From NCBI GenBank assembly GCA_016788115.1, contig JAEURR010000003.1, forward strand, positions 310,001 to 374,000: a stretch of 64,000 nt of DNA, in the 5' to 3' direction. Below the pieces are notes generated by a model, which was given only the letters and a program-made list of their open reading frames with translations, was not told the origin of the DNA and searched no databases. The translations under genes and the position numbers were made by a program. Of this stretch, positions 1 through 64,000 are shown piece after piece. This DNA is from Chthonomonas sp. (lineage in GTDB: Bacteria; Armatimonadota; Fimbriimonadia; Fimbriimonadales; Fimbriimonadaceae). The first letter of the stretch is position 1. Every line of letters begins with the position of its first letter.

Positions 1-2
1 AG

Positions 3-215
3 AGAGTCTCGGCCAAGTCAAAGTCGAGTTCGGTCGATCTGCAGATCGGTCGCGCCGACGCCAAGGTCAACGGTCGAACGGTTCAGATGGAGCGACGTGC
101 TTTCATCGATCACAGCCGAACGATCGTCCCGCTCAGCTTCTTCTCCGACGCACTGAACGTGAACATCGAGTTCGACAAGGCGACGAACCACGTGTTGATC
201 ACGGAAAAGAAGTAA
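3..215 (+). CDS. Stalk-domain (copper amine oxidase N-terminal-like) protein, C-terminal fragment
   Basis: The start lies outside the window; the last 70 residues are visible, ending with TAA at 213-215. The end resembles the copper amine oxidase N-terminal-like stalk domain that bacteria often place at the C-terminus of cell-surface proteins. The pattern is a short strand with VNGRTV, then RTIVPLSFFSDAL, then a final strand NHVLITEKK. This repeat usually mediates surface attachment or protein packing, not catalysis. A strong hairpin terminator follows at 245-282. The main domain of the protein cannot be seen, so its function is unknown. Confidence 0.75.
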   Translation, partial: RVSAKSKSSSVDLQIGRADAKVNGRTVQMERRAFIDHSRTIVPLSFFSDALNVNIEFDKATNHVLITEKK

Positions 216-244
216 CCCGGTAGCCATACCTGCACATTCAAAGG

Positions 245-282
245 GCCCCTGCGGAACGATCTCCGCAGGGGCGCCGTCTTTT
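245..282 (+). terminator. Rho-independent terminator after the stalk-domain gene
   Basis: A 10-bp perfect GC-rich stem (gcccctgcgg at 245-254 pairing with ccgcaggggc at 263-272) with an 8-base loop is followed by a T-containing tail (tctttt). It sits 30 bp after the stop codon of the upstream gene and on the same strand. Confidence 0.85.
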
Positions 283-417
283 GACCGGCTTGCTTTGAAA
301 ACCGCCATCTCTGACAGGGTTTGAACCCTCCAGTTTTGGCCTCAACAGACCACTATTCACGATAGGCACTTTCACAGATCAACGTGTTGCAGATCGAAAA
401 GGTGGGAGCAGAAATTC

Positions 418-786
418 ATGGCACAGAACACTGACGACGGCAGAAGGTTTAGTCGATTCGACACACTGGAGTACGCACTCCTTATGTCGAGTGGGCTTGA
501 TGAGCCGCTTCCTGCGATTATCGTGGACATCAGTCTCGGTGGACTGCAACTCCGCACGCGCGTCCCGCTAGAATCGGGCGACGAATTCCTCATGCAGATC
601 GGACAAGGTTACGAGAACCCGATCACGACCGCCGTGGAAGTACGGTACTGCGCCAAGATCCCGCATACTGGGCTCCATTCGGTCGGTGTCCGCTTCTTAC
701 CGGGCCACTCCGAGCAGCGGATGCGCTTGGTCCACTATATCCACGACGCTTTCGCCAAACAGGGCGACAAGCTACTCGCCAGCTAA
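418..786 (+). CDS. PilZ domain protein, single domain
   Basis: A 122-residue protein that is essentially one PilZ domain, the common cyclic-di-GMP receptor fold. The two expected binding signatures are visible: an arginine-rich RRFSR near residue 9 (RxxxR box) and DISLGGLQL near residue 37 (D/NxSxxG box). Single-domain PilZ proteins act as adaptors that carry the c-di-GMP signal to motility, secretion or polysaccharide machinery; the partner cannot be told here. The start is supported by a GGTGGGAG ribosome-binding site at 401-408. The gene stands alone between two terminators. A second, larger PilZ protein lies at 1664-2248. Confidence 0.85.
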   Translation: MAQNTDDGRRFSRFDTLEYALLMSSGLDEPLPAIIVDISLGGLQLRTRVPLESGDEFLMQIGQGYENPITTAVEVRYCAKIPHTGLHSVGVRFLPGHSEQRMRLVHYIHDAFAKQGDKLLAS

Positions 787-806
787 ATCATCCTCCAAAA
801 TCAAAA

Positions 807-838
807 GGTCCCAGAAGCGAACTCCTGGGCCCTCTTTT
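807..838. terminator. Terminator between convergent genes
   Basis: Imperfect hairpin (ggtcccag at 807-814 against ctgggccc at 825-832, one internal mismatch) followed by a run of five T on the plus strand. It lies in the 68-bp gap between the convergent PilZ and Fe-S carrier genes. It serves the plus strand clearly and possibly also the minus strand. Confidence 0.65.
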
Positions 839-854
839 TGCGCCTGGTGTTGGC

Positions 855-1244
855 TTATTTGCTACAGCCGCAGCCACCGCATCCGCCGCCGCCTGCTCCC
901 GGACCACCCTCTTCGCCGGTGGCGAAGCTGGAGCCACAGCCGCACGACTGCGTCGCATTCGGGTTCTCGATCTTGAACCCGCCTCCCATGGCGTCCTCGA
1001 CGTAATCGACTTCGGAACCCTCCATGTAGTGCAGGCTCATCGGATCGATCACGATTTTCACGCCGTCTTGCTGGAAGATCTGGTCGCCCTGCTCGGGTTC
1101 GTTGTCATCGATCGCCATGCCATACGAGAGTCCGGAGCAACCGCCGCCTGCGACCCAAACGCGCAAGGCAGCATCGTTCTTCTGCTGGCTCTGCATCAGG
1201 TCCTTCAGCTCGTTGGCTGCTCGGGGGGTCAAAGTGATTGCCAT
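855..1244 (-). CDS. erpA: A-type iron-sulfur cluster carrier (HesB/IscA/ErpA family) with Cys/Gly-rich tail
   Basis: 129 residues. A-type carriers deliver Fe-S clusters to client enzymes through three conserved cysteines, and all three are present: C36 in GGGCSGLSYGM and C101/C103 in SCGCGSSF. The family normally ends close to the CxCGxSF motif at about 107-115 residues. This protein continues for about 22 residues as a Gly-rich tail with three more cysteines (C122, C125, C127). It is divergently transcribed from a 7Fe-type ferredoxin gene, a natural client. ErpA versus IscA/SufA cannot be separated from sequence alone, so the symbol is a best guess. Confidence 0.88.
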   Translation of the reverse strand: MAITLTPRAANELKDLMQSQQKNDAALRVWVAGGGCSGLSYGMAIDDNEPEQGDQIFQQDGVKIVIDPMSLHYMEGSEVDYVEDAMGGGFKIENPNATQSCGCGSSFATGEEGGPGAGGGGCGGCGCSK

Positions 1245-1418
1245 AGGGATAGTTTACTCCGTGTTATAGTTTCAATACGTCTGATCAGCGCGGTCGGTGC
1301 AACGCGCGAGCCGAGTTTGCGCTGAAAGCCCTAAGATTCACTAGGGTGGTCCCCCCACGATCGTGAAGCATCGGCTAAAATACGGGGACGGGAGCTTCTT
1401 CCCCAGGAAACCAGTTTC

Positions 1419-1667
1419 ATGCCCTACGTTGTAGCCGAACCCTGCATTGGTGTAAAAGATAAGTCCTGTCTGACGGTCTGCCCGGTGGACTGCATTTATG
1501 AGATCGACGATCAGGTGGTGATTCACCCGGACCAGTGTATCGACTGTGGTCTGTGCGAGCCCGAGTGCCCCGTTACCGCCATCTTCGTCGACACCGACGT
1601 GCCGCCTCAATGGAAGAACTTCATCGAGAAAAATGAGGTTGAGGCGAAGCGAATCGCAGGCGGCTAA
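1419..1667 (+). CDS. fdxA: 7Fe-type ferredoxin ([3Fe-4S][4Fe-4S])
   Basis: 82-residue electron-transfer protein. The cysteine pattern matches Azotobacter ferredoxin I. C9, C17 and C50 would hold the 3Fe cluster, and C21, C40, C43 and C46 the 4Fe cluster. The position equivalent to C11 of ferredoxin I is valine (V12), which favours a 3Fe or loosely bound first cluster. C25 is the conserved free cysteine. The start is preceded by AGGA. The 3' end overlaps the convergent PilZ gene by 4 bp. The redox partner cannot be inferred. Confidence 0.92.
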   Translation: MPYVVAEPCIGVKDKSCLTVCPVDCIYEIDDQVVIHPDQCIDCGLCEPECPVTAIFVDTDVPPQWKNFIEKNEVEAKRIAGG

Positions 1668-2248
1668 GCCGCGTTCGGGAATAGCCTTAGCCAGCGACCG
1701 CGGCTGATGCGGTCCTCGATGTGCAGCTTGATGCCCAGCCGAAATCGTCCGTGGCTATCTTCGGGCTTGCAGTAGCGCACTTCGCCCTTGCCTGTGACTG
1801 TGCCGTGCGCGGAGTGTACGGCGATGTCCACCACGGTGCCGCGCTCGATGTTCAACAACCCGACCAAGCCTACTCCTGAGGACGAAATGTCTTGGACGTC
1901 CATGTCGTACTTCTGGTCGCCGTGGGTCAGATCGCAGAAAATGCCAAACCGAGTGGCCTGAAACCTCACTGACTCGGTGGGTGACGTCAAACGAAGGTTT
2001 GAGGTCAGCTTAAACCGGACAAGATCGTCCTCCAGAGATTCGACCTCGCCGATGGCAAAGACGTTGTTGGAGCTACCTTGTAGCTCAAACGCAACTCGCT
2101 CGCCCACCGCAAGCTGTCGATCCGCGTCAAAACGCAACACAATCAACTGCTGGTCGAACTCGACGACCCAACCACGAAGCAGCCGAGCGTCCTCGATGCG
2201 CTGGCATCGCGCACGCGTCCCGATGTACTGAAGGAAATCTATTGCCAT
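1664..2248 (-). CDS. Two-domain PilZ protein
   Basis: 194 residues. The C-terminal half (from about residue 95) looks like PilZ: an arginine at RFQATRF precedes the DISSSGVGLV box, and the end has the usual VRYC...FRLGIKL strands. The N-terminal half is a beta-rich region of the YcgR-N or PilZN type. Proteins of this layout bind c-di-GMP and act on flagellar or surface-motility machinery; no such genes are nearby. The gene runs convergently into the ferredoxin gene with a 4-bp overlap. c-di-GMP binding is likely but the RxxxR box is less clear than in the 418-786 protein. Confidence 0.75.
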   Translation of the reverse strand: MAIDFLQYIGTRARCQRIEDARLLRGWVVEFDQQLIVLRFDADRQLAVGERVAFELQGSSNNVFAIGEVESLEDDLVRFKLTSNLRLTSPTESVRFQATRFGIFCDLTHGDQKYDMDVQDISSSGVGLVGLLNIERGTVVDIAVHSAHGTVTGKGEVRYCKPEDSHGRFRLGIKLHIEDRISRGRWLRLFPNAA

Positions 2249-2350
2249 AGTGAAGCCTCAGGGCAAGACTCTGTATTGGACTTATCGGCGCTTCAACGCA
2301 TCATCATCAGGACACGAGTAGAAACCGGACCCTGAGATACACTTAGTGCC

Positions 2351-2899
2351 ATGTCCAACCCCAGCGAGAACCCGATCGAGAAGAGGCTGCGAGAGGCCCA
2401 AGATCAGTTCATCTTGGAGTGGGGTCGCATGAGTTCCAGCTGGGGCATCAACCGCACCATGGCGCAGATCCATGCGCTTCTCATCGCCACTGGCCGCCCG
2501 CACAGCATGGACGAAATCATCGCGCGGCTCGGAATCAGCCGGGGCAACGCAAGCATGAGCCTGCGCGACCTGATGGAGTGGGGCGTGGTCCAGCGCTTTC
2601 GACGACCCGGAGACCGCAAGGACACCTACGTCAGCGACGCCGACCCGTGGCAGATTTTCGCCCGCGTGGTGCGCGAGCGGAAGCGCCGCGAGCTCGATCC
2701 GACCAAGGGCGCGATCCAGGAGTGCCTGTTGCGGGCACCCGCGGACGAAGAGAGTGCCGACGTGGCCAGCTTCCGGCAGAGGCTCACCGGGCTGCTTCAA
2801 ATCTTTGCCATGATCGACCTCGTCTACGATCAGGTCTTCAAGACCGACGACAGTGTCCAGGATGCCTTTCGCTCCTTCAGTTCCCCCGAAAAGTCGTAG
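2351..2899 (+). CDS. GbsR/MarR-type winged-helix transcriptional regulator
   Basis: 182 residues. The N-terminal 95 residues carry the GbsR-family signature: WGINRTMAQIHALL, then a helix-turn-helix region with ISRGNASMSLRDL and the wing WGVVQRF..GDRKDTY. The C-terminus is helical and probably dimerises. In Bacillus, GbsR represses glycine-betaine synthesis genes in response to choline; here the neighbours do not suggest a ligand. The next gene is lon, 67 bp downstream on the same strand, so this regulator could control lon or itself. The family is confident, the target is not known. Confidence 0.88.
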   Translation: MSNPSENPIEKRLREAQDQFILEWGRMSSSWGINRTMAQIHALLIATGRPHSMDEIIARLGISRGNASMSLRDLMEWGVVQRFRRPGDRKDTYVSDADPWQIFARVVRERKRRELDPTKGAIQECLLRAPADEESADVASFRQRLTGLLQIFAMIDLVYDQVFKTDDSVQDAFRSFSSPEKS

Positions 2900-2966
2900 A
2901 AACTGTCAATTGGCCTAGGAATTGCGGTTCGTTTCCTCGAACAGAATCCGTAGGACCTTAACCTGC

Positions 2967-5318
2967 ATGGCCAAAACCACATCTCGCTCGCCCAAACAAG
3001 CGGTCGCCGCGTCCACCTTGCGTGTCGCAGTGTTGCCCGTCCGCGATAACGTTCACTTCCCTGCGATCGTGACCACGTTGCTCGTCGGCCGCGAGATCTC
3101 TCTCCGCGCGCTGAACGCCTCGACCAAGGACGAAGGGCTTGTGCTCGTCCTCGGTCAGCGAGAGATGACGGTGGACGAGCCGGTCGCTGCAGACATGCAC
3201 CGGTTGGGAACCCTGAGCGAAGTCATGCAAGTACTGCCCATGCCCGACGGCACCGCACGCTTGGTCCTCCGCGGCCTGTCGCGTTGCCGAGTGCAGCGAC
3301 TGAATTCACGTTCGGGTTATTTCGTCGCCGAATGCAGCCCACTCGAAGCGATCCCGGCCCAAGGCCCTTCGGTCGAGGCCCTCAAACGCGAGGCGATTGA
3401 GCTTTTCCAAGACGTCGCGAGTCTCGGGCGCATGGTCCCCACCGAGGCGCTGGAACTGTTGCCGGTCATCGACGATGCCGGTGAACTCGCCGACAACATC
3501 GTCAACCAGCTTGTGTTAAAGCCCGCGGTCAAACAGCAGGTGCTGGAGATGATCGCACCGATTGAGCGCATTGAGCGGGTCATCAAGCTCCTCGCCAGTG
3601 AACGACAAGTCCTCCAACTCCAGAGCGACTTGCGATCGAAGGTGGAACGAGAGCTCGGCAACTCTCAGCGCGAGTATTTCCTGCGAGAGCAGCTTCGGGC
3701 GATTCAGAACGAACTCAGCGGCGACACCGAACTGAGCCCCGAAGGCCAAGAGCTCAAGGTCCGAATCGAGGCAGCGAAGATGCCCGACGCCGTCCGGGAC
3801 AAGGCCTCTGCAGAACTTCGCCGGCTGGACCGCGCCGCTTCCAACTCGCCAGAGAACATGGTCATCCGAACGTATCTGGAGTGGCTGTGCGATCTACCCT
3901 GGTCGATCACGACCGAAGACCGCCTGGACATTCACGAAGCGAGCAAGATCCTGGACCGTGATCACTATGGTCTGCAACGAGTGAAGGATCGGATTCTCGA
4001 CTTTCTCGCTGTGCGCCAACTGAGCCAGTCGTTGCGCGGACCGATTCTGTGCTTCGCTGGGCCGCCCGGGGTCGGCAAGACGAGCCTGGGGCGCAGCATC
4101 GCCGAGGCGCTGGGCCGAAAGTTCGTGCGTCTGTCGCTCGGCGGAGTTCGGGACGAAGCCGAGTTGCGCGGCCATCGCAGAACCTACATCGGTTCTATGC
4201 CCGGCCGCCTCATCCACGGCATCCACACGTGCGGCAGTCGAAACCCGGTCTTCATGCTCGATGAGATCGACAAGATGGGCATGGACATGCGCGGCGACCC
4301 CACGAGCGCCCTGCTGGAAGTGCTCGATCCCGAGCAGAATTCCGGATTCACGGACCACTACGTTGAGCTTCCCTTTGACCTCAGCGCGGTGATGTTCATC
4401 ATGACCGCCAACGTCGTGGAGAGCATTCCGGCCCCATTGCGCGACCGCATGGAGATCATCCACTTCCCTAGCTACACCGAGGCCGAAAAACTCCACATCG
4501 CACGGAGCTACCTGGTGCCCAAGAAGAGTCAGGAACACGGCATCCGCGGCAAGCAGTTGACAATCCAAGACGATGCACTCCAGACCATCGTTCGCCACTA
4601 CACCCGTGAGGCGGGCGTGCGCTCGTTGGAGCGCGAGATCGCGACCGTCTGTCGCAAATCTGCCAGACGCCTCGCCGAGGGTGCAGTCCGGGAAGTCACT
4701 GTCGATGCGGACAACCTGAGCGAATTCCTCGGACGGTCGCGCTACCGCTACGGTCAAGCAGGGGCGCAAGACGAAGTGGGTACCGCGACGGGGCTTGCAT
4801 TCACGGAGTTTGGTGGTGACACGCTCAGCATCGAAGTCAACCTAATGCCAAGCCTGGCCGAGCAACCCAACCTGATGCTCACCGGAAACTTGGGCCAAGT
4901 GATGAAGGAATCGGCAATGGCGGCGGTCAGCTACATCCGGGCGCATCCCGACATCTACGGCCCGTTCCGGCACGATGTCCACATCCACGTGCCCGAAGGA
5001 GCGATCCCAAAAGACGGCCCGAGCGCGGGCGTGACCATTGCAACCGCGCTTGCCTCGGCGGCGACCGGACGCCCAGTTCGGCGGGACCTCGCGATGACCG
5101 GCGAGATCACCCTACGCGGAAACGTACTTCCTGTCGGCGGCGTTCGGGAGAAGGCGCTTGCCGCTCACCGGGCTGGCATCCGTGATATGGTGCTACCCGC
5201 GGATAACATGGCCGATCTCGATGAACTCCCGGTGGAGGTCCGAGATCAAATGTGCATGCACCCGGTCCGGACTCTGGCCGAGGTGTTTGAACTCGCCCTG
5301 CGACCAAAGACGACCTAG
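2967..5318 (+). CDS. lon: ATP-dependent protease Lon
   Basis: 783 residues, the usual length for LonA. The order is N-terminal substrate-binding domain (about 20-210), coiled helical region, AAA+ module with Walker [10 protein letters not shown] (about 365-373), and protease domain. The Ser-Lys catalytic dyad is visible as S686 in DGPSAG and K729 in [11 protein letters not shown]; the 43-residue spacing equals that of E. coli Lon. It degrades damaged and regulatory proteins in the cytoplasm. The start at 2967 was chosen over the upstream frame opening at 2922 because the Lon domain begins right after it and TAGGA lies about 10 bp upstream. Confidence 0.97.
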
Positions 5319-5363
5319 TTTTCAACGATCATCGACAGGTTCGATGCACAATGAAGGGGTCTG

Positions 5364-7730
5364 ATGCAATCAGCCCCCAACCGTCTGGACGACCTCAAGA
5401 CGCTCCGCATGGTCATGATCGACGTCGCGTTTGCGACCGCATTCATGACCCTCGTCGGCGGCGCGTTCCTGGTTGGGTTCATCAAGCACCTCGGCGGGGA
5501 TGACCATATCATCGGCATCGTCAGCGCGCTCCCCTCCCTCCTTGGTCTGATGCAGATCCCAGGTGCGCTGTGGGGTCGCAGCTTCGCCTCGTTCAAGAAG
5601 TTCGTGCAGGTAGGCGGCGGACTTTGGCGGCTCTTCTACCTCGTTCTGATCGGCCTGCCGCTGCTTCCGTGGCCCAACGAGGTCCGGATTGGGCTCATCT
5701 TGGCCGTCCTCGCGCTCGCGTGGATGAGCAGCCAGACCGTCGATCCGATTTACAACGACTGGCTCGCCGAGATCATTCCGCCCACCTCGCGCGCGTGGTT
5801 CTACGGGCGTCGCGGAGCGCTCGCGGCGCTCGTCGGCGCGCTTGTCGGCGTGGTCGGCGGCCTCGTGATCGACCACTTCGAAAAGGGCTCGCAACAGAAT
5901 CTCGGTTACTCGATCGTCTTCGGGCTTGGAGCGCTTTGCGCGTTCATCAGTTGGATCTTCTTCACGCGGATGCAGGACCGAGTGCGTGAAAATCCTCAGC
6001 CCGTGCAGTTCAAATCGGCGATGCACAGCATCGCATTGCCTTACCGCGACCCGCTCTTCCGCCGGGTCATCCTCTTCCTGTTCTTCTTCGTCTTTGGGCA
6101 GGCGTTCATGGGTGGACTGCTCGTTGCCTTCAGCATCGAAGTCCTAAAACTCCCGATCACGGTGCTCCAGTTGTGCGGGCTTGGGCACGCCGTAGGCCAA
6201 CTCATCATGGCGCGCTGGTGGGGGTTCTTCGCCGACAAATACGGCAACAAGCCGGTGCTCGCGATCTTGACCATCGGCATCGTCTTGTCGCCCGTGTGCT
6301 GGTTCTTTACGCAGCCCGACAGTCTGCTGCTGAATAGTCTCATCCTCATCCCGGGTCACGTTTTCAGCGGCATGATTTGGGGTGGCGTCGGCGCGGTCCA
6401 GCTCAACCTCGTGATCGCCTCGGCGAAGCCAGAGGAGCGGGCGAACTATATTGCGGCGGGCCAGAGCCTGATCATGATCACGGCGGGCGTCTCGCCGATC
6501 CTGGGCAGCTACGTGATGAGTTGGTTGCGCGCGCCCATGGGAGCAGGCAGCGCCTACATGGCCGTGCTGGGGATTACCACCGGACTGCGATTGCTCTCGA
6601 TCTTGTTCTTGATCCCAGTCAAGGAGTACGGATCGACCTCGCTGCGCCAAACACTTCGCGAAATCACCCGCGCCAACCCGAAACGGATGCGCGAACTCCG
6701 GCAGCTTTCGACCAGCGTGGACATCGAAGAGCGGTCCATTGCCATCGAGAACGTCGGCAAGCACCGGCTGACCTTGGCACTCGACGACCTGTTGAAGTCT
6801 CTCCACGACCCGACCCCGCACTTGCGTCGGCAAGCGGCCCAGGCACTCGCATCGCTGGGTGATGAGCGTGCCGCACAGGCGTTGCACCATCAACTCGAAG
6901 ACCACGCCGACCTTGTCGAAGAAGAGACGATCGAAGCGTTGGGAGTGTTGGGTGATTCCCGGAGCGTCGAGTTGCTCTCGCGATATCTGATTTCACCACG
7001 ATCTCAGATCCGCCGCGCCACCGCACACGCACTGGGACGCATCGGCGGCGACGCGGCCGAACGTGCCCTGGCACAGGCAGCCAGCCAAGAAGAAGACTTC
7101 GACCTACAGCGCGCAGCTCTGCAAGCGCTTCGCCGGTTGAACTCCGCGCACGGGAGTGACGCGATCATCCAGGCGTGTCTCGCGCGAATTCCCAGCGTGC
7201 GCATCGCCGCCGCCGAAGCCGTCGTGGCCCTCGGGATTCGCAAGGCGACCCACAACCTGGTGCAGTCGCTCAAGACCTATGACGACGAAGCGTGCAGCGA
7301 ACTTGCCTACGCCCTCGCATGCGTGGGTGGCGAGGAACATCTTCCCCTCATTGTGCAGACCACTTCCGAATGCGGTTCGGTCATCACCCGGCGGCGCTGC
7401 CTCATGGGGATCAGTCACGTGTTTGGAGTCGAGGGACCCCTCTACCGACTCCTCCTGCTCGATGGAATGGCCCGGGACGCCGCACTTCTCGAAATGCTCG
7501 GTCCGTTGGCCAAATCCGACCGCGCGCTGAGAGCCGCGCTGGGGCACTACAACCACGGAGAGGAGCATGCAGCTCTGGTGGCCCTCACCCGTAGCAAGAC
7601 CGGACCTTCGTTGCTGAGCCTGGTCAACCCGCCAATCGACGAGATGTTCCTCGTCGGTGCGCTCGCTCGCACAAAGTTCTTACAAGACCACTCTGAAGGT
7701 AACCCGCGAACCGGCGAACGCCTACAATAG
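5364..7730 (+). CDS. Major facilitator superfamily transporter fused to HEAT repeats
   Basis: 788 residues. Residues 1 to about 430 form a polytopic MFS transporter with about 12 membrane segments and typical short loops such as FFADKYGNKP. After a linker (about 430-465), the remainder to about 740 is soluble and built of roughly 30-residue HEAT-like repeats, for example LRRQAAQALASLGDERAAQAL and IRRATAHALGRIGGDAAERAL. HEAT repeats are protein-binding scaffolds, so the transporter may be docked to a cytoplasmic partner. No substrate can be assigned. thrC starts 7 bp downstream, so it is probably co-transcribed with the threonine genes; export of an amino acid is possible but unproven. Confidence 0.85.
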   Translation: MQSAPNRLDDLKTLRMVMIDVAFATAFMTLVGGAFLVGFIKHLGGDDHIIGIVSALPSLLGLMQIPGALWGRSFASFKKFVQVGGGLWRLFYLVLIGLPLLPWPNEVRIGLILAVLALAWMSSQTVDPIYNDWLAEIIPPTSRAWFYGRRGALAALVGALVGVVGGLVIDHFEKGSQQNLGYSIVFGLGALCAFISWIFFTRMQDRVRENPQPVQFKSAMHSIALPYRDPLFRRVILFLFFFVFGQAFMGGLLVAFSIEVLKLPITVLQLCGLGHAVGQLIMARWWGFFADKYGNKPVLAILTIGIVLSPVCWFFTQPDSLLLNSLILIPGHVFSGMIWGGVGAVQLNLVIASAKPEERANYIAAGQSLIMITAGVSPILGSYVMSWLRAPMGAGSAYMAVLGITTGLRLLSILFLIPVKEYGSTSLRQTLREITRANPKRMRELRQLSTSVDIEERSIAIENVGKHRLTLALDDLLKSLHDPTPHLRRQAAQALASLGDERAAQALHHQLEDHADLVEEETIEALGVLGDSRSVELLSRYLISPRSQIRRATAHALGRIGGDAAERALAQAASQEEDFDLQRAALQALRRLNSAHGSDAIIQACLARIPSVRIAAAEAVVALGIRKATHNLVQSLKTYDDEACSELAYALACVGGEEHLPLIVQTTSECGSVITRRRCLMGISHVFGVEGPLYRLLLLDGMARDAALLEMLGPLAKSDRALRAALGHYNHGEEHAALVALTRSKTGPSLLSLVNPPIDEMFLVGALARTKFLQDHSEGNPRTGERLQ

Positions 7731-7737
7731 AGTGTCT

Positions 7738-8787
7738 ATGCACTGGTCCGGCGTTGTCGCGCATTACCGATCTCGGCTCACGGTTGAAGGGGAGCCCGTC
7801 ACTCTGCTGGAGGGCAATACCCCGCTCGTACCGGTTCCACGGGTCGCGGAATGGGCCTGCCCCGGAGCGGAACTCTTCATCAAGTACGAAGGGCTGAATC
7901 CCACCGGGTCGTTCAAGGATCGCGGCATGACCGCCGCTATGACCCAGGCGAAGCACGACGGCGCAGAGACCGTCATCTGCGCGAGCACCGGGAACACCGC
8001 CGCCAGCGCCGCTGCCTACGCGGCTCGAGCGGGCATGAAGTGCATCGTTCTCGTTCCCGATGGCAAGATCGCGATGGGAAAGCTCGCGGGTTCGATGGCC
8101 TACGGCGCGCAAGTGGTGCAGATTCGTGGTTCGTTTGACGATGGCCTGCGCATGGTGCGCGACGTCAGTGAGCGGACGCCGATCGCGCTCGTCAACTCCG
8201 TCAATCCCGCGCGGCTCCAGGGGCAGAAGACCGCGGCATTTGAGATCGTGGATGCGCTCGGAAACGCTCCCGATTGGCTTTGTTTGCCGGTCGGCAACGC
8301 GGGCAACATCAGCAGCTACTGGCTTGGATTTCGCGAGGCGCTCGCCGATGGCCATGCGGCGTCGGCACCCCGACTCTTGGGCGGCCAAGCGGCCGGATCT
8401 GCGCCTCTGCTGGCAAACGCGGCAGTGGACGAGCCGGAAACGCTGGCGACCGCCATCCGGATCGGCCACCCAGCGCGCTGGTGCCAGGCACTGTGGGCAC
8501 TCCGCGAATCGGCGGGCCAGATCTGGTCCGTCACCGACGACGAGATCCTTGCGACGTACCATTGTCTCGCAGCGGCGGACGGCATCTTCTGCGAGCCATC
8601 GTCCGCGGCAGGCGTCGCGGCCCTGAGGAAATCGCTTCAGCACGGCAAAATCGAAGTCGAGGGGCGGCGCATCGTTTGCGTCCTCACTGGGCACGGGTTG
8701 AAAGACCCCGACTCGGCCCTCCGCGACGCCAAACTCCCGCAAGCCATCGAACCGACGTTGGATGCGCTCATGAACGTGATCGAATGA
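7738..8787 (+). CDS. thrC: Threonine synthase
   Basis: 349 residues, PLP fold-type II enzyme converting O-phosphohomoserine to threonine. The PLP lysine is K60 in NPTGSFKDRGM; the Ser/Thr-Gly loop that binds phosphate appears as STGNTAASAAAY. The compact length matches the short thermophile/actinobacterial class, lacking the long N-terminal part of the E. coli enzyme. The start is the ATG 7 bp after the transporter stop codon. It overlaps thrB by 4 bp (ATGA), so translation of the last two threonine-pathway enzymes is coupled. Confidence 0.95.
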   Translation: MHWSGVVAHYRSRLTVEGEPVTLLEGNTPLVPVPRVAEWACPGAELFIKYEGLNPTGSFKDRGMTAAMTQAKHDGAETVICASTGNTAASAAAYAARAGMKCIVLVPDGKIAMGKLAGSMAYGAQVVQIRGSFDDGLRMVRDVSERTPIALVNSVNPARLQGQKTAAFEIVDALGNAPDWLCLPVGNAGNISSYWLGFREALADGHAASAPRLLGGQAAGSAPLLANAAVDEPETLATAIRIGHPARWCQALWALRESAGQIWSVTDDEILATYHCLAAADGIFCEPSSAAGVAALRKSLQHGKIEVEGRRIVCVLTGHGLKDPDSALRDAKLPQAIEPTLDALMNVIE

Positions 8788-9743
8788 TACAAGTCCGAAT
8801 CCCCGCAACCACCGCTAACCTCGGACCTGGCTTCGACTGCATGGGCTTGGCGCTCGACCTTTGGAACACCTTCTCGTTGCACCTGTCAGGCGCGCCGGGA
8901 TCGGTGCGCGTAGAGACCGTCGGCGAAGGCGCGACCACCCTTCCCACTGACGCGACGCACCTGGTCGCGCGGACCATGATCGACGAAACTTGGCCGGGCA
9001 TGCTTCCGACCGATACCGGCATTCTCATTCGCTGCCACAACGACGTACCTGCCGGAAGCGGTATGGGCTCGAGTTCGACCGCCGTCCTTGCGGGTCTCAT
9101 TTTTGCCAGCGCGCTCGCCGCGCATGCGCTCCACCGCGGAGATGCCCAGAAGGTGCTCGAAACCGTGCAGAGCACGGAGAACATGCAGCGCGTGCTCGAA
9201 CGGGCCATCAAGCTTGAGGGCCATGGCGACAACGTCGCTCCTGCACTGCTCGGGGGACTCATTTTGGTCGTGCCAAACGGCTCGGCCGTCGTGCGCCGGG
9301 TTGAGTTCTCGCCGCTCAAGGTCGTGGTCTGCGTGCCCGACTACAAGTTCCTCACCGTCGATGCCCGTGCCGCGCTACCAACGCAGTACTCCAAGGCCGA
9401 TGCCGTCTTCAACATCGGTCACGCGGTGCTGGTGCTCGAAGCGCTCCGCACCGGCGACAATGCCCTGCTCGCCCTCGGCGTCGCCGATCGTATCCACGAG
9501 CCCTACCGAATCCCGCTCATTCCCGGGGCGACCGAGGTGCGCAACGCGGCGCTTCAGGCAGGCGCAATCGCGTGTGTCCTCAGCGGCGCGGGCCCAGGAC
9601 TGCTCGCGTTCAGCGCAGACCGTCACGCCGAGATCGGCCAGGCCATGCAGTCGGCTTTCGCCGCGCACGGAATGCGCGCCCGAAGCTGGGTACTGAGTGC
9701 AGTCGAGCGGGGCACCGAGATCCATCCGGCTCCAACCATGTAA
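8784..9743 (+). CDS. thrB: Homoserine kinase
   Basis: 319 residues, GHMP kinase family. It phosphorylates homoserine, giving the substrate of the threonine synthase encoded just upstream. The nucleotide loop PAGSGMGSSSTA is at residues 89-100, and the N-terminus has the family's IPATTANLGPGFDCMG. The C-terminal glycine-rich motif LSGAGPGLLAF is also present. The ATG overlaps the thrC stop by 4 bp. Length and motifs are normal for ThrB. Confidence 0.95.
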   Translation: MIQVRIPATTANLGPGFDCMGLALDLWNTFSLHLSGAPGSVRVETVGEGATTLPTDATHLVARTMIDETWPGMLPTDTGILIRCHNDVPAGSGMGSSSTAVLAGLIFASALAAHALHRGDAQKVLETVQSTENMQRVLERAIKLEGHGDNVAPALLGGLILVVPNGSAVVRRVEFSPLKVVVCVPDYKFLTVDARAALPTQYSKADAVFNIGHAVLVLEALRTGDNALLALGVADRIHEPYRIPLIPGATEVRNAALQAGAIACVLSGAGPGLLAFSADRHAEIGQAMQSAFAAHGMRARSWVLSAVERGTEIHPAPTM

Positions 9744-9753
9744 TCTGGCGCAG

Positions 9754-10527
9754 ATGCCTGCGCTCACCGCCCACGATCCCCTCGGACTTGCCCTGCTCGT
9801 TGTGGCAGGAGCTGTCGCAAGCGGCATCAATTCCATTGCAGGGGGCGGCTCGCTCATCTCGTTCCCGATGCTCGTCGGCCTCGGGGTTCCCGAACTCCGT
9901 GCCAATGCGACCAACGCGGTCGCCCTTTGGCCAGGTTCGCTCACGGGCGCGTTGGGGTTTCGAGAGCACCTTCACAAGACACGGGACCACTTGCCGGATC
10001 TGATATTGCCAGCCCTGCTCGGCTCTGCTGCGGGGGCGGCCATCCTGCTTGCCACGCCCGAAAGGCTCTTTCGTCAAGCGGTTCCCGTGCTCATCCTTTT
10101 CGCGACGCTCCTGCTTGCCTATCAGCCGCAGATCCGGGCACTTGGCAAACGGCGCGATTTCAGGATCAGCAAGCTCGGTGGGGCGGCGTGCCAATTTCTC
10201 ATCAGCCTTTACGGCGGGTACTTCGGTGCGGGGATGGGGATCCTCATGCTCGCGTACCTTGGGCTGATGCTCGACGACGACTTACACGCGCTTAACGCGC
10301 TCAAAGGCTGGCTCGGACTTATCATCAACTTCGTCGCGTCCATAGTCTTCATTGCTAAAGGGCTCGTCCTGTGGGAGCCGCTGGCGGCCATGCTCTGCGG
10401 ATCGCTCATCGGAGGTTACGCCGCGGCACGCGTAGCGGTGCGGGTCGATCCGGATCGACTGCGAAAGGGAATTGTGGTTCTGGGGTTTGTGATGGTCGCA
10501 TGGTTCACGTACAAGGTGATCTTGTGA
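9754..10527 (+). CDS. TauE/SafE family membrane permease
   Basis: 257 residues with about eight hydrophobic segments. The first contains the family hallmark SGINSIAGGGSLISFP and the fourth or fifth YGGYFGAGMGILML, the internal repeat that characterises TauE/SafE (formerly DUF81) anion exporters. Members export sulfite, sulfoacetate or related organic sulfonates; the substrate here is unknown. The start at 9754 lies 10 bp after thrB and begins directly before the first membrane segment. Its stop overlaps the GTG start of the next gene by 4 bp. Confidence 0.88.
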   Translation: MPALTAHDPLGLALLVVAGAVASGINSIAGGGSLISFPMLVGLGVPELRANATNAVALWPGSLTGALGFREHLHKTRDHLPDLILPALLGSAAGAAILLATPERLFRQAVPVLILFATLLLAYQPQIRALGKRRDFRISKLGGAACQFLISLYGGYFGAGMGILMLAYLGLMLDDDLHALNALKGWLGLIINFVASIVFIAKGLVLWEPLAAMLCGSLIGGYAAARVAVRVDPDRLRKGIVVLGFVMVAWFTYKVIL

Positions 10528-11294
10528 GATGGGGAGTTGTGATCGCAGCGGGCGGCACCGCGCCCACCGATCTCGCGATGGAGATTGGAACGCCGCACAA
10601 AGCCTTAGCCAGGTTTCGCGGTCGCACTTCCCTGGCTTGGACCCTCGACGCTGTTCGCGATTATCGAACCGCCGTCGTGGGACCCGAGGTGATCCAAGCC
10701 GAAGTGACGCACGGTCGCTGGGTGATGGAGCGTACGAACGCCATCGAAAACTGCGAGGCGGGTATCGATGTGCTCGACGATGTCGATGCGATCCTCATGC
10801 TCCCCGCTGATTCGCCTCTGATAACGGCGGGCGACTTGCGGTTTTTCATCGAAGCGGTGGATCGTTGCGAACTCGCGGGAGCCTGGGGCGCGGTCGGGCT
10901 GGCCTCGTACGACGCGTTTCGCAACGAGTTTCCCGATGCCCCGGCGACGCCGACTCGCTTGGCGGAGGGACGCGTGCTGGCGGGAGCACTCTACGCCGCC
11001 TCACACGAGGGTTTCGCGCTGGGCCGAGACCTCGCGGCGGGCGTCCGGCATAGCCGCAAAGAAGTGGCCAAGATTGCGCTCAAGTTTGGGCTGCTGAACT
11101 TGATCCGGCTCAAAGCAGGCTGGTTGAGATTGCACAACATCGAACGCGCGATGCTCCGCGCGACCGGTGTCCACGCCCGCGCGATCGTCGGGTGTCATCC
11201 GAATACGGTGATGGACTTCGACACCGTCGACGAGTACCGAGCCGTCCGGGCGTGCTTTAGCGCGGCACCAGCTGGCGATCGATCAGACCACTGA
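10524..11294 (+). CDS. Nucleotidyltransferase (MobA-like NTP transferase fold)
   Basis: 256 residues if the GTG at 10524 is used, which overlaps the permease stop as GTGA. The N-terminus GVVIAAGG followed by a conserved lysine in GTPHKAL resembles the nucleotide-binding loop of MobA/GlmU-type transferases. MLPADSPLIT matches their metal-binding D-x-P motif. The usual arginine of LxAGGxxxRMG is not apparent. The C-terminal 100 residues are helical and do not resemble MobA, so the acceptor is unknown. The 3' end overlaps the convergent MoxR gene by 38 bp. Confidence 0.68.
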   Translation: MRWGVVIAAGGTAPTDLAMEIGTPHKALARFRGRTSLAWTLDAVRDYRTAVVGPEVIQAEVTHGRWVMERTNAIENCEAGIDVLDDVDAILMLPADSPLITAGDLRFFIEAVDRCELAGAWGAVGLASYDAFRNEFPDAPATPTRLAEGRVLAGALYAASHEGFALGRDLAAGVRHSRKEVAKIALKFGLLNLIRLKAGWLRLHNIERAMLRATGVHARAIVGCHPNTVMDFDTVDEYRAVRACFSAAPAGDRSDH

Positions 11295-12204
11295 GCACTC
11301 GGTCGGGGGTCAGGCCCTCGATCTCCGTCTCGGGGCGTAGCAAGACACGATGCCGCAGGATGGGCATGATGTTGTCCTTGATGTCATCAGGGATGACGTA
11401 GCTACGGCCGCGCAGCGCGGCCAGCGCCTTGCCACAAGCGACCATCGCGATACCTGCACGCGGCGAGGCACCCACTAAGATGTCATTCGAAGAGCGGGTC
11501 GAGGCGACCACCTCTTGGATGTACTGGAAAATCCGATCCTCCATCCGGACAGCGGCCACTTCCTTACGCAGTTCGGCCAATCCTGCCGAGTCGACAACCT
11601 GCTGGATGTCCAAATCCTCCAGGTTTTGAGCGCGGAACCCGTTGTGCGTTCGGCGATACACCTCGATCTCCACTTCCGGGGACGGATAGCTTAGCAGCAC
11701 CTTCATCAGGAAGCGATCTTGCTGCGCCTCGGGCAACGGATAGGTCCCCTCGAACTCGATTGGGTTCTGGGTCGCAAACACGAGGAACGGATCGGGCAGC
11801 GCGTATCGCACGCCATCGATGGTCACTTGCCGCTCTTCCATGGCCTCCAGTAGCGCCGACTGAGTTTTCGGTGGAGTGCGGTTGATTTCGTCCGCAAGCA
11901 AGACGTTGGTGAACACCGGCCCGCGACGCAACTCAAAGTCGCTGGTGCGCGAGTTGAAGACGTTCGTCCCCACCACGTCGCTCGGCATCAGGTCCGGGGT
12001 GAACTGGATTCGAGAATAGTCCAAGGCGAGGGCCTTAGAGAGCGCGCGTACCGTAAGAGTCTTCGCGATGCCAGGAACGCCCTCGAGCAGTACGTGGCCG
12101 TTCGCGAGAATGGCGACAAGGATCTGCTCGATGATGGCCGACTGCCCCACGACCGCCTTGCCAACCTGCGCAGTCACCTGTTTAGAAAATGCTGAAACCG
12201 ACAT
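11257..12204 (-). CDS. MoxR-family AAA+ ATPase
   Basis: 315 residues, complete MoxR ATPase. Walker A is GVPGIAKT (residues 42-49), Walker B VLLADEINR (101-109), and sensor 1 VFATQNPIEFEGTYPLP is typical of the family. MoxR ATPases work as chaperones that help assemble or activate metalloenzymes and envelope complexes, usually with DUF58 and von Willebrand factor A partners. Those partners are not adjacent here: the upstream divergent genes encode an ABC exporter and the convergent one a nucleotidyltransferase. The start ATG at 12204 fits the family N-terminus. Confidence 0.92.
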   Translation of the reverse strand: MSVSAFSKQVTAQVGKAVVGQSAIIEQILVAILANGHVLLEGVPGIAKTLTVRALSKALALDYSRIQFTPDLMPSDVVGTNVFNSRTSDFELRRGPVFTNVLLADEINRTPPKTQSALLEAMEERQVTIDGVRYALPDPFLVFATQNPIEFEGTYPLPEAQQDRFLMKVLLSYPSPEVEIEVYRRTHNGFRAQNLEDLDIQQVVDSAGLAELRKEVAAVRMEDRIFQYIQEVVASTRSSNDILVGASPRAGIAMVACGKALAALRGRSYVIPDDIKDNIMPILRHRVLLRPETEIEGLTPDRVLSGLIDRQLVPR

Positions 12205-12294
12205 CTTGCTGGCAAACTACCTGATGAAAGACCCATTCGTGGGACATGGTGAAACCAAGTTCACCGCTCTCAGGTAAACCGTTCCAGTTCATTC

Positions 12295-13041
12295 ATGCTC
12301 CAGGTCAACAATCTCGTCAAAGACTATCGCAAGTTTCGCGCAGTCGACCAACTGTCCTTCACCGTCCAGCCGGGTGAGATCGTCGGGCTTCTTGGCCCGA
12401 ACGGCGCGGGTAAGACCTCCGCTCTGCGGTGCATCGCCGGGATTCTGCGCCCAACTAGCGGCGAGATCCTTATCAACGGCTTCGAAGTCATCCGTGATCA
12501 CCGCAAGGCGAAACAATCGCTTTCATTTGTCCCGGAACTCCCCTCGCTTTACGAACTCCTCACGGTTGATGAACACCTGAAGTTCATCGCCATGTGTTAC
12601 AACACGCTGGACGTCTATCAGCAGCACGGCGACAAGCTCCTGGAGCGATATTCGCTCCTAGAAAAGAAGAAGGAACTGGTCGCCACGCTCTCGAAGGGTA
12701 TGCGTCAGAAGCTCAGCGTCGCCTGTGCGATGGTCCACAAAGCCAACGTCCTAATCTTTGACGAGCCGATCATTGGAGTCGACCCTCAGGGGGTCGCAGA
12801 AATCAAGCGTGACCTTCTTGCGGCGAAGGAGGCTGGCTGCGCCATCCTCGTCTCGACTCACGTCCTCGACTCCGCCGAAAAACTCTGCGACCGGGTCGTG
12901 ATCCTCAACCGCGGTAAGAAGCTCACCGAAGGAACGGTGAGAGAGTTGCGGTCCATGAGCCATATGGAGGGCGCCGACCTCGAGCAGATGTTCTTGCACC
13001 TCACGAAGGAGGACTCCGATGCAAGCGCTGATCTTCCTTAA
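12295..13041 (+). CDS. ABC transporter ATP-binding protein
   Basis: 248 residues, a single ABC ATPase domain. Walker A is GPNGAGKT (34-41), the signature motif LSKGMRQ (132-138) and Walker B VLIFDEP (152-158). The fold belongs to the ABC-2 exporter type that pairs with permeases of the ABC_tran_2 class. The next gene overlaps its 3' end by 23 bp and encodes the membrane partner. The substrate is unknown. It is divergent from the MoxR gene across a 90-bp gap. Confidence 0.93.
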   Translation: MLQVNNLVKDYRKFRAVDQLSFTVQPGEIVGLLGPNGAGKTSALRCIAGILRPTSGEILINGFEVIRDHRKAKQSLSFVPELPSLYELLTVDEHLKFIAMCYNTLDVYQQHGDKLLERYSLLEKKKELVATLSKGMRQKLSVACAMVHKANVLIFDEPIIGVDPQGVAEIKRDLLAAKEAGCAILVSTHVLDSAEKLCDRVVILNRGKKLTEGTVRELRSMSHMEGADLEQMFLHLTKEDSDASADLP

Positions 13042-14704
13042 CGTTCGCCAGCTTGTGAACGGGTTCAAGCGCACATTCAAATCGGCACGCCGGCTGATCG
13101 GACTGCTGTTTGGCGTCGCGTATTACTTCTACTTCTTCGTGTACCGCTTCGGTGCCAACTCGCAGGGGCGTCGTTCGCCGTTCGACCCCGAGACTGCGCC
13201 GAAAATGAACATCACCATGCCGATGGTGGAGGCCGTCGTCTTCGTTGTCTTCACCGCCGTGATGTTCATGTACCTGCTCTCGCTGACCAACTACGCCGGG
13301 CGATTTCGGCAGGCAGACGTGGACACGCTCTTCGCCACTCCCATCGATCGCCGCGTGGTTTTGGTAAGCCGCTACCTGCGCGATTGCCTCCTCGTCTTCA
13401 TCCTTCCGCTGTTTCTGTGGCTCATTTCCGATAAGCGGGCAACGATGCAGATCACCCATGCGGTGAAGTCGCTACCCGATGCCAGCGGCGCACCCCTAAT
13501 GATTCGCTACGGCATGCTGGCGTACTTGATCAGTTCGATGGCATGGGTCGCGGTTGGGTACTGCGTCAGCCTTAGGCTGGGGCGACCAGACGATCGCAGC
13601 GACCGCAACCGACGGCTGTTCAACTACGGCATGTTGGCGATCCCCCTCATCTTCTTGATCGTCATGACGTTGGTGCTTCGCGCCGACCCGCAGTTCAGTA
13701 CCTTCGTCGCCGCCATGCACAACCCGATCCTGAAGGTCGTGTTCTTCGTGCCGTGGCTGTGCACCATGATCGCAATGGCGCCAATCGCTGGGTCCAGCGT
13801 CGGTTTCTTTGCGGGTCTGGTCGGTCTTGCTGCGATTGGGGCGCTCGGCCTCTGGGGCGCGGGTCGGCAGCAAGAGTGGATTTATGAGATCGGCGCAATG
13901 AACGCGAGCAAGACCTCGGAGACCCGCGACCTCCAGCGCAAGGGCGACATGTACGGCATGATCGCCGCCTCGGCTCGCTCCGGCAAGGTCAAGGCACGCA
14001 GATTCAAGATCCTGGATCGCTGGAACCCGACAGGACTGCGCGCGATCCTGTGGCGCGAACTCGTTATCCAGACTCGAGTCGGATTGGGCCTCGTGCTGAT
14101 TGCCGTTGTACTTGGCGGACTCGTGCTCATACCCGCGCTCCTCGGCGCGGCGGCCAAGTCCCCGGACCGAGGCATGGTACTGGTGCTACTCGGGTTCATC
14201 ATGACCGCATTCATCAGCGCTTCCATGTCCACCGGAGGGTTTATCGAGATGCTCCGCCGTGTCGATGTGCAAAAGCCGCTACCGTTCACCCCGGGCAAGG
14301 TCATGTTCGCGGAGGTCATCGCCAAGTCCATTCCCGGCACGGTCACACTGTTGCTCCTTAGCGCGATCGGAATCTGCGTATCGTGGCAGACCATTCCCGC
14401 GTTCCTCGCCGGGTTCGCCTCTTCGCTCCCCTTCCTCTTTGCGCTCGTCGCCATGTTCGGCATGCTGCTCATGCTGTTCCCCGATGTGGACGACCCCACC
14501 CAGCGCGGCTTCCGCTCGCTGATGACCATGCTGGGCATGCTTTTCTGCCTCACTCCGACCGTCATCGTCGGGATAGCCGCGTGGTTCATCTCAAAGTCGC
14601 TGGTCATCACCGCGCTTGCTACGATCCCCTCGAACTTGCTGATCGCGTACCTCTGCGCCCACATCGCTGGGGGCTTGTACGCAAACCTAAATCCAGCCGA
14701 ATAA
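13019..14704 (+). CDS. ABC exporter permease
   Basis: 561 residues with about 12 hydrophobic segments and a central soluble region (about residues 290-340) containing a charged stretch. The layout is like putative ABC exporter permeases of the large two-half type, in which one polypeptide spans both membrane halves. A start at 13019 overlaps the ATPase gene by 23 bp, implying translational coupling. No recognisable substrate motif is present, and the following genes (14789 onward) are separated by 84 bp, so they may belong to another unit. Confidence 0.82.
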   Translation: MQALIFLNVRQLVNGFKRTFKSARRLIGLLFGVAYYFYFFVYRFGANSQGRRSPFDPETAPKMNITMPMVEAVVFVVFTAVMFMYLLSLTNYAGRFRQADVDTLFATPIDRRVVLVSRYLRDCLLVFILPLFLWLISDKRATMQITHAVKSLPDASGAPLMIRYGMLAYLISSMAWVAVGYCVSLRLGRPDDRSDRNRRLFNYGMLAIPLIFLIVMTLVLRADPQFSTFVAAMHNPILKVVFFVPWLCTMIAMAPIAGSSVGFFAGLVGLAAIGALGLWGAGRQQEWIYEIGAMNASKTSETRDLQRKGDMYGMIAASARSGKVKARRFKILDRWNPTGLRAILWRELVIQTRVGLGLVLIAVVLGGLVLIPALLGAAAKSPDRGMVLVLLGFIMTAFISASMSTGGFIEMLRRVDVQKPLPFTPGKVMFAEVIAKSIPGTVTLLLLSAIGICVSWQTIPAFLAGFASSLPFLFALVAMFGMLLMLFPDVDDPTQRGFRSLMTMLGMLFCLTPTVIVGIAAWFISKSLVITALATIPSNLLIAYLCAHIAGGLYANLNPAE

Positions 14705-14788
14705 TGCCGGTCCGGTAGAATCGCTAGTAGCGGGAACCTCGCGGGCGGCGGAAATGTTATTCCGTTGCGCGGGGCGCGGCCTGCCACG

Positions 14789-15928
14789 ATGAAACTAAAT
14801 CCATCGACGAAGATAGCGATCGGATTCGCGGCAACCCTTGGACTGGGTTATGCCGCCTTTCGTGCGTATTCAGGCTGGTACCTCGGGCAGCTGCAGTTGG
14901 CCCCCATCAAGCCCGGCACCGTCAATCTCATCGCCGTTCAGCCCGGGAAGAGGTACCGCATTGTAGTCGCCAACCAAATTGCCCAGCTCGTGGAGGGCGG
15001 CGAGACCGGCCCCGAAAGCGAGCAGAAGACGGATAACGACACTGGATCCGGCTCGGAACGACGCCGAGTGCCCATCCGCGAGATGCTTAAGACCCTCGCA
15101 GGCGAGGAGAAGGCATTGAGCGCGCTCGTGATGAAGATGAACGACATCACGGACGACATTCTTCCCCCCGTGCGTGTGATCTGGACCGCGGAAGATCTTA
15201 AGAAGGCCCTCGATGGAGATGCCGGGCTCACGCGTAAGCTAGAAGCAGACCTCAACATCAAGCTCGACGGAACCCCGCTCGACCAATTCACGATCTCATC
15301 GATCGAGAACGGGATCGTTCTCGACGTTCCGGTGGACGTCAAGGTCCAGATCGAAGGTAAGCCGACGGTGCTGACAGCGCGGGTCCTCCAAACGTACCGG
15401 CCCACGCTCTGCCGCGTGGTCTCGGACCGGCTCAAAGACTCGCCACCCGACATCAGCGAGGATGCCGTGCGCGGGCTCTACCTGGAAGAAGCCCGTCGAG
15501 AGCTCGCGAAAGACCCGAAGCAGCGCGAAAACGTCCGAGGTGCTTTGGCTCGACGCATCGACCCAAAGCACAACGTCAGGCTTGGTGATGCCCCCCAAAC
15601 GCTGCTTCAAGCCACGACGACGGTGGTCAACGAATCGCACTTGGCCGGGGCAAGTGTCACCGAACGGGACGCACCGAACAACCGCAAGTTCTACGACATC
15701 ACAATCAATCTCACCAAGGAAGGACGGGACCGGCTGTGGAAGTACAGTCACGATCAGCCCGGATTTCAGTTGCTGTTCGTCGTGGATGGCATAGCTATTG
15801 CAGCACCGAAGATTGCACACGAAATGATGTCAACCGCTGTGACCATCAGCCAGGTCCAAGACAAGACCCTGGCCGAGGACGCGGTCGCCAGAATCAACGC
15901 TTTCACCCAATCAGGAGGAAAATCATAA
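14789..15928 (+). CDS. Membrane-anchored protein with solitary SecD-head-like domain
   Basis: 379 residues. One N-terminal hydrophobic segment (about residues 8-27) is followed by a soluble, probably periplasmic, body. The last 100 residues (GASVTERDAPNNRKFYDITI, then GRDRLWKY, FVVDGIAIAAPKI and the final helix DKTLAEDAVARINAF) resemble the P1 head domain of SecD. SecD itself has six membrane segments and sits next to SecF; neither is found here. The middle (residues 75-250) has no match I recognise. A role in protein export or folding at the membrane is possible, but this is inference from the domain. Two lipoprotein genes follow directly. Confidence 0.55.
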   Translation: MKLNPSTKIAIGFAATLGLGYAAFRAYSGWYLGQLQLAPIKPGTVNLIAVQPGKRYRIVVANQIAQLVEGGETGPESEQKTDNDTGSGSERRRVPIREMLKTLAGEEKALSALVMKMNDITDDILPPVRVIWTAEDLKKALDGDAGLTRKLEADLNIKLDGTPLDQFTISSIENGIVLDVPVDVKVQIEGKPTVLTARVLQTYRPTLCRVVSDRLKDSPPDISEDAVRGLYLEEARRELAKDPKQRENVRGALARRIDPKHNVRLGDAPQTLLQATTTVVNESHLAGASVTERDAPNNRKFYDITINLTKEGRDRLWKYSHDQPGFQLLFVVDGIAIAAPKIAHEMMSTAVTISQVQDKTLAEDAVARINAFTQSGGKS

Positions 15929-15930
15929 TA

Positions 15931-16686
15931 GTGAAGTACAAACTCATCTCTAGCGGACTGCTCGTGGCAGCCGGAATCATCATGGCCGGATGCGGCAGCG
16001 GCAACGCAGGCGAATACACCGCGAAGCCACCCGAGAAGGTCACCCCGTTCGCGCTCGCCGACGGCCAGGACGCGTCCTTGTTCCCGCTCGTCGTTGGTAA
16101 CCAGTGGGTGTACGAAGTCGAAGCTGCCGCCCGCGATTCGCGCGGCCAGCAGAACAACGTCACCACCGAGTTGACGTTCACCGTAACCAAGGTGACCGAC
16201 AACGGTAAGGGCGGCAAGATCGGCGAAATCGAAGTCCGCGACAAGGACAACGAACTGCGCGACCGCCAGGAATGGATGGTCGACTCCACCGGCATCTACC
16301 AGATCTCAATCGGCATGGACGATCCGGCCAAGAAGATGACCAAGAAGATGTTCACGCCACCCCAGCTCGTCATGCCGTTCCCCGCCAAGGTTGGCGCGGT
16401 GGGCACATGGAAGGGCGTCGCTCCGGTCCCCGACGGCAAAGAATCGTCTGAGCTCACTGCGAAAATCGAAGCCCCGGTGGACGTAGACACCAGCCTCGGC
16501 CGATTCAACGCGATCCAGTCAGTCCAGGTTCAGACGTGGACGTTCGCGGGCGACAAGGGTTCGATGAAGACCACGTCGTTCTGGGTTCCCAAGATCGGGT
16601 TCGTTCGCCTTTGGCAGGAGGGCTCAGGATCGGGCGCGGCTAGCGCTTCCAAGTTTATCCTGAAGAGCAAGGCTCTCAAAAACTAA
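15931..16686 (+). CDS. Lipoprotein of unknown function
   Basis: 251 residues starting at GTG 15931, chosen because a perfect AGGAGG lies at 15913-15918 and the signal peptide begins there. The signal peptide ends in the lipobox IMAGC, predicting lipidation at the cysteine. The mature part opens with a Ser/Gly linker, then FPLVVGNQWVYEVE, a beta-rich pattern common in lipoproteins of this kind, and ends FWVPKIGFVRLWQEG. It is the same length as the next gene product, and both share the overall layout, suggesting a distant duplication. It starts 2 bp after the SecD-like gene and is probably co-transcribed. Confidence 0.7.
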   Translation: MKYKLISSGLLVAAGIIMAGCGSGNAGEYTAKPPEKVTPFALADGQDASLFPLVVGNQWVYEVEAAARDSRGQQNNVTTELTFTVTKVTDNGKGGKIGEIEVRDKDNELRDRQEWMVDSTGIYQISIGMDDPAKKMTKKMFTPPQLVMPFPAKVGAVGTWKGVAPVPDGKESSELTAKIEAPVDVDTSLGRFNAIQSVQVQTWTFAGDKGSMKTTSFWVPKIGFVRLWQEGSGSGAASASKFILKSKALKN

Positions 16687-16687
16687 C

Positions 16688-17443
16688 ATGAAATCAGTCC
16701 GATTGGGGTTTCTCCTCCTAACCGCAATCGCGGTGGCGGCCGGTTGCACCAAGAAGCAGTCGGCCCCCATGCCGCCGGTGGACGCAGCAAACAAGCCGAC
16801 AGAGGCTGCAACCGGGGCACCGACGGGCGACACGTTGCCCGCCGAGCTGCAAAACGACGCTTATGCGTACTACGGGCTCGGGGCAGCCAAGAGCATGTAC
16901 TATTCGGTGAAGACGCGAACCGGACAGCCGGCGAGGTCGACCGAGGAAGACGGAGCCGTCACGGTCAAGCTGGACAGTGTCAAGGATGGCAAAGCGCTCT
17001 ACAGCATGACCCGCATGGACCTCGGGGTACTGGATAGCACCGATACCATTGAGCTGAGTTCGGAAGGCGTGAAGGTCATCGCCTCCGACGAAAGCAAGTT
17101 CGACGTTCCGACCCTGGACCTCCCTGCGAAGATCGAGGTGGGCAAGAGTTGGCCCGTGAAGACCAGCTTCAAGAGCCCAACGGGCGAACAACTGACCCTG
17201 GACGGGACCATGAAGATTGACCGCATTCAGAAGGTCAAGGTGAAAGCGGGCGAGTACGACACCATCGCCGTCGTGCTGGATGCGACGATCACGGTTGGTG
17301 CCCAGAAGGGTGTTGCCAAGGGAACATCTTGGTACGCCAAGAATGTCGGGCTGATAAAGCAAGAAATGTCCCAAACACTGTCCGGAATGACCGGCACCGT
17401 GAGCTTTGAGTTACGTCCCGCACCCGATGAAAGCAAAAAGTAG
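16688..17443 (+). CDS. Lipoprotein of unknown function, beta-rich
   Basis: 251 residues. Signal peptide MKSVRLGFLLLTAIAVAAGC with a lipobox ending at the cysteine, then a Pro/Ala-rich linker to about residue 45. The body contains IEVGKSWPVKTSF and KAGEYDTIAVVLDATI, then GTSWYAKNVGLIKQEM, a pattern reminiscent of DUF3108-like or outer-membrane-lipoprotein-sorting-like folds. It starts 1 bp after the preceding lipoprotein gene. Function unknown; probably an envelope protein acting with its neighbour. Confidence 0.7.
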   Translation: MKSVRLGFLLLTAIAVAAGCTKKQSAPMPPVDAANKPTEAATGAPTGDTLPAELQNDAYAYYGLGAAKSMYYSVKTRTGQPARSTEEDGAVTVKLDSVKDGKALYSMTRMDLGVLDSTDTIELSSEGVKVIASDESKFDVPTLDLPAKIEVGKSWPVKTSFKSPTGEQLTLDGTMKIDRIQKVKVKAGEYDTIAVVLDATITVGAQKGVAKGTSWYAKNVGLIKQEMSQTLSGMTGTVSFELRPAPDESKK

Positions 17444-17493
17444 GTGATTGGGGCACGAATCCCCACCCTTCCACCTGTAGCATAAGACGGAGA

Positions 17494-18114
17494 ATGACCG
17501 TTCCGAACCGCGCCCGGAAGAACCTATGGATTGGGATCGTCCTCGCCCTCAGTGGTGCGGGGCTGGTCGGGTGCGCCCACATCACTGCGGGAACCAGGGT
17601 CACGGCGGTGGAAGTGCCGCTCAAGAAGCCGGACGCGCTGCCGTACAAGGAGGGCGTGCTCACTCTGGCCGGTGCCCAGGTGCCCGTCGAGGTCACCCGT
17701 TCGGAGAGAGGGGACAAGATCGAGTTTGTGCTCCGTTCACACGGCGAGGTGATCGACACCGAGCGTTATCGTTTCGACCGAAGCTCTTTCTATCTGCAAA
17801 GCATGGCGTCGGAGACCTACCGGCCCGAAATCCCGCTCCTTCGCTATCCTGTGAGCACCATCTCCATGGACGATTGGTCTGGCAAGGTCGTCGCCGATGG
17901 CAAGACTTTCCCCGCTTCCGCCAAGATCTCCGCAACTTCCGAGCCGCTCAACGTCGCCGGCGGTCCCTACGACAGTGTTCGCGTCGCGGTGGAACTCGCG
18001 ATCGACACGGGTGGAGCGAGGCGTGTCTCGCGCAGCTTGCAGTTTTGGTTCGTAGATGGCAAGGGGATCGTCCGGCGTGAGGCCGGGTCTTACAGTACTC
18101 GGGAGCCCCGCTAG
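17494..18114 (+). CDS. Lipoprotein of unknown function
   Basis: 206 residues with a long N-terminal positively charged stretch and signal peptide ending in the lipobox LVGC at about residue 27. The body is predicted beta-rich and has no motif I recognise. It is the third lipoprotein gene in a row, and its stop codon overlaps the GTG start of rodA by 1 bp, so the group may be co-expressed with a cell-shape gene. That link is positional only. Confidence 0.65.
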   Translation: MTVPNRARKNLWIGIVLALSGAGLVGCAHITAGTRVTAVEVPLKKPDALPYKEGVLTLAGAQVPVEVTRSERGDKIEFVLRSHGEVIDTERYRFDRSSFYLQSMASETYRPEIPLLRYPVSTISMDDWSGKVVADGKTFPASAKISATSEPLNVAGGPYDSVRVAVELAIDTGGARRVSRSLQFWFVDGKGIVRREAGSYSTREPR

Positions 18115-19247
18115 TGGCCGTTGCGCGCGTCGGATCGCGAAGAAACGCGAACGGGCTAAGCATCTTTCTTGAACTCGACTGGATCCTTATGATCGCCACG
18201 GCGATCCTAGTGTGCAGCGGGCTGCTCGCCGTCTACAGTTCTGTCTCGGGCGGTCCCACCCCCGAACTTTTCAAGAAGCAGCTGATCTTGACCGCCGTAG
18301 GGATCGTCCCATTTGTCCTCTTTTGGCGCATTCCGGCGGTGGCGTTTCAACGTGCCGCCGCGGTCCTGTACGCACTCAACGTGCTGCTCCTGAGCTTTGT
18401 GCTCTTCGCCGGGCATAACGCCAAAGGAGCGCAGCGATGGGTCGAGTTTGGCGGTTTCCAGTTCCAGCCCAGTGAGCTTACGAAAATCCTGACCGTGATA
18501 ACCCTCGCAGCGTTTTTCCATCGTCGGCGCGACCGGATGAAAGAGTTCTCAACTTTTGCCCTCTCGTTCCTGCACGTCGCACCCATCCTGTTCCTGATTT
18601 TCAAGCAACCCCACCTCGGCGCAACGATTGTCGTCTTCATCAGTTGGTTTACTCTCTGCCTGATTGCAGGGATCCCGTGGCGGACTTTGGGAATCTTCGT
18701 GGTCGTCTGCGCAACGTTGGTGGGGGGCACGTTGCTCGTGGGTAAGAGCGGCTGGTTGCACGGCTACCAAGCAGACCGCATCTCGGCCATGTTCTCCAAT
18801 GACGAGCAAGGAGACGACTACCAAGTCCTGCGGGCGGAGATGGCTTACGGGGCGGGCGGGGTCATGGGCCAAGGATTCCTGAAGGGCGAGATCAAGCGGT
18901 ACGTTCCGGAACAACAGAACGACTTCATCTTCTCAGTGGTCGGCGAAGAGGGTGGCCTCGTGGTCTGCGGGATGGTGCTGTTCGCTTATGCCGTGCTTTT
19001 CTCGCGCATTTGGCTGATTTTGATTCGAACCGGCGACCTCTTCGGCAGGCTGTGCGCCGCGGGCGTGCTCGCTGTCCTCAGCTTCCACACTCTGATCAAC
19101 CTCGCGATGAACTTGCAACTCGCCCCGGTCGTGGGGCTGTGGCTCCCCTTCATGAGTTACGGCGGAACCGCCATGTGGCTTTGCCTCGGTTGCGTTGGAT
19201 TGGCGCAGAACGTCTATCGGCAGGATGCCGAATCAGTCTTCAACTAG
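18114..19247 (+). CDS. rodA: SEDS-family peptidoglycan polymerase RodA/FtsW
   Basis: 377 residues, about ten membrane segments. SEDS signatures are visible: FQPSELTKI after segment four, the loop motif AYGAGGVMGQGFLKGE, then FIFSVVGEEGG, and the near C-terminal GLWLPFMSYGGTAM. SEDS proteins polymerise lipid II glycan strands and need a class B penicillin-binding protein. None is adjacent, so RodA versus FtsW cannot be settled; the loop style favours RodA. The GTG start at 18114 overlaps the previous stop, and the 3' end overlaps the convergent permease gene by 8 bp. Confidence 0.88.
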   Translation: MAVARVGSRRNANGLSIFLELDWILMIATAILVCSGLLAVYSSVSGGPTPELFKKQLILTAVGIVPFVLFWRIPAVAFQRAAAVLYALNVLLLSFVLFAGHNAKGAQRWVEFGGFQFQPSELTKILTVITLAAFFHRRRDRMKEFSTFALSFLHVAPILFLIFKQPHLGATIVVFISWFTLCLIAGIPWRTLGIFVVVCATLVGGTLLVGKSGWLHGYQADRISAMFSNDEQGDDYQVLRAEMAYGAGGVMGQGFLKGEIKRYVPEQQNDFIFSVVGEEGGLVVCGMVLFAYAVLFSRIWLILIRTGDLFGRLCAAGVLAVLSFHTLINLAMNLQLAPVVGLWLPFMSYGGTAMWLCLGCVGLAQNVYRQDAESVFN

Positions 19248-20259
19248 CGAGCCGGGTGCGGCGCAGGATGGCAAGCAACATCGGCGCGCCAAAGATCGCC
19301 ATGAGCGCTCCCACCGGCACCTCGACCACGCCGATCATCCTTTGCGCTGCCGCATCTGCCAGCAGTAGCACTGCGCTGCCCGTCAGAGCAGAAGCAACCA
19401 GAAGTCGCCGCATGTCGGTGCCAGCGAACGGTCGTGCCAAGTGGGGTGCAATGAGGCCCAGGAACCCAATAATGCCCACCGCGCCGACCGAGATCGCGGT
19501 CGCCGCTGCGCCAAAGAGAATCACCAATCGCTGGACTCGGCCCGGATCGACCCCTAAGTGCCGGGCGGACTCCTCGCCCAGCGCGATCGCGTTCAGAGCG
19601 CGCCCATTCGCCCGCAAGCTCACGCCGATGGCGAGAAGTGCCCCCAGCAACCAAGCGATACCCCACCACTGTACTTGGCTCATCGAACCGAACAGCCATG
19701 CGAGGATCCGGTTCGCATCAGAGCCGGACATGATGAGCAGAATCGTCATCAGCGCGCTCGCAAGAGAACCGACGACAACGCCCGACAGGAGAAGATTTGC
19801 GGTCGAGCGAACCGGGCTCGAACTGGCCACTACGAGGACTAGAGCAAGCGTCGCAAGTGCCCCCACCAATGCACCCGCCATCAGCGCGATCCCACCCAGG
19901 ATTCCGCCAGCTCCCGTGACAAGAACCAGCGCGCCACCGAGCGCAGCGCCGCCGCTCGCGCCGACCAAGTACGGCTCCGCCAGCGGATTGCGAAAGAGGT
20001 ATTGAAACGCCGCACCGGTCATGCCGAGAATCGCTCCAACGAGGATGCACGCCAGGGCGCGAGGCAAGCGTAGCGACCAGACAATGACTGCCATCGGGGA
20101 CGGATCCTGCGCCCGCGGTCCCTGTTGCAGGCCTGACCACCAATCGGCGGGCGACATCCACACCGAACTTCCCAGGCACATATGACCGATCGCCAACAAA
20201 ACCACGGCCACTCCCAGAGTGGCAACGATCTTGCTTTGCGACGCGGAAGAACTGCCCAT
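19240..20259 (-). CDS. FecCD-family ABC permease (cobalamin/siderophore type), orphan
   Basis: 339 residues from the ATG at 20259. It is a BtuC/FecD-type permease with about ten membrane segments. Family motifs include RLPRALACILVGA near residue 65, GASGGAALGG, and the C-terminal GIIGFLGLIAPHLAR. Members import iron-siderophores, heme or vitamin B12 with a periplasmic binding protein and a BtuD-like ATPase. Neither partner gene is in the window, so the permease must be served by distant genes or have lost them. A longer reading frame opens at 20301 but adds residues unlike the family and would overlap the divergent aminotransferase start. Confidence 0.88.
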   Translation of the reverse strand: MGSSSASQSKIVATLGVAVVLLAIGHMCLGSSVWMSPADWWSGLQQGPRAQDPSPMAVIVWSLRLPRALACILVGAILGMTGAAFQYLFRNPLAEPYLVGASGGAALGGALVLVTGAGGILGGIALMAGALVGALATLALVLVVASSSPVRSTANLLLSGVVVGSLASALMTILLIMSGSDANRILAWLFGSMSQVQWWGIAWLLGALLAIGVSLRANGRALNAIALGEESARHLGVDPGRVQRLVILFGAAATAISVGAVGIIGFLGLIAPHLARPFAGTDMRRLLVASALTGSAVLLLADAAAQRMIGVVEVPVGALMAIFGAPMLLAILRRTRLAS

Positions 20260-20284
20260 GGAACCGATTATGCCTGTAGGTATC

Positions 20285-21481
20285 ATGCAAGGGTTGAACA
20301 CACTTACCCTCGCTCAACGCGCGCTTGCTCTCAAACCGTCGCCGACCCTGGGGATGACCGCCAAGGCTCGCGCGATGAAAGCACAGGGTCTGGACGTCAT
20401 CTCTTTCGCCGCGGGCGAGCCCGATTTCAACACCCCCGAACCGATTTGCCAGACCGCAATTGAGGCCCTCCAGGCGGGACAGACCAAGTACACCGCCAGC
20501 AGCGGCACCCCCGAACTCAAGAGCGCCATCGCCGAGAAAGTTCAACTCGACCATGGCGTCGCGGTGGAGACCGACCAGATTGTTGTGAGTTGCGGCGCGA
20601 AACACAGCATCTACAATGCGCTGATGGTCCTGGTTGACCCAGGCGACGAAGTCATCCTCATCGCGCCGTACTGGATGACCTACAAGGACCAGATCCAGCT
20701 CGCCGGGGGCACCGCAGTCGTCATCTACACGACCCCTGAATCCGGCTTTTGCCCCACGCGGGAGCAGTTGCACGAGGCGATCTCGCCCCGAACTAAGGCG
20801 ATCATCCTGAACAGCCCGTCGAACCCGACCGGCGCAATGCTCGATGCCGTAACGCTCCAGACCGTTGCCCAACTCAGCAAGCAGCACGGCTTCTGGATCC
20901 TCAGCGACGAGATCTACGACCATCTCACCTACGAGGGAGCCCATGCGTCCGTATTTCGGCCCGACTCAGACGTCCTCGACCGCACTATCCTCGTGAACGG
21001 GTGCAGCAAGACCTACGCTATGACCGGCTGGCGCATCGGTTATTGCGTTGCTCCGAAGCCGATCGCCCAGGCCATGAGCAACCTGCAAGATCAGGTGACG
21101 AGCAACCCCACCACCTTCTCCCAGGCGGGCGCAGTTACCGCCATGCGCACACCGGCGGACGTTGTCGAGTGCATGCGAGCCGAGTTCGGCGCACGCCGCG
21201 ATCTCGGCCTTGAGCTTCTTAGCAAGATCGACGGGGTGCGCATTGTGAAGCCGAAGGGTGCGTTCTACTTTTTCATCGACGTCTCAGCCCACTTGAACCC
21301 CCGCATGCCGACCGACGTGGAACTTGCCGACTGGATGCTCGAAGAGGCCCTCATCGCCACCGTTCCTGGCAGCGTCTTCGAAGGCCCCGGCCATCTGCGC
21401 CTGAGCTACGCCACGAGCCGCGCGGCCATCGAGAAGGGATTGGAGCGGCTTGCCGAAGGGTTGAAGCGGCTGCCTCGATAA
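20285..21481 (+). CDS. aspC: Class I aminotransferase (aspartate aminotransferase family)
   Basis: 398 residues, PLP fold-type I. The N-terminus has LDVISFAAGEPDFNTPEP and substrate arginine-bearing motifs. The PLP lysine is in the pattern CSKTYAMTGWRIGY. LNSPSNPTG and SDEIYDHLTYEGA supply the Asn/Asp/Tyr PLP contacts. Family members transaminate aspartate and sometimes prephenate or aromatic acids. I chose the ATG at 20285 over those at 20219, 20258 and 20270 because it is preceded by TAGG at a short distance and gives the typical family length. The rnc gene starts 2 bp after its stop. Confidence 0.9.
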   Translation: MQGLNTLTLAQRALALKPSPTLGMTAKARAMKAQGLDVISFAAGEPDFNTPEPICQTAIEALQAGQTKYTASSGTPELKSAIAEKVQLDHGVAVETDQIVVSCGAKHSIYNALMVLVDPGDEVILIAPYWMTYKDQIQLAGGTAVVIYTTPESGFCPTREQLHEAISPRTKAIILNSPSNPTGAMLDAVTLQTVAQLSKQHGFWILSDEIYDHLTYEGAHASVFRPDSDVLDRTILVNGCSKTYAMTGWRIGYCVAPKPIAQAMSNLQDQVTSNPTTFSQAGAVTAMRTPADVVECMRAEFGARRDLGLELLSKIDGVRIVKPKGAFYFFIDVSAHLNPRMPTDVELADWMLEEALIATVPGSVFEGPGHLRLSYATSRAAIEKGLERLAEGLKRLPR

Positions 21482-21483
21482 TC

Positions 21484-22185
21484 ATGGAGACCATCCCCCG
21501 CAACATACCGCTCAAGGACCCAGAGGTCTTCCGGCTGGCCATGCGTCATCGCTCGGCTGCGAATGACCCGGTCCGGGACAGCTACGAGCGGCTAGAGTTC
21601 TTCGGCGATTCGGTTCTGGGATTGGTGGTGGCGCAGTACCTGTACGAGCACCATCCGGACTGGGATCAGGGGATGATGTCCAAAGCAAAGGCGAGCGTCG
21701 TCCAAGAGGGCCCGTTGGCCGAGACGGCTGTTCGCCTGGGATTGGCACCCTACCTCGAACTCAGCTCCAGCGAAGATGCGACGGGAGGTCGGCAACGCCC
21801 CAGCATCCTCGCCGACGTCGTCGAGGCCATCATCGGCGGCATCTACCTTGAGTCTGGGTTGGAGAAGGCGCGTTGGTTCGTGCTCGAGATCCTCAACCAG
21901 TACTTGATGGTGGTGGGAACCGGCGACGTCAGCCCGAACGACCACAAGTCGAAGCTCCAAGAGATCGCTCAAGCAAATTGGCGCAAGACGCCGCAGTATC
22001 GCTTGGCGGGCGAGAGCGGACACGCGCACGCAAAACGCTTCCACGTGCAGGTCATGTTTGACAATGAAGTCATGGGAGAAGGAACAGGCCGATCTAAGAA
22101 AGAGGCCGAGCAGGCAGCTGCGCTTGCCGCCGTCGAGATGATCGAGCGAGCGCGAAGAATGCGCGAGCACATCGAGGACTACTGA
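21484..22185 (+). CDS. rnc: Ribonuclease III
   Basis: 233 residues, double-strand-specific endoribonuclease that matures rRNA and mRNA. The catalytic signature ERLEFFGDSVLG is at residues 35-46, and the second acidic cluster is in the helix DVVEAIIGGIYLESG. The C-terminal double-stranded RNA-binding domain (about 150-230) shows DHKSKLQEIAQ and the final KKEAEQAAALAAVE helix. The gene follows the aminotransferase by 2 bp, so both are likely co-transcribed. Confidence 0.96.
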   Translation: METIPRNIPLKDPEVFRLAMRHRSAANDPVRDSYERLEFFGDSVLGLVVAQYLYEHHPDWDQGMMSKAKASVVQEGPLAETAVRLGLAPYLELSSSEDATGGRQRPSILADVVEAIIGGIYLESGLEKARWFVLEILNQYLMVVGTGDVSPNDHKSKLQEIAQANWRKTPQYRLAGESGHAHAKRFHVQVMFDNEVMGEGTGRSKKEAEQAAALAAVEMIERARRMREHIEDY

Positions 22186-22248
22186 CAAACATGCAGCGCG
22201 AATTGCTAGGTTTTCGCCTCGTTCCATCGTATAGTAACCTGGAGCCTG

Positions 22249-22277
22249 TTGCCGTTGGCAAGTTTTTTGCTGATAAT
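22249..22277 (+). promoter_or_regulatory. Predicted sigma-70-type promoter of the first PEP-CTERM gene
   Basis: A -35 box TTGCCG (22249-22254) and a -10 box GATAAT (22272-22277) are separated by exactly 17 bp, and lie 40 bp upstream of the start codon at 22317. The region is AT-richer than its surroundings. This is prediction from consensus only. Confidence 0.55.
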
Positions 22278-22316
22278 TGAATTCGTGCCGAGGTGCGTTA
22301 CTCGGAGAGGAATGTT

Positions 22317-23039
22317 ATGAACCAGTACAACAGAATCACAACGGTCGCGGCGGTGACCTTCTTTGCAAGCATCGCTTTCGCGGTGCCGCCCAACTCATAC
22401 CTTGTGAAGACGGTCAACACCGTCGGTGAGTTGAAGGCCCAGATCCGATCCAACTCGGTGGTGAGCGACCGCTACCAGCGTCACTTCCATATGACCGAGG
22501 GTGAGGTTCTGGATTTCGTTTCGAATCTCCGACTTGCCAAAGTCCAGCAGACCTCGATTTACAGCATTTACGGTGTGCCACCCAAGACCGGCGTATTGCG
22601 CTCTCGCTTGCAGAAGCTGAAAGCGGGCACAAAGATTTGGGTTGACAGCACGGGCCAGCCGATCCTGCAATGGATTTGTGGAAACCCGATGACCCGCGGA
22701 CCCCGCATGGTCGCGGTGAACACCGAGCCGGGCGCGGCTGTGGAGGGCAAGGACACCGATCTGCTCGCCAGCCCGATGCCCGCTGGTGACGCACCCATCA
22801 TCGCATCGAACATCGAGCCGGGAGTACCCCAGCCCGAAGAGATCATCAGCATCATCGACGTGCCTCCCGCCACACCGCACCGCAACAACTACGGCGGATT
22901 GCTCCTTCTCCCGCTCATTGCGCTGATCCCGCGCGGTAGCGGCGGCGAGGACATTCCCCCGGTGCCCGAGCCTGCAACAATGCTCGTCATGGGCGCAGGT
23001 GTGGTTGCCGTCGCAATTCGACGCAAGCGATCCAAGTAA
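22317..23039 (+). CDS. PEP-CTERM-anchored secreted protein, copy 1
   Basis: 240 residues from the ATG at 22317, which follows GGAGAGG; an earlier in-frame codon at 22293 lacks a site. It has a signal peptide, then a conserved domain (about 25-135), a variable linker, a second hydrophobic stretch, and the sorting tail VPEPATMLVMGAGVVAVAIR followed by basic residues. PEP-CTERM tails are processed by exosortase, which is not in this window. The domain shares long stretches with the gene at 23295, notably GTKIWV and PILQWICGNPMTRGPR. I do not recognise the domain. The single conserved cysteine is in the ICGNP motif. Confidence 0.85.
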   Translation: MNQYNRITTVAAVTFFASIAFAVPPNSYLVKTVNTVGELKAQIRSNSVVSDRYQRHFHMTEGEVLDFVSNLRLAKVQQTSIYSIYGVPPKTGVLRSRLQKLKAGTKIWVDSTGQPILQWICGNPMTRGPRMVAVNTEPGAAVEGKDTDLLASPMPAGDAPIIASNIEPGVPQPEEIISIIDVPPATPHRNNYGGLLLLPLIALIPRGSGGEDIPPVPEPATMLVMGAGVVAVAIRRKRSK

Positions 23040-23054
23040 TCGCGCTGAACTTCT

Positions 23055-23090
23055 AGGGCCGATCCGCTGTACTGGGCGGGTCGGCCCTTT
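23055..23090 (+). terminator. Rho-independent terminator between the two PEP-CTERM genes
   Basis: A 13-bp stem from 23055-23067 to 23076-23088 with one G-U pair and an 8-base loop, ending in a short T run. It follows the first gene by 15 bp, so the two paralogues are transcribed separately. Confidence 0.88.
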
Positions 23091-23294
23091 GTATGGGTCA
23101 TTACCGGCCCCTACTCGTACCAGAAGATGTCGGTATTTCCAGGACTTTGAGCAAAGATTCTTCGATAAATCCGGAACACCGTGTACACTTGAATAGTCTG
23201 TGAGGCAGAAATGCCACGGGCAATTTGTTTCGGCAATGCCGAGTTAAGCTGATCGCTCGCGAATGCGCGAACTTGGTCCGCTTTGGAGAGGACA

Positions 23295-24119
23295 ATGAAA
23301 TATCAGAACAAAGGCATCGCGACCGCATTGGCGGCAGCGACGCTACTAACCGTTGCGGTAGCCAAGATGCCGCCCAATTCATATCTGATCAGTACAGCGA
23401 ACTCCGTCGGCGAGATCGTGGCGCAGATCGACAAGTATCCGGTCGTCCAAGATCGGTACGAGCGACACTTCGGCATGACCAAGTCCGAGCTAAAGCTCTA
23501 TTTCTCTTCGCTTCGGCTTAGCCGGGTCGAGAGGTCGGGCAACTACCTGGTCTACAACACGCCAGAGAGTACGGGCGAGTTGCGCTCCAAAACCCTGTTC
23601 CTGAAGAAGGGCACCAAGATCTGGGTGAATACGAGCGGCAAACCGATCCTTCAGTGGATCTGCGGCAACCCGATGACTCGCGGCCCGCGCACGGTCGCTT
23701 CGGTAGGCGATGTCGCTCCGGTGGCCGCCACCATCGAGGGCATGAACATCGAGCCGGAAGTGCTGGACGCTCCCAAGATCGAAAACATCGAGACCGATAC
23801 GATCGCGATGGAGCCCAACGTTCCGGAGTGGACGGATGCACCGTTGACCTCGGTCGATATCGCAAACATCCCGGTGGATCCGGTTCAGGCGCCCGCTATG
23901 TCCGTTCCCAACACTCCGGCGATCGCCAGCAGTGGCTGGGACCTGGGACGCGCCTTGCTGGCCCCGCTGGGTGGCGGACTCATCTTCGTCACCGGGACCA
24001 AGAGCCAAGGCTCGAGCAAGCCCATCGTGAACCCCGTTCCCGAGCCCGCGACATTCGTCGCCATGGGCATGGGCGCGGCTTACCTGATTCGCCGAAAGAA
24101 GTCCTCTTTTAAGCGCTGA
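23295..24119 (+). CDS. PEP-CTERM-anchored secreted protein, copy 2
   Basis: 274 residues starting at ATG 23295 after GGAGAGG. It is a paralogue of the protein at 22317: PPNSYLISTANSVGE, VVQDRYERHF and KGTKIWVNTSGKPILQWICG all align residue by residue with copy 1. The linker after the domain is longer and richer in Pro, Asp and Val. The C-terminus ends NPVPEPATFVAMGMGAAYLI plus a basic tail, a PEP-CTERM signal for exosortase-dependent sorting to the cell surface or matrix. Its last 11 bp overlap the convergent peptidase gene. Function unknown. Confidence 0.85.
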   Translation: MKYQNKGIATALAAATLLTVAVAKMPPNSYLISTANSVGEIVAQIDKYPVVQDRYERHFGMTKSELKLYFSSLRLSRVERSGNYLVYNTPESTGELRSKTLFLKKGTKIWVNTSGKPILQWICGNPMTRGPRTVASVGDVAPVAATIEGMNIEPEVLDAPKIENIETDTIAMEPNVPEWTDAPLTSVDIANIPVDPVQAPAMSVPNTPAIASSGWDLGRALLAPLGGGLIFVTGTKSQGSSKPIVNPVPEPATFVAMGMGAAYLIRRKKSSFKR

Positions 24120-25206
24120 GTTCGGGGAGCGAGCGCGGGGGCTCCGCGTTCATCGAAATGTGGCCGTCCATCGTGACGGCCACGATATTTTCTATCCGGA
24201 TTCCAAACTCGCCTGCGAGATAAACCCCCGGTTCGACGCTGAAGCAATTCCCGGGCTCCAATGGCAGCGAGTTCGTAGACACGAGGTTCGGAGCCTCATG
24301 CCCCTCCATCCCGATGCCGTGGCCAAGCCGATGGAAGAAATCTGGCCCATGCCCCGCATCTTCAATGATCTGCCGCGCCGCCCGATCCACGTCTGCACCG
24401 GTCACCCCAGGTCGTACTGCGGCCCTACCGGCATCGTGTGCTCGCAACACAATCTCGTACACCTGGTGCATCTTGTCCGTTGCCTTTCCAATGCTGACGC
24501 AGCGAGTGATGTCGCACTGATAGTGGTTCAGGTCGCACCCAAAGTCGAGAAGAAGCAGATCGCCGTTCTCCAGCCGACGCTCATTCGGTAGGTGGTGCGG
24601 CTCGGCCGACCCTGCCCCCGCCGCCACAATGCAAAACGTTGGGGTCCCGCCACGAGCCCGCATCTTTGCGTTGATGCGGTCACGCAGTTCAAGCTCCGTC
24701 ATGCCGACCCTGATCTCGGGCAACACTTCGTCGTAGACCTCGTCGGCAATCTTTCCGGCTGCCAGCAAGGCGTCGATTTCCGCGGGCTCCTTCCGACTCC
24801 GAATCCGGCTCAGCACTTCACCGCCTGCGCGAAAGAGCGCCGCGGGCAGTAGTTCCTGCATCGCGAGCAGGTGCGAGGAGTGGAATTCGTCATCCACCGC
24901 GATCACTCCGGACCGCAAGTTCCAGCGCTGAGACAAGGTCTGGACAGCGTCCATCGGATCTTCGCTATCCGCCCAACCGAGAATGTCGGCGATGCCCACT
25001 CGCTGCGCCTGAGAAATGGAAAGCGCTGGCGCAATGAGGCAAACATCGCCGGACGATTTGACCGCCAGAGTCAACAGCCGCTCGTGCCCATGCTCGAACA
25101 GGCCATGCAGATAGCCCATCGAAGTGGTGGTCGATGCGAAGTAGGCGTCGATGCCTGCCGCGTCGAGCTGTTCCGCAAGCCGCTGGGTGCGCGTGGTTCC
25201 GCTCAT
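24109..25206 (-). CDS. M24 family metallopeptidase (Xaa-Pro dipeptidase type)
   Basis: 365 residues, creatinase/aminopeptidase-P fold. The N-terminal domain spans residues 1-130 and the pita-bread catalytic domain the rest. The five dimetal ligands are visible: Asp in LLLDFGCD, Asp in QCDITR, His in GHGIGMEGHE, Glu in SVEPGVYL and Glu in GIRIENI. It should remove N-terminal residues before proline, or cleave Xaa-Pro dipeptides, in the cytoplasm. PepP versus PepQ cannot be decided. The gene is alone on its strand between the PEP-CTERM pair and the large dockerin-like gene. Confidence 0.93.
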   Translation of the reverse strand: MSGTTRTQRLAEQLDAAGIDAYFASTTTSMGYLHGLFEHGHERLLTLAVKSSGDVCLIAPALSISQAQRVGIADILGWADSEDPMDAVQTLSQRWNLRSGVIAVDDEFHSSHLLAMQELLPAALFRAGGEVLSRIRSRKEPAEIDALLAAGKIADEVYDEVLPEIRVGMTELELRDRINAKMRARGGTPTFCIVAAGAGSAEPHHLPNERRLENGDLLLLDFGCDLNHYQCDITRCVSIGKATDKMHQVYEIVLRAHDAGRAAVRPGVTGADVDRAARQIIEDAGHGPDFFHRLGHGIGMEGHEAPNLVSTNSLPLEPGNCFSVEPGVYLAGEFGIRIENIVAVTMDGHISMNAEPPRSLPELSA

Positions 25207-25221
25207 GCTTGTCAGGATATC

Positions 25222-25265
25222 CGAAAAGAAAGCACCCCCCGCGGGCAGAGGCCTGCGAGGGGTGC
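25222..25265 (-). terminator. Terminator of the first giant dockerin-like gene
   Basis: On the minus strand a long GC-rich hairpin (gcacccctcgcaggc against its partner across 25232-25265) is followed by a T-rich tail (tttcttttc). It starts about 20 bp after the stop codon of the gene at 25286. Confidence 0.85.
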
Positions 25266-25285
25266 CGTGCTCGAGACCAGCGAGA

Positions 25286-28237
25286 TTAGTCGCCGACGAC
25301 CTCGAAGTACTGGGACAGCAGCAGATAGTCGAAGAAATCGACCGATCCGTCGCCGTTCAGGTCCGTCTCCATGGGCGAGATGCCCGACGGGCCAGGCGTT
25401 GTCCAACCGGGGTCGGAGCTGTTTCGATCGAAGTTCTCGCTCAGCAAGAGGTAATCGAACAGATCAACCACGTTATCGTTGTTGATATCGCCCGGCAAGA
25501 GCACGAACGAGAGTTCGCCCGCATTCCCCGCCGTCACGTTGAGCCGAGCTCGGCGCAGGAAGCAGTTCGACTTCGCTGTTACCTTGTACTCGCCTGCACC
25601 CACCGTGAGGTTGGACGCGAATCGACCCGAAGCGTCCATCAGTACCGATTCCTCACCGACGACCGTACCCGCCGCATCCGTCAAAGTCAGGTGCGCATAG
25701 CGATCGTGCGGGGAACCGACCAGCCCGACAAGAGTCATCGTTCCACCGATGACGCCTGCTGGCGGACACGGAATCTCGACGTCACCGAGTGCCGTCTTCG
25801 CTGTCGTGTTCAGGTCGCCATCGGCATCATTGAGGATGCTGTTGGCCATGTTGCCACCCGTAGTGGGGTGCAGACCCTGAATACCGTACACGAACGGGGG
25901 TGATCCGATGGTCCCGGTCGAGTAGCCATTGATGGTGAACCAGATGCGGCGACCGGAGGTCGGCAGCGACGACACCGAGGCCGTGCTGTAGTCATAGTCC
26001 ACGCCACCACATGCAGACTCGCACGAACTCTGACCGTACAAGATTTGCGGGCCGATATAGCCGAGGTGTACGGGTAGATTCGTGGCGATCCAGTCCGTCC
26101 CTTCGCACCGATATTCGATGCCTCGGGCCGAGTGTGCCGTCCAAGGATAGGTCCACTCGGGGACGCCGACGTTGACCTGTCCATAGGGCGCTGGGTAGCT
26201 GAGTTCACCCAGACCGCGCTCCGCGACCATCATCTTGCCGTCCGGGCCAAACGAAATGTCCGACACCGGCATGGACCAGTTGAAAGTCTGGAAGTGCGGA
26301 ACGGCGAACTCCATCTGAAGCGTGGCGTCGAAATCGCCAGCATTCGAACCACTGGGCTGAATGCCGATGCTCCAGATCTCGTTGAACTGCGATGGATTCG
26401 GGTTACCCCGGTCCACTCGCCAGCGAGCGAAGTACAACCGCCCACCGTGGTACTGAACACCCCAGACGCGGTCGCCCAGGCGAACCATGCCGGCGGGGGA
26501 TCCCGCTGCCACGTCGCTTTGCCAGCCAGCGGTTGTGTCAGCCGGATCGTATCGGCTGAGCCAGGTGCCCTGGCTCGTTGCCGAACCTCCGGTACCCTTG
26601 ATCCGATAGATCATGCCGTCTTCGAGGTTGGTCACGAACAATTGGTCGTGATCGCCATCGTAGGAGATGTTCCCAAGCTCTGGGAAGCTGTCCGGATTGC
26701 TTGGCGTTGGCGAAGTATTCGGCAACGCGATGTAACGGAAGATCTGACCCGTGCCGTTTTGGATCATGTAGACCTGACCGTGCACCGGGTTGACCTGCGG
26801 CAAGTAGTCGTTGCCAAACGCGCTCGTCTGGGTCACGAAGATGTTGCCGTACTTGTCGAGCGTGACTCCGAACACCGTACCGAGGTTGCGGACATTCCAC
26901 AGCCCCATCGGATTCACCGTGGAGATCGGCCCATGGTAGCCGCGCGGGAGCGCGGTCGGGACCCAATCTGCGCCGAGCGGCACCGCGGTCGTTTGGTAGC
27001 TGTTCAGATTCTGGATCGCCACAACCGGCATATCCAGGTAGTTTGCGCCTGCGGGCTGCTGACGCGATGCCCAGCACGTGATGACAGCGACGGTTCCAGG
27101 GAACGCCGCGCCATAGGTCGTGCCGTTGATCGAGTCTTGATAGATCGGCTTGCGATCCATACACTTCCCTTCAAGCGGACAGAAGCATGGAGGAATCTCG
27201 ATCGGAACGTCCTTTCGACAACACTCCTTGGCCTTGTCGCGCAGGACGAGCGGCAAGACAAGCGTCGTACCCGGAGTCGCACCGGTAATGGTGATACACA
27301 CCGTGAAGGTGCCACCGTACTGCACGCCATTGAGTTGCGTGACCGCAGGGTTGATCGTGATGCCGGGAGGCGGCGCGATCAGCAAGAAGAAGAGAGCGTT
27401 TGGATCGAGGCTCTGAATGGTCGCGCACCAGGTCACGCTGCCGTCCGCATTGCAGACCGACGACTGCTCCAGGATCTGGAAGCAATCGCATTTCGGCACA
27501 TCGATTGTTTTGAATGCTCCGCAGCACTTCGTGAGCTCGCGGTCGTGCATTTGAATCTGCCAAGTCCATGGTTGACCTTGCGGCACCCCGCAGACGGTGA
27601 GCGTCAACGTGATGCTTTGGCCGGGTGCCAGAGGCGTACTCAGCGGAATGTAGTTGGCAGTCGAGCTCAGGCTGGAAGTCACGATGACCGGCGGCGCGTT
27701 GACCGTGAAGATGTGGGCAATCGGATACGGTGCCAGGTTGGTGATGGTGACGTCCATCGTAAAGCAACCGGTTCCGTCCGTTTTCCACAGAATCCGCTTG
27801 ACGTCGATCTTGGCGCAATTCTCAATGTAGCCAAAATCTGGGCCGTCCTTGATGCCGGGACCTACATCGACGACTGCCGAGTTGTTCCCGGGGCGGGTCG
27901 GATACAGCCCGTCCGGATTTGGTCCTTCCACAAAGTAAGCGCCCGTGGGAATGTCGGTCGCCATGTAGCGACCGTTTGCGTCGCTAATGGGGCTGTAGAC
28001 ACCGCCAGGACCGCTGATGATAACGGGCAGGCCGGGAATGCCGGGTTCACCGGGATTGTAAACCCCGTTCTCGTTTGAGTCGAAGAACACGCGCCCCTGC
28101 AGCGTGCCGTGACCCGTCTGAGCCCATGCTCCCAGCGGGAGTAAACAGAAAATAGCGAGTAGCAGCAGCAATCGAAGCCGTTCGCCGAGCTGGGGCGCTC
28201 GTGCGACTCTTGGATCGCCTCGTCTTTGATAAGCCAT
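25286..28237 (-). CDS. Giant secreted protein: SdrD-B-like domain, Cys-rich repeats, beta-propeller-like region, dockerin-like C-terminus
   Basis: 983 residues from ATG 28237, preceded by GGAGGT at 5 bp; the frame opens earlier at 28276 without a site. A signal peptide ends near AWAQ. Residues about 35-105 look like an SdrD B-type calcium-binding Ig-like domain (FFDSNENGVYNPGEPGIPG). Two cysteine-rich Ig-like units follow (about 110-340), each closing with a CC...P.C.C pattern. The middle (about 370-830) has repeated GNIFVTQT and GDHDQLFVTN style blades suggestive of a beta-propeller. The C-terminus carries two calcium-loop helices, DINNDNVVDLFDYLLLS and DLNGDGSVDFFDYLLLS. It is probably extracellular; no catalytic motif is evident. 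Confidence 0.78.
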   Translation of the reverse strand: MAYQRRGDPRVARAPQLGERLRLLLLLAIFCLLPLGAWAQTGHGTLQGRVFFDSNENGVYNPGEPGIPGLPVIISGPGGVYSPISDANGRYMATDIPTGAYFVEGPNPDGLYPTRPGNNSAVVDVGPGIKDGPDFGYIENCAKIDVKRILWKTDGTGCFTMDVTITNLAPYPIAHIFTVNAPPVIVTSSLSSTANYIPLSTPLAPGQSITLTLTVCGVPQGQPWTWQIQMHDRELTKCCGAFKTIDVPKCDCFQILEQSSVCNADGSVTWCATIQSLDPNALFFLLIAPPPGITINPAVTQLNGVQYGGTFTVCITITGATPGTTLVLPLVLRDKAKECCRKDVPIEIPPCFCPLEGKCMDRKPIYQDSINGTTYGAAFPGTVAVITCWASRQQPAGANYLDMPVVAIQNLNSYQTTAVPLGADWVPTALPRGYHGPISTVNPMGLWNVRNLGTVFGVTLDKYGNIFVTQTSAFGNDYLPQVNPVHGQVYMIQNGTGQIFRYIALPNTSPTPSNPDSFPELGNISYDGDHDQLFVTNLEDGMIYRIKGTGGSATSQGTWLSRYDPADTTAGWQSDVAAGSPAGMVRLGDRVWGVQYHGGRLYFARWRVDRGNPNPSQFNEIWSIGIQPSGSNAGDFDATLQMEFAVPHFQTFNWSMPVSDISFGPDGKMMVAERGLGELSYPAPYGQVNVGVPEWTYPWTAHSARGIEYRCEGTDWIATNLPVHLGYIGPQILYGQSSCESACGGVDYDYSTASVSSLPTSGRRIWFTINGYSTGTIGSPPFVYGIQGLHPTTGGNMANSILNDADGDLNTTAKTALGDVEIPCPPAGVIGGTMTLVGLVGSPHDRYAHLTLTDAAGTVVGEESVLMDASGRFASNLTVGAGEYKVTAKSNCFLRRARLNVTAGNAGELSFVLLPGDINNDNVVDLFDYLLLSENFDRNSSDPGWTTPGPSGISPMETDLNGDGSVDFFDYLLLSQYFEVVGD

Positions 28238-28416
28238 CAAGAACCTCCCGTCAGCCCCAGTGGGCCGACGCAACAACCGTAAATGTGCAAGACGGTACGC
28301 CTTACATTTGGTTACTATAAGCCAGATTGCGGGAAAGATGCTAGATTTTTACGCGGTGGCAACTATTATCCGAAGGGGCGCGAACTCAGACGCGACCACA
28401 CCGCGGCGGGTTTGGG

Positions 28417-28422
28417 TATAAT
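28417..28422 (+). promoter_or_regulatory. Predicted -10 box of rpsU
   Basis: A perfect TATAAT at 28417-28422 lies 21 bp upstream of the rpsU TTG start, with an AGGAG ribosome-binding site between. The sequence 17 bp upstream does not resemble a good -35 box, so the element is weakly supported beyond the -10. Confidence 0.45.
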
Positions 28423-28443
28423 CTGCCGTTCAGGAGTGAGACT

Positions 28444-28614
28444 TTGATTTACGTTGTTGTACAACCCAACGAATCGATTGACAGTGCGTTAAAGCGCTTT
28501 AACATGAAGATGCAGCAGAGTGGCGTCTTGCGCGAGCTCAAGGAGCACGCCCACTACGAGAAGCCCAGCGCCAAGCGACGCCGAGCGCGCATGCGCTCTT
28601 CGCGACGATCGTAA
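28444..28614 (+). CDS. rpsU: Ribosomal protein bS21, TTG start
   Basis: 56-residue small-subunit protein starting at TTG 28444. The sequence runs I-Y-V-V-V-Q-P-N-E-S-I-D-S-A-L-K-R-F, then a basic helix rich in Lys and Arg ending KRRRARMRSSRRS, which is the bS21 pattern. AGGAG stands about 8 bp upstream. It is short and starts at a non-ATG codon, so simple gene calling misses it. It precedes the PgpH/ybeY cluster; a terminator separates them. bS21 aids initiation on the 30S subunit. Confidence 0.92.
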   Translation: MIYVVVQPNESIDSALKRFNMKMQQSGVLRELKEHAHYEKPSAKRRRARMRSSRRS

Positions 28615-28631
28615 TCGATCAACCAAACTCA

Positions 28632-28680
28632 GGGCCCAATGCCATGACCGAGAAATTCTGTCGGCATTGGGTCCGTCTCT
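28632..28680 (+). terminator. Terminator after rpsU
   Basis: A 12-bp stem, gggcccaatgcc at 28632-28643 pairing with ggcattgggtcc at 28663-28674 (one G-U pair), with a 19-base loop and a T-containing tail (gtctctt). It separates rpsU from the HD-domain gene 7 bp downstream, so read-through is possible. Confidence 0.75.
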
Positions 28681-28686
28681 TATCAC

Positions 28687-30240
28687 ATGGGCCCGTTCCA
28701 AAAGCTCGCTGAGCTGTTCGCGAAGCTTCGAAGAAATCCGGTCGCACGCCGAACTCTCCACTCGGTGACGCTCATCGTCTGGAGCGCATCGGTGGCGGGT
28801 CTGATGATCGCCCACCGATCGCCCGGTTTCCTTGGACACGCCTTTCTCGCCAACTTCGGCATGGCGCTCGCCGCCGCGATCCTCACTGTTTTCCACATCC
28901 GGCACACACCTAGCCGTACCGTGAGTTGGGATCAGAGCCAGGGCATCATATTCCTGGCGAGCCTGCTCACCATGCTCGGCGTTCACGTACTGCTGCTCAC
29001 CGTGGGCAATCGCGAGATCGTGGGGGCCGGATTCCTGCTGACCACCCCGCTCGTCGCGCAAGCGATGCTCACGAGCGCCGTCATCGGCCCTGCTGTCGCC
29101 CTATATGCGCTCACTGTCACGGGCTTCCTCCTCGGCTTCAGCGGCGCACTCAGCATCGAGATGCTCGCTACCGGCTGGATCGCGGGTGCGGTCGGGGTTC
29201 ACGCGGTGAACCCGCTCAAACAGCGCAGCGATCTTCTCCGGGCGGCGTCCATCATGGTCGTTTCCATGGCGCTGACCGCAGCCATCACTTCGGCCGGGAT
29301 GGTTGCAACCATCGCCCCAGTGTTGGAGAGCATGGGTTGGGCCGCGATCGCGGCGGTTGCTGCCACCAGCATCTTTTGGCTCATGGTCGCCGTTTTCGAA
29401 CGGCTGTTCGGACTTGTAAGTGACTGGAGCTTGTTGGAACTTTGCAGTCCAGATCATCCGCTGCTGCGTGACTTGTGTCTGCGAGCACCCGGCACCTATG
29501 CCCACTCCGTCATGGTCGGCAACCTCGCCGAAACCGCCGCCAGAGAGATCGGCGCAAACGCCGTTCTCGCCCGCGCGATGGCGTACTTCCACGACGTCGG
29601 CAAGTCCCGCGCTCCCAGCTTCTTCATCGAAAACCAAATCGGCGAGAACCTGCACGACTCGATGCCCGCCGCGCTCAGCGCGCAAGTCATTGCATCTCAC
29701 GTCCGAGACGGCGTGGAGATGGCGCGCGCGGTCAGGCTTCCCCGTTCCATCATCGACGGGATCAGTCAGCATCACGGAACCTCTCTCATCAGCTACTTCT
29801 TCAATCGCGCGGTGCAAGGGATGGGCCGCGAGGCGATGGACCCCGAGTTTGAGAAGCTGTTTCGCTACCCCGGCCCCAAGCCACAAAGTCGTGAAGCCGC
29901 GATCCTTCACCTGGCCGATCAGGTGGAAGCCGCAAGCAGATCGATCCCCAGCCGCAACCCGGAAGAGATGGAGATCGCCATTGCACGGATCGTCGAGAAC
30001 AGCCGCGCTGAGGGTCAGCTCGACGAGTGCGACCTCACCTTTGCCGACTTGCAGACGGTCCAACGCAGCTTTGCCCGTTCACTGGGGGCGATCCGCCACG
30101 AGCGGGTTCACTATCCCGAAATCGACCGAAATGAAGAGTTCAAAGAGCCGATATCGCGTCACCATCGTGAACGAAACCGACCGGAGAGCGCCGGTCACGC
30201 CGATACGCACCGCGCTGATTCGCCTGATGGAGGCATATGA
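28687..30240 (+). CDS. PgpH-type membrane HD phosphodiesterase (c-di-AMP type), short form
   Basis: 517 residues. Residues 20-245 hold about seven hydrophobic segments and residues 255-470 an HD domain. The metal-binding residues are visible: His in GTYAHSVMVGN, HD at 302-303 in YFHDVGK, His in IASHVRDGVE, His in QHHG, and Asp in HLADQVEAASR. PgpH hydrolyses cyclic di-AMP. Its family has an extracellular 7TMR-HDED domain of about 200 residues before the membrane part, which is absent here. Order with ybeY, dgkA and a CorC-like gene is conserved in many bacteria. The last 110 bp overlap ybeY in another frame. Confidence 0.85.
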   Translation: MGPFQKLAELFAKLRRNPVARRTLHSVTLIVWSASVAGLMIAHRSPGFLGHAFLANFGMALAAAILTVFHIRHTPSRTVSWDQSQGIIFLASLLTMLGVHVLLLTVGNREIVGAGFLLTTPLVAQAMLTSAVIGPAVALYALTVTGFLLGFSGALSIEMLATGWIAGAVGVHAVNPLKQRSDLLRAASIMVVSMALTAAITSAGMVATIAPVLESMGWAAIAAVAATSIFWLMVAVFERLFGLVSDWSLLELCSPDHPLLRDLCLRAPGTYAHSVMVGNLAETAAREIGANAVLARAMAYFHDVGKSRAPSFFIENQIGENLHDSMPAALSAQVIASHVRDGVEMARAVRLPRSIIDGISQHHGTSLISYFFNRAVQGMGREAMDPEFEKLFRYPGPKPQSREAAILHLADQVEAASRSIPSRNPEEMEIAIARIVENSRAEGQLDECDLTFADLQTVQRSFARSLGAIRHERVHYPEIDRNEEFKEPISRHHRERNRPESAGHADTHRADSPDGGI

Positions 30241-30607
30241 GGCCCCGCACGCAGAGGTTACGGTTTTGATCACGGACGACCGCCAGATGGCTCAGCTGAA
30301 CGAACAGTTTCGCGACGTCGCATCGACCACCGATGTCCTCAGCTTCCCTGCTCCGGCCCACGTGGCCGGACATCTGGGGGACATCGCGATTTCGTACGAC
30401 GTCGCCGCTCTGCAAGCACGCATGCGCGGGGTCAGCACCCGCGACGAGATTGCCATGCTTGCCATCCACGGCGGACTGCACTTGCTAGGCTACGACGATG
30501 AGCAAGAGGCGGACCGAGAGGATATGATCCAACGGATGAACGCAATCGCGAGCCAAGTGGGACTACCCACGGATTCGGACTGGAGGTCTGGCCACTACGA
30601 TGCCTAG
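30131..30607 (+). CDS. ybeY: Endoribonuclease YbeY (UPF0054)
   Basis: 158 residues, single-strand endoribonuclease involved in rRNA maturation and ribosome quality control. The conserved core is TDVLSFPAP followed by GDIAIS, and the metal site HGGLHLLGYDD. H113 and H117 occupy the first two ligand positions, but the usual third histidine is Asp123. Asp is a plausible metal ligand and occurs at that position in some other lineages. The start ATG at 30131 lies inside the 3' end of the PgpH gene, an unusually long 110-bp overlap. Confidence 0.9.
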   Translation: MKSSKSRYRVTIVNETDRRAPVTPIRTALIRLMEAYEAPHAEVTVLITDDRQMAQLNEQFRDVASTTDVLSFPAPAHVAGHLGDIAISYDVAALQARMRGVSTRDEIAMLAIHGGLHLLGYDDEQEADREDMIQRMNAIASQVGLPTDSDWRSGHYDA

Positions 30608-31313
30608 TCCTGGTGAGCTCGTCCATCCCTTCCGCGTTGCCATCAGCGGTCTCGTGCATACCTTCCGCACCCAGCGGCACATGCGCGTGCACCTGTACAT
30701 CACGATGGTCACGGTGTTGCTCGCCATGGCGATGAACCTGCGCGTGCGCGAAGTTCTGATCCTGCTGTTCATGATCAACTTCGTCCTCGTCGCGGAGATG
30801 TTCAACTCCGCCATCGAGGCGACCGTCGACCTCGCCTCGCCGAACTACCACCCGCTTGCGAAGTTTGCCAAAGACATCGCTGCAGGGGCCGTCCTGGTCA
30901 CGACGATCATGGCGATCGTCGTCGGCGCGCTGATTGCGCTGGGAAGCGAATCGTGGGAGCGGATCCGATTGAGCTTGAGCGCAGACACGGTCGGTTTGCC
31001 CTTCGCCGCGAAGTTCATCGTCGGTCTGTTCGCACTGTTCATCCTCATCGTAGTCGGCAAGGGTTTGGGCAAGCGCGGCCAAGTGCTGCACGGCGGACTG
31101 GTGAGCGGACACGCAGCCTACGGCTTCTACCTGGCGGGCGCGGTCGTCTTCATCAGCGATCGACCGCTTGTTTCGGGCATCGCCATCCTCCTTGCCATCA
31201 TCCTCGCCCAAAGCCGATGGGAAGCGAAGATTCACAGCGTTTTTGAACTCACATTGGGCGCGACCGTTGGGCTCGTTGTCGCGCTTTTGCTTTTCGGATT
31301 CTTGCCGAAATAG
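30600..31313 (+). CDS. DgkA-PAP2 fusion: undecaprenol/diacylglycerol kinase joined to a PAP2-type phosphatase
   Basis: 237 residues. Residues 10-115 are a DgkA domain with the signature AEMFNSAIEATVDL and AKDIAAGAVLV. Residues 130-237 form a second membrane region with PAP2 phosphatase motifs: GLVSGH (166-171) and SRWEAKIH, in which S205, R206 and H212 match SRxxxxxH, with E216 where Asp is usual. One half would make the lipid phosphate and the other remove phosphates, both on the undecaprenyl carrier. It overlaps the ybeY end by 8 bp. Which half dominates in vivo cannot be told. Confidence 0.82.
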   Translation: MPSPGELVHPFRVAISGLVHTFRTQRHMRVHLYITMVTVLLAMAMNLRVREVLILLFMINFVLVAEMFNSAIEATVDLASPNYHPLAKFAKDIAAGAVLVTTIMAIVVGALIALGSESWERIRLSLSADTVGLPFAAKFIVGLFALFILIVVGKGLGKRGQVLHGGLVSGHAAYGFYLAGAVVFISDRPLVSGIAILLAIILAQSRWEAKIHSVFELTLGATVGLVVALLLFGFLPK

Positions 31314-31384
31314 GACCAGTTTTTCGAGAAACTCTTGAAGATGACAAACTTTCGCCACAATAAAGAAGAGTCGTACCGACTTCG

Positions 31385-32881
31385 ATGAAGACAAAACCGA
31401 AAGAACGTGTGCGACACGGGGAGGATTCAACGTCCTTGCCGGGTCGCTTAACCAAAACCCTCGCATCCTTGGGGATGATGGCTGCCATGGTAGCCGCACC
31501 GATGCTCGCAGTCGCTGAGGATGCTCGCAACGCCGCATCTGTCAGCGATGCTGCGCGCTCGGCGCTCATTCCCACTTGCCTATTCCTTCTGGTCCTGGTC
31601 TTTGCGAACGGGCTCTTTGTCGCCGCTGAAATCGCCGTCGGCCTCCTCCGCAACGGCCACGTGCGGGCTCTGGAGAAAGAGGACGCGCGCCATAAGCGGC
31701 TCCTCGCCGTGCTGGCCATTCGCACCCAAGCGGTCGCAGGCCTTACCCTTTGTCGCCAGACCGTCCAGTGGTGGCTCGTCATCTTCAGTTTTGTCCCGGC
31801 GCTCAGCATCGCTAGCGCCACCCTTCGGAGACTTGACGGTTCGCTTGAGTTCTGGCCCGTGGTTGGGGCATGGCTTGCGGTCGGTATCCCCATTGCCGCG
31901 CTCAACATCGTCATGGGCGAGCTGGTCCCGCGCACCTATGCCGCGCGCAACCCGGCTTCTGTAGCCCTCCGGTTGAGCGGTCTCATCACGGTTTGCTCGC
32001 GTCTGTTCTACGGCCCGAGCCAACTCATGATGGCCCTTGCAAGCCTAGTCACCGCACGGTTCGGCGCGACCGCCAGCTTCAGCGTCGTCAACCAAGCGGA
32101 GGAGGAGATCAAGAGCCTTGCCGAATCGGCCAGCGAATCGGGCGAGTTGGAACAGGAGGAGAAAGAGCTCCTGCATTCGGTTTTCGAGTTCACGGACACC
32201 GTGGCGCGCGAGATCATGACCCCACGAGTCGATATGGACACCGCTCCGGTCACGGCGCAACCGTCCGATCTCATCCGGCTCATTCAGGAGTCCGGCCGGT
32301 CCCGCATCCCAGTTTATGAGGAGACCGATGACCAGATCATCGGCATCATCCACGCCAAAGACCTGCTTGCAGCCCGACTGGACGACTCGCGGCCAGTGAA
32401 CCTGCGAACGCTCCTTCGCTCTGTCGTCTTCGTCCCAGAGAACAAGAACATCAACGACTTGCTCCGCGAATTACGCACCAATCGCACCCAGATCGCGATC
32501 GTGCAGGACGAGTTCGGCGGCACCGCTGGCCTGGTGACCATCGAGGACATCGTGGAAGAACTTGTCGGCGAGATCGTCGATGAGTACGATAACGAGGCCC
32601 CGGAGATCATGCCCCACGGCGCCGGGTGGATCGTCAGCGGCAAGGTCAACCTTTACGACCTGAACGAGCAGATCGGATCGTCATTCGAATCGGACGAGTT
32701 CGACACGATCGGCGGCTACGTTTTCGGCCTCTTTGGCCGGCAGCCCAGGCAAGGCGACGAGGTCATCGAGGAAGGGTATGCCTTCCGAGTCTCCGAGACG
32801 GACGGGCGGCGCATCAGCAGCCTGCTCATCGAGAAGGCCAAGGTGGACAACCTCGAGACTGGCTCTCTAGAAGTCATTTAG
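31385..32881 (+). CDS. CorC/HlyC-type transporter: DUF21, CBS pair, CorC domain
   Basis: 498 residues. A 45-residue N-terminal extension containing a signal-like segment precedes four hydrophobic segments of the DUF21/CNNM domain (about 55-200). A CBS-domain pair (about 260-390) contains EIMTPRVDMDTA and DEFGGTAGLVTIEDIVEELV. The C-terminal CorC/HlyC domain (about 410-490) shows DEFDTIGGYVFGLFGRQP. CNNM/CorC proteins move or sense magnesium or sodium, and are often misnamed hemolysins. It sits downstream of ybeY/dgkA, the usual context. The last 4 bp overlap a convergent gene. Confidence 0.9.
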   Translation: MKTKPKERVRHGEDSTSLPGRLTKTLASLGMMAAMVAAPMLAVAEDARNAASVSDAARSALIPTCLFLLVLVFANGLFVAAEIAVGLLRNGHVRALEKEDARHKRLLAVLAIRTQAVAGLTLCRQTVQWWLVIFSFVPALSIASATLRRLDGSLEFWPVVGAWLAVGIPIAALNIVMGELVPRTYAARNPASVALRLSGLITVCSRLFYGPSQLMMALASLVTARFGATASFSVVNQAEEEIKSLAESASESGELEQEEKELLHSVFEFTDTVAREIMTPRVDMDTAPVTAQPSDLIRLIQESGRSRIPVYEETDDQIIGIIHAKDLLAARLDDSRPVNLRTLLRSVVFVPENKNINDLLRELRTNRTQIAIVQDEFGGTAGLVTIEDIVEELVGEIVDEYDNEAPEIMPHGAGWIVSGKVNLYDLNEQIGSSFESDEFDTIGGYVFGLFGRQPRQGDEVIEEGYAFRVSETDGRRISSLLIEKAKVDNLETGSLEVI

Positions 32882-33468
32882 GCCGTACGCAAGCTTTTCC
32901 ACAAGCGCGACGCAATCTCTTTGGGCGACACCTCGTCACCCCGGAATGCGTGATGCATTTCGCTGAAGACATGCAACCGGCGGTCCGGCGGAGCAAATAG
33001 CCGTCGCGCATCGAAGTCGGCATTGAACAGGCACAGGTCGCGAGCGAACGCATCGACCGTCTCCGGTTCGAGTTGGGTCGATTCCAAGTACTGGATTCGC
33101 AGAAAGCGAGCTTCGAGACGGCCGTACTCCGCGCCGCCAAAAAAGTACCGGCTGAGGATCCGCTCCTGTGATTCGCTGAGAACTTCGTCCGCCCCGAGTG
33201 GATCGTTCGAGACCTCCAGTACCCATCGGACTTCCGTCGGGTTCTGCAGGTACGCCATGGCAGGGTTCAGTGCGCGCGCAGTACGGTACTCGATCATGCG
33301 ATTGATCTCGGCCATGAGCAAGTCCAACCGGTGGAGTTCCCGCGACTTGTGAGTCTCGTTCATCCCGCGGCGGTATGTCAAGTACGCAAGCGTAGCCACC
33401 ACCATCGTGCCGGTTGAGCCGATGATGGTGACGACTGATTTGATATCTTCGAGGAGATTCGCGGCCAT
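32878..33468 (-). CDS. Small membrane-anchored protein of unknown function
   Basis: 196 residues from the ATG at 33468; the frame is open much farther upstream but the extra residues are the shadow of the pepF gene. One membrane segment lies near residues 10-28 (VVTIIGSTGTMVVATLAYLT), followed by a charged cytoplasmic part with MNETHKSRELHRLDLLMAEI. This resembles the single-TM proteins often called DUF4760-like, but I am not certain. It starts 8 bp after pepF and is likely co-transcribed with it. No catalytic motif is visible. Confidence 0.65.
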   Translation of the reverse strand: MAANLLEDIKSVVTIIGSTGTMVVATLAYLTYRRGMNETHKSRELHRLDLLMAEINRMIEYRTARALNPAMAYLQNPTEVRWVLEVSNDPLGADEVLSESQERILSRYFFGGAEYGRLEARFLRIQYLESTQLEPETVDAFARDLCLFNADFDARRLFAPPDRRLHVFSEMHHAFRGDEVSPKEIASRLWKSLRTA

Positions 33469-33476
33469 GCGCCGGG

Positions 33477-35324
33477 TTATTTCACCTTGGACCAGGTCGA
33501 TTCGAACTGCGTGATAAGGCTCTCGATGGCGTCGATGCCCCCCTGCCAGAATTCGCGCGACTGGAGATCGACCCCGATCGTCGCCATGAGCTCTCGGGGC
33601 GACAGCGATCCGCCTCGCTTCAGCAGCGTGACGTACTTGTCCGCAAAGGCCGGTCCCTCGCGCTTGGCCATCTGATAGATCGACATCGTCAGCAACTCGC
33701 CAAACGCATAGGCATAGACGTAGAACGGCGCGAAGAAGAAGTGCCCCACGTAGCTCCACCATCGGCGATGCTCCTCGCCCATGGTCACACTATCGCCAAA
33801 CATCGCTTGCAGCTCTTCCTGCCAGATCGCGCCGAATTCGTCCGGACTGAGTTCGCCTTGTTCGCGACGCGCTTGGTGGGCGCGCTGTTCGAATGTGTAC
33901 ATCGCAACCTGTCGGAACACGCTCGCGAAGGTGCCCTCAATCTTCTCGGCCAGCAGCGCAAGCCGATCTTGCTCGGTAGCCTGCTCCATCAGTCGCTCGA
34001 AGACGAGCATCTCACCAAAGATGCTCGCGAGTTCGGCCAGCGGCAGCGTCCCGTGGAAGTTCACGTAGGTCTGCTGGCGGCTGAACGACGCGTGGACCCC
34101 GTGCCCCAACTCGTGGGCCAAGGTTCCCACTTGGTCCATCTTATTCAAATAGCTGAGCATGATGACCGGGTGAAGGTCGGGAGTAATGTAGCTGCAGAAT
34201 GCCCCGCCGCCCTTGCCGGGTCGTGCCTCCGCGTCAATCCAATCTTTGTCGAAGAACTCCTCCGCGCGGTCGGCCATCTCCCCGCTGAACGCTCGAAACG
34301 AGCTGAGGACAATCTCCTTGGCTTCTTCCCATGAGACTTCCGCTTCCGCCTCGTTCAGCGGAGCATATCGGTCGATGTGCGTGAGTTCGGGCAGTCCAAG
34401 AATCTCGCGCTTCACCCGGTAGTAGCGGGCGACCAGGTCGTAGTTTGCACGGCACAGGCCGGTTACGAGGTCCACCGTCTCCTTGTCGAGTTCGTTGGCC
34501 AGGTGGCGCGACGATTCCGCGTGCGGGAAACTGCGGAGTCGATCCTCAATCTTCTTCTCCGTGAGGATTGTGTTGTAGGAGAAGGCGATGACCCGCTCTA
34601 GCTTTTCCAGCCCCTCGGAGAATGCATGCCCGGCGTTCTGGCGCACGTCGCGATTTGCATCGCGCAGCAGGTTCAAGACCTCGGGCTCGGTTAGCTCTTC
34701 AGTTTCGCCCGTCACGGGATTCTTGTATTCGTAGCTGTGGTTGGCAGTCACCTCTTCGAACAGGCGTACCCAAGCGCGCCCGCTCACATTCGCCACTTCC
34801 TCAAGCAGGATCTCTTCCTTCTCGGTGAGCTTGTGGTCGCGCATGGATCGGACCACGCTCACGTAGTGTCGGTAGTTCGTTAGCCGCTCGTCGGCCATCA
34901 CCGGCGAAAGCACCGCCTCGTCCAAGTCTTGCAACTCAAGCTCGAAGAACATGAGCTTCACGCGCAAGGCCGAGTACTGCTCCATCTGCGCGCCCATGAA
35001 GGCCGCCAACTTCTGGTCATCCGACTGCACGGCGAAAAGTAGGTTCGCGAAGGTCGGCGGCTTGCTTGACTCCACCGAGATCTGCTCGATGTCCTGGATC
35101 GCTTCGAGGAGGAGTTCGGCCGTCAACGAAGGAGAGTTGATCTTGCCTCGGAACCGTGCGGCCAGGTTGTCGGCGAGCATGTTCGCGCGTTTCCAAGTCG
35201 CTTCGATCTGCGGATCGTCAACGCCCGAGTAGAGCGAGGTCAGGTCCCAGCGAACTTTCGGTGATCCCAAGGCGGATGTGGGTGCGGCCATGCCCTCATT
35301 ATGACGCCGGGTTCTCCCGATCAT
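33477..35324 (-). CDS. pepF: Oligoendopeptidase F (M3 family)
   Basis: 615 residues, zinc peptidase that trims oligopeptides in the cytoplasm. The metal site is HELGHGVHASFS with a downstream glutamate in LASIFGEML. The N-terminal helical domain begins WDLTSLYSG, as in PepF. Start choice is open: the ATG at 35324 has AGGA at 7 bp, whereas the internal ATG at 35291 (MAAPTSALGS) fits the family N-terminus but has its purine run too close. I report the longer form. It is divergent from the next gene across 11 bp. Confidence 0.93.
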   Translation of the reverse strand: MIGRTRRHNEGMAAPTSALGSPKVRWDLTSLYSGVDDPQIEATWKRANMLADNLAARFRGKINSPSLTAELLLEAIQDIEQISVESSKPPTFANLLFAVQSDDQKLAAFMGAQMEQYSALRVKLMFFELELQDLDEAVLSPVMADERLTNYRHYVSVVRSMRDHKLTEKEEILLEEVANVSGRAWVRLFEEVTANHSYEYKNPVTGETEELTEPEVLNLLRDANRDVRQNAGHAFSEGLEKLERVIAFSYNTILTEKKIEDRLRSFPHAESSRHLANELDKETVDLVTGLCRANYDLVARYYRVKREILGLPELTHIDRYAPLNEAEAEVSWEEAKEIVLSSFRAFSGEMADRAEEFFDKDWIDAEARPGKGGGAFCSYITPDLHPVIMLSYLNKMDQVGTLAHELGHGVHASFSRQQTYVNFHGTLPLAELASIFGEMLVFERLMEQATEQDRLALLAEKIEGTFASVFRQVAMYTFEQRAHQARREQGELSPDEFGAIWQEELQAMFGDSVTMGEEHRRWWSYVGHFFFAPFYVYAYAFGELLTMSIYQMAKREGPAFADKYVTLLKRGGSLSPRELMATIGVDLQSREFWQGGIDAIESLITQFESTWSKVK

Positions 35325-35335
35325 TGAATAGTCCT

Positions 35336-36040
35336 ATGCTCGTCTCAACCCTCGTCGCTCTCGTAGCCCAGCTCCCCTTGCGGCCCGATCTGCCGCTCTT
35401 CCGCGAAGGCGAGGCAGTCGCGCTAAGGAACAACAGCGCGGCAATCTTGGAGCAACGGGACCGCGTGACCATCGGAAAATGGTTCGATGGATTCAAGAAG
35501 CGCGATGTCGAGTACGTCCTGTGGCTCAATGACGAAGTTCTGTCGCGCATCACCGGCTACTGGGCCACTCGTGAAGGGTGGACCGATGAGGAAGTTCAGA
35601 GCCGCTGGACTCAGCTCCACCGCCAGTTCATGGGCAAGCAGCTCCTCTTCGTCCAGCTGACGGCTTACCCGAAGTTTTCGACTCTGGACCTCGTTCCCAC
35701 CGCTCCTGCCGGAGCTTCCGACACGCGAGATCCCAGGGTTACCCTCGTCCGAGATGGCCGCAAGGAGTTTCCCGTTGCTCGCTTGATCTCGGCGTGGCAG
35801 ACCCGCGAGCGAGCACAGATCGAAGCCTTCTCGTGGATACACGTGATCCCTGAGCTCGCGGCGATCAAGCCGCAAAGAGCTCTCCCTCCACGCCCGCCAC
35901 TCTACAATCTGGGTGACTACTTCGGGGCCTGGTACTTAATCGAGCTTCCCGAGGACCTGGCGCGGCCATTCGAAGTTCGCATCTCGACCGCGCAGAAACT
36001 GCGCATCGCCAAGTTCGATCGCTTGAAGCCGAAGGGCTGA
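35336..36040 (+). CDS. Hypothetical protein with N-terminal hydrophobic segment
   Basis: 234 residues, probably exported: the first 13 residues are hydrophobic (MLVSTLVALVAQLP) but the segment is short and lacks a clear basic start. The rest is rich in Arg and Trp and contains two blocks, DRVTIGKWFDGFKKRDVEYVLW and the C-terminal GDYFGAWYLIELPEDLARPF. I recognise no domain. It is divergent from pepF, so a shared regulatory region must be very short. Real coding is supported by the uninterrupted frame with neighbour-like codon use. Confidence 0.6.
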   Translation: MLVSTLVALVAQLPLRPDLPLFREGEAVALRNNSAAILEQRDRVTIGKWFDGFKKRDVEYVLWLNDEVLSRITGYWATREGWTDEEVQSRWTQLHRQFMGKQLLFVQLTAYPKFSTLDLVPTAPAGASDTRDPRVTLVRDGRKEFPVARLISAWQTRERAQIEAFSWIHVIPELAAIKPQRALPPRPPLYNLGDYFGAWYLIELPEDLARPFEVRISTAQKLRIAKFDRLKPKG

Positions 36041-36101
36041 TCGATTTCGGCTTTTGGGGTAAACCTCTTAGGCTGCCTGAGTGTGGCCTTGTTGACACCC
36101 T

Positions 36102-36623
36102 ATGACCGAAATCCTGAAGCTACTCTCACAGAACAGCGCCCTCGTCATCCTCTTCCTACTGGTTGCGGTGATCGGCCTCGGCATCACAAGCGTGAGGAAC
36201 GCAATCCGGCTGCGGACGATGCAGGCGAAGTGGGAGTCCCTACTCAGCGACGCGAGTGGCGAGAACTTGGAACGTCTGCTCTACGAGCACCTTCGCGGAC
36301 GCATTCAGGTGGATCACGACCTAGAGCAGCTTCGCGACCGAGCTTCGCAGTTGGAAATGAAGATGCAGTCCGCCAAACGGTATACGGGCATCGTCCACTA
36401 CGATGCATTCCCCGATGTCGGTGGTCAGCAGAGCTTCGCTTTTGCACTCTACGACGAACTGGGGCATGGCATCGTGCTGAGCAGCATCGTTGGCCGATCG
36501 AACTGCCGCGTGTTCTGCAAGGACATCGTGGGTGGGAAGGCGCAACGAGAGTTGACCGACGAAGAGCGACGAGCACTTGAAATGGCCGCCAAGCGGCGCG
36601 CGGAGGCTCTGAGCAGCGCATGA
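36102..36623 (+). CDS. DUF4446 family membrane protein
   Basis: 173 residues. One membrane segment near residues 12-30 is followed by a coiled helical region (about 35-90) and a compact C-terminal domain. The domain begins VHYDAFPDVGGQQSFAFALY and continues GIVLSSIVGRSNCRVFCK, which is the DUF4446 pattern. Function of the family is unknown; it often lies near sigma factors or chromosome-partition genes. Its stop overlaps the ATG of the following sigma-factor gene by 4 bp, so the two are translationally coupled. Confidence 0.82.
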   Translation: MTEILKLLSQNSALVILFLLVAVIGLGITSVRNAIRLRTMQAKWESLLSDASGENLERLLYEHLRGRIQVDHDLEQLRDRASQLEMKMQSAKRYTGIVHYDAFPDVGGQQSFAFALYDELGHGIVLSSIVGRSNCRVFCKDIVGGKAQRELTDEERRALEMAAKRRAEALSSA

Positions 36624-37216
36624 GCGACAGCACAGTTGAAGATGGCCTCCTCATCGAGCGCAGCCAAGCGGGGCAGCGGGACGCTTTTGACCAACTGATC
36701 CGCAAACACGAGCGCCGTGCGTACCAATACGCCTTTCGCCTGACTTCGAACCAAGACGAGGCCATGGACATTGTCGCCGAAGCGTTCGTTCGGGTTTACA
36801 ACGCGCTCCCAAATTTCCGCGGCCAGAGCGCATTCACGACTTGGCTCTACCGGATCATCACGAACTGCTATCTCGACTTTCGGAAGAAGGACAAGAGTCG
36901 GACACAGACGAGCCTGGATATGGTGATCGACAACGAAGGCTCCGAGTTTGAGCGTCAAATCGAAGATCCGGATGCCGCCCCCGACATCGAAGTCGAGCGG
37001 AACGAGCGGGAGAGACTCGTACAGCGTGCGATCATGAAACTCCCTGAGTATCAGCGCGCGATGCTGATCATGTATCACGTGGAGATGCTCTCATACGAGC
37101 AGATTGCGGAGTCTTTAGACCTGCCCATCGGGACCGTCAAGAGCCGACTCAACCGCGCCCGATTGGGTCTTCGAGAACTTTTGATTTCAAATCAGGAACT
37201 TTTCCAGATCGACTAA
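36620..37216 (+). CDS. ECF-type RNA polymerase sigma factor
   Basis: 198 residues. Region 2 spans about 20-100 with DAFDQLIRKHERRAYQYAFR and DEAMDIVAEAFVRVYNAL. Region 4 lies near residues 130-190 with LPEYQRAMLIMYHVEMLSYE and the helix-turn-helix LDLPIGTVKSRLNRARLGLR. It would redirect RNA polymerase to a set of stress or envelope promoters. It is coupled to the DUF4446 gene by a 4-bp overlap and is followed 24 bp later by a likely membrane anti-sigma factor. Confidence 0.93.
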   Translation: MSDSTVEDGLLIERSQAGQRDAFDQLIRKHERRAYQYAFRLTSNQDEAMDIVAEAFVRVYNALPNFRGQSAFTTWLYRIITNCYLDFRKKDKSRTQTSLDMVIDNEGSEFERQIEDPDAAPDIEVERNERERLVQRAIMKLPEYQRAMLIMYHVEMLSYEQIAESLDLPIGTVKSRLNRARLGLRELLISNQELFQID

Positions 37217-37240
37217 AGTCGAACAGCCCAGAGGCATGCT

Positions 37241-38095
37241 ATGAACCTGAACAAGGCACGAGATTATTTCAGCGGGTACTACGAGCAGACGCTCGAGCCC
37301 GGGCTGCGCCAAGCATTTGAGCGCGGCCTCCAAGAGGATGCCCAAATTCAAGCGGAGTACGCCGCATTCGTCAAGACGGTCGAATCGATCCAAACCCTGA
37401 GTCATCAAGAGATCGAAATTCCGTTTGACTTGCACGATCGCATTAGCGCAAGGCTGGACCGACATGTTTGGGAAACAGAGCAAAACCGAAAACCGAACTG
37501 GTTTAGCCAGTGGTGGAGATCGATAGCCCTCGGCGGAGTGGCGGTCGCAGCGATCGGTGGAGTTCTTTTCAGCATCGCAAACCCCTCCAAGGGCGGCAGC
37601 ACGTCGCAAGCCGGTGCGTTTCCGAGCGTCGAGAACAAGAAGCCACTCCTAACGTTTGAAAGTGGGCAACTTTACGTGAACGCCCCCGCCCAACCCGGCG
37701 CGACCCTGAAGGTCCTGCGCGGGACGGCAGGCGAACCCGTCGTTTCAATAGACCTGAGCAAGAATCGAGTCCGCAGTCCGCTGCGGAACGAGCAGAACGA
37801 ACCGACTCTCCTTTCAGTTTTGGTCGGTGACGAGGCTCCCATTCTTGTCATCGTCCCCGGCCAGACTCCCTCCACGAAGAAGGCCGGGAGTGGCACCCTG
37901 CTGGAAATGGCAAAGGCACTGTCCGACGCGTACCGCGTCCCGGTTCAACTGACAGCGAAGAACCTGGAATCGACCGTGACTTGGGAGTTCCGAGGCGAGA
38001 CCCTGAGCGATGCGATCATGTCCGATCTCACGCCAAAGTCGTTGAGCATCACCAAGCAGAACAACATGCTCGGTGTGATCGCTTCCGCGCCTTAA
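37241..38095 (+). CDS. Probable membrane-bound anti-sigma factor with STN-like C-terminal domain
   Basis: 284 residues. The cytoplasmic N-terminus (1-90) is acidic and helical like short anti-sigma domains, with no zinc-finger Cys/His. One membrane segment is at about 95-112. The extracytoplasmic part ends in a STN-type fold (about 225-284): GTLLEMAKALSDAYRVPVQL, then VTWEFRGETLSDAIMSDL. STN domains occur in TonB receptors and secretins and help dock to a signalling protein. The position directly after a sigma factor supports the anti-sigma call, which is inference from layout. Confidence 0.68.
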   Translation: MNLNKARDYFSGYYEQTLEPGLRQAFERGLQEDAQIQAEYAAFVKTVESIQTLSHQEIEIPFDLHDRISARLDRHVWETEQNRKPNWFSQWWRSIALGGVAVAAIGGVLFSIANPSKGGSTSQAGAFPSVENKKPLLTFESGQLYVNAPAQPGATLKVLRGTAGEPVVSIDLSKNRVRSPLRNEQNEPTLLSVLVGDEAPILVIVPGQTPSTKKAGSGTLLEMAKALSDAYRVPVQLTAKNLESTVTWEFRGETLSDAIMSDLTPKSLSITKQNNMLGVIASAP

Positions 38096-38964
38096 TTCCT
38101 TGCAAGATCCAGTGAGCGCGGGGCCCTGGCAGCCGGAGTAATTCCCAGCTTCGCCAGGGCTTCCGATTGTATGACCTGTCGCATCAGACACACACGCGTG
38201 CCGAAGGCAACACGGGCGTTCACTGCGCCACTGTGGACGAGCGACTGGACGGTCAACTTCGCTTGCGACATGTGCGCAGGAGTCTGACGGACCAGGCGCA
38301 TGGCGGACTGCACGCTCGTGCTCGTGTGCGCCTTTCGAACCTGATCATCAAACAGGATCGCCTCGCGCAGCGTCATCTGCGCCAAGCGGTCGGCGGCGCT
38401 GTGCCAGTCGGGCAGCGTGCTCAACCGCTCACGGTGGGTCGAGCCCAGCGGGACTCCGTCCAGCTTTTGGATGGCGCTGTTCTGGTACGCGATGGCGCTC
38501 GAATACGAGGCGAGGTCCGAGTACTTCATCACTTCGGCAACCTGAACGGCGAGCGTGTAGCAGTCTGCCTTGACCGTCGGATCGGCCGATCGCTCGGCCT
38601 TGCGGAATAGCAGTAGCACGACCGCGTTGCGACCCATGACGATCTGGCGCTTGACCCCGTCGGTTGAGGACTCCTCGGCCGTGTTGATCTCTAGTTCTCC
38701 GAGCACGCCGTTCGCTCGGCCGCGAATCCACATCTGAGCGACCGATTCGACCTCGTCTAGGCGCTGGGTCTGGTCGAAGTTGTACGCGATCCGAGACGAT
38801 TGGCGCACGTACGGGATGTAACGATCCACTTGTCGCGAAGCCTCGCGACCCATTTCCTGGACTCGGAATCCATCGTGTCCCGTTGCCGAAGCGAATTTGA
38901 GAGTGGTCCCCACCAAACCCATCGCTCCGAGCAGTCCCCATGCTCCAACCCGCCAAACGCTCAT
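38092..38964 (-). CDS. Hypothetical exported protein, helical
   Basis: 290 residues with a hydrophobic N-terminus (GAWGLLGAMGLVG) that could be a signal or anchor. The rest is helical, rich in Ala, Arg and Gln, with repeated motifs such as AERSADPTVKADCYTLAVQV. No family recognised. It is convergent with the anti-sigma gene, sharing 4 bp of 3' end, and divergent from the next sigma-factor gene across about 140 bp. Confidence 0.6.
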   Translation of the reverse strand: MSVWRVGAWGLLGAMGLVGTTLKFASATGHDGFRVQEMGREASRQVDRYIPYVRQSSRIAYNFDQTQRLDEVESVAQMWIRGRANGVLGELEINTAEESSTDGVKRQIVMGRNAVVLLLFRKAERSADPTVKADCYTLAVQVAEVMKYSDLASYSSAIAYQNSAIQKLDGVPLGSTHRERLSTLPDWHSAADRLAQMTLREAILFDDQVRKAHTSTSVQSAMRLVRQTPAHMSQAKLTVQSLVHSGAVNARVAFGTRVCLMRQVIQSEALAKLGITPAARAPRSLDLARN

Positions 38965-39072
38965 TGTATTCCTTGATGTCGGCGGAACCGAGCTGGACCG
39001 TTACCGCGTTCTTGCGGGATTCCAAACATGGTCCTTTGGTCCCATAACGCTGGCCTTCAAAGGGCATGCAGC

Positions 39073-39078
39073 TATAAT
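39073..39078 (+). promoter_or_regulatory. Predicted -10 box for the sigma-factor gene at 39106
   Basis: A perfect TATAAT at 39073-39078 lies 27 bp upstream of the ATG, with GGAGA (39096-39100) between as ribosome-binding site. No convincing -35 box was found 16-18 bp upstream, so only the -10 is proposed. Confidence 0.45.
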
Positions 39079-39105
39079 GAAAGTGTCTCCGTTTCGGAGA
39101 AAAAC

Positions 39106-39675
39106 ATGAAACAAAATACTTGTGCGACCGAAGGGGAAATCACCCTTATCCTTCGTGCTAAAGCCGGCAACCGAGCCGCGTTCGATACCCTTATCGAGCT
39201 TCACCGAACCCGCCTGTATCGCGCGGCGTTTCGCAAGCTACGAAACACCGAAGACTCCCAAGACATGGTTCAGGAGACTACGATGCGTGCCTACCGCGCC
39301 ATCCAGACTTACGACGCCGCACGCCCCATTGGGCCGTGGCTTCAGCGGATTTGTATGAACTGCTGCATCGACCTGATTCGTGATCGCAAGCTTCGTGTCG
39401 AGCAATTAGATGCTCATGAGTACAACTTGCGCGACGAATCGCAGGACCCGGAACAGCAGACGGCTCTGCTGGACTTGTGTGCAACGGTGGATGGAGCTTT
39501 GGATCGTATCCCGCATCGGTATGCCGAGATCCTCCGCCTGCGCCACTTCGACGATCTCGACGTCCTTGAGATCGCCGCACGGATGGGCAAGCCTGAGGGA
39601 ACCATAAAGAGCTGGCTGTTCCGAGCTCGGGCACTCCTTCGCAAGGAGCTTCCGACCGCCATCGTTAGAGCCTAG
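39106..39675 (+). CDS. ECF-type RNA polymerase sigma factor
   Basis: 189 residues from ATG 39106 (GGAGA upstream; the frame opens earlier at 39028 without a site). Region 2 shows NRAAFDTLIELHRTRLYRAA and EDSQDMVQETTMRAYRAI. Region 4 has IPHRYAEILRLRHFDDLDVL and GKPEGTIKSWLFRARALLRK. Standard ECF length. No anti-sigma factor is adjacent: the divergent neighbour is an unrecognised helical protein and the downstream gene is a small KOW-like protein. It may respond to unlinked control. Confidence 0.92.
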   Translation: MKQNTCATEGEITLILRAKAGNRAAFDTLIELHRTRLYRAAFRKLRNTEDSQDMVQETTMRAYRAIQTYDAARPIGPWLQRICMNCCIDLIRDRKLRVEQLDAHEYNLRDESQDPEQQTALLDLCATVDGALDRIPHRYAEILRLRHFDDLDVLEIAARMGKPEGTIKSWLFRARALLRKELPTAIVRA

Positions 39676-39701
39676 AATCCCCCCGCTGGTAAACTCCAGC
39701 A

Positions 39702-40034
39702 ATGGCTAACTTTGTTGAGGGCGACCGAGTGCGTGTCGTGACCCGTCCGGTATTGCCGGAGGATCGCCGGACTTACCGCTATTTCGAGCACATGGCCGGG
39801 CTGACGGGCGTCGTTGCCAACGTCTATGGTCCCGAAGAGGTCACCGTCCGTGTGGACAAGGAGTCCGCCAAACCGGTCGGATTGACGGTGCACAAAGAAG
39901 CCGTTCTGCGACTGCGCGCCAAGGTCGTGAAGGAACTCAGCGAAGACGCCAAGTCCCGATTCAACAATGGCGAGCTCGACTTCGATGCGAATTACGTCTT
40001 GCTCGTGCGAGGCGAGGACCTCGAAAAGCTCTGA
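39702..40034 (+). CDS. Small SH3/KOW-like domain protein
   Basis: 110 residues, no signal peptide. The core has the look of a small SH3-like barrel of KOW type, with GDRVRVVTRP near the start and AGLTGVVANVYGPEEVTVRV. KOW-type barrels bind RNA or ribosomal and transcription proteins. The C-terminal tail is acidic and helical (GELDFDANYVLLVRGEDLEK). It starts 26 bp after a sigma-factor gene and precedes yebC by 9 bp, so it may be expressed with translation-related genes. The call is suggestive only. Confidence 0.55.
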   Translation: MANFVEGDRVRVVTRPVLPEDRRTYRYFEHMAGLTGVVANVYGPEEVTVRVDKESAKPVGLTVHKEAVLRLRAKVVKELSEDAKSRFNNGELDFDANYVLLVRGEDLEKL

Positions 40035-40043
40035 GGCACAAGC

Positions 40044-40787
40044 ATGGCAGGGCATAGCAAATGGAAAAACATCCAGCATCGCAAGGGCAAGCAAGACGCC
40101 CTGCGAGGCAAGTTGTTCACCAAGCTCAGCCGTGAGATCATCATGGCTGCCAAGGCAGGTGGTGGCGACCCTGAAAAGAACGCCCGCCTGCGCGTCGCTA
40201 TCGAGAAGGCCAAAGCGAGCTCCATGCCGCAAGAGAACATCAGCCGGGCCATCCAGCGCGGCACCGGCCAGATCGAGGGCGCGGACTACGAAGAGATCTT
40301 GTACGAGGGGTACGGCCCCGGCGGATCGGCGGTCATGGTCGAATGCTACAGCGAAAACCGGAACCGGACGGTCGCCGACCTGCGACACGCATTCAGCAAG
40401 AACGGCGGTAGCCTGGGCGAGAACGGCTCGGTGGGTTGGCAGTTCAAGCATGTCGGGCAGATCATCGTCCCGCGCGGGACGCTCGATGAGGACACTGTCA
40501 CCTTGGAAGCGCTTGACGGCGGGGCAACCGACGTCAGCGCAGACGAGGAGTACTTCACCATCGAAACCGCGATCGAAGACCTGCACCGCTGCAATGACCA
40601 CCTCGCAAAGTCTGGGATTCAGGCGGAAGAAGTCAGCTTGGCCCGACTCGCCACGAACTGGGCAACGCCGTCGGACGACGATACGCGAAAGCTGATCCGG
40701 CTGCTGGACATCCTCGAAGAACTCGATGACGTGAAGGAAACGTACGTCAACGTGGACATCCCCGAGGAGATGTACGACGAGGCGTGA
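40044..40787 (+). CDS. yebC: YebC/PmpR family transcription/translation regulator
   Basis: 247 residues, full-length YebC. The N-terminus MAGHSKWKNIQHRKGKQDA is the family hallmark, followed by GKLFTKLSREIIMAAKAGG and the central GPGGSAVMVECYSENRNRT. Family members bind DNA or act as translation factors that relieve ribosome stalling at proline runs. It is usual near ruvC; here it is followed with a 4-bp overlap by a rhomboid protease. Confidence 0.96.
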   Translation: MAGHSKWKNIQHRKGKQDALRGKLFTKLSREIIMAAKAGGGDPEKNARLRVAIEKAKASSMPQENISRAIQRGTGQIEGADYEEILYEGYGPGGSAVMVECYSENRNRTVADLRHAFSKNGGSLGENGSVGWQFKHVGQIIVPRGTLDEDTVTLEALDGGATDVSADEEYFTIETAIEDLHRCNDHLAKSGIQAEEVSLARLATNWATPSDDDTRKLIRLLDILEELDDVKETYVNVDIPEEMYDEA

Positions 40788-41875
40788 CCGCCCAGCGCAC
40801 GCCTTGGATCACCCTCTTTCTCGTCGCGGCTAACATCCTGGCCGCGTTTTTCCTTTTCTTCAGCTACCCGAATTGGGTGCAACAGTTTGGATTCCGTAGC
40901 GATGAACCTTCCCTCCGGAACGCAATTGTCTGCCTTTTCCTCCACGAAAATACGATGCACCTGCTGGGCAACATGCTCGCGCTCGTGGCCATCGGCTCGT
41001 GGGTCGAAGACGCCCTACACGGGTTCAAATACGTGCTCGTTTACTTCCTCGGTGGCCTCGCCGGAGTCGCGATGCATTGGGCAGTCACGCACAACGCAGG
41101 GACGATCGACCCGCTGATCGGGGCAAGCGGTGCCGTGGCCTGCTGCACTGCGTATGCGAGCGTCCGATACATGTGGAGCCGCGTGCCGTTTGGTCCCAAG
41201 CTCAAGCTACCAGTTGTTGGAGTCGCTGGCGTATGGGCCGCGCTCCAATTGCTCGGTGCGTTTTTCCGAATCGGCGAGCAACTCAGCGTCTCGTACTGGG
41301 CGCACCTCGGCGGGATCCTCGCTGGGCTGGGCCTGGCAGCAATCCTCGGGGCGCCCAAACAAGCGAGCCTGCAGCGCGGGCGCAAGGCGATCATGGAAAT
41401 GGAAGATCGCTCTCCCGATGCGCTTGTCGCCGCAGCCCAGGCACAAATCGCGAGTCACCCTAACGACGTTCACGCATGGGAGTCGCTCGTGGATGCCTAC
41501 CACCGCTTGGGAGACGACGCCGAAGAGCGCAGGGCGATCCTCGCACTCTTCGATCTAAGCCCCGCCGCCGCCCAGGCCGGGCTCATCCCGCGATTGGCCG
41601 AGTTGGGCGCGCTCTCGACCTTCCCAAGCATTCGCCGCTGTAAGATGGCCGACGAACTCGGGAAGTTCGAAGAGCAGGCGGCGAGCGTTCTCCTCCAATC
41701 CGTCATCGATGGACCGCCATCGGATGTTCAACGTCCGGAAGCGATGCTTGCCCTTGCAACCCGGCTACGCAGCTTGGATGCCGACCGAATGGCCTCCCTG
41801 GTGGCCACACTGCAACGGGAATATCCGCTTCATCCCGTGCTCGACGTCGCGCGACAAAGGGGCATGGTCCCGTGA
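40784..41875 (+). CDS. Rhomboid-family intramembrane serine protease with TPR-like tail
   Basis: 363 residues starting at GTG 40784, overlapping the yebC stop. Residues 1-190 hold six membrane segments. The catalytic serine is S115 in GASGAVA, the histidine H174 in YWAHLGG, and the oxyanion-hole motif HLLGN at 59-63. The remainder (about 205-363) is soluble and helical, with blocks like HAWESLVDAYHRLGDDAEER that resemble tetratricopeptide repeats. The enzyme cleaves membrane proteins within the bilayer; the tail may recruit substrates. Its stop overlaps the next gene by 4 bp. Confidence 0.88.
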   Translation: MTAQRTPWITLFLVAANILAAFFLFFSYPNWVQQFGFRSDEPSLRNAIVCLFLHENTMHLLGNMLALVAIGSWVEDALHGFKYVLVYFLGGLAGVAMHWAVTHNAGTIDPLIGASGAVACCTAYASVRYMWSRVPFGPKLKLPVVGVAGVWAALQLLGAFFRIGEQLSVSYWAHLGGILAGLGLAAILGAPKQASLQRGRKAIMEMEDRSPDALVAAAQAQIASHPNDVHAWESLVDAYHRLGDDAEERRAILALFDLSPAAAQAGLIPRLAELGALSTFPSIRRCKMADELGKFEEQAASVLLQSVIDGPPSDVQRPEAMLALATRLRSLDADRMASLVATLQREYPLHPVLDVARQRGMVP

Positions 41876-42558
41876 AGAAGTGGTGGCGCCGCGTCCGCCC
41901 GTATGTGCTCAGTGGCCCCGTGTACATGGTCGCGAGCCTGATCGGGCGCAGTCTCAAGATCGAAATCGAGGGGCTGGAAGAGACGCAGAGGCTGCCGGGT
42001 TCGAAGATCTACGCGGGGTGGCACGGTCGGACGTTCGTCGCGGCAACCGTCTTCCGGGGGAAGGGCGTTTGGACCATCATCAGCATGTCACGCGATGGCG
42101 AAATGCAGAACCGAATCTTCACTCGATTTGGGTTCAACACCGTTCGCGGCAGCACCGGCCGCGGCGGAATCAAAGCGCTCATCGAGTGCATCCGAATTCT
42201 TAAGAAGGGGGCGGAAATGGCTTTCACCCCGGATGGCCCGCGCGGGCCGAGCGGAGTAGTCCAAGACGGCCTCTTGATGATGGCGCAGAAGTCGGGAGCG
42301 CTCATCGTCCCCGTCGGAGTGTCTTCGGATCGGCGTTGGTTGGTCCGCACTTGGGATCGGTTCATGGTCCCCAAGCCGTTCGCGCGCGCGATCATGCTCT
42401 TTGGGGATCCAGTCACCCTCAAACCCGATGCAACGAACGAAGAGTTCGAGCAAGTCCGTGCGCACGTCCAAGCCGAAATGCACCGGCTCGAAGCAGAGGC
42501 GGAGCGGCGCATGGGGCACACGCCGATCCTGCCGGAGAGCGCAGAAAACCCCGCATAA
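41872..42558 (+). CDS. DUF374 lysophospholipid acyltransferase-like protein
   Basis: 228 residues from GTG 41872, coupled to the rhomboid gene. The acyltransferase pattern is present: YAGWHGRTFVAATVF carries the His of the HxxxxD-like site (H50), and MAFTPDGPRGPSGVVQDGL is the DUF374 block that positions the acyl acceptor. DUF374 proteins are LpxL-like and linked to Kdo-lipid A or other outer-membrane lipid acylation. Presence of this gene supports a diderm envelope. The donor and acceptor are unknown. Confidence 0.88.
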   Translation: MKKWWRRVRPYVLSGPVYMVASLIGRSLKIEIEGLEETQRLPGSKIYAGWHGRTFVAATVFRGKGVWTIISMSRDGEMQNRIFTRFGFNTVRGSTGRGGIKALIECIRILKKGAEMAFTPDGPRGPSGVVQDGLLMMAQKSGALIVPVGVSSDRRWLVRTWDRFMVPKPFARAIMLFGDPVTLKPDATNEEFEQVRAHVQAEMHRLEAEAERRMGHTPILPESAENPA

Positions 42559-42565
42559 TGGGAAC

Positions 42566-43765
42566 ATGAACGCGAGCCTTGAACAGTGGCTGGGGCAACA
42601 GCTGCAGAACCTGAAAGACGACCATCTGTACAAGGTTCCAAAGATCTTAGAGACGCCCGCAGGCGGGCGTGTGCGCATGAACGGTCGCGAGGTGATCAAC
42701 CTCAGCAGCAACAACTACCTCGGCCTGGCGAACCACCCAAAGGTGCGCGCTGCCGCGCTCGAAGCCATTGAGCAATGGGGTGTTGGGGCCGGAGCGGTCC
42801 GCTGGATTGGTGGGACCATGCAGGTTCATGATGAGCTCGAACAGCGGCTCGCCAAGTTCAAAAAGGTCGAAGCGGTTCTCGTCTTTACGGGCGGTTTCAC
42901 CGCCAATAGTGGGTGCATCCCTGCGGTGCTCACCGATGCCGATGTCGTCATCAGCGACGAGCTCAACCACGCAAGCATCATCGACGGAGTTCGCCTCTCA
43001 ACCGCCAGCTACAAGAAGAGCGAAGGGTGGGTCTACAGGCACAAGGACATGGAGGACTTGGAGCGAATCCTCCGCAATGCACAGAATTTCACGCGACGGA
43101 TGATCATCACCGACGGCGTCTTCAGCATGGACGGCGACATTGCGCCGCTCCCTGAGATCGTGCGATTGGCTGAGCAGTACGACGCGTTTGTGATGGTGGA
43201 CGACGCCCACGCGAGCGGTGTCCTCGGCAAGAACGGCGCAGGCAGTGCTTCGCACTTCGACTTGTACGGTCGGGTCGATATCCAGCTGGGCACGCTCAGC
43301 AAGGCGCTCGGAGTCGTGGGTGGCTACATCGCGGGCTCGCATCAGCTCAAGGACTGGCTCATCAACCGAGGCCGCCCGTACCTTTTCAGCACCGCCCATC
43401 CGCCGAGTGTCGCGGCCGCATTGATCGCCGCGTTGGACGTCATGGAGAACGATCCAGAGCCGATGCGTAGGCTTTGGTCGAATACGCGCTGGTGGAAAGA
43501 GCACCTGGCCGAGGCTGGTTTCGATACGATGGGCAGCGAGACGCCGATCACGCCGGTACTTGTGGGCGATGAGTCCCGTGCCCAAGAAATGGAGCGAAGG
43601 TTGTGGGAGGCAGGGGTCTACGCGCTGGCCATCGTCTACCCGACCGTCGGGCGTGGAAAAGCGCGATTGCGCACCATGCCGAGTGCGGCCCATACGGAAG
43701 AAGATCTGGCCGAGGCCCTCGCGTCATTCATCAAGGTACGCGACGAACTCGCCATCGCCCATTAA
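42566..43765 (+). CDS. kbl: Glycine C-acetyltransferase / 8-amino-7-oxononanoate synthase family enzyme
   Basis: 399 residues, PLP alpha-oxoamine synthase. The N-terminus has INLSSNNYLGLANHPKV and the PLP lysine is in LGTLSKALGVVGGY. VMVDDAHASGVLG is the conserved metal/PLP stretch. Family members join an acyl-CoA to an amino acid. Kbl makes 2-amino-3-ketobutyrate from glycine and acetyl-CoA and BioF makes the biotin precursor. The length and the GAGAVRWIGGTM motif lean toward Kbl-type, but without tdh or bio neighbours the choice is uncertain. A strong terminator follows. Confidence 0.85.
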   Translation: MNASLEQWLGQQLQNLKDDHLYKVPKILETPAGGRVRMNGREVINLSSNNYLGLANHPKVRAAALEAIEQWGVGAGAVRWIGGTMQVHDELEQRLAKFKKVEAVLVFTGGFTANSGCIPAVLTDADVVISDELNHASIIDGVRLSTASYKKSEGWVYRHKDMEDLERILRNAQNFTRRMIITDGVFSMDGDIAPLPEIVRLAEQYDAFVMVDDAHASGVLGKNGAGSASHFDLYGRVDIQLGTLSKALGVVGGYIAGSHQLKDWLINRGRPYLFSTAHPPSVAAALIAALDVMENDPEPMRRLWSNTRWWKEHLAEAGFDTMGSETPITPVLVGDESRAQEMERRLWEAGVYALAIVYPTVGRGKARLRTMPSAAHTEEDLAEALASFIKVRDELAIAH

Positions 43766-43770
43766 CAACG

Positions 43771-43803
43771 AAGTGGGTCTGACCGATTCGGCCAGACCCA
43801 CTT
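43771..43803. terminator. Terminator between convergent genes kbl and the unknown exported protein
   Basis: A long stem pairs aagtgggtctgacc (from 43771) with ggccagacccactt (to 43803) around a short loop. It lies in the 62-bp gap between convergent genes and can serve both directions. Flanking T runs are short. Confidence 0.75.
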
Positions 43804-43827
43804 GTGATCAGGTAGCTCCTGGAAGCC

Positions 43828-44352
43828 TTATGCGCCAGAGCCTTGCTTCTTGAAGACGACAAAATCGCCTTCGCGCAGTGCACCACCAAACTCAAACGTT
43901 CGATCCGAATCCTTGGCCTTGAAGCGGATTCGGAATCCGTCCTTCTTATCGCCATTGTTCTGGCCCGGTCGGGCTTGGTCGATGACCATGAGCACCGCGC
44001 GGCCCTCCAGTCGGACCGGTCCGTTCTCGCCCTTGGTCTCAAGGACAGCAGGACCCGCAAGTTCTGCCTTGTTGTCGGTGACCTTGAGTTCGCCGACCAT
44101 ACGGACGCCGATGAACACGGCTCGTCCCTTGTCGTTCGCGATCTGCTCAAATTTGATGCGACCTTTAACTTCGGACTTGTCGTCCTTCTTCACGCGGACG
44201 GCTTCAAAGTCGATGTGGCCTCGTCGTCCATCCTCCGAGAGCGCAGCGCCGCGACCGTGAGCGGCGGCAAGGACGTCCGGTCGATCGGCGGTCTGGGCGA
44301 AGCCGAGGGTGAACAGTGCGATGGTACTAAGCACGAGAGTCTGTTTCTTCAT
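43828..44352 (-). CDS. Small exported protein of unknown function
   Basis: 174 residues from ATG 44352, with GGAG 8 bp upstream; the frame continues to 44418 without a site. A signal peptide MKKQTLVLSTIALFTLGFAQ is clear. The mature protein is beta-rich, has a block EVKGRIKFEQIANDKGRAVF and a KDSDRTFEFGGALREGDFVV tail, and no cysteine. I do not recognise the family. The strand and spacing suggest an independently transcribed, secreted product. Confidence 0.68.
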   Translation of the reverse strand: MKKQTLVLSTIALFTLGFAQTADRPDVLAAAHGRGAALSEDGRRGHIDFEAVRVKKDDKSEVKGRIKFEQIANDKGRAVFIGVRMVGELKVTDNKAELAGPAVLETKGENGPVRLEGRAVLMVIDQARPGQNNGDKKDGFRIRFKAKDSDRTFEFGGALREGDFVVFKKQGSGA

Positions 44353-44490
44353 TGATGTCTCCGATTCCCCTGGGTGGCTTGGGGCCTTCAAAAGGGAGTG
44401 ACGCAGGACGTATTCCACAGTTCAGTAAATCCTTGCGATGGGCGTCGCAACGTGACATTCTGTGGACGGCACTCCGTTCATCTAGCTAGA

Positions 44491-45246
44491 ATGTTTGTAA
44501 TGGTCGACTCGGATAAGAGTGATTTCCTAATCATCAAGACCCATAACGAGGGTGCCGAAGCGGAGCTGACGCGCGGCGACCAGCGGATGGTGGAGATCGA
44601 TCCTGCTGGTGTCACGATCACCCGAGGCCTGAGAAACCAGATTCCCGATCCGGCCGATGCCGACGCACAAGCGCTGCTGGCAAAGATTTTCGCTGCCCAC
44701 AAAGAGAGTGACGGCCTGACTCTCGTGAACCTAGCGACCGAGTTCCGCACGAAGTTCGGGTGGTCGCCCCGCGTCGAATGGCTCCGAGTCCTGGGCTTGG
44801 AGACCGTCCGTGCCGATTCGCTCATTGCCGAACAGCAGCGACTCATCCAGGAATTGGAGGCGGGCAAGGCTGGCACACCACCCGCCGATGCGGTCCCGCT
44901 GGTCGCGCCAATCGCCGCAGAGACCTGGGATTGGGCATTGGGCGCGAACTACCTCAACCTGATGGAGTGGTTGTGGAAAGAGGCCCGCTACGACGATGCC
45001 CATGCAATGTTTGAAAAAAGTCTGGTCGGACTATCGGAAAGCGATGATAATGGACGGCGGATCGAGCGTTCACTCTTCAAAGCCTCGTGCGAAGCGCACT
45101 TGAACCGCCCGACCGAGGCTCTGGGAACGATGGAACGCGCGTACGCGCTGGACGTCCAAGAGTTTGAAAGGCTGTGGCGACTATACGGACTGAGAATGCC
45201 GGAACTCGCACCGCTCGTCGAAAGAGTTAAAGAAGAGTCGAAATGA
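44491..45246 (+). CDS. Hypothetical protein with TPR-like C-terminus
   Basis: 251 residues if the ATG at 44491 is used (a second at 44500 is 3 codons inside). The N-terminal 70 residues are beta-rich. The C-terminal half (about 150-245) is helical with tetratricopeptide-like spacing: LMEWLWKEARYDDAHAMFEK, RSLFKASCEAHLNRPTEALG and TMERAYALDVQEFERLWRLY. The stop overlaps the ATG of a tiny membrane peptide gene by 4 bp, which precedes a sigma-like gene. The three may form one regulatory unit. Function unknown. Confidence 0.6.
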   Translation: MFVMVDSDKSDFLIIKTHNEGAEAELTRGDQRMVEIDPAGVTITRGLRNQIPDPADADAQALLAKIFAAHKESDGLTLVNLATEFRTKFGWSPRVEWLRVLGLETVRADSLIAEQQRLIQELEAGKAGTPPADAVPLVAPIAAETWDWALGANYLNLMEWLWKEARYDDAHAMFEKSLVGLSESDDNGRRIERSLFKASCEAHLNRPTEALGTMERAYALDVQEFERLWRLYGLRMPELAPLVERVKEESK

Positions 45247-45410
45247 AATCGCAATTTGTGTGGCTCGGTTTGGTGGCGATAGCGATAGGGAGCGCAATCA
45301 GCGGCTTCACGGTCGCTTCCGATGCCGGCGTCAGGCATCTGGTCAAAGATGCGGTCGTCGCCGTTTGGATGCCACTGACCTCGGACGAAGAGGCCGAGTC
45401 GCCTGGCTAG
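45243..45410 (+). CDS. 55-residue single-pass membrane peptide
   Basis: A small open reading frame, ATG at 45243 overlapping the previous stop as ATGA and ending TAG at 45408-45410. The first 22 residues include a hydrophobic stretch (VWLGLVAIAIGSAISG) and the C-terminus is acidic (TSDEEAESPG). It is followed 19 bp later by the sigma-like gene. The overlap and codon use argue that it is real, but there is no homologue I can name. It could be a small anti-sigma or membrane regulator. Confidence 0.55.
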   Translation: MKSQFVWLGLVAIAIGSAISGFTVASDAGVRHLVKDAVVAVWMPLTSDEEAESPG

Positions 45411-45429
45411 TCGTTGAGAGAGCAAGACG

Positions 45430-46086
45430 ATGACAGACAGTCAAACTCCTCTGAACGAAGATATCCTCATCGCGCGGCTCAAGCGCGGTGACGAATCGGC
45501 ACTTGCACCCATCGAGAAGCACCTCTACCGACGCATGCTCCGGGCCGCCCTCCAGCACACCCCGTGCGAACAGGTCGCCGAAGATGCGGTCGCCATTACC
45601 CTCGCCAAGATCTGGTCGAAGCGTGATCTCCTTCCCGATAGCTGGGCCGACGCCTCTCGCTACATCCTCGCGATGGCGGGCATGGCGGCGATCGACCTCG
45701 GCCGCCGCAAGGAAGAGCGAGTGTCGAAGGTTGAGCTGGACGACGCACGCTACCTGGTGGCCGAAGAGATGACGGACGACTTGAGCGAAGACGTCGAAGT
45801 CGCGCTTGCCCGCATCGAATCGCTCTTGCTGCCCCAACTCAACCCCCGTCACACCCGAATCCTCGCTCCGGTGGCCAAACGGCTCGGCTCAGGCGAAGAC
45901 TCGATGCAGAGCGCCTATGAAGGTGCAGCAGAGGAAGCGGGCATGTCTCGTGGGGCGGTCCGGAACTCATGGTCCGATGCTGGCCAAAAGCTACAGAGCG
46001 TCTTGCGGTCAATGGGCCGTGAAAACTACGCCGAGCAGGACGTTCGGCTGATTCTCAGCCAAATCGGCGTACGCCTCGGCGCGTAG
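45430..46086 (+). CDS. Divergent sigma-70-like (ECF-type) factor
   Basis: 218 residues. Layout fits an ECF sigma: a region 2-like helix pair at 15-95 (LKRGDESALAPIEKHLYRRM, then CEQVAEDAVAITLAKIW and DASRYILAMAGMAAIDLGRR). A C-terminal region 4-like helix-turn-helix (AAEEAGMSRGAVRNSWSDAG) precedes QKLQSVLRSMG. The -10-binding residues are less standard than in the two ECF genes at 36620 and 39106, so it is called divergent. It lies after the TPR-like gene and the small membrane peptide. Confidence 0.7.
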   Translation: MTDSQTPLNEDILIARLKRGDESALAPIEKHLYRRMLRAALQHTPCEQVAEDAVAITLAKIWSKRDLLPDSWADASRYILAMAGMAAIDLGRRKEERVSKVELDDARYLVAEEMTDDLSEDVEVALARIESLLLPQLNPRHTRILAPVAKRLGSGEDSMQSAYEGAAEEAGMSRGAVRNSWSDAGQKLQSVLRSMGRENYAEQDVRLILSQIGVRLGA

Positions 46087-46164
46087 CAGCGCAGTTGTCG
46101 ATGGGTTCGCCTGAACCTACCGAAGCTCGGGACGCACGAGGTCCAACGGGTAACCTCTTCGTCT

Positions 46165-47811
46165 ATGTCAACTGTGAAAATCGTCCCCATCGGTGGTGCT
46201 GGCGAAATCGGTAAGAACTGCACCCTCGTGATACAAGGCGACGACATGGTCATGGTGGACTGCGGACTGTCGTTTCCGAATGAGGAGCAGTACGGCGTCG
46301 ATATCGTCATCCCCGATTTTTCGTACGTACTTGAGCACAAGGAAAAGCTGCGCGGGATATTCTTGACCCACGCGCACGAGGACCACGTCGGTGCTCTCCC
46401 CTACCTACTACCCCACGTGGACTGCCCCGTCTTCGCGACGGAGCTGACCCACGCGATGATCCGCAACAAGCTTGAAGAGAAGATCGATGTGAAGCGGCTG
46501 AAGCTTGTGCCGATGAAGCCTGGCGACAAGGTCGAGGTCGGTGCGTTCAAGGTCGAGTCCATTCGAATCACGCACTCCTATCCCGAGTCCACGAGCATCG
46601 CCGTGAACACCGTCCACGGGCACGTGCTCTTCACCGGTGACTTCAAGTTTGACTTCACCCCCGTCGACGGAAAGCTGAGCGACATCTCGCGCCTGACCAA
46701 GCTGGGCGACGAAGGGATCGTGTGTTTGGTCTCCGACTCGACGAACGTCGAGCGTCCGGGGTGGGGCCCGAGTGAGACCCTGGTCGCCGAGGGGCTCCGC
46801 GAGGTCTACCGCCGCGCGCAGGGTCGCGTGCTCATCACCACTTTCGCAAGCAACATCCACCGGATGCAGCAGGCGTTCGAGGTCGCGGCCGAAACTGGCC
46901 GTAAGGTGGCGATTGCCGGGCGGCGCATGGAGCAGACGGTCGATATCTGCTCGCGCATGGGCTACATGAAGATCCCGCGTAACACCTTCATCAAGCTCGA
47001 TGAAGTAACACAGCACGACCCGAACAAGATCGTGATCTTGACCACCGGGAGCCAAGGCGAGCCGATGTCAGCGCTCGTCCAAATGAGCAAGGAGACTTAC
47101 TCCAGGCTTCGGATCCGTGAGGGCGACACGCTCATCTACTCCGCCCGCCCCATCCCGGGCAACGAGAGCGCGATTTGGCGGACTGTGAACCGTCTCTTCC
47201 GCATGGGCGTCGAGGTCGTGTACGATTCGCCGCATCCCATCCACGTCAGCGGTCACGCCTACCAAGAGGAACTGAAGATGATGATCAACATCACGCGGCC
47301 GTACTATCTGTGCCCGGTGCACGGCGAACCGCGACACCAGTTCATCTATCGCAAGATGGCACTCGGGATGGGCTATCCCGACCATCGCGTTTTCACCCTT
47401 GAAGACGGCATTCCGCTGGACATTCAGGAGACTTCCGCAAACTTGGGCGAGCCCGTGCCGTGTGGACGAGTCCTTGTGGACAACGGCGGTAACCCAGGGG
47501 TGACCGACGAAGTACTGCGAGACCGGCAGAACCTGGCGAATGACGGCACCGTGGTCCTTACGATCGCGCTGGATATGGAGGCTGGCGAAATCGTCGGAGA
47601 CCTGTCGGTCCAAGCCCGCGGCTTCAGCGGCCCCGAGTCGGCCATTCAGAAAGCGGGCGCAGCAGTCGTGGACACGCTCGACCAGCTGAGCACCAAGGAC
47701 ATCAAGGACCCGGACATCGTGCGGCACGCCATGGCCGATACCATGCGGCGTATCCTCCACCGGCAGAGCCAGATGCGGCCGCTGGTACTCCCCGTCATCG
47801 TGGAAATCTAG
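46165..47811 (+). CDS. rnj: Ribonuclease J
   Basis: 548 residues, metallo-beta-lactamase/beta-CASP nuclease with 5'-3' exo- and endonuclease activity in mRNA decay. The metal site is HAHEDH (69-74) after THAHEDHVGALPYLL; the beta-CASP motifs include GSQGEPMSAL and the C-terminal histidine motif in VSGHAYQEELK. It pairs functionally with RNase III and PNPase, both elsewhere in this window. The gene ends 64 bp before a long hairpin. Confidence 0.96.
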   Translation: MSTVKIVPIGGAGEIGKNCTLVIQGDDMVMVDCGLSFPNEEQYGVDIVIPDFSYVLEHKEKLRGIFLTHAHEDHVGALPYLLPHVDCPVFATELTHAMIRNKLEEKIDVKRLKLVPMKPGDKVEVGAFKVESIRITHSYPESTSIAVNTVHGHVLFTGDFKFDFTPVDGKLSDISRLTKLGDEGIVCLVSDSTNVERPGWGPSETLVAEGLREVYRRAQGRVLITTFASNIHRMQQAFEVAAETGRKVAIAGRRMEQTVDICSRMGYMKIPRNTFIKLDEVTQHDPNKIVILTTGSQGEPMSALVQMSKETYSRLRIREGDTLIYSARPIPGNESAIWRTVNRLFRMGVEVVYDSPHPIHVSGHAYQEELKMMINITRPYYLCPVHGEPRHQFIYRKMALGMGYPDHRVFTLEDGIPLDIQETSANLGEPVPCGRVLVDNGGNPGVTDEVLRDRQNLANDGTVVLTIALDMEAGEIVGDLSVQARGFSGPESAIQKAGAAVVDTLDQLSTKDIKDPDIVRHAMADTMRRILHRQSQMRPLVLPVIVEI

Positions 47812-47829
47812 GCTCGAGAGACAAGAAAA

Positions 47830-47865
47830 AGCGGGGGTCCGGATCAAGCGATCCGGACCCCCGCT
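47830..47865. terminator. Bidirectional terminator between RNase J and the giant protease-like gene
   Basis: A perfect 16-bp stem (agcgggggtccggatc at 47830-47845 with gatccggacccccgct at 47850-47865) around a 4-base loop. On the minus strand it is followed by TTTTTCTTG, so it is the terminator of the gene at 47889. It sits 18 bp after the RNase J stop as well. Confidence 0.92.
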
Positions 47866-47888
47866 CCGTTGGGTTCAAGGTCTACGCC

Positions 47889-50800
47889 TTACCAATCACC
47901 CTCCGTGTCGTACTCATCGCTCAACAAGAGGTAGTCGAAGAAATCGACGCTACCATCTTCGTTGATGTCAGCGGTCGGATCCCATGCCGAATCGCTCGGC
48001 GTGGTCTCGTAGGCTGCCGACAGGATCAGATAGTCGAAGAAGTCCACAAAGTTGTCTGCATTACAATCACCGGGGAGGAGATTGATGGTGCCGACGTTCG
48101 TGGCGACCGACGAGCTGATCGACTTGATGACCGATCGTGTCTTGTAGTGGTACGGGTAGTCGAGGAACAGCACCACGCGCTTGGCTCCGAAGACAACGTT
48201 CGGGATCGAGAAGTTACCCGAAGCGTCCATCGGCACGTAGTTCCAGCTTTCTACCTGGTCCCACCGATAGGATGGTGCCGTGCTTCCGATGCCGACCCAA
48301 ATGTACCGACCGGCGAGCGGAGGAGCATTGCCGCCCTTGCCCACGAGATTGGCCCTCCCCGTCAACGTGACCGGCAGTGCGTAGCGTATGCCGTCCGTCG
48401 TGGCGTAACCGTATTGCGGGGCCAGGTTCTCTGCGGACACGGTGATGTCGTAGATGTGGTTCTGCACCAGTGACAGACCCGTCACCGTGTAGTTCCAATC
48501 GCGGACATCGCCAGTGGCGACGCGCACCCAACTGGTGATGTACGTCGCAGCTGTTCGATCGTAGATCAAGTACCACCAGGCGGCGACGCACATGTCTTCA
48601 TCGGCGTGTGCCGTGAAGTGCAACTGCGAACCATTGCCCGTTACGATGCCGTCGTCCGTCGCGGTCATGCCGTTCGGAGGTGTATTGTCCCACGACCAAA
48701 TTCCGTCGGTATAGCCGAACGTGTCGTATCCTTCAACGTTACGAGCAACCACCGTCACGTACACCTTAGTGTTCGCGGGCAGCGAAAGACCCGTAATCGT
48801 CTTATCGAAGCTTGTGGCAGTTGACGCGTTAAACACCCAGTCTTGGTAGTTGCCGGCACCCGGCGTACTTCCCACGCGAGTCCAATAACCTAAGATTGAG
48901 CTCTGCGAATCGTAGGAGTACGCAGTGACGTGCACTGACGAGGAGCTTTGCTGACAAGCACCGTCATCGTATGCGTCGCAGTAGTCAGGTGGAGAAGTAT
49001 CCCTCTGCACCGTGATGTTTCGATAGACGTTTGAGCTATCGCCGGCATCGAGCCAGACGCTGCCACTGTCACCCTGTCGCCACATACCCGCGCTGACATC
49101 GTACACGCCGTACAATGGTGAGCTTGGGCCAATGAAGCTGAGAGACAGCCAGACGTTCTTGGTGCTTCCAGGAGTGATCGCCGCGGTCGTCAACTCTTGA
49201 CCCATCTGGGGCCAGAGCCAGTTATCCGATGGATCTCGCAGGAGTCCCCAGAAGCCGCTTCCCGGTACGTAGTTCTGGCTACCGTAGTTCTTCACGTCAT
49301 AAGACATGCGCCCGTAGCCGCCCCACCACCAGACGCCGCCATTGTAGGCGTCTACGCCAGCGTACAGTCCCAGTGTCGGACGATCGTTGCCCTGGCGCAT
49401 GCCATGGGCCATCATTTGACCATTGAGCTGAGGACGAGCACCCCAACCACGGCCGTACCAACCGTTGTACCAATCCACGATGTTGTAGCATCGGTGGCCG
49501 CCGGTTGAGTAGTTCGCCATGATGTCACCGATGACACCCTGGTTGCCGCTCATCCAGTCGTACGCGTCTTGGTTGCCGTCGCTAATGTCGACAAGCATCG
49601 CGCACACAGGAGCTTCCGAGTCGTACCCAGAACTGTTGGTTGCGCCATCGCTGTTGCCATTGGCAACGCCGTCGCCGTCCCAGTTATTCTCCAGGTTAAA
49701 CGAGATGAAGTTGCCCGGATTGTTGTCGTTGTAGGTTGGCTCGTTCTGGGTCATGATCATGAAGTACGAGCCGTACCCTTCTGACCAGGCTAGTGCTTGG
49801 TTATAGTGACCCAAGAAAGAGTGCCCTCCACCGGATCCAGGCGGGTAGTCCTGGTTGAAGATTGAGTCCATGTGGTGATGGCCGTACTCGTGGAGCACGA
49901 CGTCAGGTGAAGTCCACTCAACTTCCTTGAGGTGTATCTTGTTGTCTGTGAACGCCGTGTAGTACGCACCGTCCGTGCCGCCGTTCTGCCAGAGCGCCTG
50001 GACGAATGAGGGCGTATGCCCCATATACAGGACCGACTGGGCCCAGCCCCGCGTCATGGCTTGGAGCACCGAGAAAGCTCGGTTGGAGGATCCATCGTTG
50101 ATCTGCCAGCCGCCGGTGGCAACCGTTCCACCGTTCGTTGTCCACGGATAGCCGCCGACTCCGGCAGCGAACTCGGTACCACCGTAGTTCGTGACTTGAG
50201 TCGCCCCGTTGGTGGTGGTCCATTTAAGCGTGAAGTTTGTGTTCCCTGTTGTCGTTACAGTGATCGTATAGTTCCCCGCCGCGTCAACGATCGCGTTGCC
50301 GATCGAGGCGTTATCGCCCTGTCGGATGGCGAAGACCTGGGCACCGTAGGCGTTCTCCAATGAAGCTGTCGGCCCCATGGTTTTGAAGTTTCCAGTGACC
50401 GTCGTCGTCTGGGTGAACACCTGGCCGAAGTCGGGCGGTTGAATTTCATCGGCTTCCGGCAACGGATACAGGCGCGCATCCACCGGATCCGGTAGCTTGA
50501 CGAAAGCTGGCACCGCCTGAACTTGCGCCTCAGTGGCCGCATTCAGGGGTGCGGGATTCGTTCGGCTTACGCGAACGCCATTTGCATCGGCTACGAAGTA
50601 CAGGTCTTGATCTTGACCGTACGTGTAGCCTTCCATCTGGTAGCGAACCCGGGCGGTCACCTTGAAAGTGCCGTATCCCGGTAGAGTCACCGCTTGCTTG
50701 AACGAGCGCGCTTGCTCGGCAGCCTGCTTATCATCAAGCGTGGTGGCCGACCGCGGATTAAGCGCCGCTCCGCCTTCGGTGAACCACTCGATCGTGGCGT

Positions 50801-51077
50801 TGGATGCTTCACCGACGTTGAGCGCGTCGAACTGGAGCCGCATGGGCACCCCGATCGCGGCGTCATCGAGAAGCACGAGTTGAGTCTGAACAGGCGCAGT
50901 CGCTGCGCATGACTCGCCGATCCGAGCGTTGAGCTTACGAACCAGCGATTGAGCTAAAGGCGAGGCTTTTGCGGAGAGGTGGAAGTGACCACCTTCTTCC
51001 TTGCCCCAAGAACCCAAGGGTGCAGCGACGGCAAGCATCGTAGCAACCCAAAGGCCGGCGAACCTTCGACAAACCAT
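47889..51077 (-). CDS. Giant secreted metalloprotease-like protein with dockerin-like C-terminus, copy A
   Basis: 1062 residues from ATG 51077 (GGAGGTCAATT upstream). A signal peptide ends near GSWG. An N-terminal Ig-like region (to about 200) leads to a zinc-metallopeptidase site, HEYGHHHMDS at about 396, and a downstream glutamate in SEGYGSYF at about 433, as in gluzincins. C-terminal to it are fibronectin-like modules (TGLSLPANTKVYVTVVARNV and TGLSLVQNHIYDITVSAENL). The protein ends in two calcium-loop helices, DCNADNFVDFFDYLILS and DINEDGSVDFFDYLLLS. It is a tandem paralogue of the gene at 51247. Peptidase activity is inferred. Confidence 0.8.
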   Translation of the reverse strand: MVCRRFAGLWVATMLAVAAPLGSWGKEEGGHFHLSAKASPLAQSLVRKLNARIGESCAATAPVQTQLVLLDDAAIGVPMRLQFDALNVGEASNATIEWFTEGGAALNPRSATTLDDKQAAEQARSFKQAVTLPGYGTFKVTARVRYQMEGYTYGQDQDLYFVADANGVRVSRTNPAPLNAATEAQVQAVPAFVKLPDPVDARLYPLPEADEIQPPDFGQVFTQTTTVTGNFKTMGPTASLENAYGAQVFAIRQGDNASIGNAIVDAAGNYTITVTTTGNTNFTLKWTTTNGATQVTNYGGTEFAAGVGGYPWTTNGGTVATGGWQINDGSSNRAFSVLQAMTRGWAQSVLYMGHTPSFVQALWQNGGTDGAYYTAFTDNKIHLKEVEWTSPDVVLHEYGHHHMDSIFNQDYPPGSGGGHSFLGHYNQALAWSEGYGSYFMIMTQNEPTYNDNNPGNFISFNLENNWDGDGVANGNSDGATNSSGYDSEAPVCAMLVDISDGNQDAYDWMSGNQGVIGDIMANYSTGGHRCYNIVDWYNGWYGRGWGARPQLNGQMMAHGMRQGNDRPTLGLYAGVDAYNGGVWWWGGYGRMSYDVKNYGSQNYVPGSGFWGLLRDPSDNWLWPQMGQELTTAAITPGSTKNVWLSLSFIGPSSPLYGVYDVSAGMWRQGDSGSVWLDAGDSSNVYRNITVQRDTSPPDYCDAYDDGACQQSSSSVHVTAYSYDSQSSILGYWTRVGSTPGAGNYQDWVFNASTATSFDKTITGLSLPANTKVYVTVVARNVEGYDTFGYTDGIWSWDNTPPNGMTATDDGIVTGNGSQLHFTAHADEDMCVAAWWYLIYDRTAATYITSWVRVATGDVRDWNYTVTGLSLVQNHIYDITVSAENLAPQYGYATTDGIRYALPVTLTGRANLVGKGGNAPPLAGRYIWVGIGSTAPSYRWDQVESWNYVPMDASGNFSIPNVVFGAKRVVLFLDYPYHYKTRSVIKSISSSVATNVGTINLLPGDCNADNFVDFFDYLILSAAYETTPSDSAWDPTADINEDGSVDFFDYLLLSDEYDTEGDW

Positions 51078-51195
51078 AATTGACCTCCAAAGAAACGGGG
51101 ACCCGACAAAGCATTTTTCCCGGGCGTCCCTTAGAATTCTAGGTTACAGCAGATTCGAGCGATTGCAAGCACTATTTACACCTTAATGTGAAAAA

Positions 51196-51230
51196 GCCCC
51201 CGTTGCCAGCAGGCAACGGGGGCAGTTTTT
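51196..51230. terminator. Terminator between the two giant paralogues
   Basis: A perfect 12-bp stem (gcccccgttgcc at 51196-51207 with ggcaacgggggc at 51212-51223) with a 4-base loop and T runs on both strands (agttttt forward, tttttcac reverse). It lies 16 bp after the stop of the gene at 51247, which reads leftwards, and upstream of the 51077 start. Confidence 0.9.
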
Positions 51231-51246
51231 CAATGATCAGAACGAC

Positions 51247-54200
51247 TTACCAGTCGCCGTCCTTCTCATAATTGTCGCTCAACAGGAAGTAGTCGAAGAG
51301 ATCGACCGTGTTGTCCAGGTTGAGGTCTGCGTTGGTGTTGTATCCAGCGTCCCCGAGTGACTTCTCGTACGTGCCGCTAAGCACCAGGTAGTCGAAGAAG
51401 TCGCAGGAGTTGTCACCGTTACAGTCTCCGTTCAGGAGCGTAAAGGTGCCCGCATTGTAGTTCGCACCGGTCGGCAACGTTGCATTCTTCGTGCGCGTCA
51501 TCCATCGGGCGACGTCACCCGGCAGAACCGCGATGCGCTTGCCTTCGAACCACGTATTGTCGGTGACAGTGAACACACCCGACGCATTCATGGGAACCAG
51601 TTTCCACTGATAGATTTGGTCCCACTTGCTGGTCGGCGATTGCGAACCAACACCCACCCACACGTTACGACCGTTGTACAGGCCCGCTGGCAAGCCAGGC
51701 ATGACCACCTTACCGGTCAGTTGGTAAGGAATCGCGACGCGGATACCATTCGAATCGCCATAACCGAACAGGTTAGAGGCGTTCTCGGCCGCGACGTGAA
51801 TGATGTACGTTCGACCGTTCACCAGGCTGAGGCCGGTGGCGGTGTAGTCCCAGTTGGTAACGTTGCCCGTTAGGACTTCGGTCCAACCGCGGACGACCGC
51901 GCCAGTCGTATCGTCTTCGATCCAGTACCACCACGAGGCAATGCAGCCGTTGGATTCAACCGCTGTCGAGACCCAGTGAAGCTGCGTGAGGCTGTTGGTG
52001 GTCGCGCCATCGTCGGTGCAGGTTACGCTCGTCGGAGCGGTCCCATCCTTTGCAAGGACGCCGTCACCGTTACCGATGGTGTAGTTGTAGTCCATGTTGT
52101 ACGCCGCGACGGTCACGTAGTACTTCACGTTGAGCGCGAGGCTGAGCCCGGTCGCCGTGTAGTTCCAAGTGCTAATGTCGCCCGTAGCAACCCACGTCCA
52201 ATCACGGATGTTGCCCGTACCCACCGCGGTACCGATTCGGTAGTAGAACCCACGGATGGAGCTCTCACTTTCGGTGGTGGTTGCGGTGAACGGCAAGCTC
52301 GTGAGGCTGTTTCCGCACACGCCGTCGTCGACGTTACAGAAGTCAGGACCGTCAGGATCGCGGACGACCGTGACGTTCTCAACCGTGTTCGTTCCCGGCT
52401 CTGCAGGGAGCAGGTTACGGAAGACCGCGCTGCTATCGTACTGACCCGCGGTCAGCGTGAACGCACCGATCAGATCTTCATTGGGGAAGACCTGCGTGGT
52501 GGTCTCATAGAGTGCGTTCGTGGCACCCGAAGCGAGCGACCCGGCACCCTCAAAGCCGATCTGCGATCCGCCGTCGTGATCGTTGTTACCAGGACCACGC
52601 AGCCAGACCCACAGCGAGTTGTAGGCCACGTTCTGCGAACCATAGTTGCGCGCAGTGTACGAACCGCGGCCGTAGCCAGCCCAATACCAGGTACCGGCGT
52701 ACTTATCCATACCCGCCGAGAGTCCGAGGACCGGTCGGCTGGCAACCTGCTTCATACCATGAGTCATGGCTTGGCCATAGACCTTAGGCAAATATGGCTG
52801 GTTGCGGACGGAGAATCCGTCGATCCATTCTTGAATCTCGTACACGTTGTGGCCCGCCGGGTTGTAGTTCTGAAGAACATCTTGGCCAGGGCCGCCGCCA
52901 AACGTCGAATAGTCGTAGGTGTCGGAGAAGCTATCGAACAGGTCCGCCATGTAAGCACAAACTGCCGACTCGGTATCGTAACCGAGGGCGTTCGAGGTGC
53001 CGTTGTTGTTCCCGTTCGGGGTGCTGTCGCCATCCCAGTTCTCTTCGAGGTCGAAGGACCACGTGTTGGTCGGGTTGTTGTTGTTGTAGGTCAGCTCGTT
53101 CTGAACCTGGATCATGAAGTACGAGGCGTACCCTTCGGTCCAGGCCAAGTTCACGTTGATGTGATCGAGGAACCCGTGCGCGCCACCTGTGTTGGGTGGC
53201 CAGTCCGTCATGCTGTTCGACGAATTCTGGTGGTGATGACCGTACTCGTGAAGAATGACGTCCGGCGAGAAGAAGTGATCCTGTCGGAGTTGAATCCGAG
53301 TCAGATCATAGAATGCGCCACCAGTCGTACCGTTCTGCCACTTGGCTTCGCAGTACACGGCGTCGTGGCCTAGCGTGTAGTTCGATTCCGCCCAGCCACG
53401 GCTAAGCTCTCGATTCACGTAGAATGCGCGATTGTAGTTATTGTCGTCGTAGTTCCAGCCGCCCGAGTCCACGGTTCCGCCGTTGATGACGAACGAGCTG
53501 AAGTAGCCGCTCTGATAGTCGGCCAGCGCGTCGGTCTTACACGCGGTTCGCGAGTTGCGAGCACGCAGGCGAAGCTTACATGTTGTCGCCCCCGCAGTCG
53601 TGACATCCCCGGAGTAGTTACCGTTGATGTCTATGATAAACGTGGCGAGTACGGCATTATCCGAACTGCGCACGATATCCACCGCGCCACCATACGCGCC
53701 GACGAAGTTGTTCAGCGGGCCGCGAACGACGAGGCTACCGGTGACGGTCGTAGTGACCGTACCAAAGAGCGTGTCTCCGGGGACCTCGATCTCATCGGCC
53801 GGGATTGGCCGGAGACCTGCGGTCGGTTCAGGCTGAACGATTTCCAGGCCCGTGTTCGGCTTGGGAACCGTTCCGATCGCGCCAGTCGGTAGGACTGCCG
53901 GATCCTTGTCAAGCACCTGAATGTCGCCACCGCTCACTACAAACCAAACCGACTTGGTTTGGGCGTAGCTGCTGGTGCCTTGAGCGATGGTTGCCGTCGC
54001 CGACACTTTGTACGTGCCGTCTCCGGGAATCACCAGACCGTTGTTGAACGTGTAAGCACGTCCCTTCTCGGCAGTGCCGGAATCGGTCGCACCCGCGCGC
54101 GAGAGCCGAGCGCCGCCCGTAGCGGACCAGCGCACGGTGGCGTACTTGAAATCGCCAGCGTTCAGGAAATTGTAAGTCAAAGCCAGTTCCCTGCCGATCG

Positions 54201-54453
54201 CAGGGGTACTGCCCAAAATGAGTTCTGACTCGATCGGTGCGAGCGACTCGCAACCGACTTCGAGTGATCGATCCGCCAACTTGTTTGCCAACCGCGACGC
54301 GAGCTTCCCGGCTCCCGGTGCCACAAAGACGTCGTACTTCGTGAGTACGTCACCCGGGTGATCGCCGTAAACTGCGCCGATTTGCGCATTTGCTCCCATT
54401 GCGGCTAGACAAGCAAGAAGCGAGAATCCTATGCGGATTTTCCAACTATGCAT
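51247..54453 (-). CDS. Giant secreted metalloprotease-like protein with dockerin-like C-terminus, copy B
   Basis: 1068 residues. The start ATG 54453 was chosen because GGAGGT lies 4 bp before it; the first in-frame ATG at 54465 has no site. A signal peptide ends at ANAQ. The catalytic-type site HEYGHHHQNSSN (about 401) with downstream EGYASYF matches copy A; other shared blocks are VWFVVSGGDIQVL and GDTLFGTVTTTVTG. Three fibronectin-like modules and the ending DCNGDNSCDFFDYLVLSGTY plus DLNLDNTVDLFDYFLLSDNY follow. Divergence between the copies suggests an old duplication. It probably acts outside the cell. Confidence 0.82.
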   Translation of the reverse strand: MHSWKIRIGFSLLACLAAMGANAQIGAVYGDHPGDVLTKYDVFVAPGAGKLASRLANKLADRSLEVGCESLAPIESELILGSTPAIGRELALTYNFLNAGDFKYATVRWSATGGARLSRAGATDSGTAEKGRAYTFNNGLVIPGDGTYKVSATATIAQGTSSYAQTKSVWFVVSGGDIQVLDKDPAVLPTGAIGTVPKPNTGLEIVQPEPTAGLRPIPADEIEVPGDTLFGTVTTTVTGSLVVRGPLNNFVGAYGGAVDIVRSSDNAVLATFIIDINGNYSGDVTTAGATTCKLRLRARNSRTACKTDALADYQSGYFSSFVINGGTVDSGGWNYDDNNYNRAFYVNRELSRGWAESNYTLGHDAVYCEAKWQNGTTGGAFYDLTRIQLRQDHFFSPDVILHEYGHHHQNSSNSMTDWPPNTGGAHGFLDHINVNLAWTEGYASYFMIQVQNELTYNNNNPTNTWSFDLEENWDGDSTPNGNNNGTSNALGYDTESAVCAYMADLFDSFSDTYDYSTFGGGPGQDVLQNYNPAGHNVYEIQEWIDGFSVRNQPYLPKVYGQAMTHGMKQVASRPVLGLSAGMDKYAGTWYWAGYGRGSYTARNYGSQNVAYNSLWVWLRGPGNNDHDGGSQIGFEGAGSLASGATNALYETTTQVFPNEDLIGAFTLTAGQYDSSAVFRNLLPAEPGTNTVENVTVVRDPDGPDFCNVDDGVCGNSLTSLPFTATTTESESSIRGFYYRIGTAVGTGNIRDWTWVATGDISTWNYTATGLSLALNVKYYVTVAAYNMDYNYTIGNGDGVLAKDGTAPTSVTCTDDGATTNSLTQLHWVSTAVESNGCIASWWYWIEDDTTGAVVRGWTEVLTGNVTNWDYTATGLSLVNGRTYIIHVAAENASNLFGYGDSNGIRVAIPYQLTGKVVMPGLPAGLYNGRNVWVGVGSQSPTSKWDQIYQWKLVPMNASGVFTVTDNTWFEGKRIAVLPGDVARWMTRTKNATLPTGANYNAGTFTLLNGDCNGDNSCDFFDYLVLSGTYEKSLGDAGYNTNADLNLDNTVDLFDYFLLSDNYEKDGDW

Positions 54454-54668
54454 CATGACCTCCATACATCAGCGCTCCACCTGTTATCCATGCTGGCAGA
54501 GCACACCACATTAGGATAGCGCAGCTTTTGCAGTTCTGGCAGGTTTTCTCTGTTCAATCCCGAAAATTGCTGCGAAATGCGTAAAAGTTTCAATGGTCAA
54601 CGTCGCGCAAATAGAAGAGGCCGTGCTCCATCGCTGGGGCCCGACCTCACTCAATGCTCAGAGAACGG

Positions 54669-57098
54669 TTAGCGACGCGGTCGGAACCGCGCGTTCACGT
54701 CTTCAGAGGACTTCTTTGGAAACTCGGTTGGCGTGCTTGGCGCGGGTTCGCTGGAGAACGATTCCGTCACCGCGCGATCCGAAGGTCCACGATCTCGATC
54801 GCGTCCTCCGCGTTCGCCGCCACGGTCTCCTCGATCGCCGCCTCGGTCTCCTCGATCACGGCCACCCCGGTCTCCCCGGTCGCCACCGCGATCACGTCCG
54901 CCTCGGTCGCCCCGATCTCGGCCGCCACCGCGTCGGTCGCCGCCACGGTCGCTCGGGGTCGGCTTGGTGTTCGGATCAGCATCCTCGTTTCCGGCCAGCA
55001 TCTCAAGCGACTGACCAAGACCCAGGGCGGTCAGGTTGACGCGGCCCATCGAGTCGACCTCGATGACGCGAACGTTCACCGAGTCGCCCATATTGAGCGC
55101 ATCGTCTGGACGTCGGATCGGCTTGGTCGTGATGAGTTCGGTCGGGATCAGACCTTCCTTGCCCGGCAGGTACTCCACCATCGCGCCACGGCCCATCAGT
55201 CGAGTGACCTTGACGTTCTCGAACAGTGCGCCAACCTCTGCAGTCGCGGTGATCGCCTTGACCGCATCGATTGCAGCCTTGGCAGCCGTGCCTTCGGTTG
55301 CAGCGATCAGCACTCGACCATCCTGCTGGATGTCGATCTGAGCGCCCGTTTCGGAGGTCAGCTTGCGAATCGTCGCACCGCCAGGACCGATGAGTGCACC
55401 GATCTTGTCCGGGTTGATCTGAACGGTGGTTACGCGTGGTGCGTTGTCGTTCATCTCTGCACGTGGCTCGCTCAGCTCGCCTTCCATCACGTCGAGAATG
55501 CTCATGCGAGCTTCGTTGGCCTGATCCAGCGCGGACGCAAGCACCGAGTCGGGGATACCATCGAGCTTCGTGTCGAGCTGCAGGGCGGTGATACCCTTGC
55601 GAGTACCCGCGACCTTGAAGTCCATGTCGCCGCAGAAGTCCTCCATGCCCTGGATGTCGGTGAGGACCTTGAAGACCTTACCGTCGGACATGAGGCCCAT
55701 CGCGATACCGGCAACCGGTGCCTTGATCGGAACACCCGCATCCATGAGCGCCAGAGTCGAACCGCAGACGCTCGCCATGGAGGTCGAACCGTTCGATTCG
55801 AGCACTTCGCTGATGAGCAGAAGCGTGTACGGGAACTCAGGATCGTCGAACGGCAGCACCGGGATGAGGGCGCGCTCTGCGAGGGCACCATGACCGATCT
55901 CGCGTCGGCCAGGGCCGCGCATCGGTCGCACTTCGCCCACCGAGTACGGCGGGAAGTTGTAGAAGTGCATGTACCGCTTGTCGCCCACGTCTTCCAGGCC
56001 GTCCATGGTCTGCGAGTCGCTCGGCATACCCAGCGTCAGAACGGTGAGAACCTGAGTCTGACCGCGGGTAAAGAGGCCGCTGCCGTGAACCTTTGGCAAG
56101 AGACCGGCACAGGCTTCGAGATTGCGCAGGTCGCGCAGACCACGGCCGTCCGGACGCTTGTCATCGGAGAGGATGTTCTTGCGAACCGTGTCCTTGATGA
56201 CCTTGTCGACGGCTTCCGGAAGCTGTGCGATCACCGCATCGTTGCCCGCATACTTAACCTTGTACTCGGCGACGACTTCCTTCAGAAGATCGCTGAGTGC
56301 AGATTCGCGAACAGCCTTGTCGGGGTTCAGGATGGCGCTCGAAATCTTCTTGCCGCTGCCCTTCTCGATCTCCTTGATGAGATCCTTATCAATTTCGTGC
56401 AGCTTGACTTCGCGCTTGGCCTTACCGGCCTTCTTGGCAAACTTTTCAAACTCGGTGCAGATGACCTTAATGGCATCGTGAGCGAGTTTCAGCGCCTTGG
56501 CCATGGTCTCTTCGCTGACTTCGTTCGCGCCCGCTTCGACCATCGAAATGGCACCCTTGTGGCCGGCGACGACGAGGTCGAGGTCAGAAACCTTGATCTG
56601 CTCGATCGACGGGAACAGGATGAATTCGCCGTCGATGAGACCGACGCGAGCGGCACCAATGGGGCCATTGAACGGGACGTCGCTGACCGCAAGCGCGGCG
56701 CCAGCAGCGTTGATCGCCATCACGTCGGGTGGGCAGTTTTGGTCCACCGCCAGAGTCATCGCGATGACTTGCAGATCATGACGCAGGCCTTTCGGGAAAA
56801 GCGGTCGAACAGGGCGATCGATGAGTCGGCTGACGAGGATCGCCTTCTCGCTCGGTCGGCCACCGCGCTTCATGAATCCGCCGGGAATTTTGCCTACGGC
56901 GTACTTGCGCTCTTCATAGTCGCAGACGAGCGGGAGGAAGTCGATCCCTTCGCGGGGATTTTCGGACATGGTAGCCGACGCAAATACGACGGTTTCGCCC
57001 ATGCCGAGGAGTACAGCGCCGCCTGCTTGTTTCGCGACGCGGCCAGATTCGATGCTGAAGGTCTTGCCTCCAACCTCGAACTCGTGGTTGTGAATCAT
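54669..57098 (-). CDS. pnp: Polynucleotide phosphorylase with Arg/Gly/Asp-rich tail
   Basis: 809 residues, phosphorolytic 3'-5' exoribonuclease. Two RNase PH domains (1-550; KYAVGKIPGGFMKRGGRPSE, ILVSRLIDRPVRPLFPKG and SFGGDRR in the second) precede KH (VTTVQINPDKIGALIGPGGAT) and S1 (VKVTRLMGRGAMVEYLPGKE) domains. The final 95 residues are a low-complexity run of GGDRGDRGGRDRG repeats ended by a short tail. Other PNPases have shorter tails. The gene is 13 bp from rpsO, the classical pair. Confidence 0.95.
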   Translation of the reverse strand: MIHNHEFEVGGKTFSIESGRVAKQAGGAVLLGMGETVVFASATMSENPREGIDFLPLVCDYEERKYAVGKIPGGFMKRGGRPSEKAILVSRLIDRPVRPLFPKGLRHDLQVIAMTLAVDQNCPPDVMAINAAGAALAVSDVPFNGPIGAARVGLIDGEFILFPSIEQIKVSDLDLVVAGHKGAISMVEAGANEVSEETMAKALKLAHDAIKVICTEFEKFAKKAGKAKREVKLHEIDKDLIKEIEKGSGKKISSAILNPDKAVRESALSDLLKEVVAEYKVKYAGNDAVIAQLPEAVDKVIKDTVRKNILSDDKRPDGRGLRDLRNLEACAGLLPKVHGSGLFTRGQTQVLTVLTLGMPSDSQTMDGLEDVGDKRYMHFYNFPPYSVGEVRPMRGPGRREIGHGALAERALIPVLPFDDPEFPYTLLLISEVLESNGSTSMASVCGSTLALMDAGVPIKAPVAGIAMGLMSDGKVFKVLTDIQGMEDFCGDMDFKVAGTRKGITALQLDTKLDGIPDSVLASALDQANEARMSILDVMEGELSEPRAEMNDNAPRVTTVQINPDKIGALIGPGGATIRKLTSETGAQIDIQQDGRVLIAATEGTAAKAAIDAVKAITATAEVGALFENVKVTRLMGRGAMVEYLPGKEGLIPTELITTKPIRRPDDALNMGDSVNVRVIEVDSMGRVNLTALGLGQSLEMLAGNEDADPNTKPTPSDRGGDRRGGGRDRGDRGGRDRGGDRGDRGGRDRGDRGGDRGDRGGERGGRDRDRGPSDRAVTESFSSEPAPSTPTEFPKKSSEDVNARFRPRR
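54780..54975 (-). repeat. Short tandem repeat encoding the pnp R/G/D-rich tail
   Basis: Degenerate repeats of 9 and 12 bp rich in GGT/CGG and GAT codons, read on the minus strand as RGG and DRG units. The sequence is low-complexity at DNA level too, so length may vary between strains by slippage. Confidence 0.7.
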
Positions 57099-57111
57099 AG
57101 GAGCCTCCTAC

Positions 57112-57393
57112 TTAACGAGGCTTGACTTCGCGGATACCGAGCTTGCTGATGAGTTCGCGATACTTGGCAATATCCTTGGATCGCAAATAGCCTTCCAATC
57201 GTCGTCGACGACCGACCATGAGCAGAAGCCCGCGGCGGCTGTGGAAGTCCTTCTTGTGGGTTCGCAGATGGTCCGTAATCTGAAGAATCCGCGCTTGAAG
57301 AATAGCGATCTGCACCTCAGCGGAGCCGGTATCGCCGTCTTTGGTCGCGTGATCCGTGATCACTTTCGATTTAATCTGCTTGTCCAATGGCAT
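57112..57393 (-). CDS. rpsO: Ribosomal protein uS15
   Basis: 93 residues with the complete uS15 pattern: [20 protein letters not shown], then [20 protein letters not shown] and [20 protein letters not shown]. It binds 16S rRNA and helps assemble the small subunit. In many bacteria it regulates its own mRNA and sits before pnp, as here with 13 bp between. Upstream of the ATG there is no clear Shine-Dalgarno, only AT-rich sequence, which may relate to such control. Confidence 0.97.
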
Positions 57394-57621
57394 TTCGGTA
57401 ATTAAAGTTGCTCGGTCAGAGCCTAGTCCTGTGGTTTCTTAATTGCGTTGATGAACGTCTGCACGGCTAGGTCTCATTTGCCGCTCTAAGCAGCCTTCCT
57501 CAAAAGGCTCCGTACAACGGCAGACTCTGGCCCGCACTGGCAGACGCCTCATGGTACCCGGATCACCAAACCAAGTCAAGGGTTCGCCACCGAGGTCGCT
57601 TGGGTGTGATACCCTATCCGG

Positions 57622-58632
57622 ATGCGCACCGCCGTCATCGGAACCGGGAGTTGGGGGACTTCCTTGTCGGTCTTGCTCGCTCGGAACGGACACGATGTCA
57701 CGCTCGCAGGCCGAGATCCCGAAGAAGTGAGCATGGTCGCGCACGCTCGGGAGAACTTGCGCTACCTCCCCGGATTCGTGATACCGGACGGGGTGACGTC
57801 CACCCTTGTATCTGAGCTCGAAAACGGCTTCGATGCGTGGATCATCGCGGTCCCCTCAGGCGCAGTGGGTGAGGTCCTACCGCATATCACAGACCCCGAA
57901 CCGGTCGTGGTGCTCGCCAGCAAAGGGCTTGAGCCGGGCACCGGACGACCACTTTCGGCCGTTGTCGAAGAGCACCTCGCCGGCCGGGGATCGGTCGCCG
58001 CCCTCAGCGGCCCGAACCTGGCGATCGAACTCATGAAGGGGATCCCGACCGCCACGGTGATCGCCAGCCGAGACGAGGCCGTGGCAGAGCGTCTGGCAGG
58101 CGCGTTCAACTGCCGCAGTCTACGGGCCTATCTGAGCGCAGACGTGGTGGGCGTGGAGATGGCGGGTGCGCTGAAGAACATCTTCGCCATCGGAGCCGGG
58201 ATGTCCGATGGGCTGGAGTTCGGAGACAACACCAAGGGCGCGCTCGTCGCGCGGGGGCTGCTGGAGATGACCCGTCTCGGTGTCATGATGGGAGCCCAAG
58301 TGGAGACGTTCTTCGGCATCGCCGGGGTGGGGGACCTTTTCGCCACTGCTAACAGCAAGCTCAGCCGCAACTACCGGTTGGGGGTGTCTTTGGCCAAAGG
58401 CCAGACACTGGAGCAGGCGCTCGAAGAGCTCGGCCAAGTCGCCGAGGGCGCGGCGACCGCCCAAGCCGCCGCCGTGCTCGCGCGCCGGAACGGAGTCCCG
58501 GTTCCGATCATGGACATGATCGATTCGGTGATCCGCGGCAAGCTCTTACCCCGCGACGGAGTCGCGATGCTCATGGATCGGATGCCCAAGCGCGAAGGCT
58601 GGGAGACCGTGGACCTCGCGAGCTTGAACTAG
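57622..58632 (+). CDS. gpsA: Glycerol-3-phosphate dehydrogenase [NAD(P)+]
   Basis: 336 residues, reduces dihydroxyacetone phosphate to sn-glycerol-3-phosphate for phospholipid synthesis. The NAD site is GTGSWGTSLSVLLARNGHDV at residues 7-26. The catalytic lysine region is AGALKNIFAIGAGMSDGLEF, and the substrate motif GIAGVGDLFAT is present. It is divergent from rpsO across 228 bp, a gap with no clear hairpin, and precedes rnhB by 28 bp. Confidence 0.96.
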   Translation: MRTAVIGTGSWGTSLSVLLARNGHDVTLAGRDPEEVSMVAHARENLRYLPGFVIPDGVTSTLVSELENGFDAWIIAVPSGAVGEVLPHITDPEPVVVLASKGLEPGTGRPLSAVVEEHLAGRGSVAALSGPNLAIELMKGIPTATVIASRDEAVAERLAGAFNCRSLRAYLSADVVGVEMAGALKNIFAIGAGMSDGLEFGDNTKGALVARGLLEMTRLGVMMGAQVETFFGIAGVGDLFATANSKLSRNYRLGVSLAKGQTLEQALEELGQVAEGAATAQAAAVLARRNGVPVPIMDMIDSVIRGKLLPRDGVAMLMDRMPKREGWETVDLASLN

Positions 58633-58660
58633 TTGATCCCAATGACGGAGGCAGTTCGTC

Positions 58661-59299
58661 TTGAAGGCTGTTATGCTGCGCATCCACGACCGATCACCGC
58701 ACCTCCTCGCCTCTCCCGGCATCGTTGGGGTCGATGAGGCCGGGAGAGGGCCGCTTGCGGGCCCGGTGGTTGCGGCGGCGGTACTGCTGCCCGAGCGGTT
58801 TGACCTCCGAGGGTTAAACGATTCGAAGAAGCTCAGCGCGGAACAGCGCGCCGCGCAGTTCCATCGGCTGAAAGCGGATGCCTGGATCGCGTGGGCGGCG
58901 GTCGATGCGGGCGAGATCGACCGGCTGAATATCCTTCAAGCGACGTTCGAGGCGATGCGACGCGCGATCGCCGAGTTGGGCGGACGGGCGACCGAGGTCA
59001 TCATCGACGGCGACCGGACGCCCCCTGGCTTGACGATGCCCGCGCACCCCATCGTGAAAGGTGATGCCAAGTACGCCACCATCGCTGCCGCGAGCATCGT
59101 CGCAAAGCACGTTCGCGATGAGCTCATGATCCAATACTCCGTCCAGTACCCGCGCTACGGGTTCCACAAGCACTACGGCTACCCTACTCCCGAGCACTTG
59201 TCCGCGCTCCAGTTACACGGTCCGTGCGCCATCCATCGGCGGAGTTTTGCACGCGTGCGCGAGCTTGTCGAGCAGCCATGCCTCACCCTCGAAAGCTAG
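58661..59299 (+). CDS. rnhB: Ribonuclease HII
   Basis: 212 residues from TTG 58661, chosen because GGAGG at 58646-58650 is 10 bp upstream; the internal ATG at 58673 is 22 bp away. The catalytic site [19 protein letters not shown] is at residues 23-41 and the second and third acidic residues lie in VIIDGD and [20 protein letters not shown]. It cuts RNA of RNA-DNA hybrids. Its end overlaps yraN by 22 bp, the usual neighbour. Confidence 0.95.
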
Positions 59300-59637
59300 G
59301 GACCGAAGCAGAAGACCTTGCCGCCCACTATTTGGCCGACAAGGGCATGACCGTCCTGAAACGGCGCTACAAGTCGGGCGCTGGCGAGGCGGATCTCGTG
59401 GCCTTGGACGGCCAGACGCTGGTCTTTGTGGAAGTAAAGTCGACTCGAAGCGCGACGACCCAGCCGGAAGCGCGAGTCACAGGGGACAAAGTCCGGCGGT
59501 TGACGGTGGCGGCCCACAGGTACATCGCGGAGACCGAGTTCAGTCCCGACGCAGTTCGATTTGACCTTGTAACGGTAACACCGGACGGTATCAATCACAT
59601 CGCGGGCAGCTTTTGGGGTTCGGACACCGACCGCTAG
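59278..59637 (+). CDS. YraN/UPF0102 endonuclease-like protein
   Basis: 119 residues from ATG 59278, inside the end of rnhB (22-bp overlap). UPF0102 has a restriction-endonuclease-like fold: [20 protein letters not shown] is the N-terminal helix, and [20 protein letters not shown] carries the acidic/lysine site. The position after rnhB is typical. Biological role in the family is not settled; a nuclease role in DNA processing is proposed. Confidence 0.92.
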
Positions 59638-59645
59638 CATTGGGC

Positions 59646-59677
59646 GAGCCCCCTCAACATCAAGAAAGAGGAGGCTC
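59646..59677. terminator. Possible hairpin between convergent yraN and the Pro/Ala-rich gene
   Basis: A 10-bp stem with one mismatch (gagccccctc at 59646-59655 with gaggaggctc at 59668-59677) around a 12-base loop, in the 52-bp convergent gap. No strong T run on either strand, so confidence is moderate. Confidence 0.5.
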
Positions 59678-59689
59678 GGCGGGGATTCG

Positions 59690-61666
59690 TTAAGCCGTTT
59701 CGACGTCATCCGGGACGACGAAGCGGTTTCGCTGGTAGTTCGCGGGCTGGACCGGTGGTGCAGCGGGAGTCGGAGGTGCCTGCACGGGGGGCATGCCCGC
59801 TTGCACCGGGGGCATCTCCATCGGGACGGGTACCGGAGCATCCGGCGTCTTGCCCTTCATGCCGAGACGAGCGCGGAACCCACCCGACTTTGTCGGCTGC
59901 TTGGTCTCAAATCCCTTGCGAAGCGCGGCATCGTCCTGTCGCTTGCGACCGAACAAGCCACCCTTGGGGGCTTCAGCGACCGCAGGCGGCGGAATCGCAG
60001 CCGCATCTTCGGTGGGCAAACCGGCGTGCTTACGCTTCGCGAAATCCCACTCACCCACGGTTTCCTCCGCGAGCTCTTGCGTGCCCAACTGCTGACCCAG
60101 CTCCTTGAGCCAGTCGGTCGGCTGAGTCTCAGAGTCTTGCGGCTCAATGGCGGCTGCGGTTGGAGCATCGACGGGTGGGACCGTAGGCGCAACCGGAACG
60201 ACAGGGGCGATCGGCGCGACAGGAGCTAGCGATTCGGGCTTAGGCGGAACGTACGCTTGCGGTGCCTCTTGCGGGGCGACCGGAGTCGGCGCAGGGGCGG
60301 CCATGGCTGGGGGCATCGGGACGACCGGAGCCGGGGCTGGGGCGGGGGCAGGCCCAGCCTGCGGGGCAGGCGCTGCGCTCGCTCGTTCGGCAGCTTCAAA
60401 TCGGGCAGCGATCTCGTCGGCGGTTGGACGCGCGGCAGGCTCGGAAGCAGGCTTGACGGCGGGTGCCGCAGGTCTCGGTGCCTCGCCACGCTCTTCGGCC
60501 TCGAAGGCAGCCGCGATTTCGCTGGGAGTTTGAGGACGTGGAGCTGGTGCGGGAGCAGGCGCGTCCGCAGGACCTGGGACCATGCTCTCCGGCTTCGGCG
60601 GCGTGTAGCCAGGCGCGGGTGCGGCGGGGCGGGTCTCGGCAAGGCTCGGTGGCTTCGGCAAGACAAACTCGCCTGAAGTCTTGGCCTCCTCAAATTGGCT
60701 CAGGAGATCGGCAGCCGACTCGGGAACCGGGGTGACCTTCTGCATTTGGATCGCCTCGCCCAAGGTGCGGGGTGCGCCCGGAACCGCCGGTGCGGGAGCA
60801 GGAGCTGCGGGCTTGGGAGCTTCGACGGGCTTGAGTGCCTCGGCGAAAGCGGGATCGGCAGCCAGCGCAGGCTTCGGTGCCTCGGCGACCGGTTGCGGCG
60901 CGAAAGCGGCAGGCTCGACTGGCTTCGGTACGACCGGAGCAGGAGTCTGAACAGCGGCGGGCTCGACTGGCTTCGGTACGACCGGAGCAGGAGTCTGAAC
61001 AGCGGCGGGCTCGACTGGCTTCGGTACGACCGGAGCAGGAGTCTGAACAGCGGCAGGCTCGACTGGCTTCGGAGCAACCGGAGCGGGAGTCTGAGCAGCG
61101 GCGGGCTCGACCGGCTTCGGAGCAACCGGAGCGGGAGTCTGAACAGCGGCGGGCTCGACGGGCTTGGGAGAAACCGGAGCAGGAGGCGCGGCAGCAGCAG
61201 GTTCAACTGGCTTCGGAGCAGCCTTCGGCGTATCGGCAACAACGGGTTCAGCTGCCTTCGGTACCACCGGTGCGGGCGTCTGAATCGCGGATGGCTCAAC
61301 CGGCTTCGGGGTGACAGGCGCGGGCTTGGGCGCGGCAGTCTCCTTCGACTCGGTAAACATGCTTGTCGCGAGCGGCGCACCGGCCGATTTCTCGGACACG
61401 ACGTCCACATCTTCGGCGGATTTGATGAAGTTCACCGACGGGGTCGCCGACGCAGCGGGCTTTGCGGCTGCTTCAGGCTCGGCAACGGCCTCGGCCGCCT
61501 CCGCCTTCTCGGCTTCTTCAATCGCTTGATTCAACAATTCGCCCAGGTCAATGAGGCTTCTTGCAATGCGCTTACCCAGCGGGTGCGACGCTTGCAATGC
61601 CGAGGGGGCAAGCAAAGCAGCCAAGAAAAACCACTCAGGTCCGGCTCCGAAATTCTTCTTTTCCAT
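59690..61666 (-). CDS. Pro/Ala-rich repeat protein with N-terminal hydrophobic segment
   Basis: 658 residues, low complexity. A short N-terminal hydrophobic stretch (FFLAALLAPSALQ, about 12-25) is followed by an acidic helix (LIDLGELLNQAIEEAEKAEA). A long Pro-rich linker (about 110-270) has a 16-residue repeat, core TPAPVVPKPVEPAAVQ. The C-terminal half repeats a short amphipathic helix (SEIAAAFEAEERG, DEIAARFEAAERA; looser in ADLLSQFEEAKTSG) and the motif PPKPES twice. The end (GGLFGRKRQ, FRARLGMKGK) is basic. It looks like a scaffold or tether, possibly at the membrane. No enzyme motif. It lies 65 bp upstream of lspA on the same strand as ileS. Confidence 0.7.
   Translation of the reverse strand: MEKKNFGAGPEWFFLAALLAPSALQASHPLGKRIARSLIDLGELLNQAIEEAEKAEAAEAVAEPEAAAKPAASATPSVNFIKSAEDVDVVSEKSAGAPLATSMFTESKETAAPKPAPVTPKPVEPSAIQTPAPVVPKAAEPVVADTPKAAPKPVEPAAAAPPAPVSPKPVEPAAVQTPAPVAPKPVEPAAAQTPAPVAPKPVEPAAVQTPAPVVPKPVEPAAVQTPAPVVPKPVEPAAVQTPAPVVPKPVEPAAFAPQPVAEAPKPALAADPAFAEALKPVEAPKPAAPAPAPAVPGAPRTLGEAIQMQKVTPVPESAADLLSQFEEAKTSGEFVLPKPPSLAETRPAAPAPGYTPPKPESMVPGPADAPAPAPAPRPQTPSEIAAAFEAEERGEAPRPAAPAVKPASEPAARPTADEIAARFEAAERASAAPAPQAGPAPAPAPAPVVPMPPAMAAPAPTPVAPQEAPQAYVPPKPESLAPVAPIAPVVPVAPTVPPVDAPTAAAIEPQDSETQPTDWLKELGQQLGTQELAEETVGEWDFAKRKHAGLPTEDAAAIPPPAVAEAPKGGLFGRKRQDDAALRKGFETKQPTKSGGFRARLGMKGKTPDAPVPVPMEMPPVQAGMPPVQAPPTPAAPPVQPANYQRNRFVVPDDVETA
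60912..61199 (-). repeat. 48-bp tandem repeat coding for a Pro/Ala-rich 16-mer
   Basis: Five well-preserved 48-bp units begin at 60912, 60960, 61008, 61056 and 61104 with a degenerate sixth to 61199. They encode variants of VQTPAPVVPKPVEPAA. The first three units are nearly identical in DNA, indicating recent expansion. Confidence 0.92.
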
Positions 61667-61731
61667 ACAGCTGTCCCTGATCCCAGTACCTTTCTCAGGT
61701 TCCCGAGATCACTTTTTACTGTTATCGGCTG

Positions 61732-62244
61732 TTAGACGACCACACCTTCAGCATTAACTTTAGGTTTTGGCTCAAAAAGGAAGCGGATACTCAAAAGGAT
61801 CGCCCCAGTCGTGATACATGCGTCTGCAAAATTGAATACCGGGAAGTCGATGATCCGCAACCAAAACATGTCGGTCACTTTGCCCAGCCAAAGACGGTCG
61901 ATGAGATTCCCTACCGCTCCGGAAGCGAGCATGGCCATCGAGCATTGCGTAAGCAATGTCTCCCGCGGGTTCTTGAAACAGTAGCGGAAGCAAAGCCCCG
62001 TAATGAGTAGTGCCACCGGGGCAAAGAATACGCCACCCCCTTGAGCGAGCCCAAACGCGATTCCGCGATTGTACGTCAGCGTGATCTCGAAGATGCCCGG
62101 CCAGGGTCCGTGGGTCGATTGGTACAAATCTAGACTCCCGCGAACGTACGCTTTGATCGCCTGGTCAACGGCAAGGAGAATCGCGAACACCGTCAGCACG
62201 AAACTGGGCGAGTACGATTTTCGGACGGGGGTCGGCTCACTCAT
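61732..62244 (-). CDS. lspA: Lipoprotein signal peptidase (signal peptidase II)
   Basis: 170 residues, aspartic intramembrane protease that removes signal peptides from lipoproteins. The catalytic aspartates are D116 in GNLIDRLWLGKVTD and D141 in FPVFNFADACI. Four membrane segments are present. Its start overlaps the ileS stop by 4 bp, so both are translated together; lspA downstream of ileS is a widespread order. It would process the lipoproteins encoded at 15931-18114. Confidence 0.96.
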   Translation of the reverse strand: MSEPTPVRKSYSPSFVLTVFAILLAVDQAIKAYVRGSLDLYQSTHGPWPGIFEITLTYNRGIAFGLAQGGGVFFAPVALLITGLCFRYCFKNPRETLLTQCSMAMLASGAVGNLIDRLWLGKVTDMFWLRIIDFPVFNFADACITTGAILLSIRFLFEPKPKVNAEGVVV

Positions 62245-64000
62245 GCGAAATGTAACTCGGAAACGGCTTTGGCATCGCGCGCGGACAAGTTAGCGCTTTC
62301 GCCATTCTTGAGCGTGACGGCCTGTACATCCGGACGTCGAACGCGACTGCGATCGCATTGAAGATACTCGCTCGCACGGAACTCAATACGGGCATCTTGC
62401 ACCAACCATTCAACGCCACTCATCTTGAAATAGTTCGGAAGATCGTCACCAAACGAAGCAAGCAAGTCGGCCGCATCCTGGGTGACCCCCAACCGCACTA
62501 TCACGTCTTGCGAGTTCTTCGGCAATTCCTCGGACTTGGACGCATCGAGCGCCGCAAAGACTTCGCCCCGCAGTTCAAGCAGTTGGGCGAACCGAGTCTG
62601 GATCGCATTGCCGCCGATCTCTTCGATCCGTGCTTCGCTGGGCCGTTCAAGAGTCTCCATATGGACCGACGGCAGCCGATTCGGGATCGGCAGTCGCCCA
62701 TAGACTTCCTCAGCCGTGTGGGCAAGGATCGGCGCGAGGAGCTTGACGAGGCGCACAAGGACGTACAGGCTTGCCGCCTGCGCGCTCTGCCGCGACGGCC
62801 ACTGGGGCCCGTCGCAGTACATCCGATCTTTGATCGCGTCCAGGTAAAAGCGACTCAATTCGACCGCACAGAAGTTGTGCACAGCTCGGGTGACAGCGGC
62901 GAAATCGTACCGCTCGTACGCGTCCATGCAGTCCGCAACCAGTAAATCGGTCTGCTCCATGACCCAGATGTCCAGGTCGTGTGTCGCGGCTGCGCCCGAA
63001 TCCACGGAAAAGCCTTCGAGGTTGCCGAGCAAGAACCGCATCGTATTTCGAACCGATCGGTAGCTCTCGCCCGCTTGCCGGAAGATGTTTTCTCCAAAGC
63101 GCACGTCGTCTTGGTAGTCCACGCTCGCCGCCCAGTAGCGGAGCACGTCGGCACCGGCGGTATTGCACGCCTCGACCGGGTCCACCACATTGCCCTTGCG
63201 CTTGGACATCTTTTCCATCTGCTCGTCGAGCACCATGCCGTGGGTGACGACCTGGCGGTATGGAGCTCCGTCGCGACACGCCGTGCCCAAGATAAGCGAG
63301 GCGTTGAACCATCCCCGATGCTGGTCGCTCCCTTCCAGATACAGGTCAGCGGGCCAGTGATCTTTCCAGCGAGGCTCAACATTGCCCTCCAGCACGCACA
63401 GGCTGGTCGAACCACTGTCGAACCACACGTCGAAGACGTCCGTCTCTTTCGTGAATTCAGTCTCGCCCGTCTCAGGGTGCTTGAAACCCGCGGGCAGGAT
63501 TTCGCTCGGTTCGCGAACGAACCATGCGTCGCTACCTTCGGTCTCCACCAGCTTGGCGACTGCTTCGATCGCCACGGAATCCAGCACCGGTTGACCACTC
63601 TTCTTGCCGTAGAACACCGGAATGCCGACACCCCACGGGCGCTGGCGCGAGATGCACCAATCGGGTCGGCCCTCGATCATTGAGCCGATCCGGTTCTTTG
63701 CATTGGCCGGGTACCACTGCACCGTCTCAATCTCACGCAGCATGGTCTTGCGCAGATCGCCTTCGTCCATGCTGATGAACCACTGCTCGGTGGTGCGGAA
63801 GATAACGGGCTGCTCGTCACGCTCGGCGTGCGGATACGTGTGCTCGTAGTCCGATACGGCTAGCAAGGCACCCGACTCCTTGAGGTTTTCAATGATCGGC
63901 GGCACCGCCTTGGCGTAGTACAGCCCTGCAAACGGGCCTGCCTCGTCGGTCAATATGCCCTCGCCATTGACGGGGCACAAAATGGGCAGGTTGTGCTTGA
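62241..64000 (-). CDS. ileS: Isoleucyl-tRNA synthetase, C-terminal part
   Basis: 586 visible residues; the reading frame continues past 64000, so the start is outside. Class I synthetase features: FDVWFDSGSTS, the active site YLEGSDQHRGWF, and the KMSKR loop as MEKMSKRKGNVVDP. The anticodon-binding domain follows. At the very end the usual zinc-binding ribbon (CxxC...CxxC) is degenerate: one cysteine (QCDRS) remains while the other three align with Ser, Ser and Asp (NLSARDAKAV). It attaches isoleucine to tRNA. It is followed by lspA with a 4-bp overlap. Confidence 0.95.
   Translation of the reverse strand, partial: KHNLPILCPVNGEGILTDEAGPFAGLYYAKAVPPIIENLKESGALLAVSDYEHTYPHAERDEQPVIFRTTEQWFISMDEGDLRKTMLREIETVQWYPANAKNRIGSMIEGRPDWCISRQRPWGVGIPVFYGKKSGQPVLDSVAIEAVAKLVETEGSDAWFVREPSEILPAGFKHPETGETEFTKETDVFDVWFDSGSTSLCVLEGNVEPRWKDHWPADLYLEGSDQHRGWFNASLILGTACRDGAPYRQVVTHGMVLDEQMEKMSKRKGNVVDPVEACNTAGADVLRYWAASVDYQDDVRFGENIFRQAGESYRSVRNTMRFLLGNLEGFSVDSGAAATHDLDIWVMEQTDLLVADCMDAYERYDFAAVTRAVHNFCAVELSRFYLDAIKDRMYCDGPQWPSRQSAQAASLYVLVRLVKLLAPILAHTAEEVYGRLPIPNRLPSVHMETLERPSEARIEEIGGNAIQTRFAQLLELRGEVFAALDASKSEELPKNSQDVIVRLGVTQDAADLLASFGDDLPNYFKMSGVEWLVQDARIEFRASEYLQCDRSRVRRPDVQAVTLKNGESANLSARDAKAVSELHFA

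Follow-up and report, generated by a model that had tools for sequence, protein, structure and literature searches.

X-dockerin tails with a genome-specific code point to a protein-assembly system in bacteria without recognisable cohesins

Introduction

Type I dockerins dock to cohesins, and the X-dockerin dyad of a scaffoldin attaches that scaffoldin to cohesins on the cell surface. For the dockerins of bacteria that lack cohesins, we know of no accepted explanation. Within the dockerin, positions 10, 11, 17, 18 and 22 serve cohesin recognition and positions 1, 3, 5, 9 and 12 are calcium ligands (PMC6780208), and surveys of cellulosomes take cohesin scaffoldins as the defining feature (PMC11557425).

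The window analysed here is a stretch of 64,000 nucleotides (contig C3, positions 310001-374000) from a 2.4 Mb genome that is 97% complete. An earlier note on this DNA had described twin genes whose products share a dockerin-like C-terminus with a third, and had suggested that this module is common to a secretome and may bind a scaffold or mediate surface attachment. The dockerin is a known module family that is put here to an unfamiliar use.

Carriers of the tail in the window

The twin genes are located on the minus strand and encode secreted HEYGHHH proteins of 1062 amino acids (47889..51077) and 1068 amino acids (51247..54453, with the ATG at 54453 as the likely start), each ending in a C-terminal X-dockerin dyad. 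They are indeed tandem paralogues at the positions given earlier, with 41% identity over 1,039 columns, nearly end to end, and both have the signal-peptide-like N-terminus, the HEYGHHH and EGY(G/A)SYF sequences, and the C-terminal pair of DxNxD...DFFDYLxLS loops that had been read from the sequence. The dockerin of the first twin (47892..48071, minus strand; PF00404 E = 6.7e-8) contains two EF loops with the code word VDFFDYLILS / VDFFDYLLLS. Directly 5′ of it is an X-like beta module (48072..48368, minus strand), recognised from the alignment of the 34 dyads described below and from a match to X-dockerin structures in the PDB. In the second twin, the dockerin (51250..51429; CDFFDYLVLS / VDLFDYFLLS) and the X-like beta module (51430..51732) are located on the same strand, and the Pfam Dockerin_1 match is by itself below the cut-off (E = 0.0054). 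The 'fibronectin-like modules' proposed for both proteins had no fn3 match in Pfam; repeated, beta-like segments without assignment are visible at residues ~690-900.

The HEYGHHH sequences (49872..49892 and 53230..53250, both on the minus strand) are putative zinc sites. HExGH and a downstream EG[YW] are invariant in an alignment of 11 homologues of the twins from this lineage and from Planctomycetota, and correspond to the HExxH and downstream Glu expected of a gluzincin metallopeptidase, which the twins may be. Searches of Pfam and the PDB with this domain yielded no relative, and an AlphaFold2 prediction from only six sequences had a pLDDT of 31. A scan of genome contigs returned only distant relatives, from Planctomycetota and Elusimicrobiota.

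The third carrier (25286..28237, minus strand) has 983 amino acids when read from a start at 28237 and includes an SdrD_B-like N-terminal domain. It ends in the same way as the twins, with a dockerin at 25289..25492 (VDLFDYLLLS / VDFFDYLLLS; Pfam Dockerin_1 E = 1.2e-9) preceded by an X-like beta module at 25493..25804 that is partly matched by CarboxypepD_reg, both on the minus strand.

A C-terminal dyad shared by 34 secreted proteins

A search of the genome with a 60-residue tail query produced 34 clear C-terminal copies, with E-values from 7e-37 to 8e-12, far beyond chance. Pfam Dockerin_1 (PF00404) has 36 matches in the genome, 29 of them above the Pfam cut-off. Among the 36, the match at C7:115575 is due to chance and that at C7:391927 is an internal dockerin of a 1,499-residue protein with an IgGFc-binding domain, and neither is a tail. 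In every one of the 34 carriers the tail is found at the very C-terminus, and nearly all have a signal-peptide-like N-terminal stretch as judged by a simple hydrophobicity rule rather than a trained predictor. The carrier bodies are unrelated. Three of them are subtilases, and others are a reprolysin, a trypsin, the HEYGHHH twins, a GHL10 glycosidase-like protein and proteins with BNR or sortilin propellers; many carriers have no assigned family. The proposal that one C-terminal module is common to a secretome is therefore borne out by 34 secreted proteins.

All 34 tails align over ~150 residues that comprise a beta module, the sequence NGD, and then the dockerin. The beta module has ~80 amino acids and conserves the pattern G...L...G...Y.v..K..WL. 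When compared to the PDB, a profile of the 34 dyads matched the X-dockerin dyads of cellulosomal scaffoldins over both modules (4u3s, E = 2e-15; 4wi0, 7e-15; 2b59, 8e-10; 3kcp, 2.5e-9), and the X-like beta module stands directly before the dockerin. The resemblance to type I dockerins that had been noted is supported by both PF00404 and this profile, and two ~22-residue calcium loops, each with ligands at positions 1, 3, 5, 9 and 12 and a helix, are present. Across eight genomes the aspartates at positions 1, 5 and 12 hardly vary, and position 9 differs from genome to genome (D, T, A or G). Because the AlphaFold2 prediction of the dyad, made from only three sequences, was unusable (pLDDT 40), the predicted EF-hand pair rests on the sequence profiles and the near-invariant calcium ligands. 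Viral contigs scanned for further dyads yielded none.

The earlier report of no cohesin in the window holds for the whole genome, where PF00963 has no match at E <= 10, and in the set of 41 genomes formed by this one and 40 relatives none is above the cut-off. Of the tail and receptor that had been expected, the tail is present on 34 secreted proteins and a cohesin receptor is not found. Dockerins per genome are mostly none, few or dozens, ranging from 0 to 97. Among 70 genomes of the same family, dockerins are absent from 31, number one or two in 25 and three to six in five, and reach 18 or more in nine. The system is not a cellulosome as known, because no recognisable cohesin is found in the genome or its 40 relatives. 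Neither a cohesin-bearing scaffoldin nor the placement of dockerins on cellulases and hemicellulases is observed, and the carriers are mainly proteases and proteins of unknown function.

A genome-specific code in the dockerin

The residues of the dockerin were compared first in eight genomes, including that of the window (G000), and G026 was added as a ninth; tails from the other genomes are the best-scoring ones and not full sets. Each of the nine genomes has its own code word at positions 9-11, 14, 17 and 21, and this word recurs in the two repeats and across carriers that are otherwise unrelated. The code words are VDFFDYLILS..YE in G000, VTIFDYLxLS..FD in G001, VTIFDYIxLS..FD in G002, V.IGDYxxLS..FG in G016, VDIADYSxLA..FD in G007, VGSSDFDxVV.NFG in G023,.TNADYSxWA.NNG in G004, VDDTDLAxVL..FG in G025 and VDLxDLNxVL.NFG in G026. 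The two most alike, those of G001 and G002, come from one genus. Homologues of the twins in G001, G002, G016 and G033 carry a tail in the style of their own genome, and the homologue in G008, a genome without dockerins, stops right after the HEYGHH domain and has no tail (L046). As read from these sequences, tail style tracks the genome rather than the carrier protein.

Positions 9, 10, 11, 14, 17 and 21 carry 1.1-1.8 bits of information about the genome of origin, symmetrically over both repeats, compared to approximately zero at the ligand positions 1, 5 and 12 and ~0.1 bits in most of the beta module. Correspondingly, identity within versus between genomes is 0.76 versus 0.30 in the code columns, 0.52 versus 0.46 in other dockerin columns, and 0.27 versus 0.25 in the beta module, with the exception of G016 (0.39 versus 0.28). 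Since the code columns were picked on the first eight genomes, two checks were added. G026, which was left out of the column choice, has its own code word too, and assignment of the genome from repeat 2 via repeat 1 of other proteins was correct in 168 of 174 cases (positions outside the code gave 0.21 versus 0.20). Of the five known cohesin-contact positions, three belong to the columns with the highest code signal; the signal at positions 18 and 22 is lower, at 0.24-0.54 bits. The dockerins display the twofold symmetric, species-specific recognition residues that are expected of docking of the dockerin-cohesin kind.

Because the code is shared by both repeats and by unrelated carriers, one partner per genome is implied. 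We consider that the C-terminal dyad is probably a genome-wide docking tag read by one partner or partner family and, with about the same assurance, that the sequences make a common partner the likely reader of the species-specific code. The earlier interpretation is supported in part: the genome-specific code is strong, though indirect, evidence for a common partner, and no recognisable cohesin is found in the genome or its 40 relatives. The X-dockerin dyad, the absence of cohesins across relatives and the change of code word between species had escaped the earlier note.

In such a system, the beta module would space and stabilise the dockerin, and the two near-identical EF-hand halves would each display one and the same face for recognition (positions 9-11, 14, 17 and 21). 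With one face on all carriers of a genome, all would dock to that genome's one partner or partner family, and if the partner site drifted, the whole tag set would be expected to follow.

A candidate partner and alternative explanations

A candidate for the partner was found in relatives with one to five tags, where the dockerin gene often adjoins a gene for a protein of 220-290 amino acids with a signal peptide, a ~180-residue beta-looking domain and a PEP-CTERM. The candidate is encoded beside dockerin genes in ten genomes, one of them a weak match. These include G021, G050, G052, G054, G059 (with one gene between the two), G010 and G079 (where a second dockerin gene adjoins the candidate). 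The candidate and dockerin ORFs, as called mechanically, share a base in G021, G052 and G054. Outside the seed set, the two ORFs overlap by 10 bases in G049 and are ~10 bases apart in G076. In G001, which belongs to the genus of the window's genome, a widened profile found a PEP-CTERM protein whose frame overlaps the end of a dockerin gene (L063), a weak match with E = 4e-4 among 2,537 ORFs. Other low-copy genomes examined, such as G042, G056 and G083-G085, have no candidate neighbour.

A profile search of 88 genomes detected the candidate in 13, of which 12 have dockerins, and these also include the tag-rich G016 (three copies), G076 and G077. By comparison, dockerins occur in 54 genomes. Because this association by presence is modest (p = 0.01 overall and 0.1 once the seed genomes are left out), the gene neighbourhood is the stronger evidence. 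The seed-profile search found no member in the window's genome at E <= 0.1. Two PEP-CTERM neighbours of dockerin genes in that genome, L022 and L030, have no convincing match to the partner profile. The tripartite C-terminal signal TIGR02595 is above its 16-bit cut-off in all six candidates tested, two of them just above it (16.1 and 16.4 bits), and together with the signal peptide this identifies the candidate as a PEP-CTERM protein. Searches of Pfam with this family gave no match, and those of the PDB none that is meaningful; among the papers searched, none names dockerin together with PEP-CTERM. Exosortase was considered as a factor explaining the tails and was rejected, since it is present nearly everywhere (39 of 41 genomes), with or without dockerins.

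More tentatively, then, gene neighbourhood in relatives suggests this candidate family as the partner, rather than a cohesin scaffoldin. The most specific form of this proposal is an undescribed docking system without cohesins, in which dozens of hydrolases with X-dockerin tags would be held on the surface by exosortase-anchored PEP-CTERM receptors that contain the new ~180-residue domain, and in which a lock-and-key code is rewritten per species; we regard it as possible though doubtful.

The best of the alternatives, which nonetheless appears unlikely, is a cellulosome-like system with true cohesins that are too divergent for PF00963. The match of the dyad to scaffoldin X-dockerins and the location of the code at cohesin-contact positions would be expected of such a system, and a short stretch of the candidate resembles cohesin strands, though not significantly. 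However, an hhalign comparison of the candidate with a cohesin alignment, whose first sequence is identical to PDB 1anu/1ohz, gave a probability below 1%, though the cohesin alignment was shallow. The negative PF00963 searches and a set of carriers made up mainly of proteases and proteins of unknown function, not cellulases, also argue against this explanation.

Slightly less probable still is a reading in which an export or outer-membrane sorting machine, of the kind that handles T9SS C-terminal domains, recognises the dyad in place of a docking receptor, with the code tracking the machine. Many-to-one sorting pairs are a known type (PMC3237569), and this tag is strictly C-terminal, is carried by diverse secreted proteins, and is distributed unevenly among genomes. 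However, a code that occurs twice, symmetrically, is more in keeping with the dual binding of dockerins than with a sorting signal, PEP-CTERM sorting is already present in the genome, with exosortase found regardless of dockerins, and no sorting machine was found in a search that did not include T9SS parts.

Codon comparisons bear on whether the code is kept by selection or by recent duplication. Where two tails from a single genome have a residue in common, the codons differ in 0.42-0.54 of cases in three genomes. For identical residues in G000 the mismatch is 0.43, compared to 0.50 expected at saturation from the codon usage of two housekeeping genes. Because codons are near saturation and serines in the tails use both TCN and AGY codons, the code word is maintained by protein-level selection and not by recent DNA copying. 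A stabilising calcium module that has no partner and multiplied within each lineage through duplication or gene conversion would yield likeness within genomes, and some pairs are recent (the dockerins of one G000 pair have 97% nucleotide identity), but this is very improbable given the codon divergence, the near lack of a genome signature in the beta module (G016 excepted) and its small size in other dockerin columns, and the unlinked variation at positions 2, 4, 6, 15, 18 and 19, which speaks against block copying.

Significance and comparison with known systems

That otherwise different secreted proteins share a tag for which no docking partner is known suggests a so far undescribed system of protein assembly, probably located at the cell surface. 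We infer that a partner binds the code face and holds the secreted hydrolases on or near the surface, to which the carriers would thus be attached. Within one lineage, close relatives display many natural forms of the code, and a compact operon of tag and candidate receptor is available from genomes that have only one to five tags. The question of what orphan dockerins bind is thereby made directly testable with two small proteins, and protein engineering could gain a set of docking pairs that are distinct from one another.

The type II X-dockerin dyads of CipA/ScaA (2b59, 3kcp, 4u3s and 4wi0) likewise consist of a beta X module followed by a C-terminal dockerin. In those proteins the dyad anchors a scaffoldin to cell-surface cohesins, whereas here it is carried by 34 individual secreted proteins, its code residues differ from theirs and are hydrophobic (F/L-F at positions 10-11), and no cohesin is found. 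The type I pairs of Clostridium thermocellum and C. cellulolyticum share with the present tails two F-hand repeats and a twofold recognition face, and have species-specific residues at positions 10, 11, 17 and 18 that are comparable to the code (PMC6780208, PMC12484212). They differ in that the genome studied here has no cohesin or scaffoldin, its carriers are mainly proteases and proteins without assigned function, and the code varies by genome inside one family. In distribution, the dyad resembles the PEP-CTERM/exosortase and GlyGly-CTERM/rhombosortase systems, in which one C-terminal tag is present on many unrelated secreted proteins with one reader per genome and a patchy occurrence (PMC1569441, PMC3237569). 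Unlike those tags, it is a folded calcium module without a transmembrane helix, and exosortase occurs with or without dockerin tags.

The HEYGHHH domain of the tandem secreted twins (window positions 49293-50342 and 52651-53700, both on the minus strand) has family members at loci L035-L038, L040-L043 and L046, and members are also held by Planctomycetota. Their common features are an HExGH...EG[YW] signature and, further on, a conserved E..V region. A search for relatives in Pfam and the PDB found none. The domain probably represents an unnamed family of gluzincin metallopeptidases.

Near the gene for the third tail carrier (25286-28237, minus strand) lie two genes for PEP-CTERM proteins (22293-23039 and 23283-24119, plus strand), which score over the TIGR02595 cut-off. 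Therefore, this genome has two C-terminal tagging systems that are separate from each other. It also encodes a 1,499-residue protein with IgGFc_binding and fn3 domains (L027:977-5473, minus strand), in which a dockerin-like stretch is internal (residues 124-182) rather than C-terminal.

In genome G007, two PEP-CTERM ORFs adjoin a dockerin gene (L044:1722-2846, plus strand, and 2868-3332, minus strand), with the latter matching the profile of the candidate docking partner weakly (E 0.15). Genome G048 (L243) is alone in having the candidate partner while yielding no match to Dockerin_1 at E ≤ 1e-3, which points to a relic or to a tail that has diverged.

The tails of genome G004 (L169-L182) carry the polar and aromatic code word TN[AF]DYSIWA.NNG, whereas the code words of other genomes are mostly hydrophobic. 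For the docking pair, the G004 tails would serve well as a second case to test.
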